Assembly: GCF_001590835.1 (NCBI RefSeq)
Contig: NZ_LTAQ01000012.1
Span: forward strand, 153,168-217,167
Length of the DNA: 64,000 nucleotides
Direction of reading: 5' to 3'
Source of the DNA: Bacillus gaemokensis
GTDB taxonomy: Bacteria; Bacillota; Bacilli; Bacillales; Bacillaceae_G
How positions within the stretch are numbered: position 1 is the stretch's first letter; every line of letters starts with the position of its first letter. Positions 1-64,000 of this stretch are shown here, one piece after another. Below the pieces are notes generated by a model. It ran no database searches. It worked only from the letters and a program-made list of their open reading frames with translations, and was not told the origin of the DNA. A program made the position numbers and the translations under genes.

Positions 1-824
1 ATACGAACGCCTCGTTTTTTCGCTTGTAATAGGGCATCCATAATTCTTTTTCCAGGAATAAAATAAGGTGTGCCAATATATAATTCTTCTTTGGCACTTT
101 CAATAAGGTTTAAGAACGTTTGTTGTAAGTAAGCACCGTCTGTTGGGATGAAGCGATGTAGTACGGTGCCTGGTAATTGCTTTGGAAAATAGATCGTATC
201 CCTTAGTAAATTTTCAGCAGTATCATCGCGCCAATCATGTAAAAACTGCGTTTGTAAATCTTGTACGCCTTCTCCAGTCAGACGTAAATGATAATCGCGC
301 CATGGTCCCAACCTAGCATCGTGTCCCAAGTATTCTTCCCCGATGTTGAAGCCCCCAATATAGCCAATCTTTCCATCAATGATTGTAATTTTTCTATGGT
401 TTCTTTGATTCGCAGAAAAAAAGAGAAATGGAAATTTAATGTTATGGCAAAACGAAAAAGAGACACCGTGTTTTTGTAACGAGTGGATGGATTCTCTTGA
501 TAATTGGTGACTTCCAAGACGATCGAGGAGGAGGCGAACTTGGACTCCTTGTTTTGCTTTGTCGATAAGTAGTTGTAAAAAGGTTTGACTTATTTCATCA
601 TTTTTAACGATAAAAAATAAAATATGAATATGGTGCTGTGCTTGTTTGATATCGGTAAATAAGTCATTATATAAATCCTTTCCATATGTATAAAGTTGAA
701 AATTGCTTCGGCGTAAAGGAAACGAGCGAGGCTTGATTCGTTTTAAATGAAGCTTTCTTCCATATGAAAGGTCTATCGTGATCCATAGGGCAAAACATAG
801 TAGTAAGAGAGATAAAAAAATCAT
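1..824 (-). CDS. cls: Cardiolipin synthase / phospholipase D-family protein (3' end outside window)
   Basis: My reading of the minus strand gives an open frame of 274 codons from ATG at 824, behind an AGGAGGG ribosome binding site, running off the left edge. One N-terminal membrane segment (residues about 2-17) precedes a PLD domain. The first HKD motif is visible as HRK-x4-D-x6-GG near residue 150, and a second PLD repeat begins around residue 235 (LYIGTPYFIPG). The family transfers phosphatidyl groups to make cardiolipin at the membrane. In Bacillus subtilis the homologous neighbour of fadF is ywjE. The second HKD motif lies outside the window, so activity cannot be judged here. Confidence 0.9.
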   Translation of the reverse strand, partial: MIFLSLLLLCFALWITIDLSYGRKLHLKRIKPRSFPLRRSNFQLYTYGKDLYNDLFTDIKQAQHHIHILFFIVKNDEISQTFLQLLIDKAKQGVQVRLLLDRLGSHQLSRESIHSLQKHGVSFSFCHNIKFPFLFFSANQRNHRKITIIDGKIGYIGGFNIGEEYLGHDARLGPWRDYHLRLTGEGVQDLQTQFLHDWRDDTAENLLRDTIYFPKQLPGTVLHRFIPTDGAYLQQTFLNLIESAKEELYIGTPYFIPGKRIMDALLQAKKRGVR

Positions 825-966
825 TACCGAACTCCCTCCTTTGTATTCATTTTCACCTTGCTATTTGTGGGCAATAAGACCTCTTGTTGATTAAAGCTTC
901 ACTTTTTACTTTCCCCCAAATAAACAGCTTTATGAAAAAATGTGTTGTTGTATAACAAAAAAACTG

Positions 967-994
967 TTGACTGAATGCTCACTCATTATATAAT
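967..994 (+). promoter_or_regulatory. Sigma-A promoter of fadF operon overlapped by FadR-like operator
   Basis: TTGACT (967-972) and TATAAT (989-994) are separated by 16 bp. The spacer contains TGAATGCTCACTCATT (972-987), which matches 13 of 18 positions of the B. subtilis FadR consensus as I remember it (TGAATG...CATTCA type). An operator inside the promoter implies repression relieved by long-chain acyl-CoA. This is inference from sequence. Confidence 0.75.
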
Positions 995-1080
995 GGAGGT
1001 AGGGGATATAATTCAGAAAATTTATTATTTTCTAAGATTCTGAAAGAGAAAGGACTTACAAAGAGAGGGGTAGCATAAAA

Positions 1081-3192
1081 ATGAATAGCTTACTGATCAT
1101 GAATTGGCTGGCTGCCATTGCTGTTATTGCTTATGCAGGATATTTGTTTGTGTATCTTATACGAACGAGGATGGCCTACATACAATTAGGAAAAAAGGTA
1201 GAATTTGATCGCCGCTTTAAAGAACGATGGGACATTCTTAAGGTCAATGTTTTTGGTCAAAAAAAATTATTGAAAGATAAAAAAAGCGGTATTATGCATG
1301 TTATGTTTTTTTACGGATTTATTCTTGTCCAATTTGGAGCAATTGACTTCGTTTGGAAAGGATTAGCACCAGGATCACATCTTCCACTTGGACCACTATA
1401 CCCTGCATTTACATTCTTCCAGGAAATTATCACACTTATGATTTTAATCGCAGTTTTTTGGGCTTTTCATAGAAGATACGTTGAAAAACTTGTTCGTTTA
1501 AAGCGTAACTTCAAATCAGGTCTTGTTCTTATTTTTATTGGAGGCTTAATGCTTTCTGTACTACTAGGTAATGGGATGGGCATTATATGGCATGGCGAAG
1601 AGCTTTCGTGGAGTGAACCAATCGCTTCTGGAATCGCTTACGTTTTCTCGGGAATAAATGAAACCGCAGCCATTTCTGTGTTCTATTTCTCTTGGTGGGT
1701 GCATCTACTTATTTTGTTAACGTTTTTAGTTTATGTACCACAGTCTAAACATGCACATTTAATTGCTGGACCAGTTAATGTATTCTTTACTCGTCTTTCT
1801 AATCCAGGGAAACTTGAAAAAATTGATTTTGAAGATGAAACACAAGAAACATTTGGGGTTGGGAAAATTGAAGACTTCAGGCAGACACAGCTTATCGATC
1901 TATACGCTTGTGTAGAGTGTGGCCGTTGTACAAATATGTGCCCGGCAACGGGAACGGGCAAGATGTTGTCGCCGATGGATTTAATTGTAAAGCTTCGTGA
2001 TCATTTGACTGACAAGGGGGCAGCAGTGACATCACGGGCGCCGTGGGTTCCGACAGTTGCTTTTAATAATACACAAGGAAATCAGTTAGCGATGATGGCA
2101 TCTCATACAGGCCAACAAGAGTCGGCTGCTACAGCACTTGCATACGATCCAAGCTTGATTGGTGACGTTATTACAGAAGAAGAAATTTGGGCATGTACAA
2201 CGTGTCGGAACTGTGAAGATCAATGTCCAGTTATGAATGAGCACGTTGATAAAGTCATTGATCTGCGCCGTTACCTCGTGTTAACAGAAGGAAAGATGGA
2301 CGCGGAAGCGCAGCGTGCTATGACGAATATTGAGCGCCAAGGTAATCCGTGGGGTCTGAACCGTAAAGAGCGTGAAACATGGCGCCAAGGTGATGATGAA
2401 GTAACAGTTTCGACTGTAAAAGAGAAAACAAAAGCTGGCGAGGAATTTGAATATTTATTTTGGGTGGGCTCGATGGGATCTTATGATAATCGCAGTCAGA
2501 AAATTGCAATATCATTTGCGAAGCTGATGAATAAAGCAGGCATTTCCTTTGCGATTCTTGGTAATAAAGAAAAGAACTCTGGAGATACACCGCGTCGTCT
2601 TGGGAATGAATTTGTATTCCAGGAGATGGCTACAAAAAACATTGAAGAATTTGAAAAAGCAGGTGTGAAGAAAATCGTTACGATTGATCCGCATGCCTAT
2701 AACACATTTAAAAATGAGTATCCAGACTTTGGCTTACAAGCGGAAGTCTATCACCATACAGAACTATTAGCAGAGTGGGTGAAAGAGGGGCGCTTAACGC
2801 CAGTTCACCGAATTGAAGAAACAATTACGTATCATGATTCCTGTTATTTAGGAAGATACAACGAAGTATACGAAGCGCCGCGCAGTATTTTAAAAGCGAT
2901 TCCAGGCGTAAGTGTTGTTGAAATGGAACGTAATCGTGAAACCGGAATGTGCTGCGGCGCAGGCGGCGGGCTAATGTGGATGGAAGAAACGACTGGCTCG
3001 CGTATTAACGTTGCGCGTACAGAGCAAGCACTTGCAGTGAAACCATCAATTATTGGTACTGGATGTCCGTATTGCTTAACTATGATTAGTGACGGTACGA
3101 AAGCAAAAGAAGTAGAAGAACAAGTTCAAACGCTAGATGTAACAGAGATTTTAGAACGCTCTGTTATCGGGCCTAAGAAAGAAGCGATGTAA
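1081..3192 (+). CDS. fadF: Membrane iron-sulfur oxidoreductase FadF, beta-oxidation electron transfer
   Basis: 703 residues. The N-terminal third has several membrane segments (about residues 7-27, 75-95, 120-140, 148-168 and 200-222) resembling a nitrate-reductase gamma-type domain. Two ferredoxin-type 4Fe-4S motifs follow (CVECGRCTNMCP starting at C277; CTTCRNCEDQCP near residue 385). The C-terminal half is heterodisulfide-reductase-like, with cysteine-rich CCG elements (MCCGAGGG and GCPYC near residues 620-665). By family it should pass electrons from acyl-CoA dehydrogenases (via ETF) into the membrane quinone pool. It is first in an operon with thiolase, hydroxyacyl-CoA dehydrogenase and acyl-CoA dehydrogenases, which supports that role. 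It is preceded by AGAGAGGGG and a FadR-like operator. Confidence 0.92.
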   Translation: MNSLLIMNWLAAIAVIAYAGYLFVYLIRTRMAYIQLGKKVEFDRRFKERWDILKVNVFGQKKLLKDKKSGIMHVMFFYGFILVQFGAIDFVWKGLAPGSHLPLGPLYPAFTFFQEIITLMILIAVFWAFHRRYVEKLVRLKRNFKSGLVLIFIGGLMLSVLLGNGMGIIWHGEELSWSEPIASGIAYVFSGINETAAISVFYFSWWVHLLILLTFLVYVPQSKHAHLIAGPVNVFFTRLSNPGKLEKIDFEDETQETFGVGKIEDFRQTQLIDLYACVECGRCTNMCPATGTGKMLSPMDLIVKLRDHLTDKGAAVTSRAPWVPTVAFNNTQGNQLAMMASHTGQQESAATALAYDPSLIGDVITEEEIWACTTCRNCEDQCPVMNEHVDKVIDLRRYLVLTEGKMDAEAQRAMTNIERQGNPWGLNRKERETWRQGDDEVTVSTVKEKTKAGEEFEYLFWVGSMGSYDNRSQKIAISFAKLMNKAGISFAILGNKEKNSGDTPRRLGNEFVFQEMATKNIEEFEKAGVKKIVTIDPHAYNTFKNEYPDFGLQAEVYHHTELLAEWVKEGRLTPVHRIEETITYHDSCYLGRYNEVYEAPRSILKAIPGVSVVEMERNRETGMCCGAGGGLMWMEETTGSRINVARTEQALAVKPSIIGTGCPYCLTMISDGTKAKEVEEQVQTLDVTEILERSVIGPKKEAM

Positions 3193-3215
3193 CTTTTGAG
3201 AATATATACAACTTT

Positions 3216-3245
3216 AGAAGGAGGTGCAAGATTTGCACCTCTTCT
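3216..3245 (+). other. Intergenic RNA hairpin between fadF and thiolase gene
   Basis: A near-perfect inverted repeat (AGAAGGAGGTGCAA, 3-nt loop, TTGCACCTCTTCT) lies 24 nt after the fadF stop. There is no U-tract, so it is not a standard terminator. A smaller hairpin (TGAGC-GGAC-GCTCA) follows at about 3260-3273. Its left arm contains an anti-SD-complementary GGAGGTG core. It may set mRNA processing or stability between the two cistrons. Confidence 0.5.
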
Positions 3246-3304
3246 CAACGTATGGATATTGAGCGGACGCTCAGCTCCGAAAAAAAGAAATGGGGGAAAG
3301 AAAC

Positions 3305-4486
3305 TTGGCAAAAACAGTTATTTTAAGTGCGGCAAGAACACCGGTTGGAAAGTTTGGGGGAACTTTAAAGGATGTAAAGGCAACGGAACTTGGAGGAATT
3401 GCAATAAAAGCTGCGCTTGAGCGAGCGGATGTTTCTGCAAATGCCATTGAAGAAGTTGTATTTGGAACTGTTATTCAAGGCGGACAAGGACAAATTCCTT
3501 CACGCCAAGCTGCAAGAGAAGCAGGGCTTCCTTGGGAAACACATACAGAAACAGTAAATAAAGTTTGTGCCTCTGGACTTCGTGCTGTAACGTTAGCGGA
3601 TCAAATGATTCGTGTTGGCGATCAAACGCTTATTGTAGCGGGCGGAATGGAATCGATGAGCAATAGTCCTTATATCTTACAAGGCGCACGCTGGGGATAC
3701 CGAATGGGACATAACGAAGTTGCTGATTTAAATGTAGTAGATGGCTTAACGTGTTCATTTTCTGGCATACATATGGGTGTGTATGGCGGAGAAGTCGCGA
3801 AGGAAGATGGAATCTCTCGCGAAGCGCAAGATGAGTGGGCATATCGCAGTCATCAGCGTGCCGTTGCCGCGCAGAAGGAAGGACGTTTTGAAGAAGAAAT
3901 CGTTCCTGTTTCAGTGAAGCAAAGAAAAGGAGATCCAATTGTTGTAGCGCAGGATGAAGCACCTCGTGAAGATACAACTGTTGAAAAGTTAGCAAAGTTA
4001 AAGCCTGTATTTGATAAGACGGCAGCGGTAACGGCGGGGAATGCACCAGGGTTAAATGACGGTGGTGCGGCGCTTGTGCTAATGAGCGAGGACAGAGCGC
4101 AGCAAGAAGGAAGAAAGCCGTTAGCAACGATTTTAGCGCATACAGCAATTGCGGTAGAAGCGAAGGATTTTCCGAGAACACCAGGTTATGCGATTAATGA
4201 ACTATTGAAGAAAACAGGTAAGAAAGTAGAAGAAATTGATTTATTTGAGATTAATGAGGCTTTCGCAGCAGTTGCGATTGCAAGTGCAAATATTGCAGGG
4301 ATTGATCCTGAAAAGATAAACGTAAACGGCGGAGCGGTGGCAATGGGGCACCCAATTGGAGCGAGTGGAGCACGTATTATTGTTACGCTTATTCATGCAC
4401 TGAAGCAGCGCGGCGGAGGAATTGGAATCGCTTCGATTTGTAGCGGCGGCGGTCAAGGCGATGCAATTATGATTGAAGTTCATTAA
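3305..4486 (+). CDS. mmgA: Acetyl-CoA acetyltransferase (thiolase)
   Basis: 393 residues from a TTG start chosen because GGGGGAAAG (3291-3299) sits just upstream and the product then begins [13 protein letters not shown], the usual thiolase start. An in-frame ATG at 3290 lacks a ribosome site. The acyl-accepting cysteine is C88 in NKVCASG. The C-terminal GHPIGASG and CSGGGQG motifs carry the catalytic histidine and second cysteine. It performs thiolytic cleavage of 3-ketoacyl-CoA (or the reverse acetoacetyl-CoA condensation) in the cytoplasm. It is most like B. subtilis MmgA and is second in the beta-oxidation operon. Confidence 0.93.
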
Positions 4487-4504
4487 CAAAAAGGGGGAGA
4501 AAAA

Positions 4505-5356
4505 ATGAGTGTACAAAAAATTGTTGTAATTGGTGCTGGGCAAATGGGTTCGGGTATTGCACAAGTATGTGCAATGGCAGGTTATGACGTATATATACAA
4601 GATTTGAAACAAGAGCAATTAGACAGAGGGCTAGCTATTATTACAAAGAATCTAGCACGCCAAGTAGAAAAAGGAAGAATGGATGAAGAGTCAAAGGAAG
4701 CCGCGTTAAATCGTCTTACGGCGACGCTTGAATTAGATTGTGTAAAGGAAGCGGATCTTGTCATTGAGGCAGCCGTTGAAAAAATGGATATCAAAAAGAA
4801 AATTTTCGCGAATTTAGATGAAATTGCACCAAAGCATGCAATTTTGGCAACAAATACATCGTCTTTACCAATTACAGAAATTGCAGCGGTAACAAAGCGT
4901 CCCGAGAAAGTAATTGGCATGCACTTTATGAATCCTGTTCCAGTTATGAAGCTTGTAGAAATTATCCGCGGACTTGCAACAGACGATGCAGTGTATGAAA
5001 CAATTGAAGACATTACAAAGAAAATTGGGAAAGTACCAGTTGAAGTAAATGACTTCCCAGGATTTGTTTCTAATCGTATTTTATTACCGATGATCAATGA
5101 AGCGATTTATACGCTATATGAAGGTGTGGCGACAAAAGAAGCAATTGATGAAGTAATGAAGCTTGGTATGAATCACCCAATGGGGCCACTTACATTAGCA
5201 GACTTTATCGGTTTAGATACGTGTTTATACATTATGGAAGTGCTACATGAAGGACTAGGGGATAGCAAGTACCGTCCATGTCCATTACTGCGTAAATATG
5301 TGAATGCAGGTTGGTTAGGCCGAAAAACAGGTCGTGGCTTCTACGTATACGAATAG
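4505..5356 (+). CDS. mmgB: 3-hydroxybutyryl-CoA dehydrogenase
   Basis: 283 residues, normal family length, with RBS GGGGGAG 5 nt before ATG. The N-terminal Rossmann fold is clear ([13 protein letters not shown], residues about 7-19). The catalytic histidine lies in [15 protein letters not shown] (residue about 139) and the C-terminal helical dimerisation domain includes [16 protein letters not shown]. It oxidises (S)-3-hydroxyacyl-CoA with NAD. The gene lies 18 nt after the thiolase, so the two enzymes of successive beta-oxidation steps are co-translated. MmgB of B. subtilis is the nearest homologue I recall. Confidence 0.93.
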
Positions 5357-5446
5357 GGAACAGAAAAGGTAGGTCTTCCTCTTTTTTTCAAAGTAGTGGT
5401 CTTACCAAATTGTTAAAAAAGATATATAGCAAATGGGGGCGGGCAT

Positions 5447-6577
5447 ATGAATTTTCAGTTTACAGAAGAGCAACAAATGATGAGAAAAATGGTTCGAGAT
5501 TTTGCTCAAAAGGAAATCGCCCCCTTTGTTCCAAGTATGGAACAAGGGGTGTTTCCTAGGGAGATTTTAAAGAAGATGGGTGAGCTAGGACTGATGGGGA
5601 TTCCAGCGCCAGCGAAATATGGCGGGGCAGAAATGGACTTTATTTCTTACATTTTGGCCATTGAAGAACTATCAAAAGTAAGTGCGACAATTGGTGTTAT
5701 TTTAGCGGTACATACATCTGTTGGTACAAACCCAATTTTATATTTTGGAACAGAGGAACAAAAACAAAAGTATGTTTCTAAACTCGCAACGGGTGAATAT
5801 TTAGGAGCATTTGCTTTAACAGAGCCGAATGCAGGGTCTGATGCAGGGAGCTTAAAATCTCGTGCGGTAAAACAAGGTGACCATTATGTTATTAATGGAT
5901 CAAAAGTGTTTATTACCAATGGAGGCGAGGCGGATACATATATTGTATTTGCTTCTACGAATCCAGAGGCAGGAAAGAGTGGAATCTCCGCATTTATTAT
6001 AGAGAAAGATACACCGGGTCTAATCGTTGGAAAAGATGAACATAAGATGGGGCTGCTTGGTTCTCGTACAGTGCAGCTGACATTTGAAGATATGAAAGTA
6101 CCAGCCGAGAATTTGCTTGGTGAAGAAGGACAAGGCTTTAAGGTAGCGATGGCGAATTTAGATGTTGGTCGTATTGGCATTGGAGCACAGGCGCTTGGAA
6201 TCGCTGGGGCAGCGCTCACATGTGCAGTGGATTATGCGAAGGAACGCGAGCAGTTTGGGAAGCCGATTGCTGCGCAGCAAGGACTCGGCTTTAAGTTAGC
6301 GGATATGGCAACAGGTGTAGAAGCTGCAAGGCTACTTGTATATAGAGCAGCTTCGCTTAGAGCGCAAGGACTTCCGTGCGGGAAGGAAGCATCTATTGCG
6401 AAGCTATTTGCTTCCAAAACAGCGGTTGATGTTGCAATTGAAGCGGTGCAAGTATTTGGTGGTTACGGTTATACGAAAGATTATCCAGTGGAGCGGTTTT
6501 TCCGCGATGCGAAAATTTGTGAAATTTATGAAGGAACGAGCGAAATACAAAGGCTTGTTATTAGCCGAGCGTTATAA
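5447..6577 (+). CDS. mmgC: Acyl-CoA dehydrogenase, MmgC-like
   Basis: 376 residues. All three acyl-CoA dehydrogenase domains are present. FAD/substrate motifs are seen in [14 protein letters not shown] (residues about 125-138) and FITNGG, and the catalytic base glutamate in [13 protein letters not shown] near residue 363. The RBS is GGGGGCGGG before ATG. It is paralogous to the next gene throughout (shared blocks such as [17 protein letters not shown]), but the N-terminal [18 protein letters not shown] region resembles B. subtilis MmgC. It introduces the alpha-beta double bond in short or branched acyl-CoA and reduces ETF. The exact substrate is not readable from sequence. Confidence 0.9.
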
Positions 6578-6603
6578 CGAGAAGAGGGCGGGGAGGAAAG
6601 AAC

Positions 6604-7743
6604 ATGCATTTTAAGTTATCAGAAGAACATGAAATGATACGAAAAATGGTTCGAGATTTTGCGAGGAACGAAGTAGCACCGACAGCGGCGGAGCGCGATG
6701 AAGAGGAACGATTTGACCGCGCTTTATTTGACCAAATGGCAGACCTGGGTTTAACAGGGATTCCATGGCCTGAAGAATACGGTGGTATTGGAAGCGATTA
6801 CTTAGCGTATGTAATTGCCGTAGAAGAGTTATCGCGTGTCTGTGCTTCGACAGGTGTAACGTTATCTGCACATACTTCGCTTGCTGGATGGCCTGTTTAT
6901 AAATTTGGAACAGAGGAACAAAAACAAAAGTTTTTACGTCCGATGGCGGAAGGAAAGAAAATTGGTGCATACGGTTTAACGGAGCCTGGTTCTGGTTCTG
7001 ATGCGGGCGGAATGAAGACGACTGCAAAACGTGATGGTGACCATTATATTTTAAATGGTTCAAAGATTTTTATTACAAACGGCGGCATCGCTGATATTTA
7101 CATTGTCTTCGCATTAACTGATCCAGAATCAAAGCAGCGCGGCACGAGTGCATTTATTGTAGAAAGTAGTGCACCTGGATTTTCGGTTGGGAAGAAAGAA
7201 AGTAAGCTTGGAATTCGCTCTTCCCCAACGACAGAAATTATGTTTGAAGAATGCCGCGTTCCTGTAGAGAACTTACTTGGCGAGGAAGGACAAGGATTCA
7301 AAATTGCGATGCAGACGCTAGACGGTGGCCGTAATGGTATCGCAGCGCAAGCTGTTGGTATTGCACAGGGAGCGTTAGATGCTTCTGTGGATTATGCGAG
7401 AGAACGACATCAGTTTGGGAAACCGATTGCCGCGCAGCAAGGAATTGGTTTTAAACTTGCGGATATGGCTACGGGTGTAGAAGCTGCGCGCCTATTAACA
7501 TATCAAGCAGCTTGGTTAGAATCAGAAGGACTTCCATATGGGAAAGAATCGGCGATGTCGAAAGTGTTTGCTGGAGATACAGCGATGAAGATAACGACTG
7601 AGGCAGTGCAAGTGTTTGGTGGCTACGGTTATACGAAGGATTATCCAGTAGAACGCTTTATGCGCGATGCAAAGATTACGCAAATTTATGAAGGAACACA
7701 GGAAATTCAAAGACTTGTAATTTCTCGTATGTTAACGAAATAA
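6604..7743 (+). CDS. acdA: Acyl-CoA dehydrogenase AcdA
   Basis: 379 residues, the same length as B. subtilis AcdA and very similar from MHF[17 protein letters not shown] onward. The catalytic glutamate is in [13 protein letters not shown] (residue about 366) and FAD contacts lie in [13 protein letters not shown]. It starts 26 nt after mmgC with GGGGAGG, so it is co-transcribed. The pair of paralogues probably covers different acyl chain types. A strong terminator (7762-7789) closes the operon. In B. subtilis acdA sits directly upstream of rpoE; here a TetR gene intervenes. Confidence 0.93.
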
Positions 7744-7761
7744 AGAGAAGCAGTAATGGAC

Positions 7762-7789
7762 AAAAGCGTAGGTGTTTCCTACGCTTTTT
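7762..7789 (+). terminator. Rho-independent terminator after acdA
   Basis: An 11-bp stem, AAAAGCGTAGG with CCTACGCTTTT, has a 5-nt loop and ends in a T-run. Confidence 0.9.
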
Positions 7790-7819
7790 CCTTCCAAATG
7801 ATAGAGAGAGGTGAAGGGG

Positions 7820-8449
7820 ATGGTTAAGCACAATGTGCATGCATCTGTAAAGGATGAGAAGTTGGTTGCGCTGCGGCGTGAACAAATGATCAAAGGAGCG
7901 GTGCAGCTTTTTAAGCAAAAAGGGTTTCCACGTACGACAACGAGGGAAATTGCAAAAGCAGCAGGATTTAGTATTGGTACACTTTATGAATATATTCGTA
8001 CGAAAGATGATGTTTTGTATTTAGTATGTGATAGCATTTATGAACACGTAAAAGAGCGATTAGAAGAAGTGGTGTGCACAGAGAAAGGAAGCGCCCAGAG
8101 TTTAAGAGTGGCAATTACAAACTATTTTAAAGTGATGGATGAATTGCAGGAAGAAGTATTAATTATGTATCAAGAAGTCCGCTTTCTGCCGAAAGAATCT
8201 CTCCCATATGTATTAGAAAAAGAGTTTCAAATGGTAGGGATGTTTGAAAATATTTTAGAGCAGTGTACGCAAAATGGTACATTTACATTAACTTTGAAGG
8301 AAATTCAGTTGCTTGCTCATAATATTTTTATTCAAGGACAAATGTGGGGCTTTAGACGCTGGGCTTTGCAAAAACTTTATACATTAGAGGAGTATACAGA
8401 AATGCAAATAAGGTATGTATTACATGGAGCACATATGCTTCCAAAATAA
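7820..8449 (+). CDS. TetR/AcrR-family transcriptional regulator
   Basis: 209 residues. I chose ATG 7820 because AGAGGTGAAGGGG lies immediately upstream; a GTG at 7811 overlaps that ribosome site. The N-terminal TetR helix-turn-helix is plain (MIKGAVQLFKQKGFPRTTTREIAKAAGFSIGTLYEYIRTKDDV, given here as residues about 23-65). The C-terminal ligand domain is not one I can assign, and it is not obviously orthologous to B. subtilis FadR. Its place after the beta-oxidation operon, separated by a terminator, suggests an acyl-CoA-type effector and control of the operon or of itself. That is inference. Confidence 0.85.
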   Translation: MVKHNVHASVKDEKLVALRREQMIKGAVQLFKQKGFPRTTTREIAKAAGFSIGTLYEYIRTKDDVLYLVCDSIYEHVKERLEEVVCTEKGSAQSLRVAITNYFKVMDELQEEVLIMYQEVRFLPKESLPYVLEKEFQMVGMFENILEQCTQNGTFTLTLKEIQLLAHNIFIQGQMWGFRRWALQKLYTLEEYTEMQIRYVLHGAHMLPK

Positions 8450-8467
8450 AATCGGGTTTTGTGTTTC

Positions 8468-8491
8468 TTACTAATGGCGAGTCATTAGTAA
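8468..8491. promoter_or_regulatory. Perfect 9-bp inverted repeat after tetR gene
   Basis: TTACTAATG-GCGAGT-CATTAGTAA lies 18 nt after the tetR stop and is followed by a modest ATTTTT. It is either a weak terminator or a TetR-type operator; the AT-rich palindrome fits both. Confidence 0.45.
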
Positions 8492-8625
8492 TCGAGATTT
8501 TTCGGTTAATTACTCTCTTAATTTCTTCATAATCTTGAGAAGTGTACTGTACTGTCTGTGAACAGAGAACTGAAAGGGGTATAATGGTAATTCCCTATAC
8601 ACGTGATAAGTTCCTTAATTGAGAC

Positions 8626-8725
8626 ATGCTACAAAAAGGCATCGTTGAAAGAATGTCCCATAAATAATAGCCCATCATAACTTTTATCAATTACTCATGA
8701 AAGTTTCCCGTTTTTTTTGTAGCAT
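8626..8725. repeat. 100-bp segment bounded by perfect 12-bp inverted repeats
   Basis: ATGCTACAAAAA (8626-8637) and TTTTTGTAGCAT (8714-8725) are exact complements 76 bp apart, just upstream of the rpoE promoter region. No ORF and no target duplication are visible. It could be a small non-autonomous element or a long-range RNA stem. The rest of the 8450-8820 gap shows only the 8468 palindrome and weak promoter-like hexamers (TTGAAG 8731, TAGTAT 8753). Confidence 0.5.
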
Positions 8726-8820
8726 ATTTGTTGAAGTTTTGTTTATAATGAATAGTATGGATTTTTTTAACTAGGTCGTTATATATAGGATTATATTTTA
8801 AGAAAGGAAGTGCCGCATAA

Positions 8821-9348
8821 GTGGATTTTAAGAAATATTCACCAGAAGAGCTAAAAGAATTATCCATGATTGAAGTTGTACATAGTGTTTTAGAGGATAA
8901 AAGACAAGCAACGTCATTCCATGATTTAGTTCAAGAGATCGCTCAAGTGCTGGGACTGTCTAAAGAGCAAGTTGCTGCGAAGATCGCACAATTTTATACA
9001 GATTTAAATATCGATGGACGTTTCATTAATTTAGGAGAAAATCGTTGGGGAATACGCAGCTGGTACCCGTACGAGCAAATTGATGAAGAAATCTTACCTC
9101 AAGCTAAACCTAAGAAAAAGCGTAAGGTTGAAGATGACGAAGATTTTGATGACTATGTTGAAGAAGATGAAGATGACTTCGACGGTGACGCTGAAGACGA
9201 AGATAATGATGTAGAAGATTTAGACGAGGTTCTTGAAGATGACGAAGACGATGATCTTGACGATTTAGAAGAAGATGATGAAGAATTCGCTGAAGAAGAA
9301 CTTGAGTATGATGAAACAGAAAAAGAAGAAGAAGAGGAAGAACTGTAG
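8821..9348 (+). CDS. rpoE: RNA polymerase delta subunit
   Basis: 175 residues from a GTG start behind GAAAGGAAG. The N-terminal HARE-HTH domain (residues about 1-90, [20 protein letters not shown] onward, ending [12 protein letters not shown]) is folded. From about residue 95 the chain is almost only D and E with few hydrophobics, the disordered polyanionic tail typical of delta. Delta displaces nucleic acid from RNA polymerase, aids recycling and sharpens promoter selectivity in Gram-positive bacteria. The pyrG promoter begins only 3 nt after its stop, so the pyrG attenuator also serves as its terminator. Confidence 0.95.
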
Positions 9349-9351
9349 TTC

Positions 9352-9490
9352 TTGACTTTTCATTATCGTCCATGTAGAATCATTTTTGGGCTCTTTAAAA
9401 CAAGACGATAATACTTTTAAAGTGTAAATATAAAAGAAAATTGCTCCCTACTTATTACTTTTTGTGATGAGGGGAGCAATTTTCTTTTTT
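9352..9490 (+). promoter_or_regulatory. pyrG promoter and CTP-sensing attenuator leader
   Basis: TTGACT (9352-9357), 17 bp, TAGAAT (9375-9380), then 7 nt to a GGGCTC start (9388). A 15-bp terminator stem (9434-9448 with 9472-9486) carries GCTCCC in its 5' arm and is followed by T-runs. This matches the known B. subtilis pyrG scheme. At low CTP, polymerase stutters at GGGC and adds extra G residues. The poly-G 5' end then pairs with the pyrimidine stretch in the terminator's 5' arm and prevents termination. Confidence 0.9.
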
Positions 9491-9572
9491 GTTTTTTGTT
9501 TAGAAAATAAAAAGAGTCTAACAATAAGATAGATACAGTGTTATCTACATACGTTGCGCTTTGCAACGGTGA

Positions 9573-11213
<1,641 letters not shown>

Positions 11214-11220
11214 GATAAGA

Positions 11221-11248
11221 AAAGGCGCCCGAACTTGGGCGCCTTTTT
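11221..11248. terminator. Bidirectional terminator between pyrG and ywjG
   Basis: AAAGGCGCCC-GAACTT-GGGCGCCTTTTT is a GC-rich stem with A-run before and T-run after, serving both converging genes. Confidence 0.92.
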
Positions 11249-11249
11249 G

Positions 11250-11777
11250 TTATTCATATTCGTTTATCATTTCATCAATTGTGAATTTTAATCCGTGATA
11301 AGCAAATAGAGATAAGATTAAACTTGGGAATCCATAACGATGGCCTTCATCATCTGGAATTAAGCCTTTTAGCAATCTTATATCAATATGTACATCTGTA
11401 TATTGTTCTAGGGATTCGGCTCCCTCTTGCACAGCTGAAATACCAACAATGGATTGCCCTTCTTCTTGAAGTTTTTTTGCGATAGAAGTAATTTCTTCAT
11501 CTGTTGAAAAACGACTGATGAGAAGTACGCGGTCTGCAGAAGTAACTTCTGCTTGCTTTCCATTTTCTATTAAGCGTTTTGCATGTTTCATTGGTTCTGC
11601 GCCATGCAGGGCTTCAGAAACAACACCCTCCATTTCATTTGTACCATGTAAATAAACAATACCATCACCAATTAAGGCTTGGGCAAGTAGACGTGCACTA
11701 TCTTCTATATTCATTTCTTCTTTTTGAGAAATTCTTGTGAAATAGCCGCTCAGCTGGGTAGAAAAAATTTTTAACAT
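11250..11777 (-). CDS. ywjG: DUF2529 (SIS-like) protein, YwjG family
   Basis: 175 residues. The start at 11777 is chosen because AAAGGAGT precedes ATG at normal spacing; a longer in-frame extension to 11858 has no ribosome site. The sequence shows alternating hydrophobic beta strands and helices with IVYLHGTNEMEG and VLLISRFSTDEE, resembling a sugar isomerase (SIS) fold. No function is established to my knowledge. It is convergent with pyrG and divergent from spo0F, the same arrangement as in B. subtilis. Confidence 0.85.
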   Translation of the reverse strand: MLKIFSTQLSGYFTRISQKEEMNIEDSARLLAQALIGDGIVYLHGTNEMEGVVSEALHGAEPMKHAKRLIENGKQAEVTSADRVLLISRFSTDEEITSIAKKLQEEGQSIVGISAVQEGAESLEQYTDVHIDIRLLKGLIPDDEGHRYGFPSLILSLFAYHGLKFTIDEMINEYE

Positions 11778-11981
11778 TGTGATACTCCTTTCGATCGTTG
11801 TAAGGCGGCTTTTATTATAGCTTATTTTTTTCGAAAGGCGAAGTAATAGAACTAGCATAACAAAATAGGAGACGGTAAAATAAGATAGAATAGGAAGGAA
11901 TTTGGTAAAGGATAGCGAAAGTAAATCGAATAAGATATAAGAAGCTTTTAATCTTGTATTTACACAGAAAGGTTGGGGGTT

Positions 11982-12350
11982 ATGGAAGGGAAAATTTTAA
12001 TCGTTGATGATCAGTATGGCATTCGTGTGTTATTGCATGAAGTGTTCAAAAAAGAAGGTTATCAAACGTTCCAAGCAGCGAATGGATTTCAAGCTTTAGA
12101 TATCGTAAAAAAAGATAATCCTGATTTAGTTATTTTAGATATGAAAATTCCAGGTATGGATGGTATAGAGATTTTAAAACATGTAAAAGAAATTAATGAA
12201 GACATTAAAGTGATTTTAATGACTGCTTATGGAGAACTTGATATGATTCAAGAAGCGAAAGATTTAGGAGCTTTAATGCATTTTGCGAAGCCGTTTGATA
12301 TCGATGAAATTCGTCAAGCGGTGAGAAATGAAATCGCTGTAGAAGCATAA
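11982..12350 (+). CDS. spo0F: Sporulation phosphorelay response regulator Spo0F
   Basis: 122 residues, a stand-alone receiver domain with no output domain. The acidic pocket is D9 and D10, the phosphorylated aspartate is D53 in ILDMKIPG, and T81 and K103 complete the switch. Start ATG 11982 was preferred over the upstream TTG 11973, which overlaps the GGTTGGGGG ribosome site. It takes phosphate from the sporulation kinases and passes it to Spo0B. Upstream lies a SigH-like pair, AAAGGATAG and ATCGAAT, but the 9-nt gap is about two short of consensus, so I do not annotate it as a promoter. Confidence 0.96.
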
Positions 12351-12417
12351 AAAGTGAAATTTTTATAAAAAATATGGAAAAAAGCGTTTACATGGACTGA
12401 TGAGCAGGTGAATACAG

Positions 12418-12446
12418 TTGAGTTTTTGAGTACAAGTTGTTATCCT
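12418..12446 (+). promoter_or_regulatory. Probable sigma-A promoter of fbaA
   Basis: TTGAGT (12418-12423) and TATCCT (12441-12446) are 17 bp apart, giving a leader of about 110 nt. No terminator-like structure lies in the leader. The rest of the 12351-12561 gap shows nothing clear. Confidence 0.5.
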
Positions 12447-12561
12447 ATTGAGTGTAGAAAAAAGTCCGGTATGTAAATATACATATTTTACCTTATTCTG
12501 GTCATACTACCAGCGATAAGAACTTATCGGATACAAAAAATGTTTTTTAGGAGGATTCATC

Positions 12562-13419
12562 ATGCCTTTAGTTTCCATGAAAGAAATGCTAAACAAAGCA
12601 CTAGAAGGAAAATACGCAGTTGGTCAATTCAACATGAACAACTTAGAGTGGACTCAAGCTATCTTAGCTGCTGCGGAAGAAGAAAAATCTCCTGTAATCC
12701 TAGGTGTATCTGAGGGTGCAGCTCGTCATATGACTGGTTTCAAAACAGTTGTAGCTATGGTTAAAGCTTTAATCGAAGAAATGAACATCACTGTTCCTGT
12801 AGCGATTCATCTTGACCACGGTTCAAGTTTCGAAAAATGTAAAGAAGCAATCGATGCAGGTTTCACATCTGTAATGATCGACGCTTCTCACCACCCATTC
12901 GAAGAAAACGTTGAAACTACTAAAAAAGTAGTAGAATACGCACACGCTCGTAACGTATCTGTAGAAGCTGAGCTTGGTACAGTTGGCGGACAAGAGGACG
13001 ACATCATCGCTGAAGGCGTTATCTACGCTGATCCTACAGAGTGTAAACACCTTGTTGAAGCAACAGGTATCGATTGCCTAGCTCCAGCTTTAGGTTCTGT
13101 ACACGGTCCTTACAAAGGTGAGCCTAACTTAGGATTTAAAGAAATGGAAGAAGTTCGTGACTTCACTGGTGTACCTTTAGTACTTCACGGTGGTACTGGT
13201 ATCCCAACTGCTGATATCGTGAAATCTATTTCTTTAGGTACTTCAAAAATCAACGTAAACACTGAGAACCAAATCGAGTTTACGAAAGCTGTTCGTGAAG
13301 TATTAAACAAAGACCAAGAAGTTTACGATCCTCGTAAATTTATCGGACCTGGCCGCGAAGCTATCAAAGCAACTGTTATTGGTAAAATGCGTGAATTCGG
13401 TTCTAACGGTAAAGCGTAA
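12562..13419 (+). CDS. fbaA: Class II fructose-bisphosphate aldolase
   Basis: 285 residues, the Bacillus FbaA length, with TAGGAGGA before ATG. The class II zinc site begins AIHLDHGSS (catalytic D85, ligand H86) and continues with histidines in [10 protein letters not shown] and LHGGTGIP (about residues 180 and 208). It cleaves fructose-1,6-bisphosphate to two triose phosphates in glycolysis and works in reverse in gluconeogenesis, pairing with GlpX encoded 2 kb downstream. Codon use is that of a highly expressed gene. A good terminator follows. Confidence 0.96.
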
Positions 13420-13436
13420 GAATAAAATTCCGTTTT

Positions 13437-13470
13437 GGAAACCGTCTAGTCTTTTAGGCGGTTTCCTTTA
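13437..13470 (+). terminator. Terminator after fbaA
   Basis: GGAAACCGTCTA pairs with TAGGCGGTTTCC around a short loop, followed by TTTA. Confidence 0.8.
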
Positions 13471-13554
13471 GTTGTATAATGAAAGCGTGAACATGTTGTA
13501 AGATTTCATAAATTCTTTCATGTAGGCCTGGTATGACGCGTATATAAGAGAGAT

Positions 13555-13650
13555 TGATAAGCGTCGCTTGACGGACAGTTAGCCTTCATCTATTCGCCCG
13601 GGGACTTATCTGTTTTAAGGTGGGAGCTTACTGCTTGTTAAGTTTAGAGT
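13555..13650 (-). repeat. Family C dispersed repeat, copy C1
   Basis: This stretch is related by reverse complement to 15205-15310. Shared blocks include ACGGACAGTT, TCATCTAT and TTAAGG..GGGA.CTTACTGC..GTTAA. The outer parts can pair into an imperfect hairpin. The rest of the fbaA-murA2 gap (13471-13785) holds no ORF. Confidence 0.55.
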
Positions 13651-13785
13651 GAAGAAAAATAAAAAATATTAAGAACTTTTTATTGATAGTTTGCTGAACG
13701 AATGAGATTCTTAAGGAAAGCCTTGCTTTTTTTACCAAGTAGGAGAAAGCAGAAGGTAAATACATTCACAAGAAGGGAGCTCAAC

Positions 13786-15075
13786 ATGGAAAAGTTACTG
13801 ATTGAAGGTGGACGACCTTTAAACGGATCAATTCGCGTGAGTGGTGCGAAAAACAGTGCTGTTGCTCTAATTCCAGCGACGATTTTAGCTGATACTCCAG
13901 TGACCATCGGTGGTGTACCTAATATTTCAGATGTAAAAATGTTAGGAGACTTATTAGAGGAAATTGGAGGAGTTGTAACGTATGGTCAGGAGGAAGAGAT
14001 GACAGTTGATCCTTCCAAAATGGTTGCGATGCCTTTACCAAATGGGAAAGTAAAAAAATTACGTGCTTCTTATTACTTGATGGGCGCTATGCTTGGTCGT
14101 TTTAAAAAAGCTGTAATTGGGCTTCCTGGTGGATGTCACTTAGGACCTAGACCAATCGATCAGCACATTAAAGGGTTTGAAGCACTAGGTGCACATGTTA
14201 CAAATGAGCAAGGTGCTATTTATTTAAGAGCGGATGAACTGCGAGGAGCGCGTATTTATTTAGATGTTGTTAGTGTAGGAGCAACAATTAACATTATGCT
14301 GGCAGCTGTACGAGCAAAAGGCAGGACAGTGATTGAAAATGCTGCAAAAGAACCAGAAATTATTGATGTTGCTACATTGTTAACAAGTATGGGCGCAAGA
14401 ATTAAAGGTGCTGGTACAGATGTGATTCGTATTGATGGTGTGGATTCTCTACATGGCTGTCACCATTCTATTATTCCAGATCGCATTGAAGCTGGTACGT
14501 ATATGATTTTAGGAGCTGCAGCTGGTGGAGAGGTAACGGTTGATAATGTCATTCCGCAACATCTAGAATCAATTACTGCAAAGCTAAGAGAAGCTGGTGT
14601 GCAAGTGGAAACGAATGACGATCAAATTACGGTGAACGGTAATAGGAATTTGCGGATAGTTGATGTAAAAACACTTGTATATCCAGGGTTTCCGACAGAT
14701 TTGCAACAACCTTTTACAACGCTACTAACAAAGGCGCATGGTACAGGAGTTGTAACAGATACAATTTATGGAGCCCGTTTTAAACATATCGATGAACTGC
14801 GCCGGATGAATGCGCAAATTAAAGTAGAAGGCCGTTCTGCTATCGTAACAGGTCCTATTGCTTTGCAAGGAGCAAAGGTAAAAGCGAGCGACTTACGAGC
14901 GGGAGCTGCACTTGTGATTGCAGGATTAATGGGTGAAGGAATTACAGAAGTTACAGGGCTCGAGCATATTGATCGAGGCTATGAAAATATAGTAGACAAG
15001 CTTAAAGGACTTGGTGCAAACATTTGGCGGGAACAAATGACGCAGCAAGAAATTGAAGAAATGAAAAATGCATAA
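13786..15075 (+). CDS. murA2: UDP-GlcNAc 1-carboxyvinyltransferase 2
   Basis: 429 residues from ATG 13786 behind AAGGGAG. An upstream in-frame ATG (13702) has no ribosome site and adds unconserved sequence. EPSP-synthase-like double domain. The catalytic, fosfomycin-targeted cysteine is C117 in [15 protein letters not shown], and K22/N23 are in SGAKNS. It adds enolpyruvate to UDP-GlcNAc, the first committed step of peptidoglycan synthesis. It corresponds to murAB (murZ) of B. subtilis by position. A second MurA is encoded at 57400. Confidence 0.95.
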
Positions 15076-15164
15076 GGTTTTATGAATCAATTGATTGCGA
15101 GTCGTGTATCACCTAGCAGAAAACTAGCTAGTGTAAAATAAAGATGAAGTGGTGGTGCTTCCGT

Positions 15165-15365
15165 TAATGGGGGACGAAGAATCACTACTAACGGAAGCTA
15201 CACTTTACCCAGCATTAACGGGCAGTAAGTCCCTCATCTTAAGGTTAAGAGAGAAACGTGGAAGATAGGTGAGGGACAACTGTCCGTAAATGCCCGATTC
15301 GTTCAACTAACCATCGGTGGGGGGAAGAACGCCTCACCGATGGAAGTTTCACTTTATAGAAAGAA
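15165..15365 (+). repeat. Family C dispersed repeat, composite copy C2
   Basis: Three strong hairpins lie in tandem in the murA2-glpX gap. GCTTCCGTTA pairs with TAACGGAAGC (10 bp, 15149-15200 region). A long imperfect stem pairs 15211-15240 with about 15265-15298 (core GTCCCTCA/TGAGGGAC). CCATCGGTG pairs with CACCGATGG (9 bp, about 15312-15344), followed by AAGTTTCACTTTA. Related copies lie at C1 and C3. No ORF was seen. Confidence 0.7.
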
Positions 15366-15417
15366 ACAGTTCACAACATACGGCATAAATATTAAGACTT
15401 AAAGGAGAGGGATTATT

Positions 15418-16383
15418 GTGGAAAGAAGTTTATCTATGGAGTTAGTACGTGTAACGGAGGCTGCTGCATTATCATCAGCGCGTTGGATGGGACGCGGGAA
15501 AAAAGATGAGGCAGATGGCGCGGCAACATCGGCAATGCGCGATGTGTTCGATACAATTCCGATGAAAGGTACAGTTGTAATTGGCGAAGGGGAAATGGAT
15601 GAAGCGCCAATGCTATACATCGGGGAAAAATTAGGTACAGGATATGGACCACGTGTCGACGTCGCTGTTGATCCGTTAGAAGGAACAAATATTGTGGCAG
15701 CTGGAGGCTGGAATGCACTCGCTGTTATTGCAATCGCGGATCATGGTAATTTGTTACATGCTCCTGACATGTACATGGATAAAATTGCGGTTGGCCCAGA
15801 AGCAGTTGGCGCAGTTGATATTGATGCGCCTATTATTGATAACTTACGCGCCGTTGCAAAGGCGAAAAATAAAGATATTGAAGATGTTGTTGCAACAGTT
15901 TTAAATCGCCCACGTCACCAAGCGATTATTGAAGAAATTCGTAAAGCTGGTGCTCGTATTAAATTGATTAATGATGGCGATGTAGCTGGAGCGATTAATA
16001 CAGCATTTGATCGTACAGGCGTAGATATTCTATTTGGCTCTGGCGGTGCACCTGAAGGCGTTCTTGCCGCGGTTGCATTAAAATGCTTAGGTGGAGAAAT
16101 TCACGGAAAACTTCTTCCGCAAAATGAAACTGAATTAGCACGTTGCAAAAAGATGGGTATTGAAGATATCAATCGTATCCTTCGTATGGAAGACTTAGTA
16201 AAAGGGGACGATGCGATCTTTGCGGCAACAGGTGTAACAGATGGAGAGTTATTACGTGGCGTTCAATTTAAGGGCAGCGTGGGTACAACAGAATCCCTTG
16301 TTATGCGTGCGAAATCTGGTACAGTTCGTTTCGTTGACGGACGTCATAGCTTAAGTAAAAAACCGAATTTGGTTATTAAATAA
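15418..16383 (+). CDS. glpX: Class II fructose-1,6-bisphosphatase GlpX
   Basis: 321 residues from a GTG start with AAAGGAGAGGG upstream. The Li-sensitive phosphatase signature is visible as [15 protein letters not shown] and VDPLEGTN (residues about 58-90), which carry the metal-binding acidic residues. It hydrolyses fructose-1,6-bisphosphate in gluconeogenesis. Its location with fbaA and murA2 is conserved in Bacillus. B. subtilis carries the transaldolase gene ywjH between fbaA and murAB, and that gene is absent here. A family A repeat cluster starts at its stop codon. Confidence 0.93.
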
Positions 16384-16680
16384 AAAGTGGAAACGGCTTG
16401 ATCAGCTCTGGTTGGCTAAGGTTCTCTCGCACAAAAGGCGCTTTTTGCCTTTAGTGCGGGAGGTTCTTAGACATGAAGAGCTAGCCGTTGGAACTGGATT
16501 ACAATAAAAGCGGAAGCGGCTCGCATAGAATGGGAGGGGGATGGAGCTTCTGACATAGAGGCGCTTTTTGCCTCGCAGGAAGAAGCGAAGTCACCGATCA
16601 TTCTAGCTGCTGGAGCTGGATAAATAAAAACGGAAGCAGCTTGCTTAGAATGAGATAAATAGAAAAAATGGAAGCAATGT
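16384..16680 (+). repeat. Family A repeat cluster A1 (two units plus a truncated third)
   Basis: Units of about 115-125 bp begin with AAAAGYGGAARCGGCT and end with GG(A)RCTGGAT(W). Unit 1 spans about 16384-16501, unit 2 about 16505-16621 and a truncated unit 16627-16680. Each contains an inner hairpin around a GCGCTTTTTGC-like loop. Forward orientation, directly after glpX. No coding potential was seen. Confidence 0.8.
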
Positions 16681-16681
16681 A

Positions 16682-16716
16682 AAAAGCGGAGACAAATTTT
16701 CTTGTCTTCGCTTCTT
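16682..16716 (+). terminator. Probable terminator of glpX transcript
   Basis: AAGCGGAGACAA pairs with TTGTCTTCGCTT, giving a stem with one mismatch and a 6-nt loop. The T-run is weak. Confidence 0.5.
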
Positions 16717-16735
16717 GTATTTGTGTTACAACGTA

Positions 16736-16765
16736 TTGATTAAAACTAGATAAAAGGGTTACAAT
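16736..16765 (+). promoter_or_regulatory. rho promoter and pyrimidine-rich leader
   Basis: TTGATT (16736-16741), 18 bp, TACAAT (16760-16765). The roughly 105-nt leader that follows is rich in C and U from about 16778 to 16843, which fits a Rho-loading region for autogenous attenuation as known for rho in other bacteria. Confidence 0.6.
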
Positions 16766-16877
16766 AGTGAATATTACTCTACTTGAACTTATTGCCTTTC
16801 ATTATTATGTATTTGCCTTCCGTATTTTTTCCCTTTACCCATGTGAAAAGAGAATAACATTAAAGTGTGGTGTCTGA

Positions 16878-18149
16878 ATGAATTTGTCAATTGCAGCATT
16901 AGAAAACATGAAATTAAAAGAGTTATATGAGCTTGCGAAAGAATTCAAGATTTCGTATTACAGCAAATTAACAAAGAAAGAGTTAATTTTTGCTATATTA
17001 AAAGCTCGAGCAGAAAAAGAAGGTTTCTTTTTCATGGAAGGTGTACTGGAAATTATTCAATCAGAAGGGTTTGGATTCCTACGTCCAATCAACTATTCTC
17101 CAAGCTCGGAAGATATTTATATTTCAGCTTCGCAAATTCGTCGTTTTGATTTGCGTAATGGGGATAAGGTTTCTGGTAAAGTACGGCCTCCTAAAGAAAA
17201 TGAACGCTATTTTGGATTGCTACAAGTTGAAGCGGTAAATGGAGATGATCCAGAATCAGCAAAAGAGCGTGTGCATTTCCCTGCACTAACACCTCTATAT
17301 CCAAATCGTCAAATGAAATTGGAGACAGAGCCGAAGAAACTATCGACACGCATCATGGATTTAATTGCACCAGTTGGATTTGGACAACGTGGTTTAATTG
17401 TTGCGCCTCCAAAGGCTGGTAAAACGATACTGTTAAAAGAAATTGCTCACAGTGTCACAACAAACCATCCAGAAGCTGAGTTGATTGTACTTTTAATTGA
17501 TGAGCGTCCAGAAGAAGTAACAGATATTGAACGTTCCGTCAAAGGTGATGTTGTAAGTTCTACTTTCGATGAAGTGCCGGAAAATCATATTAAAGTAGCT
17601 GAGCTTGTATTAGAGCGTGCGATGCGTCTTGTTGAGCACAAAAAAGACGTTATCATTTTAATGGATAGTATTACCCGTTTAGCACGTGCTTACAACCTTG
17701 TTATTCCACCAAGTGGACGTACACTATCGGGTGGTATTGACCCAGCTGCGTTCCATAGACCGAAACGATTCTTCGGAGCTGCTCGTAACATTGAAGAGGG
17801 TGGTAGCTTAACAATTTTAGCAACAGCCCTTGTCGATACGGGTTCTCGTATGGATGATGTGATTTACGAAGAATTTAAAGGAACAGGAAATATGGAGCTT
17901 CATTTAGATCGCTCATTAGCTGAGCGTCGTATCTTCCCGGCGATTGATATTCGTCGTTCTGGAACGCGTAAAGAAGATCTATTAATTCCGAAAGAACATT
18001 TAGACAAGCTATGGGGTATTCGTAAAACAATGCGTGATACACCAGACTTTGTTGAAGGGTTCTTACGTAAACTTCGTCAAACAAAAACAAATGAAGAATT
18101 TTTACAAAACATTGTTGCAGATTCTAAAAGATATGTAACAACGAAGTAA
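16878..18149 (+). CDS. rho: Transcription termination factor Rho
   Basis: 423 residues, close to B. subtilis Rho. The N-terminal SAP-like helices ([19 protein letters not shown]) lead into an OB-fold RNA-binding domain (EGFGFLRP, residues about 60-125). The RecA-type ATPase has Walker A PPKAGKT near residue 178, Walker [11 protein letters not shown] near residue 260, and the Q-loop/R-finger region [12 protein letters not shown]. It is a hexameric RNA helicase that terminates transcription. There is no clear SD before ATG 16878 (GTGGTGTCTGA), which suggests low or regulated translation. Confidence 0.96.
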
Positions 18150-18164
18150 AGGGATACGGTGATG

Positions 18165-18196
18165 ACTCGCTTATTTTATACTAAGCGAGTTTTTTC
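18165..18196 (+). terminator. Terminator after rho
   Basis: ACTCGCTTA pairs perfectly with TAAGCGAGT around an 8-nt loop, followed by TTTTTTC. Confidence 0.9.
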
Positions 18197-18249
18197 ATGC
18201 CTTTTTTGAGAGGGAATTCGAGCTGAATAATCAGTTTGCGATTTTAGAG

Positions 18250-18370
18250 TAGCTAGTTTTGTTGGCAAGAATGGTCGGTGGCTTCGCGTCTTCCTGCGAG
18301 GCAAAAAGCGCCTCTGCGTCAGAAGCTCCATCCCCCTCCCATTCTGTGCGAGCCGCTTCCACTTTTAATT
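18250..18370 (-). repeat. Family A repeat, single unit A2
   Basis: This is the reverse complement of the second unit of A1, with the inner GCGAGGCAAAAAGCGCCTC hairpin and the shared CCATCCCCCTCCCATTC block. It lies between the rho terminator and the rpmE promoter. Confidence 0.8.
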
Positions 18371-18393
18371 TATAAAAAGACAAAAACAGGTAG

Positions 18394-18422
18394 TTGCAAA
18401 ATGAAGTTAGCCTTGTTATAAT
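18394..18422 (+). promoter_or_regulatory. Promoter of ribosomal protein L31 gene
   Basis: TTGCAA (18394-18399), 17 bp, TATAAT (18417-18422), about 95 nt before the start codon. Confidence 0.65.
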
Positions 18423-18517
18423 TTCATCATATGTGTTTCATCATTATAGTTGTATTTGCAGCTAAAGATGAAAAACTCTGTTTCGAAAATGATTCAGGGC
18501 GGAAGGAGATGAAAAGA

Positions 18518-18763
18518 ATGAAAGCAGGAATTCATCCGGATTACAAGAAAGTTGTATTCATGGACACAAACACAGGCTTCAAATTCTTAAGCGGATCTAC
18601 TAAAGGATCTAGCGAAACGGTTGAGTGGGAAGATGGAAACACTTATCCATTACTAAAAGTTGAGATCAGTTCTGATTCTCACCCATTCTATACTGGACGT
18701 CAGAAGTTTGCTACTGCAGACGGACGTGTTGACCGCTTCAACAAGAAATACGGTCTTAAGTAA
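18518..18763 (+). CDS. rpmE2: 50S ribosomal protein L31, type B (zinc-free)
   Basis: 81 residues from ATG 18518. GGAAGGAG (18501-18508) is correctly spaced for this ATG, whereas the in-frame ATG at 18509 abuts it. The sequence has the type B signature [20 protein letters not shown] with no cysteine at all, so it cannot hold zinc. In B. subtilis the gene at this position (after rho) is the zinc-binding type A rpmE, and the cysteine-free version (ytiA) is elsewhere under Zur control. Here the cysteine-free form occupies the housekeeping locus and no Zur box is obvious upstream. Confidence 0.94.
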
Positions 18764-18774
18764 TAAAAAACATA

Positions 18775-18815
18775 AAACAGGCAAGTGTATCTATTCGCTT
18801 GTCTGTTTTTTTTGC
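18775..18815 (+). terminator. Terminator after rpmE2
   Basis: AAACAGGCAAG pairs with CTTGTCTGTTT with a long loop and eight T residues. Confidence 0.8.
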
Positions 18816-18873
18816 GAAAATATTAAACCTTTACCCTACTTTGGATAAGAAAAGTAGATGAAAGGAGAGCTCA

Positions 18874-19458
18874 ATGTACTTAATAAATCAAAACGGTTGG
18901 ATTGAAGTGATTTGCGGGAGTATGTTTTCTGGAAAATCAGAAGAGCTCATCCGCCGTGTACGCCGTACACAATTTGCAAAGCAACAGGCAATTGTATTTA
19001 AACCATGTATTGATAACCGTTATAGTGAAGAAGATGTTGTATCACATAATGGATTAAAGGTAAAAGCAGTTCCTGTTTCAGCTTCAAAAGATATCTTTAA
19101 CCATATAACAGAAGAAATGGATGTTATTGCAATTGATGAGGTGCAATTCTTTGATGGGGACATTGTGGAAGTGGTGCAAATATTGGCAAATCGTGGCTAT
19201 CGTGTCATTGTAGCCGGTTTAGACCAAGATTTCCGTGGTCTACCATTTGGACAAGTTCCTCAGCTGATGGCGATTGCCGAATATGTAACAAAGCTGCAAG
19301 CAGTTTGTTCTGTATGCGGATCTCCAGCAAGCCGTACACAACGTTTAATTGATGGAGAACCAGCTTCATTTGATGATCCAATCATTTTAGTTGGAGCTTC
19401 AGAATCGTATGAACCTCGTTGTCGTCATTGTCATGCTGTACCTACAAAACAAAGATAA
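18874..19458 (+). CDS. tdk: Thymidine kinase
   Basis: 194 residues, type II thymidine kinase. The P-loop is [10 protein letters not shown] (residues about 15-24), Walker B is IAIDEVQFF near residue 88, and the zinc-binding lasso uses CSVCG (about 146-149) and CRHCH (about 183-187). The thymidine-site tyrosine is in ASESYEPRC. It salvages thymidine to dTMP. It has its own RBS AAAGGAGAG and is followed by a hairpin (ACTCGCT/AGCGGGT) with a T-run. Confidence 0.96.
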
Positions 19459-19461
19459 GTG

Positions 19462-19490
19462 AAACTCGCTACATAGAGCGGGTTTTTTTC
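19462..19490 (+). terminator. Terminator after tdk
   Basis: AAACTCGCT and AGAGCGGGTT form a short stem followed by TTTTTT. Confidence 0.65.
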
Positions 19491-19499
19491 GAAGATAGA

Positions 19500-19905
19500 T
19501 GAAGAGTGGTGGAGGTCGTCTGGACTTTTAAGATATATCTAGCTACGCCTCTTAGACCCTTGCGTCTAATAACCTTCCCCACAAGAAGGTAAAAAGCACC
19601 TTCTGTGGGAAAGAACCTTAGTCACCGGGTCTAAACAGTCGGCTGCGCTTTTAATTATATCTAGCTTCAGCGGCAAGAATGGTCGGTGGCTTCGCTTCTT
19701 CCTGTGAGGCAAAGAACGCCTCTAAGTCAGAAGCTCCATCCCCCTCCCATTCTGTGCGTGCCACCTACGCTTTTAAATGATATCTAGTTCCGGTGGCAAG
19801 CTCTTCGCGTCTAATAACCTCCCGCACTAAAGGTAAAAAGCACCTTTTGTGCGAGAGAACCTTAGCCGGTCAGAGCTGAGCGAGCCACCTCCACTTTTAA
19901 ATATA
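19500..19905 (-). repeat. Family A repeat cluster A3 (three inverted units plus a fragment)
   Basis: Three head-to-tail units in reverse orientation (about 19533-19652, 19657-19777 and 19780-19900) follow a short truncated piece at 19505-19532. The first and third are of the CTTAG-hairpin subtype, the middle of the CCATCCCCCTCCCATTC subtype. The cluster fills the tdk-prfA gap, and no gene is seen. Confidence 0.8.
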
Positions 19906-19973
19906 ATTTGCGTTTTTTTGATTAAGTACCATATACTAATTGTATTAGATACTAGGATGTAGAGGTGAATGAT

Positions 19974-21041
19974 GTGTTAGATCGTTTGCAAGCTGTAGAA
20001 GATCGTTATGAGAAGTTAAATGAGTTGTTAAGTGATCCAGAGATTATTAGTGATTCGAATAAGCTTCGTGAGTATTCAAAGGAACAATCTGATATGCAAC
20101 AAACGGTAGAGGTGTACCGTGAGTATAAAGATGTTCGTGAGCAATTACGTGATGCAAAGGCAATGTTAGAAGATAAGTTAGATGCTGACATGCGTGAAAT
20201 GGTAAAGGAAGAAGTTTCTGAGTTAGAGGGACAAGAGAAGGAATTGTCAGAGCGTCTGAAAATTTTACTTGTTCCGAAAGACCCGAATGATGATAAAAAC
20301 GTTATCGTGGAGGTTCGTGGAGCTGCTGGTGGCGATGAGGCTGCTTTATTTGCTGGTGATTTATACCGTATGTATAGCCGTTATGCTGAGGTGCAAGGTT
20401 GGAAAACTGAAATTATCGAAGCGAGCTATACAGAGTTAGGTGGATATAAAGAGATTATCTTTATGATCAACGGTAAAGGCGCTTTCGCAAAGCTGAAATT
20501 TGAAAATGGTGCACACCGCGTACAACGTGTTCCGGAAACGGAATCTGGAGGACGTATCCATACTTCTACAGCAACTGTAGCTGTATTACCGGAAGCGGAA
20601 GAAGTAGAAATCGATATTCATGAAAAAGATGTTCGTGTTGATACGTTTGCTTCTAGTGGTCCTGGAGGACAAAGTGTTAATACAACGATGTCAGCGGTAC
20701 GTTTAACACATTTACCGACTGGTGTAGTTGTGTCTTGTCAGGATGAAAAGTCACAAATTAAGAACAAAGAAAAAGCAATGAAAGTATTACGTGCGCGTGT
20801 TTATGATAAGTTTAGACAAGAAGCGCAAGCTGAGTACGATCAAAACCGTAAACAAGCTGTTGGTACGGGAGACCGTTCAGAGCGTATTCGTACGTATAAC
20901 TTCCCGCAAAACCGTGTTACAGACCATCGAATCGGTTTAACGATTCAGAAGCTAGATCAAATCTTACAAGGTAAGTTAGATGATTTCATCAATGCCTTAG
21001 TGATGGAAGATCAGGCGCAAAAGATGGAGGCAGCTGAGTAA
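19974..21041 (+). CDS. prfA: Peptide chain release factor 1
   Basis: 355 residues from GTG 19974, placed after AGAGGTGA. A GTG at 19965 is inside that ribosome site, and the product then starts [15 protein letters not shown] as in B. subtilis. The GGQ peptidyl-hydrolysis loop ([10 protein letters not shown]) lies near residue 230, and the domain 2 codon-recognition region precedes it. It releases peptides at UAA and UAG. The gene overlaps prmC by one base (TAATG), so the enzyme that methylates the GGQ glutamine is translationally coupled. Confidence 0.96.
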
Positions 21042-21892
21042 TGCGTGTCTATGAAGCCCTGAAATGGGCTTCTTCTTTTTTACAAGAAAATGGGCGAGAT
21101 GCAAATGCGGGAGAAATTGTCCTTTGTCATGTATTAAAGACGAATCGAACAGGCTTAATGATGAACATGCGTGAAGAGATGTCTGAGGAACAAGAAAAAA
21201 CTTTTACAGAATTTATCCACAAACATGCGGATGGAATTCCTGTTCAATATATGATGGGTTATGAAATGTTTTATGGTCGTTCATTTTTTGTAAATGAAGA
21301 AGTACTAATCCCAAGGCCAGAAACAGAAGAACTTATAGTAGGCGTGTTAGAGAGAGTTCAGCGCAAGTTTGATAAGCAAGAACTACATGTAGCTGATATT
21401 GGAACTGGAAGCGGGGCAATTTCAATTACGCTCGCTTTAGAAAATCAAAACCTTCATGTGTATACAGTAGATATTGCGCAGGAATCTATTGAAGTTGCGA
21501 AAGAAAATGCGAAAACATTAGACGCAAATGTAACGTTCTATCATGGGGATTTATTATCACCATTTTATGAAACGGGGCAGAAATTAGATGTTGTTGTTTC
21601 AAATCCTCCATACATCCCAGAAGAAGACTGGAGAGGCCTTTCTTCGGTTGTGAAAGAGCACGAACCGAAGCGTGCACTTGTTGGTGGAGAAGATGGACTA
21701 GATTTTTATCGTCGTTTTATGGAAGAATTGCCAAATGTATTACAAAATAAAGCGATTGTTGCTTTTGAAGTAGGTGTAGGGCAAGGTGAAGATGTAAAAG
21801 GATTATTACAGCAAACATTTCCACATGCTTTTGTAGAAGTTGTTTTTGATATTAATGGAAAAGATCGTATGGTATTTGCAGAAATGGAGTAA
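21041..21892 (+). CDS. prmC: Release factor glutamine methyltransferase
   Basis: 283 residues. An N-terminal helical domain precedes a class I SAM methyltransferase fold with VADIGTGSGAISITLAL (residues about 113-129). The signature NPPYIPEE (about 186-193) binds the substrate glutamine. It methylates the GGQ glutamine of RF1 (the preceding gene) and RF2. Start ATG overlaps the prfA stop. A terminator stem includes its own stop codon. Confidence 0.95.
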   Translation: MRVYEALKWASSFLQENGRDANAGEIVLCHVLKTNRTGLMMNMREEMSEEQEKTFTEFIHKHADGIPVQYMMGYEMFYGRSFFVNEEVLIPRPETEELIVGVLERVQRKFDKQELHVADIGTGSGAISITLALENQNLHVYTVDIAQESIEVAKENAKTLDANVTFYHGDLLSPFYETGQKLDVVVSNPPYIPEEDWRGLSSVVKEHEPKRALVGGEDGLDFYRRFMEELPNVLQNKAIVAFEVGVGQGEDVKGLLQQTFPHAFVEVVFDINGKDRMVFAEME

Positions 21893-21917
21893 GGGTTAAC
21901 TTTACTCCATTTTTTTA
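21884..21917 (+). terminator. Terminator overlapping the prmC stop codon
   Basis: AAATGGAGTAA pairs with TTTACTCCATTT, followed by T residues. The stop codon TAA is within the left arm. Confidence 0.85.
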
Positions 21918-21918
21918 T

Positions 21919-22080
21919 ATAAATCCATTGTGACTTTTCAACATATAAGTCGCTGCCACGAAGCACAAAAGTTGACCTGCTCTCGTTTCCTCTCTCTGTT
22001 TTAACTTGGCATGGGGCAGGAAAAAGCTCTGACCGCTTCTATGCATAACTGGATGCACAAAAGAAATATTTTATGTAGGT
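21919..22080 (+). repeat. Family B dispersed repeat, copy B1
   Basis: Shares with copy B3 (27488) the blocks AAATCCA, ACATATAAGTCGCTGC, GACCTGC.CTCGTTT, CATGGGGCAGGAAAA and TCTGACCGCTTCTATGCA. It fills most of the prmC-spoIIR gap. No coding potential was seen. Confidence 0.8.
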
Positions 22081-22205
22081 TGTTCAGTTTTGGTTTTTCA
22101 ATTTGTATTTACATATCCTTGAAAGTTTTTCTATAGATTGAGAATTTAATAGTTTAGAAAGAAGAAAATGTGTCTACACTGTTTACAGAAGGGACGGTGT
22201 AGGAG

Positions 22206-23057
22206 ATGAAAAAACAAGCGATTGCCTATTTTCTTTTATTATTAATTGGTGCACAGTTACTTGTGCAGTTTGGATATATGAAAGCTGATGCAAAGGGGCC
22301 GACTGTTATTCCAAAAGAAGCTGTTCGATTACGGATTTTGGCAAATAGTGATTCGAAAGAAGATCAAGCACTAAAACGTAAAGTGCGCGATGAAGTAAAA
22401 GCGCAAATTGATGGCTGGGTAGCAGATTTAAAATCGTTTGAAGATGCACGTCGCGTTATCCAAAGTCACATCCCTGAAATTGAAAAGACGGTTGCGAAAA
22501 CATTAAAACAAGAAGGAAGTAAAGAATCATTTCAAGTTACATTTGGAAAAAATATAAAGTTCCCTACAAAAGTATATGGGAATTTTATTTATCCCGCAGG
22601 GGAATATGAAGCGGTACTTATTTCAATCGGTAAAGGGGAAGGCGCAAATTGGTGGTGCGTGTTATTCCCGCCGATGTGTTTCCTAGACTTTTCTAGTGGA
22701 ACAGCTGTCAAAAAGGAAGAGCATGTTGTAAAAGCGGAATCTGTGGAGGAAGAGGAACAACCGGTGACAACGCAGAAAGAAAAAGAAATTGTATCTGAAA
22801 ATAAAGAAGTGGATGCAAGACAGGCAGCTAGAAAAGGAGTACCGAAAAAAGAGGTTACTCCGAAAGTGAAAACAACTGTGAAGGAGACAAAAGAAGAATT
22901 AAAACAAGAAGAAATAAAATCTGTGGAAAAAACGGAAGAGCCTGTGGAAAAGAAAGAAGAAAAATCAAATGAAACAGTACAAGTAGAAGAGGAAGAGGAA
23001 CAACCGAAAGTAAAGTTATTTATTGTCGAAGCATTTAACTCTTTATTTTCTAGGTAA
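22206..23057 (+). CDS. spoIIR: Stage II sporulation protein R
   Basis: 283 residues. An N-terminal signal peptide (residues about 1-30) precedes the conserved core AVRLRILANSDSKEDQALKRKV... and GEGANWWCVLFPPMCF (about residues 140-155). SpoIIR is made in the forespore under SigF and triggers SpoIIGA to process pro-SigE in the mother cell. Between the core and a short C-terminal hydrophobic helix (VKLFIVEAFNSLFSR region) lies a stretch of about 95 residues almost entirely K, E, V and T, making this copy longer than B. subtilis SpoIIR. I could not find a convincing SigF promoter by eye. Confidence 0.92.
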   Translation: MKKQAIAYFLLLLIGAQLLVQFGYMKADAKGPTVIPKEAVRLRILANSDSKEDQALKRKVRDEVKAQIDGWVADLKSFEDARRVIQSHIPEIEKTVAKTLKQEGSKESFQVTFGKNIKFPTKVYGNFIYPAGEYEAVLISIGKGEGANWWCVLFPPMCFLDFSSGTAVKKEEHVVKAESVEEEEQPVTTQKEKEIVSENKEVDARQAARKGVPKKEVTPKVKTTVKETKEELKQEEIKSVEKTEEPVEKKEEKSNETVQVEEEEEQPKVKLFIVEAFNSLFSR

Positions 23058-23107
23058 GTACTATTTGTGTATCCCTCCTCATATATAGAATTGAGGGGGG
23101 ATACGTT

Positions 23108-23566
23108 GTGAAAAAGATCGGTTTTGCTACAGAAGCTGATATTGAAAGATTACATTCTTTTTTCGGACAAGCTAATAAAAAAGATGATAAAATAAATGAG
23201 TTATATGAGCAGTTTATGATGCTTGAAGATGACGGAGAAATAGAAGCTGTTATTGGTTATGAACAAGAAGGGGAGGATGTTCTCATTCGTTCTTGCTTGT
23301 TCACACCAAATGTGGATAACCAGACTTTCTTATACTTTTTTGAAATGTTTTTGCAGTATATGAAAGAGAAAAGTATTCACCAATTGTATTTACTCACAAA
23401 TCATCCACAATCTGTGACGATATTTCAGTTTTTTCACTTTACCACTGTGGAAAAAGATAAAGTTCCAGAGGATATTCAGCAGCTAGAACATTTTTGTAAA
23501 AATATAAAACAGCAAAATGTAATAATACTAAATTGTCAGCTATTCACAAAGTTATCCACGGATTAA
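23108..23566 (+). CDS. ywlB: YwlB-like protein, degenerate GNAT fold suspected
   Basis: 152 residues from GTG behind GAGGGGGGA. The pattern of strands and helices (ADIERLHSFFGQA, IEAVIGYEQ, FFEMFLQYMKEKSIHQLYLLTN) resembles a GNAT acetyltransferase, but the usual acetyl-CoA loop (Q/RxxGxG/A) is not evident. Position between spoIIR and tsaC matches B. subtilis ywlB. The function is unknown to me. The 3' end and downstream spacer are part of a DnaA-box cluster. Confidence 0.7.
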   Translation: MKKIGFATEADIERLHSFFGQANKKDDKINELYEQFMMLEDDGEIEAVIGYEQEGEDVLIRSCLFTPNVDNQTFLYFFEMFLQYMKEKSIHQLYLLTNHPQSVTIFQFFHFTTVEKDKVPEDIQQLEHFCKNIKQQNVIILNCQLFTKLSTD

Positions 23567-23733
23567 TCAGGTTTATCCACATTTTGTGGATAAACCTTGT
23601 TTGTCTTTTGGGTAAATCTCATAGTAAACTACAAATAGATAAGTATTATATGGAAGAAAAGGACGTGGAAAAAAATGCATACAAATATGTGGGTTGTGGA
23701 TAATGTTGTGGAAATAAAAAAATATTATCCACA
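23552..23733. other. DnaA-box cluster between ywlB and tsaC
   Basis: Perfect TTATCCACA boxes lie at 23573-23581 (+), 23585-23593 (-), 23695-23703 (-) and 23725-23733 (+), with one-mismatch boxes at 23552-23560, 23446-23454 and 23401-23409. A further perfect box lies at 24448-24456 inside tsaC. Two of the perfect boxes also form the arms of the ywlB terminator. From memory, a DnaA-binding cluster is reported in the same ywlC-ywlB interval of B. subtilis. Confidence 0.85.
23569..23605 (+). terminator. ywlB terminator built from two opposed DnaA boxes
   Basis: AGGTTTATCCACA pairs perfectly (13 bp) with TGTGGATAAACCT around a 3-nt loop. The T-run is interrupted. Confidence 0.65.
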
Positions 23734-24718
23734 ACTACAAGAAGCAGCAAGATTATTAAGAGAAAATGAAGCGATTGCCTTTCCGACAGAAACGGTATAC
23801 GGACTAGGGGCAAATGCGATGAATGATGAAGCGATTGCGAAAATTTTTGAAGCAAAAGGCAGACCAAGTGATAATCCACTAATTGTCCACATTGGTGCAA
23901 AATCACAGTTAGAAGGAATTGTTAGAGAGATTCCGCCCGTTGCGGAAGTATTGATGAAGCACTTTTGGCCAGGACCATTAACCATTATTTTGCCTAAAAA
24001 AGAGGGTATTTCTGAAAAGGTTACAGCAGGTTTAGATACAGTTGGAGTTAGAATGCCAGATCATCCAGTAGCACTTGCTCTTATTGAAGAAGCCGATGTA
24101 CCCGTTGCCGCACCGAGCGCCAATCGTTCTGGGCGCCCGAGTCCGACTTTAGCATCTCACGTATATGAAGATTTAAATGGGAAAATTGCTGGTATTGTTG
24201 ATGGTGGTGCAACAGGTGTTGGTGTTGAATCAACAGTAATAGATTGTACGAGTGAAGTGCCGACGATTTTACGTCCAGGTGGTATTACGAAGGAGCAGTT
24301 AGAAGAAGTAATTGGAACTGTTTCGTTAGATCCTGCGTTAAAGGACGAAAAAGAAAAACCGAAGTCGCCAGGGATGAAATATACACATTACGCACCGAAA
24401 GCTCCACTTCGTATCGTTGAAGGATCTCGTGATTTTATTCAACAACTTGTGGATAAGAAACAAAGTGAAGGTTATACAGTTGGTGTATTAACGACAGAAG
24501 AATATCAACATGTGTATAAAGCAGATAGCGTATTGTCTTGTGGTATGCGAAGTGATTTGGCAAGCGTTGCAACTAAATTATACGATGTACTTAGAACATT
24601 TGATGCAAGAAATGTAGATGTAATTTATAGTGAGTCGTTTCCAAATGAAGGAATCGGGAATGCGATTATGAACCGTTTAACGAAAGCGGCAGGACATCAT
24701 ATCATTATTGAAGAGTAG
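23675..24718 (+). CDS. tsaC: Threonylcarbamoyl-AMP synthase (Sua5/YwlC)
   Basis: 347 residues, the long Sua5 form. The YrdC-like domain (residues about 20-210) has FPTETVYGLGANA, KGRPSDNPLIVHI and PVAAPSANRSGRPSPT motifs. A linker (KSPGMKYTHYAPKAPL) leads to the C-terminal Sua5 domain. It makes threonylcarbamoyl-AMP from threonine, bicarbonate and ATP for t6A37 in ANN-decoding tRNAs. The start ATG 23675 has only a weak AAGGACG site. The first codons overlap the DnaA-box cluster, so DnaA binding could affect its expression. Confidence 0.93.
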   Translation: MHTNMWVVDNVVEIKKYYPQLQEAARLLRENEAIAFPTETVYGLGANAMNDEAIAKIFEAKGRPSDNPLIVHIGAKSQLEGIVREIPPVAEVLMKHFWPGPLTIILPKKEGISEKVTAGLDTVGVRMPDHPVALALIEEADVPVAAPSANRSGRPSPTLASHVYEDLNGKIAGIVDGGATGVGVESTVIDCTSEVPTILRPGGITKEQLEEVIGTVSLDPALKDEKEKPKSPGMKYTHYAPKAPLRIVEGSRDFIQQLVDKKQSEGYTVGVLTTEEYQHVYKADSVLSCGMRSDLASVATKLYDVLRTFDARNVDVIYSESFPNEGIGNAIMNRLTKAAGHHIIIEE

Positions 24719-24751
24719 ACGAGTATGTAGCGCGTCTTTCTATAGGAATAC

Positions 24752-24925
24752 AAATTGAAAAACGGCATAAAACCTTTCTTTTTAGGTGGGAGAGAGCGTC
24801 CGACCGTGCATAGAAGCGGTCAGATCCTTTTTTAACCCCATGCCGAGTAAAAATAGAGAGAAAAAATAAGTGCGGATCACCTTTTGTTCTTCGTAGCCCG
24901 TAACTTGTATGTTAAACAATCAAAA
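24752..24925 (-). repeat. Family B dispersed repeat, copy B2 (inverted)
   Basis: The reverse complement aligns with B3. Shared blocks are AAAACCTTTCTTTTTAGGTG, GGGAGAGAGCGTCCGACC, TGCATAGAAGCGGTCAGA and CCCCATGCC. An inner hairpin pairs CCGACCG with CGGTCAG. It lies between tsaC and mntP. Confidence 0.8.
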
Positions 24926-24960
24926 TGGAATTATATAGAACACTTTCATAGATTCTATTT

Positions 24961-25001
24961 CTCCTCGGATGAGCATATTGTGAAGTAGCACGTCCGAGGA
25001 G
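24961..25001 (+). promoter_or_regulatory. Hairpin sequestering the mntP ribosome binding site
   Basis: CTCCTCGGA (24961-24969) is the exact complement of TCCGAGGAG (24993-25001). The right arm is the start of the GAGGAGGGG Shine-Dalgarno of mntP, whose ATG is at 25010. This would mask translation unless opened. I do not see the conserved yybP-ykoY (Mn riboswitch) core, so it is not called as that class. Confidence 0.6.
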
Positions 25002-25009
25002 GGGCAAGA

Positions 25010-25558
25010 ATGACGTTTGAACAGCTAGTACCTTTAATTATTATGGCATTTGCCTTAGGGATGGATGCTTTTTCTGTAAGCCTCGGCATGGGTATGGTGA
25101 CATTAAGGATGCGGCAAATTTTTTATATTGGTGTGACAATAGGTGTATTTCATATTATTATGCCATTTCTAGGTATGGTCCTTGGACGCCTTTTATCAGA
25201 AAAATTTGGCCAAGTTGCTACTATTGCTGGAGCTATTTTATTAATCGGATTAGGATTTTATATTATGTATTCTTCTATTTTAGAAAGTGAAGAAACAAGG
25301 TCTACTCCTGTTGGGATTAGTTTATTAGTATTTGCATTTAGTGTAAGTATTGATAGCTTTTCGGTTGGGCTCAGCCTTGGGATCTACGGAGCGCAAATGG
25401 TTCTAACAATAGTGCTTTTTGGAGTAGTTAGTATGATATTAGCATGGAGTGGATTATTGATTGGCAGACATGCAAAGCGTATGCTTGGTACATATGGCGA
25501 AGTATTTGGTGGTATAATTCTTGTTGGTTTTGGAATATGCCTTCTTTTTCCACTATAA
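25010..25558 (+). CDS. mntP: Manganese efflux pump MntP
   Basis: 182 residues, six membrane segments in two pseudo-repeats. Acidic motifs [12 protein letters not shown] (residues about 18-29) and [12 protein letters not shown] (about 109-120) provide the conserved metal-binding aspartates. The family exports Mn(II) from the cytoplasm. It corresponds to B. subtilis ywlD by position. The SD is held in a 9-bp hairpin, a possible translational control. Confidence 0.92.
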
Positions 25559-25594
25559 TCTTGCTATCGTGTAAGGAAATGAAGGAGGAGAAAT

Positions 25595-25726
25595 GTGGAA
25601 GCGTTACTGAAATGGTACATTCGGTTTTTAACATTTTTCCCAAAATGGTTACGCAGGCTCTTTGTTTGGGGTATTATTTTGCAAATTGTAGTACTTGGCT
25701 GGATTAAATTGATTCGTGAATGGTAA
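25595..25726 (+). CDS. Small membrane protein, 43 residues
   Basis: GTG start behind GAAGGAGGAG at good spacing. The product begins MEALLKWYIRFLTFFPKW and ends LGWIKLIREW, with a hydrophobic segment (WGIILQIVVLGWI region, residues about 25-37) flanked by arginines and lysines, so it is probably a single-pass membrane protein. It begins 36 nt after mntP and may be co-transcribed with it. I do not recognise a family. Support is the ribosome site and composition only. Confidence 0.6.
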   Translation: MEALLKWYIRFLTFFPKWLRRLFVWGIILQIVVLGWIKLIREW

Positions 25727-25812
25727 GTTAAGTTCCTTTCTGTACAAAATATAGTTCCTATTCATATTCGTTATAACAAATATAAATCATATATGTAGAA
25801 AGGATGATATGA

Positions 25813-26088
25813 ATGACAAGAGTAAAGCAGCTTTGTGGCATTATTATTAGTTTCTTTGTCTTTTGGTTCAGTATGCTCGGTGTACAAATGTTTGCTGAGT
25901 TTTTAGATATAGATTCTTTAAAATTTATTGAGGGTAAAACAGAAGCGGCACGTATGTTTTATTCACCTTATCCATTCTTTATTGTATTTATCATTACACT
26001 TCTTTCATTATATTTCTTTGTTTTAAAACTTGGAAAGCCGAAGAAGGAGAAGGTGCCTACGTTAGAGGAGAAGCGAGAAGAAGTATAA
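25813..26088 (+). CDS. Two-pass membrane protein of unknown function
   Basis: 91 residues with AAAGGATG upstream. Two hydrophobic helices (residues about 8-28 and 53-71) are joined by a loop containing EFLDIDSLKFIEGKTEAARMFY, and the C-terminal tail is Lys/Glu-rich (KPKKEKVPTLEEKREEV). I cannot name the family. It follows the 43-residue membrane protein and may belong to the same transcript. A terminator follows at 26181. Confidence 0.75.
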   Translation: MTRVKQLCGIIISFFVFWFSMLGVQMFAEFLDIDSLKFIEGKTEAARMFYSPYPFFIVFIITLLSLYFFVLKLGKPKKEKVPTLEEKREEV

Positions 26089-26180
26089 GTTTCAGATAAA
26101 AGAGGAGAAAACCAATCATCTACTAACCAACTATTGTGATAGAAGTCGATGATCACCTTTTCCTTTTTTCTAGGATAAAA

Positions 26181-26216
26181 AAGACCAGCTTAAGTGATGT
26201 TTAAGCTGGTCTTTTG
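26181..26216 (+). terminator. Terminator after 91-residue membrane protein gene
   Basis: AAGACCAGCTTAA pairs perfectly with TTAAGCTGGTCTT, followed by TT and preceded by an A-run, so it may act in both directions. Confidence 0.9.
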
Positions 26217-26227
26217 GCTTTTGAATT

Positions 26228-26718
26228 AATGATCTGTCTGAGAGGCAAGAATGGTCGGTGGCTTCACGTCTTCCTGCGAGGCAAAAAGCATCTCTCTGTC
26301 AGAAGCTCCATCCCCCTCGCATTCAGGGCGAGCCACTTGCGCTTTTAAAATATATCCAGTTCCGACGGCTAGAATCTTCGGCCATTTCACCCCCTCGATC
26401 GAAGCCAAAAGCGCTTCTCTGTCGGAAGCTCCAATGTCATGTGATTCTGAGCGAGCTGTCTCCGCTTTTAAATATATCCAGCTCCCCCTCCTAGGCCCTT
26501 GCGTCTAAGAACCTTCCCCACCAGAAGGTAAAGAGCACCTTCTGTGGGAAAGAACCTTAACCACCGGGCCTAAGCAGTCGGTTCCACTTTTAAATATATC
26601 CAGTTCCAGCGGCAAGCTCTTCGTGTCTAAGAACCTTCCGCCCAAAAGGCAAAGAGCGCCTTGTGTGCGAAAGAACCTTAGCCAGTCAGAGCTGAACGAG
26701 CCGTCTCCACTTTTAAAT
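26228..26718 (-). repeat. Family A repeat cluster A4 (four inverted units)
   Basis: Four tandem reverse-oriented units are joined by TTTTAAATATATCCAG-type linkers (boundaries near 26346, 26468 and 26591). Subtypes alternate as in A3. The last linker overlaps the 3' end of the flavin reductase gene and supplies its stop codon. Confidence 0.85.
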
Positions 26719-27324
26719 AGGCCTTACAAGTTCAAATTGTTCTCCTAATTTAGCATAGTTGTGTCCTGCTAGTCGGCTTACTGGCTTTAGTCCTTCTGCG
26801 TGAATTCGGCCGTTTTCATATAGGTGTTCTGCGACATGGAAACGAACGACGCGCCCGATTAGTAGGTCACATGCTGGGGAGTCTTCTGTTCCCCCTAGTG
26901 GGATGGCGCGTTCTAGTATGCATTCCATTCGAATATTTGCTTCTTTTACGCCAGGTACTGAGATGACATCACTTTCGATAGGAGTTAGTTTGGCTAATTC
27001 AATTTCACTTTGATTGGGAGGAAGGTTTGCAGCAGTTTCGTTAATCGCTCCCACGTAGGATTCGTCAGAAATATGTACAACAAATTCACCTTGTTCAATT
27101 GCATTTCGAGAGGTATCTTTATGTTCTCCTTCTTTTCGTTGCACTGAAACAGAGATGAGTGGAGGGTTGGCAGCAACAATATTAAAGTAGCTATAAGGAG
27201 CGCCGTTTAAAACCCCGTCTTTTGTAACAGAAGTTACGAATGCGACTGGGCGCGGAATAATACTTCCTGTTAATAATTTGTAATTATCTTTTTCTGTTTG
27301 TTCATTTGGATTGATCGACAACAT
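26713..27324 (-). CDS. Flavin reductase-like FMN-binding protein
   Basis: 203 residues from ATG 27324 behind GGAAGGGAG. Split-barrel flavin-binding domain: LLTGSIIPRPVAFVTSVTKDGVLNGAPYSYF (given in part, residues about 18-48), ISVSVQRKEGEHKDT and ECILERAIPLGG. It probably binds FMN and reduces flavin or quinone-like substrates with NAD(P)H. The substrate is unknown. Its final codons, RPI-stop, fall at the edge of repeat cluster A4, so the repeat has probably replaced the original 3' end. Confidence 0.85.
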   Translation of the reverse strand: MLSINPNEQTEKDNYKLLTGSIIPRPVAFVTSVTKDGVLNGAPYSYFNIVAANPPLISVSVQRKEGEHKDTSRNAIEQGEFVVHISDESYVGAINETAANLPPNQSEIELAKLTPIESDVISVPGVKEANIRMECILERAIPLGGTEDSPACDLLIGRVVRFHVAEHLYENGRIHAEGLKPVSRLAGHNYAKLGEQFELVRPI

Positions 27325-27487
27325 ATTTGTAATCTCCCTTCCTCGATATGAATACTTCTTTGTTTGTTTACAAGATAGTGGAGGGAAACTCCTGCTAAAA
27401 AAATATTTTTTTGACGTTTTTTGTAGAGGAATCCAAAAAGAAAAGGAGTAGATTTCAGTTTGAAATCTACTCCTATCATTAATAAAT

Positions 27488-27680
27488 ATATAAATCCACT
27501 TTGATTTTTCGACATATAAGTCGCTGCTATGAAGAACACAAGGTGACCTGCACTCGTTTTCTCTTTTTGTTTTAAACTTAGAGCATGGGGCAGGAAAAGG
27601 GTCTGACCGCTTCTATGCAAGGTCGGATGCTCTCTCCCACTTAAAAAGAAAGGTTTTATGTCATTTTTTAATTCGCACTT
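27488..27680 (+). repeat. Family B dispersed repeat, copy B3
   Basis: The most complete copy. It runs from AAATCCACTTTGATTTTTC through CATGGGGCAGGAAAA and TCTGACCGCTTCTATGCA to CCCACTTAAAAAGAAAGG and TTTTATGTCA. It lies between the flavin reductase start and the doxX stop. Confidence 0.85.
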
Positions 27681-27706
27681 AAATATCTTGAAACTGAGAT
27701 AGTTGA

Positions 27707-28093
27707 TTAAAGTAAAACGTAAGCGCCAGGTCCGATTAAAGCAACGCCAACTGCAACTGCGATTAACATTAAGTTATATTCGAAACCATTTTGTGTTACC
27801 CAGTATCCATTTTTACCGTGAACTGTAAAGATTGCCACTAGCATTGTGCCAACGATAAATAATGCACCAACCCAAGTGAAGATACCTGCTGCAAATAAGA
27901 AACCGCCTAATAGCTCAGTTGTGCCAGCCATAAATGCCATGAATACGCCAGGACGTAAACCAATTGATTCCATCCAACCACCTGTTCCTTTTAGGCCATG
28001 CCCACCAAACCAACCAAATAATTTTTGAGTACCATGACCCATGAATGTAATCCCAATAATAAGACGAATAATAAGAAGACCGATGTCCATCAT
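27707..28093 (-). CDS. DoxX-family membrane protein
   Basis: 128 residues with GGAGGT 7 nt before ATG 28093. Four membrane helices and the DoxX signature GHGTQKLFGWFGGHGLKGTGGWMES begin near residue 19 (quoted in part: GHGTQKLFGWFGG). The family includes B. subtilis CatD/MhqP-type proteins linked to quinone or thiol stress. The promoter TTGACT-17-TATCAT is straddled by two TTACTT/AAGTAA palindromes, which suggests control by a MarR/DUF24 (HxlR)-type sensor. This is inference. Confidence 0.85.
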   Translation of the reverse strand: MMDIGLLIIRLIIGITFMGHGTQKLFGWFGGHGLKGTGGWMESIGLRPGVFMAFMAGTTELLGGFLFAAGIFTWVGALFIVGTMLVAIFTVHGKNGYWVTQNGFEYNLMLIAVAVGVALIGPGAYVLL

Positions 28094-28116
28094 TTATAAA
28101 ACCTCCAAAAAGTTAT

Positions 28117-28169
28117 TTACTTATCTTATGTAAGTAATGATAAATCAGTAACTTACTTTAGTCAAGTAA
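28117..28169 (-). promoter_or_regulatory. doxX promoter with two TTACTT...AAGTAA operators
   Basis: On the minus strand, -35 TTGACT (28165-28160), 17 bp, -10 TATCAT (28142-28137). Palindrome 1 (28117-28137) has 7-bp arms TTACTTA/TAAGTAA with a 7-nt centre, next to the -10. Palindrome 2 (28153-28169) has 6-bp arms with a 5-nt centre and overlaps the -35. Confidence 0.75.
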
Positions 28170-28295
28170 CTTTTGATAAAAATATGGAGGAAATTTTACA
28201 AATCGATAACAAAAAACAAAATGTTGTAAAGACCTCTAGACAAGTTAGGGGAAAAAAGAGAGAATATAAGAGAAGAAGTGAATTCCATCATTGTT

Positions 28296-28340
28296 ATTCA
28301 GACAATCTGAATTGACTGGAATTTTACAAAGCGATACAAT
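28296..28340 (+). promoter_or_regulatory. Promoter of EIIA gene with abutting palindrome
   Basis: TTGACT (28312-28317), 17 bp, TACAAT (28335-28340). Immediately upstream, ATTCAGA-CAA-TCTGAAT (28296-28312) is a perfect 7-bp inverted repeat touching the -35, probably an operator. The leader to the ATG is about 135 nt. Elsewhere in 28170-28482 nothing further is seen. Confidence 0.7.
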
Positions 28341-28482
28341 AAGATTCTATTGGTAAAAAAGCACTTCATTTCGAAAGCGTTTTTACAATATAATATTTGA
28401 AGTATGAAGTCTTACGTGTATCTCAATCTTTACTAGGGATTGCCCTATACATTTGCAAGCTAATTATAAGGAGGACTATCCT

Positions 28483-28980
28483 ATGTTTAAAAAATTATTC
28501 GGTCTTGGTTCAAAAACAAATGAAGAAACAATCGTAGCTCCCTTAACTGGAGAAGTGAAAAATATTGAAGAAGTACCAGATCCAGTATTCGCTGGTCGTA
28601 TGATGGGTAACGGTGTTGCAATCGTTCCAACTGAAGGTGTTGTTGTATCACCAGTAGATGGCGAAATCGTACAATTATTCCACACAAAACATGCTGTTGG
28701 AATTAAAGCGAAAAACGGTACAGAAATCTTAATCCACGTTGGTTTAGAAACTGTAAAAATGGAAGGCGAAGGTTTCGAAGCACATGTATCTGAAGGACAA
28801 GCTGTAAAGAAAGGCGACAAATTAATTTCTTTCGACTTAGAATTAATTCGCGAAAAAGCAAAAAGCACAATTACTCCAATCGTAATTACAAACACAGATG
28901 CAGCTGAATCTATTAACACAACTGTAGATGTATCAGCTACAAAAGGTGCAACTGAAGTAATGAAAGTTACAATGAAGTAA
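28483..28980 (+). CDS. crr: PTS glucose-type EIIA component
   Basis: 165 residues from ATG 28483 after TAAGGAGG. Stand-alone EIIA-Glc fold: the histidines of the active site are in VQLFHTKHAVGIK (residues about 66-71) and ILIHVGLETVKMEG (phosphorylated histidine, about residue 86). It accepts phosphate from HPr and donates it to EIIB domains. No EIIBC gene is adjacent, so it must serve permeases encoded elsewhere and could have a regulatory role. Well-expressed codon use. Confidence 0.92.
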   Translation: MFKKLFGLGSKTNEETIVAPLTGEVKNIEEVPDPVFAGRMMGNGVAIVPTEGVVVSPVDGEIVQLFHTKHAVGIKAKNGTEILIHVGLETVKMEGEGFEAHVSEGQAVKKGDKLISFDLELIREKAKSTITPIVITNTDAAESINTTVDVSATKGATEVMKVTMK

Positions 28981-28991
28981 TGATTTTTTGT

Positions 28992-29028
28992 AAGGAATCC
29001 ATTTTATGTGAAATGGATTCCTTTTTTT
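28992..29028 (+). terminator. Terminator after crr
   Basis: AAGGAATCCATTT pairs perfectly with AAATGGATTCCTT around TATGTG, then T-run. Confidence 0.95.
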
Positions 29029-29121
29029 ATTTAATGATGAGATTTTTTTCATGTGATGCTTTAGTTGTGTATGATACTATATTGAAGGTACTTGGAACTA
29101 GGGCTTCACATATATGTGGAT

Positions 29122-29168
29122 AAGGCGTATTTCTCTTAGGAAAAATAAAGGAGGAATACGCCTTTTTG
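29122..29168 (+). terminator. Terminator-like hairpin upstream of ywlE
   Basis: AAGGCGTATT and AATACGCCTT pair (10 bp) with a loop of about 22 nt that adds TCTC/GAGG pairing, followed by TTTTTGC. It lies after the crr terminator and 80 nt before ywlE, so it may be a leader attenuator. A CACATATATGTG palindrome precedes it at about 29107-29118. Confidence 0.65.
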
Positions 29169-29246
29169 CATGTTCACATTTCTTTTGTTCCATTGTAATG
29201 TACGTTATGATGAATATAGAGTATTCACCATAAGGAGTGATTTTAG

Positions 29247-29687
29247 ATGAAGCGAGTGTTGTTTGTTTGCACTGGAAATACATGTCGTAGCCCGATGGCA
29301 GAGGCGTTGCTTCGTCACTATGGAGAAGGGGAAGTTGACGCGAAGTCTGCTGGTGTTTTTGCATCTCCTGGAAGTGATGCGTCTTTACATGCGAAAGAAG
29401 CATTAGCGGAGAAGGGGATTTCAATTATGCATACCTCACAGCAAGTAACGGAAGAAATACTTGAATGGGCGGATACTGTGTTGACGATGACAGAAAGTCA
29501 TAAGCAGCTTGTACTTAGGTACCATCCAAGTGCAGAAGCGAAGTTGCATACATTATATGAATTTACAGAAGGTATCAGTAAAGATATTTCAGATCCATTT
29601 GGCGGTTCTTTGTCTATTTATCAAGCAACATTAATAGAGATGGAAAAACTTGTACAAACTTTACTGAAAAAACATTCAGAAAGTTAA
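29247..29687 (+). CDS. ywlE: Low-molecular-weight phosphatase, probable protein-arginine phosphatase YwlE
   Basis: 146 residues, RBS TAAGGAGTG. The P-loop is CTGNTCRS with nucleophile C8, T12 and R14. Threonine at the fifth loop position is the residue reported to give YwlE phospho-arginine specificity; tyrosine phosphatases of this fold have isoleucine there. The general-acid aspartate is in SDPFGGS near residue 119. It would reverse McsB arginine phosphorylation. Position in the ywl cluster is conserved. Confidence 0.92.
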
Positions 29688-29820
29688 TGTTTCGTGTATA
29701 ATACGATATTGGAGATGATCTTGCTAGGAATGAGCAAGTTTCGGGTTGATGTAACAATATATGAATGGTGAGAAAGAATTCCATTGATAAAAGTTGTACT
29801 AAAATTTTGGAGGGGTCAAA

Positions 29821-30264
29821 ATGAAAGTAGTAGTAGCATCTGATCATGGTGGCATGAATATCCGTAAAGAAATCGTAAGTTTATTAGAAGAATTAAATAT
29901 CGAATATGTTGATTTAGGATGTGAATGTGAAGAAGGATCTGTTGATTACCCTGATTTTGCATTTCCAGCAGCAAAAATGGTTGCAAACGGTGAAGTAGAT
30001 CGTGGTATTTTAATTTGTGGAACAGGTATTGGTATGTCAATTGCAGCAAATAAAGTACACGGTATTCGCTGTGCATTAGTTCACGATACATTTAGTGCAA
30101 AAGCAACAAGAGAGCATAATGATAGCAACATGTTAGCGATGGGTGAGCGTGTAATCGGAGCTGGTTTAGCACGTGACATCGCACAAATTTGGTTAACAAC
30201 TGCTTATGAAGGTGGACGTCACGAAAATCGTGTAGGGAAAATTAAAACATACGAAACGAAGTAA
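29821..30264 (+). CDS. rpiB: Ribose 5-phosphate isomerase B
   Basis: 147 residues, GGAGGGG before ATG. RpiB/LacAB fold: VVASDHGGMNIRK at the start, catalytic cysteine in GILICGTGIGMSIAANK (residue about 66), and REHNDSNMLAMGER. It interconverts ribose 5-phosphate and ribulose 5-phosphate in the pentose phosphate pathway. It matches ywlF of B. subtilis. A small CTTGCT/AGCAAG hairpin lies in the upstream gap. Confidence 0.94.
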   Translation: MKVVVASDHGGMNIRKEIVSLLEELNIEYVDLGCECEEGSVDYPDFAFPAAKMVANGEVDRGILICGTGIGMSIAANKVHGIRCALVHDTFSAKATREHNDSNMLAMGERVIGAGLARDIAQIWLTTAYEGGRHENRVGKIKTYETK

Positions 30265-30330
30265 TAGATTCTAACTTCTATCGGGACGTAATATAATTTG
30301 TTGAACCAACCTGTGAAAGGAAGAGGCGTA

Positions 30331-30903
30331 ATGACGGAAATAGTAAAAGTGAAAGAGCAGCTACAAACATCGCTTTCTGATTTTCAAGAGCAAGCTTCAC
30401 TGCAAAGCGGTCAAATTTTTGTAGTGGGCTGTAGCACGAGCGAAGTGCTAGGAGAGAGAATAGGGACATCTGGAACGATGGAAGTGGCAGAAGCGATTTT
30501 TTCTGAACTAAAACAATTTCAAAAGCAAACGGGTATAGAATTGGCATTTCAATGCTGTGAGCATTTAAATCGTGCTTTGGTGATAGAGAGAGAAGTAGCA
30601 ATGAAATATCAATTTGAAATTGTAACCGTTACGCCTGTTAGATCAGCAGGTGGTGCACTAGCAACATATGCCTATCACAATCTGAAGGATCCTGTAGTGG
30701 TGGAATTTATTAGGGCAGATGCGGGTATGGATATTGGTGATACGTTCATTGGTATGCATCTTAAACATGTAGCAGTTCCAATTCGTACACGTATAAAGGA
30801 AATTGGAAACGCGCATGTTACGATGGCTAAAACACGTGCGAAACTTATTGGGGGAGCCCGTGCTGTCTATGCCGCAGTAGAAGAAACTATTACTTGTAGT
30901 TAA
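30331..30903 (+). CDS. ywlG: YwlG family (DUF436) protein
   Basis: 190 residues from ATG 30331 behind AAAGGAAGAGG; a TTG at 30301 lacks a ribosome site. Conserved blocks [21 protein letters not shown] and [16 protein letters not shown] (quoted in part: [15 protein letters not shown]) and [15 protein letters not shown] are typical of the DUF436/TIGR01440 family. The CC-x-H pair may be functional, but no reaction is established to my knowledge. It sits between rpiB and glyA as in B. subtilis. Confidence 0.88.
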
Positions 30904-30961
30904 AAGCAGAGAAACCGAAAGTCCTACTGAACCTTTCTATTATATAAGAGGTACGGAGTCT

Positions 30962-31027
30962 GACTTTTTATATCATAAAAGAAAAGGCCAAACTTGGTCT
31001 TTTTTTTCTTTTATGATATAGAAAGTC
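30962..31027. repeat. 24-bp-arm inverted repeat between ywlG and glyA
   Basis: Arms 30962-30985 and 31004-31027 pair over 24 bp with one G-U, enclosing a CCAA-AC-TTGG mini-stem and a T-run. As RNA it is a very stable hairpin whose inner part looks like an intrinsic terminator for ywlG. The arm length is unusual for a terminator. Confidence 0.75.
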
Positions 31028-31152
31028 ATGTTAGAATGTAGTTGAAAACATGAAGGTTCGAAAGAATTACAACTTGAATTTTCGTTTTTTCTGAATAAAT
31101 AGGAAAAAACTAATGGGAATTGGTGTAATTCGTTCAGAAAAGGGGGATTTTG

Positions 31153-32394
31153 GTGAATCATTTAAAACGTCAAGATGAAAAGGTATTTGCTGCAATTGAA
31201 GCAGAACTAGGAAGACAGCGTTCAAAAATTGAATTAATTGCTTCAGAAAACTTCGTAAGTGAAGCTGTAATGGAAGCGCAAGGTTCTGTTTTAACAAACA
31301 AGTATGCAGAAGGATATCCTGGTAAACGTTACTATGGTGGCTGTGAGCACGTAGACGTAGTAGAGGATATTGCACGTGATCGCGTAAAAGAAATTTTCGG
31401 TGCTGAACATGTGAATGTTCAACCGCATTCTGGCGCACAAGCGAACATGGCTGTATACTTCACGATTCTAGAGCATGGCGATACAGTACTTGGTATGAAC
31501 TTATCCCACGGTGGTCATTTAACACACGGAAGCCCTGTTAACTTCAGTGGAGTACAATATAATTTCGTAGAATATGGTGTTGATGCTGACTCTCACCGTA
31601 TCAATTATGATGATGTGTTAGCAAAAGCAAAAGAACATAAGCCAAAATTAATCGTTGCAGGTGCAAGTGCGTATCCTCGTGTGATCGATTTCAAGAAATT
31701 CCGTGAAATCGCAGATGAAGTAGGTGCATATTTAATGGTAGATATGGCTCATATTGCTGGTTTAGTTGCAGCGGGCTTACATCCAAATCCAGTGCCACAT
31801 GCACATTTTGTTACAACAACAACACATAAAACATTACGTGGCCCACGCGGCGGTATGATTCTATGTGAAGAGAAATTTGCGAAGCAAATTGATAAATCGA
31901 TTTTCCCTGGTATTCAAGGTGGACCACTTATGCATGTAATTGCTGCGAAAGCTGTTGCGTTTGGTGAAGCACTACAAGAGGATTTTAAAATATATGCACA
32001 AAATATCATTAACAATGCAAACCGCTTAGCAGAAGGTCTTCAAAAAGAAGGACTTACACTTGTTTCTGGTGGAACAGACAATCATCTTATCTTAATTGAT
32101 GTTCGTAACCAAGATATTACAGGTAAAGTGGCAGAGCACGTGCTAGATGAAGTTGGTATTACAGTGAACAAGAACACAATTCCATTTGAAACAGCAAGCC
32201 CATTCGTAACAAGTGGTGTACGTATTGGTACAGCGGCGGTAACATCTCGTGGCTTCGGTCTAGAAGAAATGGATGAAATTGCAGCAATCATTGCTCACAC
32301 GTTAAAAAATCATGATAATGAAACTGCACTAGAAGAAGCAAGTAAACGTGTAGAAGCATTAACGAACAAATTCCCAATGTATACAGATCTATAA
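31153..32394 (+). CDS. glyA: Serine hydroxymethyltransferase
   Basis: 413 residues from GTG 31153 behind AGGGGGAT, which gives [12 protein letters not shown] as in other B. cereus-group proteins; the in-frame TTG one codon earlier is less likely. The PLP lysine is in [15 protein letters not shown] (residue about 227), and SENFVSEAV and [11 protein letters not shown] are hallmark blocks. It makes glycine and 5,10-methylene-THF from serine. A GGTTCG motif upstream loosely resembles half of a PurR box but is not convincing. Confidence 0.96.
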
Positions 32395-32407
32395 TAAGAA
32401 TGAATGA

Positions 32408-32447
32408 AGACTGCCGAAACGTATATGGTTTCAGCAGTCTTTTTTTG
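32408..32447 (+). terminator. Terminator after glyA
   Basis: AAGACTGC-C-GAAAC pairs with GTTTC-A-GCAGTCTT, followed by a T-run. Confidence 0.9.
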
Positions 32448-32702
32448 TTTCTAAAAATAAACTCTTGTTATATAGTTTTTTGAAATATTATTTACGTAGC
32501 AAATAGAGGGGCATTATTGTAGGTAACTTTCAGTTTTCAATTAACCAAGAGGGATTAAATTAAGATAGGACATATATAGCACTGTAAGTATGTATACAAA
32601 CGATGAATAAATTTTGGATAAATAATGAAGGATATGACTTCCATAATTGGTAAGGATATTAGGTAGGTTCTTGATGAATTTAGCATTTTTCCAAATTTGT
32701 CC

Positions 32703-32731
32703 TTGAATATTAGTAGCGTTTTCTTTACAAT
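32703..32731 (+). promoter_or_regulatory. upp promoter
   Basis: TTGAAT (32703-32708), 17 bp, TACAAT (32726-32731). A GCGTG-TGCG-CACGC palindrome (about 32749-32763) would form at the 5' end of the mRNA just before the GAAGGAGAG ribosome site. The preceding 32448-32700 stretch shows no gene. Confidence 0.7.
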
Positions 32732-32767
32732 CGTAAATAGTGCAAAAAGGCGTGTGCGCACGCATGA

Positions 32768-33421
<654 letters not shown>

Positions 33422-33427
33422 GACAAC

Positions 33428-33460
33428 AGACGAGAGGGGATTCCCTGCTCGTCTTTTTTG
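33428..33460 (+). terminator. Terminator after upp
   Basis: AGACGAG pairs with CTCGTCT, with an inner AGGG/CCCT stem, followed by TTTTTT. Confidence 0.88.
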
Positions 33461-33769
33461 TATAAATATTGCTAGTGGGGGAGGGGAAGGTGAATGTATA
33501 CACATATGGAATTTTTTGTATATACAACATAACTTGCATATACACCACATATACTATAGAAGTCTAACTTCTAATGAGCGCCATATTATAGAAGGAAAAC
33601 GTTATATCGTAAAAATATAATGGTGACAAACTTGTGAACTTTTTCTTCTATTATAAGGAGAAAACTTCTAGAAATTACATATCTTCCACCAGTATTTTGA
33701 AGGGGAACGTTTTCATTTTTGGTAAGAAATGACTAATACTCAAATTTTTTGATTTTTTACGATTTCTCG

Positions 33770-33798
33770 TTGACACTGTTAATACCCTATTGTATGCT
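33770..33798 (+). promoter_or_regulatory. atp operon promoter
   Basis: TTGACA (33770-33775), 17 bp, TATGCT (33793-33798), with a leader of about 145 nt. In the 33461-33769 stretch I see no gene, only AT-rich sequence with a short AGAAGT/ACTTCT hairpin. Confidence 0.75.
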
Positions 33799-33952
33799 AA
33801 CAACGGGGATAGATGGTAGGGCTTTCAGTGACAAATATACATCTATTTTGTGACGAAAAAGTAAACTTTTTATTTTGTATAGGATTTATGCAAAAAAATG
33901 AGTTATTATTAACACATCGTGAATGAGGTTACATAATTGGAGGGATGAATCC

Positions 33953-34173
33953 TTGCAAAAAGACGATCGCAACCCATTGAAAGCATATGCTTTAATGACA
34001 GGAATTCTTGCTCAGTTAGTCGGTTCCATTCTTATTGGAATTTTCGGTGGGCAATGGATAGATGGTAAGGTTGGAACGTTTCCATTGTTTCTTATTATAG
34101 GCTTACTGCTTGGATTAGGAACAGGAGTTTACGCAATGATTCGACTCATTCGACATTATTATTCGGGAGAGCA

Positions 34174-34177
<4 letters not shown>
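33953..34177 (+). CDS. atpZ: AtpZ/AtpI-family small membrane protein
   Basis: 74 residues from TTG 33953, chosen because GGAGGG lies 8 nt upstream; a longer frame from 33923 lacks a site. Two membrane helices (residues about 15-35 and 44-64) surround GGQWIDGKVGT, a glycine-rich loop typical of the AtpZ family. The proposed role is Mg/Ca transport or assembly help for the ATP synthase. First gene of the atp operon, overlapping atpI by 4 nt. Confidence 0.85.
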
Positions 34178-35296
<1,119 letters not shown>

Positions 35297-35356
35297 TATA
35301 CTTTAATAAGTAAGTAAAAAATCTATTTTTTTATAATACAAAGGAGGACAAATTAA

Positions 35357-35575
<219 letters not shown>

Positions 35576-35697
35576 GGGATACTCCCCTTACATAGATGGC
35601 GAAGAGTGTTTTTTGAACTTTCTTCGCCATTGCTTTATGAACGAAACGTATGTCTTTTTTTTTCATATAGTAAATTTAGATATCTCGAAGGGAGTGA

Positions 35698-38272
<2,575 letters not shown>

Positions 38273-38440
38273 AAAGCGGAGCCGACTGTTTAGTCCCGCC
38301 GGCTAAGGTTCTTTCTCACAGAAGGTGCTTTTTACCTTCTGGTGAGGAAGGTCCTTAGACGAAAGGGGCTAGGAGGCGTAGCTAGATTGATAAAAAGCGG
38401 AAGCGGCTCTTTAGCCGCCGAAACTAGATTATATAAAAAG
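38273..38440 (+). repeat. Family A repeat A5 inside the atp operon (atpA-atpG)
   Basis: One full unit (about 38273-38390) holds a near-perfect hairpin of about 24 bp at 38303-38358 with a GCTTTTT loop, and a truncated second unit follows. The remaining gap to atpG includes a GAAGAATAGGTGCACC-type pairing but no gene. No T-run follows the hairpin, so it need not terminate. Confidence 0.85.
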
Positions 38441-38601
38441 GCAACTCCTACAGGGATTGCTGACGGTTATGTAGAGGAAAAGAGTAGGTGCACCTATTCT
38501 TTTCCTTCAATCATGAGCAAGAATATCTTGCAACATAGGTTAGGAAGATGAACCAAAAGGATTCTTACTAATCGTGCCAACTTCCGGAAAAAAGGTGGTG
38601 A

Positions 38602-39468
<867 letters not shown>

Positions 39469-39471
39469 TAA

Positions 39472-41100
<1,629 letters not shown>

Positions 41101-41108
41101 GGCCTTAG

Positions 41109-41522
<414 letters not shown>

Positions 41523-41561
41523 AAAAATCCGTAAAGGTTCATTCCTTTACGGATTTTTTTT
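41523..41561 (+). terminator. atp operon terminator
   Basis: AAAATCCGTAAAGG pairs with CCTTTACGGATTTT around TTCATT, then a T-run. Confidence 0.95.
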
Positions 41562-41840
41562 ATGAATAAAATTGTAGTTACTATTGCTTATTTTTCATAT
41601 GCGATGACTTATTATGTTTTGGTGGAGAATCCTGAATACGGTGTCTTACAAGCGATGAAAGAAAGTAAAGCGATGATGAAAAGGCATAAAATGGATTTAT
41701 TCCTTTTATGCCTTTTCATCATCGGTTGGGGAGTGCTAGTAATATTTACTTTTGGAATTGGAACGCTTTGGTTTTACCCGTATTTCAATACAACAACAGC
41801 ACATTTTTATCAGTACATATCAAAGAATGAATCGTATTAA
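41562..41840 (+). pseudogene. 5'-truncated DUF975 gene
   Basis: 92 residues that align only with the C-terminal half of the intact DUF975 protein encoded next door (FSYAMTYYVLVENPEY versus FSYSMTYFILNDHPEY; MMKRHKMDLFLLCL versus MMDGHKMDYFLLCL). The frame opens directly after the T-run of the atp terminator with no ribosome binding site. It is probably a tandem duplicate that lost its 5' half by deletion up to atpC. Confidence 0.8.
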
Positions 41841-41957
41841 GAAGCTATAGAAAAGAGGTGCATCATATTATATGCATCTCTTTCTTAGGACTGTAAGATA
41901 CTAGGGACATGTTATACTAATATAAAATAGTGGTTCATTAGATGTAGGAGGTTTTAT

Positions 41958-42587
41958 ATGATTAGTGAGTTAAAAGGAAGAGCACTTGATGCATTAGAAG
42001 GGAAATGGGGATTAGCGGTAGGTGCTACATTACTTTTTGTAATTCTTGTTTCTATTTGTAGATTAATTGTGACATTTCCTTTTTCAACAGTTTGGGGATG
42101 GGAGGAAGCAAGAGAGTCTCTTTCAGTAGATATTGTTGTAATGCTTATTATTGGACCATTAACTTTAGGGGCATATTATCTTGTTTTGAATGCGATTCGT
42201 GAGAAAGAAGTTCGTATCGGACAGTTGTTTAGATGGTTTACAGATGGGAATAAGTTTATAAAATCATTTTTGACATATTTGTTAGTATACATCTATATTG
42301 CTTTATGGACATTGCTACTTATTATTCCAGGAATTATTAAATCGTTTTCTTATTCTATGACGTACTTTATCTTAAACGATCATCCAGAGTATTCAATGAA
42401 TCAAGCGATTACTGAAAGTCGTCGTATGATGGATGGGCATAAAATGGATTATTTCTTATTATGTTTAAGTTTCATCGGTTGGTTCTTACTAAGTATCGTT
42501 ACTTTAGGAATTGGTTTCTTATGGTTAGTACCATATTTTTACACAACAACCGCAGCGTTTTATGAAGAAATTTCGCAGGATTATTGA
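41958..42587 (+). CDS. DUF975 integral membrane protein
   Basis: 209 residues with GTAGGAGG before ATG. It starts with the family motif ISELKGRALDALEGKWGLAV. About five membrane helices are visible, and the C-terminal block IKSFSYSMTYFILND...RRMMDGHKMDYFLLCLSFIGW matches the family (quoted in two parts). The function is unknown. It is the intact sibling of the truncated copy upstream. Confidence 0.85.
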   Translation: MISELKGRALDALEGKWGLAVGATLLFVILVSICRLIVTFPFSTVWGWEEARESLSVDIVVMLIIGPLTLGAYYLVLNAIREKEVRIGQLFRWFTDGNKFIKSFLTYLLVYIYIALWTLLLIIPGIIKSFSYSMTYFILNDHPEYSMNQAITESRRMMDGHKMDYFLLCLSFIGWFLLSIVTLGIGFLWLVPYFYTTTAAFYEEISQDY

Positions 42588-42596
42588 TCCTATAAT

Positions 42597-42639
42597 AAAA
42601 AACACCAAGCAAACTAATTGTTCATGCTTGGTGTTTTTT
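42597..42639. terminator. Bidirectional terminator between DUF975 and GGDEF/EAL genes
   Basis: AAAAAACACCAAGC pairs with GCTTGGTGTTTTTT with a loop of about 15 nt. Its right part overlaps the last codons of the minus-strand gene. Confidence 0.85.
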
Positions 42640-45349
42640 GTAGGAAGTTTATAAATTGTTTGCCGCTGAGCGGCTTACTAAAGTAGTAGCCTTGCATGTA
42701 CGTGCAGCCGTTGTTTTGTAGAAATTGCAATTGTTCTTTCGTTTCAATCCCTTCTGCGACAACAGAGAGGTTTAATGTGTTAGCAAGCGAAAAGATTGTT
42801 GATACAATCGCTTTTTCTTCCTCTTTATGATCGGCTAACTGTGTGAATTCTCTTGGTATTTTTAATGTATCAATTGGAAAAAGCGATAGATAAGCAAGAG
42901 AAGAATAGCCTGTGCCAAAGTCATCAATGGATGTTTGAATGTCATTCTCTTTTAATTGTCTGAGCTTCAATAATGTTTCTTTTTCATCTATCATTGCGAT
43001 ACGTTCAGTTAATTCAAGGGTTAAAAATTTAGGTTCTAGGTTTGTTTCTTCTAGTGTATTTAATATGACTTCAAGTAAGTCTTCTTGTTGAAATTCTTTT
43101 GCTGATAAGTTAACGCTCATTTTTAAATCATAATAACCAAATGTTTGCCATGACCTTAATTGCTGGCAAGATTCTTTGAGCAACCAATGACTAAGTGGAA
43201 TCATTTGTGTCGTTTCTTCCACAATCGGAATGAATTCGCACGGAGAGATAAAACCTAGATCAGGATGTTTCCAACGAATTAACGCCTCTGCTCCAATTAT
43301 TTTGTTCTTGCTGATATCAATTTGAGGTTGATACACAACAGAGAATTCGTTATTTGCTAAGGCAAGTGGTAAATCTTTTTCAATTCTAGCTTTACGCTCC
43401 ATTTTCTCATAGAGTTTTTGTGTATAGATTGAGCTTCCATTTTTTCCTTTGTTTTTTGTTTCATACATTGCCATGTCAGCATGTTGCAAAATAGATAACG
43501 CATCTTCACCGGCTTCTGGATAGATAGCAATACCGATACTAGGTGAAATTTGCAGTAGATGGTTTTCGATTTCAAAGGGCTCATTCATTGCTGCAATAAT
43601 CTCATTTGCCATTTCTTGAATTTCAGTTTCCTCTTCATAATCTTCTATCAGAAGTGTAAATTCATCTCCCGCAAGCCGTGCAATCTTCATATTTGGTTTT
43701 GAAATTTGCTGTAATCTTTTTGCCACAGCCATTAAAAGAAGATCTCCCATTCGATGGCCAAGCGTGTCATTTATAATTTTAAAGCGATCTAAGTCAAGAA
43801 ACATCACAGCAAAGGAAAGTTGATTCTCTTTTGCTCGTATAATAGCTGATTCTAGTTGTTCCTGAAAAGCACGGCGGTTTGCAAGTTCTGTTAATGTGTC
43901 ATGGTATGCTAGGAAGTTAATTTGTTCTTGTTGCTGTTTACTTTCCGTAATATCTTTAATCATCAAATAGATACCTGGAATATGTTCCTTTAAAATGATG
44001 GGAACGGCCGTGACATGTAAATAATAAATATCTCTATTTTTATGGTACGCTCGTATTTCTAAAGAAATAGAATGACCTTGTTTTACATGATGAAAAGCAT
44101 CAATAATTTTAGGCAGATCATCATTATAGATAAGGGAATAATAGGGTTGATATAACAATTCATTCGTTTGATAGCCAAGTAATGTGATACCTGCATTATT
44201 TACATTTAAAAAATTCCCGTGTAAATCTAATGTGAAAATTGGATCTGGATGGTGTTCATATAGGGATTTGAACATTTGTTTGCTTCGATACAATTCATTT
44301 TTTTGTTTTACTAAATCTTCTGTGCGTAGTTCAATTTGTTTTTCTAATTCTGAGTTAAATTGCATTTGTGTGAGTAATAACATTTTATTTTGTCTTCGTA
44401 CTAAAATATGACGAATTAAGACGAAGACAAATGTAAGAATAAGACCGATTACTAAAACTGATGCAAAAATGTGCTCTACTAATATAAACAAACTAAGTGC
44501 AATGACTGATATATACGGTAATGATAAACGTATTGCTTCACCAATCTGTGGTGTTAACAGCACCTGCTCATGGTTCGGTGTTTTCTCTGTGTGAAGTACA
44601 CATGCAATTGCAACCATCATTAATACAACTTGATATAATGGTGCGACTGTAAACATAGAATATTCAGGTGTGAAATATTTAATGTAAGCATAAATAACAT
44701 CTGTACTTGTATACAAGATAAGAGAGCTTCCAAGCAGTGCAGCTACTTGTCTTGAAATCAGTGAAAGTTGCTGAAACAGTAAGCTAATTCCTATTAATAG
44801 AAATGCTAAATCTGCCATCGGATATAGGAGCTGAACAATCCTATCGAGACGAGATGTGGTGAATATATGAATTGCTCGTTCAATGAGAAGATAATAGCTT
44901 AATGTGAATTGCGCAGTTAATATGATACAAATATCACATATCGTAAAAAGCTTTTCCCATATGTTCCGGTTATAAATCATTTTGTAAAAAAAAGCGAATG
45001 CAAAACTGATTAAAAATAGTAGATAAAAAAAGTCAGATGGATCAACAAATGTATAATAGTCATGCCATATTATGCGCTGGTAGGTAACAAGGATGTCGCC
45101 AATAACATAAGATAAGGAACCGATTGTTAATAACATCCAAAATCGGTGAGAATATCCTTCTTTAATGGATGAAACATAAAATAAATAACCACAAATAATA
45201 ATGTCGAGCAAAATGGTAGTTATGCACGTAATCATTTGAAATGTAACAGAATAACTGGACCAAAAGAGTAATCCTATATAGTGAATCATAAGATATAGGA
45301 GTAAAGAACCTATCAGAATCATTAAATGTGTGTGCCTCGTTGTTTTCAC
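42614..45349 (-). CDS. Membrane PAS-GGDEF-EAL cyclic-di-GMP protein
   Basis: 911 residues from GTG 45349 (AGGTGA five nt upstream; a GTG at 45358 overlaps that site). About nine or ten membrane helices (residues 1-320), a coiled linker, a PAS domain (about 355-470), GGDEF (about 475-635) and EAL (about 650-900). The GGDEF motif reads AGDEF and the upstream RxxD inhibitory site is absent. In EAL the catalytic residues are kept (EAL, NLS, ELTE, DDFGTG, K of LKI, AEGIE, QGY), but LKID is LKIP. The phosphodiesterase is probably active; whether the cyclase works is unclear. The ligand sensed by the membrane domain is unknown. Confidence 0.9.
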   Translation of the reverse strand: MKTTRHTHLMILIGSLLLYLMIHYIGLLFWSSYSVTFQMITCITTILLDIIICGYLFYVSSIKEGYSHRFWMLLTIGSLSYVIGDILVTYQRIIWHDYYTFVDPSDFFYLLFLISFAFAFFYKMIYNRNIWEKLFTICDICIILTAQFTLSYYLLIERAIHIFTTSRLDRIVQLLYPMADLAFLLIGISLLFQQLSLISRQVAALLGSSLILYTSTDVIYAYIKYFTPEYSMFTVAPLYQVVLMMVAIACVLHTEKTPNHEQVLLTPQIGEAIRLSLPYISVIALSLFILVEHIFASVLVIGLILTFVFVLIRHILVRRQNKMLLLTQMQFNSELEKQIELRTEDLVKQKNELYRSKQMFKSLYEHHPDPIFTLDLHGNFLNVNNAGITLLGYQTNELLYQPYYSLIYNDDLPKIIDAFHHVKQGHSISLEIRAYHKNRDIYYLHVTAVPIILKEHIPGIYLMIKDITESKQQQEQINFLAYHDTLTELANRRAFQEQLESAIIRAKENQLSFAVMFLDLDRFKIINDTLGHRMGDLLLMAVAKRLQQISKPNMKIARLAGDEFTLLIEDYEEETEIQEMANEIIAAMNEPFEIENHLLQISPSIGIAIYPEAGEDALSILQHADMAMYETKNKGKNGSSIYTQKLYEKMERKARIEKDLPLALANNEFSVVYQPQIDISKNKIIGAEALIRWKHPDLGFISPCEFIPIVEETTQMIPLSHWLLKESCQQLRSWQTFGYYDLKMSVNLSAKEFQQEDLLEVILNTLEETNLEPKFLTLELTERIAMIDEKETLLKLRQLKENDIQTSIDDFGTGYSSLAYLSLFPIDTLKIPREFTQLADHKEEEKAIVSTIFSLANTLNLSVVAEGIETKEQLQFLQNNGCTYMQGYYFSKPLSGKQFINFLQKTPSMNN

Positions 45350-45527
45350 TAACGTCACCTACGATACGGACGAATGTAAGTCGTCCTTTTATTGGTATAT
45401 TGTATGTTTTTTTGAAGGAGTTGTATGAGAAGTATATATGACTTCCATATTTTATTTTACACATTTATAGCAAATTGTAAAAATGGATAGTGAACATGGA
45501 GATTATGAGACAAGATAAATTTATCGT

Positions 45528-45577
45528 GCAACAAGTGAAAAAGGTGGGATTTCACCTCATGTTACTTGTTGTTTCTT
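45528..45577. other. Hairpin upstream of the nuo promoter
   Basis: AACAAGT/ACTTGTT outer arms and an inner AGGTG...CACCT stem, followed by TTTCTTTTT, form a terminator-like structure about 40 nt before the nuo promoter. It may insulate the operon. The rest of 45350-45726 shows no gene. Confidence 0.6.
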
Positions 45578-45589
45578 TTTCCCAATATA

Positions 45590-45619
45590 TCGACATAGGA
45601 ATTTGAAGTTTGTTATAAT
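45590..45619 (+). promoter_or_regulatory. nuo operon promoter
   Basis: TCGACA (45590-45595), 18 bp, TATAAT (45614-45619), about 108 nt before the nuoA start. Confidence 0.6.
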
Positions 45620-45726
45620 GATAATAATTGCATTATTTAGAAAAATTTAAAAATAATAAATAATGCGGATGAGACATATTGTTTACTAAGTGAACTTGTT
45701 CTTAATTTAGGGGGGAGGGTTTCAGG

Positions 45727-46095
45727 GTGGCAAATGTATATGAAAATAGTTATATGATTGCTAGCATCTTCTTGCTATTAGGGATATTGCTGCCGGTAGT
45801 GGCTCTTACATTAGGAAAGTTGCTGCGCCCGCATAAACCGAGTGTGGCAAAGGAAACGACATATGAAAGTGGGATTGAACCCTATCATGATGCAAATATT
45901 CGTTTTCATGCTCGTTATTATATTTTTGCATTACTATTTGTCATTTTTGATGTGGAAACCGTATTTTTATATCCGTGGGCGGTTGCGTATGACAAACTTG
46001 GTTTGTTCGCGCTTATTGAAATGCTAATCTTTGTGATTATGTTGTTAGTGGGCCTCGCATACGCTTGGAAAAAGAAGGTGTTACAATGGTTATAA
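45727..46095 (+). CDS. nuoA: NADH-quinone oxidoreductase subunit A
   Basis: 122 residues from GTG with GGGGGGAGGG upstream. Three membrane helices and the conserved [11 protein letters not shown] and [14 protein letters not shown] motifs of complex I subunit A. It links the peripheral and membrane arms. It overlaps nuoB by 10 nt. Confidence 0.95.
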
Positions 46096-46604
46096 ATTTT
46101 GAGGAATTACATCCACAGGAGCGGGCAGAACTAGAAAGAAATATCTTTTTTACCACATTAGAACAGATGAAGGGATGGGCGCGGAGTAATTCTTTATGGC
46201 CGATGACATTTGGACTTGCATGTTGCGCGATTGAAATGATGGGAGTTGGGTCATCGCACTATGACTTAGATCGGTTTGGTTCATTTTTTCGGACATCACC
46301 AAGGCAATCAGATGTCATGATTGTTTCTGGAACAGTGACGAAGAAAATGGCACCTATTGTGCGTCGCTTATATGATCAAATGCCAGAACCAAAATGGGTA
46401 ATTGCGATGGGCTCTTGTGCAACAGCTGGTGGGCCATACGTGAATTCTTATGCGGTTGTCAAAGGAGTAGATCAAATCGTACCAGTGGACGTATATATTC
46501 CGGGGTGTCCTCCCAATCCGGCAGCCTTAATCTATGGGATTAATAAATTAAAAGAGAAGATTCGTTACGAAGCAAAGAGCGGGAAGCAGGTGACGAATAG
46601 ATGA
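46086..46604 (+). CDS. nuoB: NADH-quinone oxidoreductase subunit B
   Basis: 172 residues from ATG 46086 (AAGAAGGTG upstream); a TTG at 46065 lies deeper in nuoA without a site. Ligands of cluster N2 are the adjacent pair in [10 protein letters not shown] plus GSCATAGG and IPGCPPNP. It passes electrons to quinone with NuoD. Overlaps nuoC by 4 nt. Confidence 0.96.
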
Positions 46605-47863
46605 GTGATCCAAATAAAAGTATAGAGGATATGAAAAAAGCAGCTGCTAGGCATGCAAAAGAAGAAGCGAGAAAACGGCTTGCAGCAAAGTATGAAGCGG
46701 GAATAGATAAAACTGAAGAACAAGAAAAAGAGAAAGCGCTACCAAAAAGTAGTGAGATAAATATAGAAGAAGCAAAAACGAAGGCAAAAGCAGCGGCAGC
46801 AGCCAAAGCAAAAGCAGCGGCACTAGCGAAGCAGAAAGCGTCAGAGGGTAAAGAGGTATCGGAAGAAGAGAAAGCAAAAGCGAAGGCAAAGGCAGTGGCG
46901 GCAGCCAAAGCAAAAGCGGCGGCACTAGCGAAGCAAAAGGCAACAGAGGGTAAAGAGGTATCGGAAGAAGAGAAAGCAAAAGCGAAGGCAAAGGCAGTGG
47001 CGGCAGCCAAAGCAAAAGCGGCGGTACTAGCGAAGCAAAAGGCAACAGAGGGTAAAGAGGTATCGGAAGAAGAGAAAGCAAAAGCGAAGGCAAAGGCAGT
47101 GGCAGCAGCCAAAGCGAAAGCGGCGGCGTTAGCGAAGCAAAAGGCAACAGAGGGTAAAGAAGAGGTATCGGAAGAAGAGAAAGCAAAAGCGAAGGCAAAG
47201 GCAGTGGCGGCAGCCAAAGCAAAAGCGGCGGCACTAGCGAAGCAAAAAGCAGCGGGTGGTGAAGTTGAGCCTAACGATGAAAAGGCGAAGGCGATTGCAG
47301 TAGCAAAAGCGAAAGCCGCAGCGGCAGTAAAGGCAAAAACAGCCGCAGGCAAGAAGGAAGAAGAATCGCAACAAGAGGAGCCGTCACAAAATCAACCATA
47401 TTTAGATGCTTATGTAGAGATTGTTAAGGCGTCGATCGGTGAACAATCATTAGTAGATTACTATATTAATAAGCTTTCAAAAGACGTACCAACACTTGTT
47501 ATTGAGCTAGAACGTTACTATGAAGTAATGGAGTTATTAAGACATCATGAAGGACTTGCCTTTGATTATATGTCGGAGCTACATGCAACGGATTTTGTTA
47601 CGCATATGGAAGTATACGTTCACCTGTTTTCATATGGGAAGAAACAGTCCGTAGCAGTTAAGGTGAAGCTAGACCGGGAAGCGCCGCAAGTAGCATCGGT
47701 TACACCATTATGGAACGGAGCGAATTGGCCAGAGCGCGAAGCTTATGATTTGCTTGGTATTGTCTTTTTGAACCATCCGAATTTAACGCGTATTTTAATG
47801 CCGGATGATTGGGCGGGGCACCCGCTTCGCAAAGATTATGAGCCGCTGGATGAGGGGGTGTGA
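46601..47863 (+). CDS. nuoC: NADH-quinone oxidoreductase subunit C with Ala/Lys repeat extension
   Basis: 420 residues. The true 30-kDa subunit domain starts near residue 265 ([15 protein letters not shown]) and includes [21 protein letters not shown]-type sequence (seen as [18 protein letters not shown]) and the C-terminal HPLRKDYEP. Ahead of it lie about 260 residues of Lys/Ala/Glu-rich sequence including four 34-35-residue tandem repeats. The extension should form a long charged helix or coiled coil in the cytoplasm. Related extensions are, as I recall, usual for the B. cereus group, with varying repeat number. Function unknown. Confidence 0.93.
46847..47257 (+). repeat. Tandem repeat within nuoC, four 102-105-bp units
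   Basis: Units at 46847-46948, 46949-47050, 47051-47152 and 47153-47257 each encode [20 protein letters not shown] followed by [14 protein letters not shown]. They are almost identical in DNA. The third position has one AAV variant (unit 2), and unit 4 has a one-codon GAA insertion. A partial unit precedes them. Confidence 0.95.
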
Positions 47864-47867
47864 AAAT

Positions 47868-48968
47868 ATGATCCGTACAGAAGAAATGCTTTTAAATGTG
47901 GGACCTCAGCATCCTAGTACGCATGGTGTATTCAGACTTGTTATTAAAATCGACGGAGAAATCATTAAGGAAGCTACGCCTGTCATTGGATATTTACACC
48001 GCGGAACGGAGAAAATTGCAGAAAGCTTACAGTATACGCAAATTATCCCTTATACCGATCGAATGGATTATTTATCAGCTATGACCAATAATTATGTCAT
48101 TTGTCACGCTGTTGAGACGATGATGGGTCTTGAAATTCCGGAACGTGCTGAATATTTACGGGTACTTGCGATGGAACTTGGTCGCGTTGCCAGTCATCTC
48201 GTTTGGTGGGGTACAAACCTTCTTGATATTGGTGCGGTGAGCCCGTTTCTATATGCGTTTCGAGAGAGAGAGATGATTATTAATCTTTTAAATGAATTGT
48301 GCGGTGCACGGCTAACGTTCAATTATATGCGAGTAGGCGGCGTGAAATGGGATGCACCGGATGGCTGGACCAAAAAGGTGCGGGAGTTTGTCCCCTATAT
48401 GAGAGAACAGTTAAAAGGGTACCATGATCTTGTGAGCGGAAATGAAATTTTCTTAAATCGAGTGAAAGGTGTTGGCACGTATAGCGCGGAAGACGCACTT
48501 TCTTATTCACTAAGCGGAGCAAACTTACGCTGCACAGGTGTGAAGTGGGATCTTCGTAAGGATGAGCCGTATTCCATTTATGACCGTTTTGATTTTGATG
48601 TACCTGTAGGAAGTATCGGGGATGCTTGGGATCGTTATGTTTGTCGGATGGAAGAGATTGAAGAGTCCCTCAAAATTATTGAGCAGGCGGCGGAGCAGTT
48701 TCCGGAAGAAGGTAAATTCATGGCGAAAGTGCCAAAGATTATTAAAGCGCCAAAGGGCGAGGCATTTGTCCGCATCGAGTCGCCGCGTGGAGAAATTGGT
48801 TGTTATATTGCAAGTGAAGGGAAGAAAGAGCCTTATCGCTTGAAATTTCGCAGACCATCTTTCTACAACCTACAAATTTTGCCGCATATTTTGAAGGGCG
48901 AAAATATCGCGAACTTAATTACGATTTTAGGCGGCGTTGATATTGTGCTTGGGGAGGTTGATGGCTGA
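47868..48968 (+). CDS. nuoD: NADH-quinone oxidoreductase subunit D
   Basis: 366 residues from ATG 47868 after GAGGGGGTG; an upstream in-frame ATG (47805) lies inside nuoC. The 49-kDa subunit shows NVGPQHPSTHGVFRLV, YLHRGTEKIAE and the C-terminal GGVDIVLGEVDG. It forms the quinone pocket with NuoB. Its stop overlaps nuoH by one base. Confidence 0.96.
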   Translation: MIRTEEMLLNVGPQHPSTHGVFRLVIKIDGEIIKEATPVIGYLHRGTEKIAESLQYTQIIPYTDRMDYLSAMTNNYVICHAVETMMGLEIPERAEYLRVLAMELGRVASHLVWWGTNLLDIGAVSPFLYAFREREMIINLLNELCGARLTFNYMRVGGVKWDAPDGWTKKVREFVPYMREQLKGYHDLVSGNEIFLNRVKGVGTYSAEDALSYSLSGANLRCTGVKWDLRKDEPYSIYDRFDFDVPVGSIGDAWDRYVCRMEEIEESLKIIEQAAEQFPEEGKFMAKVPKIIKAPKGEAFVRIESPRGEIGCYIASEGKKEPYRLKFRRPSFYNLQILPHILKGENIANLITILGGVDIVLGEVDG

Positions 48969-49969
48969 TGATTGAGCATCTGTTAGAATCATCTGCAGGT
49001 TGGACGAATTTCTTCATTTTTTTCGGATTAGCGGTACTCCTTTTATTTGCCGTCCTTGGATTTGTTACATACGGAATTTTAGCAGAGCGGAAAGTGATGG
49101 GATTTATGCAAGGGCGGATTGGACCGAACCAGGTCGGTGGTCGCTTTGGTTTATTGCAAACAGTGGCGGACGTTTTAAAGCTTCTGTTAAAAGAAGATAC
49201 GATTCCGAAATCAGCGGATAAGCCGTTGTTTATATTTGCACCTGTTATTGCATTTGCACCAGCCTTTATGGTACTTGCAGTGATTCCGTTTACGGATAAA
49301 TTTCAGTTTGCTGATATTGGAGTCGGACTTCTTTACTACATTGCGGTTTCAGGGATTACAACGATCGGTGTTGTGATCGGGGGCTGGGCATCAAATAATA
49401 AATATTCACTCTTAGGCGGAATGCGTGCGGCGGCGCAGATGATTTCCTATGAAATCCCTCTTGTGATGAGTGTAATTGGCGTTGTTTTATTAGCTGGTAG
49501 TCTCAATCTAAATGAAATTGTAGCGGCGCAGGAGAAGGTTTGGTATATCTTTGCGCAACCGATTGGTTTTGTTATTTTCTTAATCGCCGCAGTCGCGGAG
49601 TTAAACAGGACGCCATTTGACTTACCGGAAGCAGAATCAGAACTTGTTTCTGGATATCATACGGAGTATTCAGGGTTTCGCTGGGCGTTCTTTATGCTCT
49701 CTGAGTACGTGTACTTCTTTGGAATGGCTTCGCTAATTACGGTGCTCTTTCTAGGAGGATGGAATCCGGTTATGTTCCTTGGTTTTATTCCTGGCGCTGT
49801 ATGGTTCGCTTTAAAATTTAGCGCGGTAGTCTTTCTCTTAATTTGGTTCCGCGTCACGTTTCCACGTATAAGAGGCGATCAGTTGATGGAGTTTGGCTGG
49901 AAGGTGCTATTACCAATCGCACTTGCGAATATTTTCTTAACGGCATTGATTAAGGAGTTGTTCTTCTAA
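48968..49969 (+). CDS. nuoH: NADH-quinone oxidoreductase subunit H
   Basis: 333 residues, eight or so membrane helices. Conserved ERKVMGFMQGRIGPNQVGG (first loop) and AELNRTPFDLPEAESELVSG (residues about 204-223) mark the quinone-entry subunit. Anchors the peripheral arm. Confidence 0.96.
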   Translation: MIEHLLESSAGWTNFFIFFGLAVLLLFAVLGFVTYGILAERKVMGFMQGRIGPNQVGGRFGLLQTVADVLKLLLKEDTIPKSADKPLFIFAPVIAFAPAFMVLAVIPFTDKFQFADIGVGLLYYIAVSGITTIGVVIGGWASNNKYSLLGGMRAAAQMISYEIPLVMSVIGVVLLAGSLNLNEIVAAQEKVWYIFAQPIGFVIFLIAAVAELNRTPFDLPEAESELVSGYHTEYSGFRWAFFMLSEYVYFFGMASLITVLFLGGWNPVMFLGFIPGAVWFALKFSAVVFLLIWFRVTFPRIRGDQLMEFGWKVLLPIALANIFLTALIKELFF

Positions 49970-49993
49970 TCTAAAAGGGGGTGCCAGTAAGAC

Positions 49994-50413
49994 ATGAAGG
50001 GACTATTTAAAGGTTTGAAGTATACGCTTAGCAATTTAAGTAAGAAAAAGGTAACGTACGATTATCCCAATCAACCGTTGCCGCTACCAGATCGCTTCCG
50101 AGGTATTCAAAAGTTTTATCCAGAAAAATGTATCGTTTGTAACCAATGCGCAAATATTTGTCCAACCGATTGTATTCAACTAACTGGGCAAAAGCATCCA
50201 GACCCTACGAAAAAAGGGAAAATTATTGATACGTATGACATCAACTTTGAAATCTGTATTCTTTGCGACCTATGCACAGAGGTTTGTCCGACAGAAGCAA
50301 TTGTGATGACAAATAACTTTGAGCTAGCGGAGTATACGCGTGATGATTTATTCAAAAATTTGCAGTGGCTCGATGAAAACGACGAGAACGTCAGAAAGGA
50401 GAATAAGGCATGA
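49994..50413 (+). CDS. nuoI: NADH-quinone oxidoreductase subunit I
   Basis: 139 residues. Two 4Fe-4S ferredoxin motifs: CIVCNQCANICPTDCI (residues about 46-61) and CILCDLCTEVCPTEAI (about 90-105). These are clusters N6a and N6b, the only Fe-S clusters besides N2 in this operon. Overlaps nuoJ by 4 nt. Confidence 0.96.
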   Translation: MKGLFKGLKYTLSNLSKKKVTYDYPNQPLPLPDRFRGIQKFYPEKCIVCNQCANICPTDCIQLTGQKHPDPTKKGKIIDTYDINFEICILCDLCTEVCPTEAIVMTNNFELAEYTRDDLFKNLQWLDENDENVRKENKA

Positions 50414-50934
50414 ACGGCGAATTTGTAGCGTTTTTTGCATTATCCTTAACGGCGATTATCGGCGGGATCCTTATGCTGAATTTAACGAAAGTGATGCATA
50501 TGATGCTTGCACTTGTGTTTACCTTTCTTAGCATCGCGGGCTTGTATTTTCTCTTATCAGCGGAATTTGTAGGGGTCGCGCAAATTTTAATTTACTCCGG
50601 AGCAGTTACGATTATTATGATTTTTGGCATCATGTTAACGAAGCATGACGCTGAAAGTGAATCTAGATTTAACCTTCGGAAATTTTTCGTTTTCCTCGCG
50701 GTTGTCGTATTTGGTGGGGTGATGTACTTCGCAGTAAATAATATAGATTTTGCAAATCAAAATGTACAAGGGAGCTTGCCGCTTCATGAACAAAATACCC
50801 TTCAAATTGGTACGCTCTTGTATTCGAAATATGTAATCCCATTTGAATTAACATCGGTCATTTTACTTGTTGCACTTGTTGGGGCGATTGTACTTGCGAA
50901 GAAAGATGAGAAAGAGGGGGATGCCAATGAGTAG
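50410..50934 (+). CDS. nuoJ: NADH-quinone oxidoreductase subunit J
   Basis: 174 residues, five membrane helices, with the conserved [20 protein letters not shown] helix (residues about 58-77, quoted to the limit) and a charged C-terminus. Part of the membrane arm near the quinone site. Overlaps nuoK by 8 nt. Confidence 0.94.
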
Positions 50935-51241
50935 TGTTCCAGCCTCTGCCTACTTAACGCTTGCTATAATCTTGTTTTGCATCGGACTATTCGGGGCTTT
51001 AACAAAGCGGAATACGGTCATTGTATTAGTTTGTATCGAACTGATGCTAAATGCAGCGAATTTAAACCTAGTCGCTTTTAGTAAATTAGGCTTTTTTCCA
51101 AACTTAACAGGACAAATCTTTTCGCTGTTTACGATGTCTGTTGCGGCAGCAGAAGCAGCGGTTGGTCTTGCGATTTTAATTGCATTATACCGGAATCGTA
51201 CAACAGTGAACGTAGATGAAATGGATTCGCTCAAGAGTTAG
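50927..51241 (+). CDS. nuoK: NADH-quinone oxidoreductase subunit K
   Basis: 104 residues from ATG 50927 (AGAGGGGG upstream at correct distance; the ATG two codons earlier abuts it). Three membrane helices, with the conserved glutamate in [18 protein letters not shown] (residue about 38) and a second in [11 protein letters not shown] (about residue 74), both needed for proton transfer. Confidence 0.95.
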
Positions 51242-51270
51242 CGTTGTGACCGAAAAGGGGGAAGGAAACA

Positions 51271-53133
51271 ATGATCGATTATGCATGGCTCATACCGCTT
51301 TTCCCACTTGCTTCGTTTTTTTTACTCATTCTATTTGGAAAGAAATTAAAAGAAGGAAGTAGTTTACTTGGTATCTTTTTCACATTTCTCTCCTTTGTGG
51401 GTGCGGTGGTTGTATTAATAGAACGTTTTTCATCGGAAACACTCAAACATGGGTGGTTGTGGTTACGGGTTGGTGATGTAGATGTTTCATTTGGTTTTGA
51501 AATTAATGCACTTAATGCATTAATGCTCTTTATTGTTACGCTCGTGAGTTTCCTTGTACATGTATATTCGAAAGGGTATATGCATGATGATGAAAGGATG
51601 CCAATCTTTTATGCCTATTTAGGGTTGTTTACATTTGCAATGCTTGGTCTTGTGATTTCTACGAATCTACTGCAGCTCTATATATTTTGGGAATTAGTTG
51701 GTCTTGGTTCGTTTTTACTAATTGGTTTTTATTTCTTTAAGGAAGAAGCGAAGGCAGCTGCAAAAAAGGCGTTTATTATGACACGCATTGGAGATGCCTG
51801 TTTATTTATCGGGATCATTATGCTCTTCTGGCAAGCTGGTAGTTTTGAGTACGATGCCATTTTTAAAGCGATGAAAATGGGAGATGTGTCACCTTCTATG
51901 ATTACTCTGACAGCGATTTTAATCTTTGTCGGTGCGATGGGGAAATCAGGTCAGTTTCCGCTTCATACGTGGTTACCAGATGCGATGGAAGGACCGACAC
52001 CGGTATCAGCGCTCATTCATGCGGCGACGATGGTTGCGGCGGGTGTGTACTTAGTGGCGACGATGTTTCCGTTATTCTCTGCAAGCCCTGTAGCGATGCA
52101 AACGGTCGCAATTGTTGGCGCCTTTACCGCAATCTTTGCGGCGTCCATTGGGATTGTGCAAACAGATATAAAAAGAATTCTCGCATATTCAACGGTTAGT
52201 CAACTTGGATATATGATGCTTGCGCTTGGCTCTGCAGGTTATGTGGCGGGGGTCTTCCATTTAACAACACATGCTTTCTTTAAAGCACTTTTGTTCTTAG
52301 CGGCGGGAAGCGTTATTCACGCGGTGCATACGCAAAACATTAATGAAATGGGCGGATTGCAGAAGAAGATGAAAGTGACGGGAATACTTTTCTTAATTGG
52401 AACACTTGCAATTAGTGGAGTCCCGCTCTTTTCAGGATTTTTTAGTAAGGATGAAATTTTAGCGGCGGCGTGGATACACGGCAATTATGCTTTGTTTGTC
52501 CTTGCAGTGATTGCAGCATTCTTGACGGCGTTCTACATGTTTCGGTTATACTTTCTTGTTTTTACAGGAGAAGCAAGGGCAGAGGAGGATGTGCATGAAT
52601 CTCCGCGCGTCATGACATATCCGATGATTGTCCTGGGTATTTTTGCAGTCTTAGCAGGTTACATGAATACGCCATGGTTTGGAACGTTCTTAGGGGATTG
52701 GCTTACAAAGAATGTCCCGTTTCAAGTGGAGCAAATTCATGGACCGGCATGGATTATGATTGTTGCGACGCTCGTTTCGTTTGCTGGTATTCTCTTGGCA
52801 TACCTTATTTATGGGAAACGCTCCATCTCTAGAGAATGGGTAGGCGGAACAGAAACGATTCTGCATAGCGTCCTAACGAAAAAATATTATATAGATGAAA
52901 TATATAATGTGACCGTGCTTCCGCTTGTAAAAGGAATCGCTTATGTGCTTCGCTTATTTGAAGTATATATTGTGGAAGGAATCGCTCAGTTAATCGGCGG
53001 TCTTGTTAGAGGAGCAAGTGCTACTGGTTCTAAACTTCAAAATGGGAACGTACAAGTATATGGAACCGTGACTGCTATTTCTTTAGCGGCATTAGTTGTC
53101 ATTCTGCTATATACAGGGGGGTATTGGCAATGA
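51271..53133 (+). CDS. nuoL: NADH-quinone oxidoreductase subunit L
   Basis: 620 residues, antiporter-like subunit of the distal membrane arm. Key residues are E in YIFWELVGLGSFLLIGF, K in AMGKSGQFPLHTWLPDAMEG (residue about 225) and H in HAATMVAAGVYL, and the C-terminal lateral helix region is present (beyond residue 480). The stop overlaps nuoM (ATGA). Confidence 0.96.
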   Translation: MIDYAWLIPLFPLASFFLLILFGKKLKEGSSLLGIFFTFLSFVGAVVVLIERFSSETLKHGWLWLRVGDVDVSFGFEINALNALMLFIVTLVSFLVHVYSKGYMHDDERMPIFYAYLGLFTFAMLGLVISTNLLQLYIFWELVGLGSFLLIGFYFFKEEAKAAAKKAFIMTRIGDACLFIGIIMLFWQAGSFEYDAIFKAMKMGDVSPSMITLTAILIFVGAMGKSGQFPLHTWLPDAMEGPTPVSALIHAATMVAAGVYLVATMFPLFSASPVAMQTVAIVGAFTAIFAASIGIVQTDIKRILAYSTVSQLGYMMLALGSAGYVAGVFHLTTHAFFKALLFLAAGSVIHAVHTQNINEMGGLQKKMKVTGILFLIGTLAISGVPLFSGFFSKDEILAAAWIHGNYALFVLAVIAAFLTAFYMFRLYFLVFTGEARAEEDVHESPRVMTYPMIVLGIFAVLAGYMNTPWFGTFLGDWLTKNVPFQVEQIHGPAWIMIVATLVSFAGILLAYLIYGKRSISREWVGGTETILHSVLTKKYYIDEIYNVTVLPLVKGIAYVLRLFEVYIVEGIAQLIGGLVRGASATGSKLQNGNVQVYGTVTAISLAALVVILLYTGGYWQ

Positions 53134-54632
53134 ATGCATTATTATTATCGTTCTTCATTTTCTCCCCGCTTCTTGGGATCGTTTTACTTGCATTAACACC
53201 GAAGGCGGAAACGCGTGCGGTGCGAGGGTTTGGTTTCGTTGGAACGCTAATTCCCCTTGGAATCGCGGTAGTTTTAGCTAGTACATACGCTTCCGGAAGG
53301 GATTTATCGATTTTTGCAGAGAAAGTAAAATGGATTCAATTTGGGGATTTTCCAGGGATGGATAAAAATTTATTCGCCATTTATTACGAAATCGGCATCA
53401 ATGGTTTTTCACTGGTGATGATGTTGCTTACCGCGCTGTTAGCAACGCTTGCAGCAATTACAGCCTTTTCAATTCAGAAAAATATAAAAGGATTTTACAT
53501 GTTGTTATTAATACTTGAGGTTGGGATGCTCGGTGTATTTGCCGCTGAAAATCTCCTGTTATTCTTTGTTTTCTTCGAAATTACATTACCACCAATGTTT
53601 TTGCTCATTGGGAAATGGGGGAAACTAGAAAGTGAAAAGGCTGCCTACAGTTATTTAATTTATAACGGTATTGGATCAGCAATTTTACTCATTGTCTTCT
53701 CTATTCTTTTTGCAAAAACGGGCACAACTAACTTTGTAGAATTAAAAAATATTTTAACTGGAGCGGAGACAACGTTGCTAAGCGGTGTTTCAAATTCTTT
53801 GCAAATTGGTTTATTTATTGCTCTTATGATTGCTTTTGCGATTAAGTTGCCAATCTTTCCTCTGCATCGCTGGATGGTAAATGTGCATGTAGAGGCTCAT
53901 CCTGCGGTAGTCATGTTGCATGCTGGTGTTTTATTAAAAATCGGAGCATACGGAATTGTCCGTTTTGGTAAAGGACTATTCCCAGAGCAGTTTCAAAATT
54001 TTGCGCTAGTGCTGGCGATTCTAGGGGTAATCAATTTGCTATATGGTGCATTTCTAGCGTTGATTCAAACAGATTTTCGAAAGGTCCTCGCGTATTCTAG
54101 TATTTCACATATGGGAATTGTCTTAATGGGGCTTGCTGCCCTTAACACAGCGGGCGTAAAGGGTGCTTTATTCCAAGTTGTTTCTCACGGCTTAATTGCA
54201 GCAGTATTATTCTTCTTGATTGGCATGATTGAAGAGCGTTACGGCACCTCTGATATTACAAAGCTGGGTGGCCTGGCAAAACAAGTTCCAGTTCTAAGCG
54301 GATTTTTATTGGCGGGAGCTATGGCTTCGCTTGGACTCCCTGGAATGTCTGGGTTCGTTAGTGAGTTTCTCGCATTTCTCGGTTTATTTCAAGGGAAGCC
54401 GATAATAGCGGCGATCGGTGTACTTGGCATCATTTTAACAGCGGTATATGTCTTAAGGGCTACGCTTCAGGTGACGTTTGGAAAACGGGAATTGGAAGCG
54501 AAGCGGGATATTCACGGCTGGGAATATGTCCCGATTATACTCTTGCTTACGTGCATTATTGCGATCGGCGTTATGCCAGAATTGTTAGGGGCACCACTGC
54601 AAGATACATTGAAAATACTGGGGGTGAGATAG
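53130..54632 (+). CDS. nuoM: NADH-quinone oxidoreductase subunit M
   Basis: 500 residues from ATG 53130, overlapping the nuoL stop; a TTG two codons earlier is less likely. Antiporter-like: FFVFFEITLPPMFLLIG (E), FAIKLPIFPLHRWMVNVHVEA (K; quoted across the motif as AIKLPIFPLHRWMVNVH) and HAGVLLKIGAYG. A typical GGLAKQVPV loop is present. Confidence 0.95.
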   Translation: MNALLLSFFIFSPLLGIVLLALTPKAETRAVRGFGFVGTLIPLGIAVVLASTYASGRDLSIFAEKVKWIQFGDFPGMDKNLFAIYYEIGINGFSLVMMLLTALLATLAAITAFSIQKNIKGFYMLLLILEVGMLGVFAAENLLLFFVFFEITLPPMFLLIGKWGKLESEKAAYSYLIYNGIGSAILLIVFSILFAKTGTTNFVELKNILTGAETTLLSGVSNSLQIGLFIALMIAFAIKLPIFPLHRWMVNVHVEAHPAVVMLHAGVLLKIGAYGIVRFGKGLFPEQFQNFALVLAILGVINLLYGAFLALIQTDFRKVLAYSSISHMGIVLMGLAALNTAGVKGALFQVVSHGLIAAVLFFLIGMIEERYGTSDITKLGGLAKQVPVLSGFLLAGAMASLGLPGMSGFVSEFLAFLGLFQGKPIIAAIGVLGIILTAVYVLRATLQVTFGKRELEAKRDIHGWEYVPIILLLTCIIAIGVMPELLGAPLQDTLKILGVR

Positions 54633-54633
54633 G

Positions 54634-56154
54634 GTGGATATCAATACATTACTTAGCTTATCGTGGCATTTAATGGTGCCAGAGTTCATCATTCTTGGGG
54701 TGGCCATCCTTCTCTCGCTTCTTGATTTATTTTTAAAGTTTGATCGCAAGTATGTAGCACTTGGAGCTACTAGTGCTGTTGTACTATCACTAGTAGCATT
54801 AATTACACTATATAGTGAACCGGCTGGTGATATTTTAAGTGGTTCGTTTGTATTAGATGGATTTTCAAAAGGGTTTAAAACACTGTTATTGCTTGGAGCG
54901 ATCTTTGTCTTATGTATGGCGCTGAGCGATGATAAAAAGGAACCTATTCAAGATAAGGGAGAATATTATTATTTATTTTTAATGGCACTTCTTGGTGCAA
55001 TGTTTATGGCGTCTAGCGTCGATTTTATTACACTCTTTATCGGTTTAGAGCTACTATCGCTTTCTTCCTATATCTTAGTAGGGATTCGAAAGAGGAATCG
55101 TGCTTCGAATGAGGCGGCGATGAAATACGTCATTAATGGCGGGATTGGGACGGCTATTACGCTCTTTGGAATGAGCTATTTATATGGGATTACGGGATCG
55201 ACAAGTATCATTGATATGCAGCGTGTACTTACGCAAGGCGCGGCTGGAGGTATTCAGCTTTTATTAGCACTCGCTTTCTTGCTTCTGTTTGTTGGTTTAT
55301 CCTTTAAAATTGCGACAGTACCATTTCATATGTGGGCACCAGACGTATATGAAGGAGCTCCGGCACCTGTAACTGCTTTCCTTGGGACAATCTCCAAAAT
55401 TGCTGGTTTTATTATGATTGTTAGATTGTTCCTCATGGTATTTTCGAATGTACCGATTCAAGGGAGTACACAATCTTTACTTGGTAATATGAGCGTTTAT
55501 ATTGCATGTTTAGCTGGCGTGACAATGATTATCGGGAATGTAGTGGCGCTAAAGCAATACAACATAAAACGCCTGTTTGCGTATTCAGGTATAGCGCATG
55601 CTGGATATTTACTTGTTCCCCTTGTAGCGTTATCACCATTTACGATGGATAGTATGTGGTTTTATATGCTTGCCTATTTGTTAATGAATATTGGAGCCTT
55701 TGCCGTTATTCACGGGTTAATCTTACATGACGGAAAGGAAAATTTAACAATTTTCTCAGGTTTATACAAACGTTCTCCATTTACGGCAGTAATGATGACC
55801 ATATTTATATTATCTTTAGCCGGAATTCCGGGGACAGCTGGATTTATCGGAAAGGTAAATATTTTCTTAGGGGCGTTTATTGTAGAACCTGCGCATTATA
55901 TACTAGCATCCGTGATGATGGGGACGACGGTTATCTCATTTGTATATTATTTCCGTATTTTGCAGCATATATTCTTTCGTACGAGTAGTGAAGAAGATAG
56001 GGTTCACGTACCGATTAATTTAAAAATCGTGATGGGTTGTTGTGCAATTGCAACCTTATTACTCGGGATTTTACCGGCGATTGGCTACGATTTCTTTTAT
56101 GAATATTTTCCATTGATGAAAGATTTCTTCTTCACAGGGAACGTGGTACAATAG
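54634..56154 (+). CDS. nuoN: NADH-quinone oxidoreductase subunit N
   Basis: 506 residues from GTG 54634, one base after the nuoM stop and behind GGGGGTGAG. Antiporter-like: LFIGLELLSLSSYILVG (E), FKIATVPFHMWAPDVYEGAP (K) and KQYNIKRLFAYSGIAHAGYL. Last gene of the operon. No nuoE, nuoF or nuoG follows, so the NADH-oxidising module is not encoded here. Confidence 0.95.
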   Translation: MDINTLLSLSWHLMVPEFIILGVAILLSLLDLFLKFDRKYVALGATSAVVLSLVALITLYSEPAGDILSGSFVLDGFSKGFKTLLLLGAIFVLCMALSDDKKEPIQDKGEYYYLFLMALLGAMFMASSVDFITLFIGLELLSLSSYILVGIRKRNRASNEAAMKYVINGGIGTAITLFGMSYLYGITGSTSIIDMQRVLTQGAAGGIQLLLALAFLLLFVGLSFKIATVPFHMWAPDVYEGAPAPVTAFLGTISKIAGFIMIVRLFLMVFSNVPIQGSTQSLLGNMSVYIACLAGVTMIIGNVVALKQYNIKRLFAYSGIAHAGYLLVPLVALSPFTMDSMWFYMLAYLLMNIGAFAVIHGLILHDGKENLTIFSGLYKRSPFTAVMMTIFILSLAGIPGTAGFIGKVNIFLGAFIVEPAHYILASVMMGTTVISFVYYFRILQHIFFRTSSEEDRVHVPINLKIVMGCCAIATLLLGILPAIGYDFFYEYFPLMKDFFFTGNVVQ

Positions 56155-56161
56155 TGAAAAC

Positions 56162-56193
56162 AAAAAGTGTAGAGCTGTCACTCTACGCTTTTT
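56162..56193 (+). terminator. nuo operon terminator
   Basis: AAAAAGTGTAGAG pairs with CTCTACGCTTTTT around CTGTCA, with one mismatch. Confidence 0.85.
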
Positions 56194-56368
56194 ATTGTGG
56201 AGTAATAGCGAAAGCTGAACGCTGATAGGTAAGTAATCTCTCACGCGATCTGTAGCCGTGTGGGATAGATTGTGATTTCCTGTTTGAGCGGGAAAAAGTG
56301 TGGTTTCCATTTATATGGATCGTTTTTGCATCCTGGTAATGGTAAGCCAAATAAAGGGGTCGATTGTT

Positions 56369-56605
56369 TTGGCACAGCTTTTAGGGCAACAAGCACTAAT
56401 TGCGATTGTCTCGCATTTATTGTTTATTACCATTACGTGGTGGGCCTTACAAGGTATTCATATTGAACGCTTGATGAAATCTGGAAAGGTATTGCAAACA
56501 AGGATTTTACTTATTCTTGTTACGATTGCAATCGGGACGTCTGTCAGTAACTTTTTCCTTGATTATTTAGGCTATTCGAAGAGTTTAACGTATTTAGTAA
56601 AGTAA
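56369..56605 (+). CDS. ywzB: DUF1146 membrane protein, YwzB family
   Basis: 78 residues from TTG 56369, selected because AAAGGGG sits 10 nt upstream and the product then has the family length. Upstream in-frame starts (56300, 56339) lack a site. Two membrane helices (residues about 10-28 and 46-65) surround WWALQGIHIERLMKSGKVLQTR, with the conserved SNFFLDYL near the C-terminus. Function unknown; the position between nuoN/atp-type operons and ywmB is conserved. Confidence 0.8.
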   Translation: MAQLLGQQALIAIVSHLLFITITWWALQGIHIERLMKSGKVLQTRILLILVTIAIGTSVSNFFLDYLGYSKSLTYLVK

Positions 56606-56650
56606 GTGTATAGAACCTCATATCTCCGTTAACAATGGGGGTAGGAGGGG

Positions 56651-57364
56651 ATGAAATTGAAGAGGTTACAAACAATTCTTCTTGTTGTCTTAAGTATTGT
56701 CGTATTCTTAGTGGGATATAAAGAGATCAAACCCATAAGTGAAGAAGAGAAGATGGAGACAATGATCGCAGCTCTTGAAAAAAATGGAGCAAGTGTGGAG
56801 CGGTGGTCATGGTTAGCGCGAGAAACCAAAACCATTTCTAATATACATACGTTTCAAAAATTGTTAAACGAAGTGAAAGAAAAAGCGAATATTCAAAAGT
56901 GGGACTTGGAACAGTCTCATGATGGATATAAAGCAACAGCATACAAAAAGTTTGCTTCTCATGAAGAACGCATAGTAGTAACTTGGAGTAAGGAAAATAC
57001 TAAAGAAAACACTTTCATTATCTTTGAAACAAGCGGGGCGAAATGGGACCCGAAAAACATTCGGAAAATGGATACAATTTTTAGTACAAAACCTATAATT
57101 TACACTTGTGTTCAAGGTGTACTGGATGATAAGATTGAAGGTGTTTTGCAAAATAAAACCAAAAAGGTTTTGAAAGATCTTTCAGCAAGAGCGATCGAAG
57201 AGATAGAAGAAAGAGCATTTGTATCAGTCTCCGCATATAATAAAAAGTGGAATGACGCTCTTTCAACAAATAGAGAGAAAATCAATGTGCAAATAGCAAT
57301 ACGTTCTACAGACAACAAAGATACAATTGTGGTTGGCACACCGATCATAACTTCTGAGTATTGA
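56651..57364 (+). CDS. ywmB: YwmB family protein (DUF1779)
   Basis: 237 residues behind GGAGGGG. An N-terminal signal or anchor (residues about 6-22) precedes an extracytoplasmic domain of mixed alpha/beta character (WDLEQSHDGYKATAYK, VSVSAYNKKWNDAL). The family is often labelled TATA-box-binding-like for fold reasons only. The biochemical role is unknown. It is translated just before murA1 (36-nt gap), suggesting a link to the cell envelope. Confidence 0.85.
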   Translation: MKLKRLQTILLVVLSIVVFLVGYKEIKPISEEEKMETMIAALEKNGASVERWSWLARETKTISNIHTFQKLLNEVKEKANIQKWDLEQSHDGYKATAYKKFASHEERIVVTWSKENTKENTFIIFETSGAKWDPKNIRKMDTIFSTKPIIYTCVQGVLDDKIEGVLQNKTKKVLKDLSARAIEEIEERAFVSVSAYNKKWNDALSTNREKINVQIAIRSTDNKDTIVVGTPIITSEY

Positions 57365-57399
57365 ATAGATATTGAAAAAAGGACACGGAGGGGAATAAA

Positions 57400-58704
57400 T
57401 TGGAAAAAATCATCGTCCGTGGCGGAAAGCGGTTGAACGGCACAGTGCGTGTTGAGGGCGCAAAAAATGCTGTATTACCTATAATCGCTGCAGCCCTATT
57501 AGCGAGTGATGGAAAGAATGTACTATCTGAAGTACCAGTATTGTCTGATGTATACACAATTAATGAGGTATTACGTCATTTAAATGCTGAAGTTGGATTT
57601 GAAAATAACCAAGTAACAATTGATGCTTCAAAGGAATTAAATATTGAAGCACCATTTGAATATGTACGTAAAATGCGTGCGTCCGTTCAAGTAATGGGGC
57701 CGTTATTAGCACGTAATGGTCGTGCTCGTATTGCACTTCCTGGTGGATGTGCAATTGGTTCACGTCCAATTGACCAACATTTAAAAGGCTTCGAAGCAAT
57801 GGGAGCAAAAGTAAAAGTTGGTAATGGATTTGTTGAAGCATATGTAGATGGACAATTACAAGGTGCAAAAATTTACTTAGACTTCCCAAGCGTAGGCGCG
57901 ACAGAAAATATTATGTCTGCTGCTACATTAGCAAAAGGGACAACAGTACTTGAAAACGCAGCGAAAGAACCAGAAATCGTTGACTTAGCTAACTTCTTAA
58001 ATGCAATGGGAGCAAAAGTACGCGGAGCTGGAACTGGAACGATTCGTATCGAAGGCGTTGATAAATTATATGGTGCACACCATTCTATTATTCCTGACCG
58101 CGTAGAAGCAGGAACGTTTATGGTTGCAGCAGCAATTACTGGTGGAAACATCTTAATTGAAAATGCTGTACCAGAACATTTACGCTCTATTACAGCGAAG
58201 ATGGAAGAAATGGGTGTTCAAGTTATTGAGGAAAATGAAGGTGTACGTGTTATCGGCCCAAATAAATTAAAAGCCGTTGACATTAAAACTATGCCTCATC
58301 CAGGATTTCCAACAGACATGCAATCACAAATGATGGCATTGTTATTACATGCTGACGGAACAAGCATGATTACAGAAACGGTATTTGAAAACCGCTTCAT
58401 GCATGTTGAAGAATTCCGTCGTATGAATGCAGATATTAAAATTGAAGGTCGCTCTGTTATTATGAATGGACCTAACAACTTACAAGGTGCAGAAGTAGCA
58501 GCAACTGATTTACGTGCTGCAGCGGCATTAATCTTAGCTGGTTTAGTATCAGAGGGTTACACACGTGTAACTGAACTAAAACATCTTGATCGTGGATATG
58601 TAAACTTCCATGGTAAGTTAGCTGCATTAGGTGCAACTATTGAACGTGTAAATGAAAAAGTAGAAGAAGTGACGGAGCAACAAGTTTCTGACCTTCACGC
58701 TTAA
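57400..58704 (+). CDS. murA1: UDP-GlcNAc 1-carboxyvinyltransferase 1
   Basis: 434 residues from TTG 57400 behind ACGGAGGGG. Same fold and active site as the 13786 paralogue: K22/N23 in EGAKNAV and fosfomycin-target C117 in [15 protein letters not shown]. By position it is murAA, the main enzyme in B. subtilis. Codon use suggests higher expression than murA2. A terminator follows. Confidence 0.95.
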
Positions 58705-58707
58705 TTG

Positions 58708-58748
58708 AAATAGTCTCTATGTCTTTTGACATGGGGGCTATTTTTTTG
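58708..58748 (+). terminator. Terminator after murA1
   Basis: AAATAGTCTCTATGTC pairs (G-U and one mismatch) with GACATGGGGGCTATTT around TTTT, then a T-run. Confidence 0.85.
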
Positions 58749-58820
58749 GAGTTACCCCGTAAAAGCCCGATTGGCGAAGGTTAATAATCCCCTCACTAAT
58801 TAAAGTTTCACTTTATTACT
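58745..58820 (+). repeat. Family C dispersed repeat, partial copy C3
   Basis: CCCGTAAAAGCCCGATT and AATTAAAGTTTCACTTTA correspond to the CCGTAAATGCCCGATT and GGAAGTTTCACTTTA ends of the last module of C2. The central hairpin is divergent. The rest of the gap to 59014 has no gene. Confidence 0.5.
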
Positions 58821-59014
58821 GTTATAGTCAAGAAATTCTAGACTTATGCATGTCTCGTTAAAAATATTTGGAAAATTCGTTTGTTTGAAGTGAGGCCTTG
58901 CTATAGTTGATCTTATTCGTTTTTTTTAAAGAAGAAGTTCTCCTGTATATGTTCTAAAAGCTCGTCATGTTCCATAAGAATGAAATGAGTCTAATTTCAT
59001 AGCGGGGGAAAAAG

Positions 59015-60028
59015 ATGAAAATTTCAAAGCCACTGTTCATTACAATGGCGCTCTTAATAGCGCTTGTCATTATTATACCGGCCGTACTTGTTGTTCCGTT
59101 TACGAAAGCGAAGGAAGAGCGACCAAAAGCGAATCCTCCAGCCGTGCAAGCACTGCCAGTTCCTGCAAAGACTAAAATGGACCTAAAGGTTGCTGTGTAT
59201 CGCAGCGCACAAAAGAAGGTAGAAACAGTGCCGATGGAAGAGTATGTTGCAGGTGTAGTCGCTTCTGAGATGAATGCCAGCTTCGAAGTGGAGGCGTTAA
59301 AGGCGCAAGCATTAGCAGCGAGAACATTTGTCACGCAGCGCATGTTAAGCGGAAACAAGAAAAACAATGCGGATGTAACAGATACGGTCAGTGATCAAGT
59401 GTACAAAAGTAAAGAAGAGTTACAGAAGACATGGGGAAAAGAGTATGAGAAAAACTTGAAAAAGATTGAAGAGGCTGTGTCTAAAACAGCCGGACAAGTT
59501 TTAACGTATGATGGCAATCCGATTACCGCATCCTTCTTCTCAACGAGTAACGGTTATACAGAGAATGCGGCTGATTACTGGGGGAGTGATTACCCGTATT
59601 TAAAAAGCGTCAATAGTCCTTGGGATCAAGCTTCTCCGAAATTTGCGAGTGAGCAAACTTTCCGTGTCGATGATTTTCAAAAACGTCTCGGCGTAAAAGT
59701 TCTTGCGAACGGAAAGGTCGGTAACATTAAAGAGCGTACGGAAGGGAAACGAGTGAAGGATGTAGAGTTTCAAGGGAAAACATTATCAGGAAGAGACGTT
59801 CGAGATAAGCTGGAATTACGTTCCTCTGATTTCACGTGGAAACAACAAGGAGAGAGCATTATCGTCACAACGAAAGGTTTCGGCCATGGGGTTGGTATGA
59901 GTCAATATGGTGCGAATGGAATGGCGAAAGAGGGGAAAGGATACACAGACATTGTTGCTCATTACTATAAAGGAATTGAGATTAAAACGTTAAATGATTA
60001 TGAAGGAAAATTAATGGCGAAGAACTAG
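59015..60028 (+). CDS. spoIID: Stage II sporulation protein D
   Basis: 337 residues with GCGGGGGA before ATG. N-terminal membrane anchor (residues about 7-29). The SpoIID/LytB lytic transglycosylase domain has its catalytic glutamate in [20 protein letters not shown] (E89 region) and the C-terminal [17 protein letters not shown] block. It digests denuded septal glycan during engulfment with SpoIIM and SpoIIP. A weak SigE-like GTATATG-14-CATGTTCC pair lies upstream, but the match is too poor to annotate. Confidence 0.94.
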
Positions 60029-60058
60029 GTTTCAGGGGATCCTGATACCTAGTTCTTT
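60021..60058 (+). terminator. spoIID terminator
   Basis: AGAACTAGGT pairs with ACCTAGTTCT, with an inner CAGG/CCTG stem, then TTTG. The stop codon lies in the left arm. Confidence 0.85.
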
Positions 60059-60068
60059 GTGTGGAAAT

Positions 60069-60139
60069 ATATCGGCGCTTTTTCAAATATATCGACCGTT
60101 CTGGGCAAAATATCGGTGTTTCGACACAATATATCGACC
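60069..60139 (+). repeat. Four 9-bp iterons at 20-21 bp spacing
   Basis: ATATCGGCG (60069), ATATCGACC (60089), ATATCGGTG (60110) and ATATCGACC (60131) have start-to-start distances of 20, 21 and 21 bp, so all lie on one face of the helix. They sit between the spoIID terminator and a second terminator ahead of the LytTR fusion gene. Two 9-bp direct repeats about 21 bp apart is the known geometry of LytTR binding sites, though the sequence differs from the usual consensus. Confidence 0.7.
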
Positions 60140-60147
60140 ATGCGACA

Positions 60148-60179
60148 AAAAAGGAGCTAATCTGAATTAGCTCCTTTTT
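60148..60179 (+). terminator. Terminator upstream of the LytTR fusion gene
   Basis: AAAAAGGAGCTAAT pairs perfectly (14 bp) with ATTAGCTCCTTTTT around CTGA. Being 77 nt before the next start and after the iterons, it could act as an attenuator or insulate in both directions. An extended -10, TGGTATAAT, follows at about 60219-60227. Confidence 0.85.
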
Positions 60180-60255
60180 AATTCCGGAATAAATATCATA
60201 ATTTTCCATTAATTGTTTGGTATAATAAGATAAAAACTCATCTGGAGGAAAAAAC

Positions 60256-61263
60256 ATGGCGTTACTGGAGTTAAAACAATTGGGGAAGACGAATCAGTTG
60301 CCAGTGATTCAACTGGAAATTGAAAAGGGACAATGTGTTGTGTTGCAATGTAATAATCATACGGCAAAAGTTTTGCACCGCATTATAATTGGTGAAGAAG
60401 AGGCTTCTTCGGGAAGTATCTTGTTTGACGGGGAACCAATTGGGAAGAGAGTATATCCGTGTATTGGTTTTTGTTTTTTAAAAGATGAAGCATACAATCG
60501 TTTGAAAGTGAAGGAATATCTTTCTTTTGTAGCTGGATTGTATAAATCGAATATTAGCATAGAAGAAGTTGTTCAGTCGGTTGGTTTACTCGATAAATTG
60601 AACATCAAAATAGAAAAATTGTCATTCTCTGAAAAACGTCGTCTTCATATTGGCCGGGTTATGATTCATAATCCAGATTTAATCATTTTGGAAGAGCCAG
60701 AACAAAATGTAGATATAGAAAGCACGATTATTATTCGAAAAGCAATTATGAAAATGAAAGAACAAGGAAAGGCAATCTTTATTACATCATCCTTTTTATC
60801 GGACGCACTCTCTTTAACGGAAGATGTGTATATATTGAATCAAGATGGCGTGAAAAAGGTGGAAATTGAGCAGGAAGAAAGTGAAGAGATAGATACAGAG
60901 AAAGTTGTTCAAATGATTCCGCAAATGAAGCTTGAAAGAATTCCAGCAAAGGTGAACGATAAAATTATTTTGCTTGATCCGATGGAGATTCACTTTATCG
61001 AAACACAGAATGGAACGACGTATATTCATGTTCGTGAGGGAGATTTTGTTTGTGCATTAACGTTAAGTGAATTAGAAGAGAGATTAAAAGGATTTGGATT
61101 CTTTAGATGTCATCGTTCTTACCTTGTGAATTTACAGCGCGTACGAGAAGTAATTACTTGGACACGTAATAGCTTTAGCTTAATTTTGGATGATGAACGA
61201 AAAAGCTCCATTCCACTTTCTAAAGGAAGAATGGATGAATTAAAGGGTGTTATTGGACTGTAA
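60256..61263 (+). CDS. Degenerate ABC-ATPase domain fused to LytTR DNA-binding domain
   Basis: 335 residues, CTGGAGG before ATG. Residues about 1-205 follow the ABC ATPase plan, but Walker A is lost (VVLQCNNHTAKVLH in place of GxxGxGKT) and the signature reads LSFSEKRRLHIGR. Walker B is visible as DLIILEEPE. Residues about 228-335 are a LytTR domain (IHFIETQNGTTYIHV, FFRCHRSYLVNL, IPLSKGRMDELK). It is therefore probably a non-hydrolysing ABC-like sensor that controls transcription. It stands just ahead of an intact ABC ATPase/permease pair, the likely target. Confidence 0.88.
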   Translation: MALLELKQLGKTNQLPVIQLEIEKGQCVVLQCNNHTAKVLHRIIIGEEEASSGSILFDGEPIGKRVYPCIGFCFLKDEAYNRLKVKEYLSFVAGLYKSNISIEEVVQSVGLLDKLNIKIEKLSFSEKRRLHIGRVMIHNPDLIILEEPEQNVDIESTIIIRKAIMKMKEQGKAIFITSSFLSDALSLTEDVYILNQDGVKKVEIEQEESEEIDTEKVVQMIPQMKLERIPAKVNDKIILLDPMEIHFIETQNGTTYIHVREGDFVCALTLSELEERLKGFGFFRCHRSYLVNLQRVREVITWTRNSFSLILDDERKSSIPLSKGRMDELKGVIGL

Positions 61264-61299
61264 ATCTGCTCCAATAGGACAGAAATAGGATTCATTCAC

Positions 61300-61333
61300 C
61301 AGTAAAAATACTCCTTTTACCGGTATTTTACTG
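61300..61333. promoter_or_regulatory. Inverted repeat ahead of ABC transporter genes
   Basis: CAGTAAAAATAC pairs with GTATTTTACTG (one extra A in the left arm) across 11 nt, with CCGGTA at the centre right. It lies 37 nt after the regulator stop and 120 nt before the ABC ATPase start: an operator or weak terminator. No convincing -35/-10 pair was found by eye in 61334-61452. Confidence 0.5.
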
Positions 61334-61452
61334 CGTAACCCCTTTGTTTTTCATATGATTGAGTCAAGAACAGCGCAACCAAAAAGCAGAGGCGGCAAAA
61401 CAGTCGCTAAAGCAAACTTCAATTATAAAAGAAAAACAAAGGGGATGACGAC

Positions 61453-62295
61453 GTGGCACTAGCAATTGAAATGAAGGATGTAATGAAAACCTTTAATGAA
61501 AAAACGGCACTTCAAAATGTAAATATTGAAGTAAAACAAGGAGAAATCTTTGGGTTCCTTGGACCAAGTGGATCAGGGAAAACAACAACAGTGAAAATCT
61601 TAACTTCTCAGTTGCTTCATAGCGTTGGAACAGTGAGAGTACTAGGTAAGGATATTACAGGACCAAACAGCATGGATTATAAACAAATTGGTATTTTAAC
61701 AGATAACAGTGGTTTATATGAAAGACTTAGCATTTATGATAACTTACTATTATTTTGCGACTTATACGACTGTAAAAAAGAACGAATTGATGAAGTGTTA
61801 GCGCAAGTGAACTTATTAGAAGATAAAACAACACCAGTGAAAAAATTATCAAAAGGGATGAAGCAACGCGTTACATTAGCGCGTGCAATTCTGCATAAAC
61901 CGGATATGCTTTTCTTAGATGAACCAACGTCTGCACTGGATCCAGTGAACGTCCAAAACATTCATAGTATCTTAAGAGATTTAAATAAAGAAGGAACAAC
62001 AATCTTCTTAACAACGCACAATATGGATGAAGCAGAAACGCTTTGTGACCGCATTGCCTTCTTATGCGGCGGTGAAATTGTGGCGCTTGATACACCAGAA
62101 AACTTAAGGCTTAAATATGCGAAAGATAAAATCGAAGTAGTGTTAAAGGATAAGAAAAAAGAAACAGTACAAAAAGATGAATTAGGGGCAAAACGTATTT
62201 CAGAATGGATGAAGAAAGGTGAATTACTATCGATCCATTCTTATGAGCCAACACTTGGGGATATCTTTATTGAAGTAACAGGGAGGGGATTATGA
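61453..62295 (+). CDS. ABC transporter ATP-binding protein
   Basis: 280 residues from GTG behind AAAGGGGATG. Complete ATPase: Walker A GPSGSGKTTT (residues about 37-46), Q-loop, signature LSKGMKQRVTLARA (about 133-146), Walker B MLFLDEPTSALD and switch histidine in TTHNMDEAE. Together with the permease it resembles drug- or peptide-type ABC-2 exporters of the CcmA class. The substrate is unknown. Overlaps the permease by 4 nt. Confidence 0.93.
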   Translation: MALAIEMKDVMKTFNEKTALQNVNIEVKQGEIFGFLGPSGSGKTTTVKILTSQLLHSVGTVRVLGKDITGPNSMDYKQIGILTDNSGLYERLSIYDNLLLFCDLYDCKKERIDEVLAQVNLLEDKTTPVKKLSKGMKQRVTLARAILHKPDMLFLDEPTSALDPVNVQNIHSILRDLNKEGTTIFLTTHNMDEAETLCDRIAFLCGGEIVALDTPENLRLKYAKDKIEVVLKDKKKETVQKDELGAKRISEWMKKGELLSIHSYEPTLGDIFIEVTGRGL

Positions 62296-63002
62296 TGACA
62301 TTTTCTATGAGAAGATTTTCAGCTATTTTTCGGAAAGAGATGCGGGACTTTAAATCTAATTCACAAGTTTTAATGATGATTGGAGTCCCAGTACTTTTCG
62401 CTATTATATATGGTCAGGCAGAGCAATTTAGAGGAGTAGCGGCTAATTTAACTGTTATTATGGCTCTTGTTTTTATCGGCGGATTTGTGCAAGCGATGAT
62501 GATTGCTGAAGAAAAGGAAAAACATACGCTTCGTGTTCTTATGTTGTCACCGGCGTCTTCAGCTGAAGTGTTGATTGGGAAAAGTTTTTTAACAGGAATC
62601 ACGACCATAGTGGTATGCTTTACTAATTTACTTATTTTAGACAAATTAGAAGGTAATATTGTACTTTTATTCTTCATCTTTTTGCTTGGAACTATTTTAT
62701 TCAATCTGATCGGAACATGTATAGGATTGCTTGCTCAAAACGTACCACAAACATCTCTTATCGGAATGCCAATTCTATTCATATTTCTTCTTTCAGATCT
62801 ATTAGAGATGTTTGTGAAAAATGAAAGTTTGAAGAAAGTATTTCAATATTTACCAACTAAAAGCATTGGGGAAGCGATGAATAGTGTGATACAAGGGAAA
62901 GGCTTTAGTGTAATTTCAGGAAACGTATTGAATATATCCATTTGGTTAGTTGCAGCGCTTGTTATTTGTCTCTTCCTCTACAAAAAGAAACAACTAGACT
63001 AA
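62292..63002 (+). CDS. ABC-2 type transporter permease
   Basis: 236 residues, six membrane helices (the first about residues 27-47), with the ABC-2 coupling-helix region FRKEMRDFKSNSQVLMM and EEKEKHTLRVLMLSPASSAEVLIGK (quoted in part: EKHTLRVLMLSPAS). Start ATGATG overlaps the ATPase stop. With one ATPase and one half-size permease, the pair should form a 2+2 exporter. A strong terminator starts at its stop. Confidence 0.92.
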   Translation: MMTFSMRRFSAIFRKEMRDFKSNSQVLMMIGVPVLFAIIYGQAEQFRGVAANLTVIMALVFIGGFVQAMMIAEEKEKHTLRVLMLSPASSAEVLIGKSFLTGITTIVVCFTNLLILDKLEGNIVLLFFIFLLGTILFNLIGTCIGLLAQNVPQTSLIGMPILFIFLLSDLLEMFVKNESLKKVFQYLPTKSIGEAMNSVIQGKGFSVISGNVLNISIWLVAALVICLFLYKKKQLD

Positions 63003-63032
63003 AAAACTGAGCCGAAACGCTCAGTTTTTTTC
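63001..63032 (+). terminator. Terminator after ABC permease
   Basis: AAAACTGAGC pairs with GCTCAGTTTT around CGAAAC, then a T-run. Confidence 0.95.
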
Positions 63033-63164
63033 TTTTTTTATCATTTCCTCGGAAATTTTGTAATTCCTATACATATTTTTACATATTTTGTCGAAAAGTA
63101 ATTAGTTATAGGTTGTATAGGATGAATGAATATTGTTCAAAATGATTGCTGAGGTGATGATAGA

Positions 63165-64000
63165 ATGCGAGGAAGGAATAATAAAAAGTCGCGAAAAGTA
63201 GTTCATTTGTTTCAAAAAAGATGGGTATTTCCGGCACTCTATATTGCGTGTGCAGCAGTAATCTTGTCGGTTGCTCTATGGTTCCAGGCAGCTAATCCAA
63301 AGAAAACGCCGAATCAGGACGGGGCAGCGCCGTATAGTCAAACGGAAGATCCAGGGATTCCAGTAACAAAATCTTCAGAAGTTGTGAAAATGCCAGCTGC
63401 AGCGAATGCAGAAGTTGTTGTACAGAAGAAGTTTTACGAGGATGGAGCACCGGAGAAAGAGCAAGAACAAGCACTTGTCTTTTATAACAACACATATTCT
63501 CCGAATAAAGGAATCGATATTGCTGCGAAAAGTGGCAAAGAGTTCGATGTTACAGCTGCTTTAAGCGGTACAGTAACAAAAGCGGAAAAAGATTCACTAC
63601 TTGGTTATGTTATTACAGTTGATAGTGGTAATGGTCTTGCAACATCTTATCAAAGCTTAGGTAGTGTAAAAGTAGAAAAAGGTGCAAAGGTTGCACAAGG
63701 TGAAGTATTAGGAAAATCCGGTCTAAGTGCAATGAATAAGGATGCAGGTTCTCATGTCCACTTTGAAGTACGTAAAGATAACGTAGCTGTAAATCCAGAG
63801 CGTTACCTGAATAAATCTGTAACAGAAATTAAAGCGGACGCAGGTGCAACAAAAGCAGCGAATGGTTCTGCTAGCAAAACGGAAGAAAAGCAGAAAAAAG
63901 AAGAAAAATCAACGAACGGTTCTACTGAGGAAAAAGCAACAAACAGTAAAACTGATGACAAAGGTCAAAAAGAAGAGAAATCAACGAACGGTTCTACTGA
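63165..64000 (+). CDS. spoIIQ: Stage II sporulation protein Q (3' end outside window)
   Basis: ATG 63165 behind GAGGTGATGA opens a frame of 278 codons that runs off the right edge. One membrane anchor (residues about 22-42) is followed by a LytM/M23 domain (about residues 115-225). The first zinc histidine is replaced (NKGIDIA instead of HxGxD) while SHVHFEV keeps the HxH pair, so it is a degenerate, probably non-enzymatic LytM, as in B. subtilis SpoIIQ. The C-terminal tail is Lys/Glu/Ser/Thr-rich with KEEKSTNGSTE occurring twice before the edge. It binds SpoIIIAH to build the forespore channel. Confidence 0.93.
   Translation, partial: MRGRNNKKSRKVVHLFQKRWVFPALYIACAAVILSVALWFQAANPKKTPNQDGAAPYSQTEDPGIPVTKSSEVVKMPAAANAEVVVQKKFYEDGAPEKEQEQALVFYNNTYSPNKGIDIAAKSGKEFDVTAALSGTVTKAEKDSLLGYVITVDSGNGLATSYQSLGSVKVEKGAKVAQGEVLGKSGLSAMNKDAGSHVHFEVRKDNVAVNPERYLNKSVTEIKADAGATKAANGSASKTEEKQKKEEKSTNGSTEEKATNSKTDDKGQKEEKSTNGST

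What the first reader, a model, noticed from the sequence alone, without database searches (positions are those of the whole stretch)
60069..61452. ABC-like/LytTR fusion regulator with an in-phase iteron array and an ABC-2 exporter
Seen: a 335-residue protein whose N-terminal half follows ABC ATPase order but has lost Walker A, fused to a LytTR DNA-binding domain; four ATATCG-led 9-mers at 20, 21 and 21 bp upstream; and a complete ABC ATPase/permease downstream. Known: LytTR proteins bind pairs of 9-bp direct repeats about one or two turns apart. Inference: a dead ABC subunit may sense transporter occupancy or nucleotide and directly control the array, a one-protein sensor in place of a two-component system. 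The set has been inserted between spoIID and spoIIQ, adjacent in B. subtilis.
Basis: partly seen in the sequence, partly recalled or inferred. Interest (0 to 1): 0.72.

Follow-up and report, generated by a model that had tools for sequence, protein, structure and literature searches.

The report
Dead-ATPase regulator beside its exporter genes
A gene regulator whose front half looks like a transporter motor that has lost its ATP site sits next to the exporter it probably controls, a pairing kept in many related bacteria; its likely DNA target is a different set of repeats from the ones first noticed.

Summary
The sequence observation is right; the link to the ATATCG array is not. The 335-residue protein is a LytTR regulator with an ABC-ATPase-like N-terminal half. 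It is a family: 80 of 397 sampled Bacillales genomes hold a relative. None of 65 distinct members has a Walker A motif; 61 of 61 neighbouring ATPases do. Regulator, ATPase and permease stay together in 61 of 65 loci; in 4 a permease but no ATPase was found nearby. The ATATCG array is a dispersed repeat, in 30 of 397 genomes, not associated with the regulator (6 of 30 against 74 of 367). The candidate operator is a CTCC(A/T)TTCA array with 21-bp period between regulator and ATPase genes (61266-61339), upstream of a weak promoter. A matrix trained without the window ranks it the best triple in 64 kb (24.5 against 5.1); a motif-free test finds the 21-bp period in 35 of 46 and 13 of 15 such regions. 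Best reading: LytTR activates the exporter operon through that array. That the dead ATPase domain senses the transporter by docking on it is inference.

The parts
59015..60028 (+). spoIID, left flank of the inserted module
   Evidence: TIGR02870 417 bits
60017..60060 (+). terminator-like hairpin at the end of spoIID
   Evidence: fold -29.3 kcal/mol, z -7.0; terminator role inferred
60069..60139 (+). ATATCG phased array, four units (20, 21, 21 bp); a dispersed genomic repeat, probably not part of the regulator system
   Evidence: same kind of array in 30 of 397 genomes
60148..60179 (.). second hairpin with A and T runs, between the ATATCG array and the regulator gene; bidirectional-terminator-like
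   Evidence: fold -17.4 kcal/mol, z -4.4; the pattern scan did not list it; role inferred
60221..60226 (+). possible -10 box (extended, TGGTATAAT) of the regulator gene
   Evidence: read by eye; not listed by the promoter scan; inference
60256..61263 (+). regulator: pseudo-ABC domain (residues 1 to about 205), low-confidence linker 206-233, LytTR domain 235-332
61266..61339 (+). candidate LytTR operator: units at 61266, 61287 and 61308 (21 bp apart) and a degenerate fourth block TACTGCG at 61329, at the -35 position
61354..61359 (+). TATGAT, candidate -10 box of the exporter operon, without a consensus -35
   Evidence: regions anchored on the last unit show a modest TAnnnT signal at this offset; the promoter scan did not list it
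61453..62295 (+). ABC ATPase (DrrA-like) with intact Walker A
62292..63002 (+). ABC-2 permease, overlapping the ATPase gene by 4 bases
63165..63998 (+). spoIIQ (cut by the window end), right flank
   Evidence: NF053738 292.9 bits

Best explanation
The protein is a one-component transcription regulator. Its LytTR domain binds the 21-bp-phased CTCC(A/T)TTCA array at 61266-61339 and activates the weak promoter (TATGAT at 61354) of the downstream ATPase-permease operon. Its N-terminal domain is an ABC nucleotide-binding fold that has lost the ATP site. It most likely acts as a decoy motor subunit that contacts the exporter (permease coupling helix and/or active ATPase), so that exporter state decides whether LytTR is free to act on DNA. 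Shown by computation: the domains, loss of the ATP site across the family, the gene order, the conserved array and its place. Inferred: binding, activation rather than repression, and the docking/sensing step.
Against: No binding, expression or interaction data. Window units match the family consensus only moderately (2-3 mismatches of 10). The strict two-unit pattern misses 33 of 40 regulator genomes. A LytTR-consensus pair test is weak: 6 of 46 regions (shuffle mean 1.5, maximum 6) and 4 of 15 (mean 0.45, maximum 3). The -10 and -35-position signals are modest (about 0.3-0.9 bits per column). Upstream of the distant members' genes lags 20 and 21 are slightly the highest (9 and 8 of 18, other lags up to 7, shuffles up to 10), so autoregulation there is not excluded. 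The nearly invariant old Walker B/D-loop block could point to dimerisation instead. That the GLYERL segment faces the permease is recalled structural knowledge, not computed. Many relatives are close kin, so counts overstate independence.
Confidence: 0.55

Rival explanations
1. The LytTR domain binds the CTCC(A/T)TTCA array and controls the exporter operon, but the dead ABC domain is only a dimerisation or scaffolding relic, or binds a small ligand directly; it does not touch the transporter.
For: The array evidence is the same. The old Walker B/D-loop block E146 E147 P148 Q150 N151 D153 E155, at the dimer face of ABC domains (recalled), is nearly invariant in the 32- and 30-sequence alignments.
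Against: Constant company of a permease (a permease-like frame in every one of the 65 loci, by reading), including 4 without a detected ATPase. Q150 is kept in 48 of 65 members and in none of L211-L213 or L018 (read), which would fit contact with the ATPase but is confounded by kinship.
Confidence: 0.3
2. One reading: LytTR binds the ATATCG array at 60069-60139 and controls its own gene from there.
For: The array is real, phased, and about 116 bp upstream of the gene.
Against: Dispersed repeat in 30 of 397 genomes, backwards-pattern control 0 in every row; no association with the gene (6 of 30 against 74 of 367, Fisher p = 1.0). Even a pair of ATATCGR is found in only 1 of 68 fetched regulator loci, and its position falls inside the regulator's coding region. 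A hairpin with A and T runs lies between array and gene.
Confidence: 0.03
3. The regulator is a repressor of the exporter operon rather than an activator.
For: The fourth block of the array lies over the -35 position, where a bound protein could block polymerase.
Against: No consensus -35, and phased repeats just upstream, is the layout reported for LytTR activators (PMC6193735, passages).
Confidence: 0.12

Closest known systems
LytTR Regulatory Systems (HdrRM/BrsRM type, PMC6193735, passages read)
   Same: LytTR regulator without receiver domain, a membrane protein encoded next to it, 9-bp direct repeats mostly with 12-bp spacer (21-bp period) just upstream of -35
   Different: Here the regulator carries a pseudo-ABC domain, the membrane protein is an ABC-2 permease, and in the close relatives no array pair is found upstream of the regulator gene itself, so the autoregulation that marks LRS is not seen
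ABC-2 exporters of the DrrA / lantibiotic-protection kind (TIGR01188, TIGR03740)
   Same: The downstream ATPase and small permease
   Different: The ATPase scores below the curated cut-offs of both models (243.7 against 312.45 and 177.1 against 309.75), and a dedicated pseudo-ABC/LytTR regulator precedes it
MalK-MalT and Bce-type transporter-coupled regulation (recalled, not searched)
   Same: A transporter reports its state to a regulator
   Different: There the regulator is a separate protein; here an inactive motor-like domain is fused to the DNA-binding domain
Dispersed heptamer repeats such as TAACTGA in Beggiatoaceae (PMC4679880, abstract and outline seen)
   Same: Short direct repeats in sets across many intergenic regions, function unproven
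   Different: ATATCG arrays have a 20-21 bp period and lie in either orientation, 11 of 24 between convergent frames, whereas most TAACTGA sets in that genome lie just upstream of start codons

Membership tests
LytTR DNA-binding domain (PF04397) | profile score above the gathering cut-off | tested here: met
   95.1 bits against 22.6; PDB 3d6w at E 3.8e-8, ComE and AgrA only at E 0.2-0.3
LytTR DNA-binding domain (PF04397) | binds phased 9-bp direct repeats | not testable with these tools
   a 21-bp-phased conserved array is present; binding untested; test with the recalled LytTR consensus is weak
ABC ATPase (nucleotide-binding domain) | fold | tested here: met
ABC ATPase (nucleotide-binding domain) | Walker A motif | tested here: not met
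   0 of 65 family members by strict pattern; the lysine column of the ATPases is a gap in all 65 in that alignment
ABC ATPase (nucleotide-binding domain) | signature glycine and H-loop histidine | tested here: not met
   window has Ser125 where 61 of 61 ATPases have Gly, Ser in 61 of 65 members; H-loop His (98% of ATPases) is Ser in the window and in 53% of members
LytTR Regulatory System (LRS) | LytTR regulator plus adjacent membrane protein | tested here: met
   a permease-like frame in each of the 65 loci (read); in most the ATPase gene lies between
LytTR Regulatory System (LRS) | membrane protein inhibits the regulator | not testable with these tools
   needs a permease deletion
LytTR Regulatory System (LRS) | autoregulatory repeats upstream of the regulator's own promoter | tested here: not met
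   46 close-family regions: 9 sites, 0 pairs at 20-22 bp, lag 21 not above other lags (16 against up to 23). In 18 distant members lags 20-21 are slightly highest (9 and 8, shuffles up to 10), so open there

The most novel reading that the evidence does not exclude
A transporter subunit turned transcription factor: an ABC motor domain that lost ATP binding but kept its transporter-facing segment docks on the exporter's permease (or pairs with its active ATPase), holds a fused LytTR domain away from DNA, and releases it when the exporter is engaged, so one protein reports transport demand straight to a phased operator. The loci with a permease but no ATPase would be the stripped-down form in which the permease has become a pure receptor.
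Probability: 0.33. Interest if true: 0.78.

Novelty: new variant of a known kind. Interest (0 to 1): 0.56.

Why it matters
Bacteria often tune an exporter to need through a transporter that talks to a separate kinase or regulator (recalled). A dead motor domain fused to a DNA-binding domain would be a very short such circuit, in about a fifth of sampled Bacillales genomes (80 of 397), with a sequence-defined operator that makes the idea directly testable. Nine paper searches listed no paper whose title or start of abstract describes an ABC-LytTR fusion; one search listed 15 of its 21 papers, and only three papers were opened at all (passages, or abstract and outline). The library lacks most subscription papers, and a 2002 paper on the LytTR domain was not held, so the architecture may have been noted in print before.

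Tried and rejected
ATATCG array as operator: rejected. ATATCG array as plasmid or phage sequence: 5 plasmid records and 1 phage record matched; only one covers most of the query, a record labelled Pseudomonas fluorescens plasmid that carries Bacillus-type genes. Array RNA structure: none (z +1.4). Operator units reaching into the end of the regulator gene: 5 of 46 loci (window included) show a match to the unit in the coding region, probably due to the conserved KSSIPLSK codons. The promoter/terminator scan listed neither the candidate promoters nor the hairpins. LytTR-consensus pair test: weak. Loss of Q150 in ATPase-less loci: suggestive but confounded by kinship. Bacillus cereus-group chromosomes could not be sampled: none is named among the 18 loci, and no genome is held for the window, so within-group footprinting was not done; that the window is of this group is my inference (spoIIQ model NF053738, general gene content).

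The consensus for LytTR sites used is recalled, not from a call. The seed GCTCCATTCA for the matrix was chosen after I had looked at all regions, where the window's region was also printed; the window was left out of the training itself.

Full report

A family, not an oddity. A search of 397 Bacillales genomes, drawn from a larger group, found relatives at E <= 1e-40 in 80 (only 5 candidates per genome were scored, so this may be low). A scan of a named collection gave 18 loci, from Bacillus sp. REN10 (59% identity) to Paenibacillus, Cohnella, Terribacillus, Priestia and a Clostridia MAG; plasmids of Priestia also carry it. I aligned 47 distinct proteins, the window's included (four repeat loci skipped and two duplicates dropped), and added 18 more distant ones from 20 fetched stretches (L218 and L219, which belong to the closer family, were dropped before the count): 65 in all.

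The ATP site is gone throughout. By strict pattern in the first 120 residues 0 of 65 have Walker A; a relaxed pattern hits one, L002, away from the P-loop position. All 61 neighbouring ATPases have it. The glycine of the ATPase signature is serine in 61 of 65; the Walker B aspartate is glutamate in 56 of 65. What is kept is the GLYERL-type segment after the old Q-loop: Tyr80 in 61 of 65 and Arg82 in 58 of 65, against 61 and 60 of 61 in the ATPases. In solved ABC transporters this region faces the membrane domain (recalled).

Gene order. A same-strand ATPase gene follows in 61 of 65 loci, with a permease after it. In four no ATPase was found in the fetched stretch: L211-L213, where a permease gene follows directly, and L018, where a permease follows after another frame. 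L004 has regulator, permease, ATPase, permease.

The ATATCG array. It is exactly as described. But a strict three-unit pattern occurs in 30 of 397 genomes, up to 20 matches in one, with the backwards control at 0 in every row. Genomes with and without the regulator carry it equally: 6 of 30 against 74 of 367, Fisher p = 1.0 (counts). Of 29 arrays that I looked at (28 fetched stretches and one plasmid record), 20 overlap no open frame of 100 or more residues; of the 24 with such frames on both sides I count by eye 11 convergent and 3 divergent (crude frame calls, no background rate measured). Two hairpins bracket the window copy.

The array that travels with the gene. Between the regulator and ATPase genes most relatives hold units of the form GCTCC(A/T)TTCA. 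In 46 regions (45 relatives and the window) there are 88 sites with up to 2 mismatches against a shuffle mean of 4.7 (maximum 11); 24 regions hold a pair at 20-22 bp against a mean of 0.005; upstream of the regulator gene there are 9 sites and no pair. A matrix trained on the relatives alone ranks 61266 as the best triple in the window, 24.5 against 5.1 for the best place outside this array on either strand, and 61287 as the best pair, 25.4 against 13.1; the seed had been chosen by eye, which showed the window's region too. A test that uses no motif, counting regions with a 7-of-9 match at each lag, peaks at 21 bp: 35 of 46 close and 13 of 15 distant regions, shuffle means 5.7 and 1.5, maxima 13 and 6. 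Upstream of the regulator gene the close relatives show no such peak (16 of 46 at lag 21, other lags up to 23); in the distant ones lags 20 and 21 are slightly the highest (9 and 8 of 18, other lags up to 7, shuffle maximum 10), which leaves a little room for autoregulation there. A strict two-unit pattern in 40 genomes with and 40 without the regulator gave 8 and 2 places; 7 of the 8 abut the regulator gene by the coordinates; 33 of the 40 regulator genomes have no such match at that place, so the pattern is specific but insensitive. Some relatives are near copies of each other, so counts overstate independence. A test with the recalled LytTR consensus gave only a weak excess: 6 of 46 and 4 of 15 regions, shuffle maxima 6 and 3.

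Promoter. Anchored on the last matching unit, the regions show TAATGCG at +21 to +27 and TAnnnT at +46 to +51, both modest (T, A and T of the second in 28, 29 and 34 of up to 46 regions). In the window these are TACTGCG at 61329 and TATGAT at 61354. There is no consensus -35; repeats with mostly 12-bp spacers, 4-11 bp upstream of -35, are the published LRS layout (PMC6193735, passages read).

Mechanism. I commit to: LytTR activates the exporter operon from the 61266-61339 array (about 0.8 on its own), and the dead ABC domain couples this to the exporter by physical contact (about 0.4). The second step rests on gene order, on what was lost and what was kept, and on the loci without an ATPase; nothing measures contact. 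A dimerisation-only role is the main rival, since the old Walker B/D-loop block is also nearly invariant in the alignments.

Context. In the 19 of 20 genomes where both were found, spoIID and spoIIQ are neighbours, 79-699 bp apart, and the regulator is elsewhere, so the window arrangement looks like an insertion. The exporter's substrate is unknown; one relative lies near a mersacidin-type lantibiotic cluster, a single case.

Novelty. LytTR regulators, ABC exporters and phased repeats are known; a family-wide dead ABC domain as the input half, with its own conserved operator, is a variant that I did not see described in the listings of nine paper searches (a tenth was about repeats). Papers opened: PMC6193735 (passages), PMC10269533 (passages), PMC4679880 (abstract and outline).

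Noticed in passing
60069-60139; L194-L201, L222-L241: Phased ATATCG(A/G)C arrays with 20-21 bp period are a dispersed repeat in 30 of 397 Bacillales genomes, each genome with its own house style (the five G154 arrays examined all have five units and gaps 21, 21, 21, 20). Function unknown.
   Followed up: partly
L175 (NZ_CP100662.1): A record labelled Pseudomonas fluorescens plasmid pZL222 carries Bacillus-type genes (yteA sporulation family, men genes) and an ATATCG array of five units beside menC; it looks mislabelled or contaminant.
   Followed up: partly
L211-L213, L018: Regulator plus ABC-2 permease with no ATPase gene found in the fetched stretch.
   Followed up: partly
L024 (Priestia megaterium plasmid pBMV_2): The module lies near a mersacidin-family lantibiotic cluster and directly after a site-2 protease gene.
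   Followed up: no
61203-61223: A match to the operator unit inside the end of the regulator gene; also in L005, L006, L007 and L010, probably due to conserved codons.
   Followed up: yes
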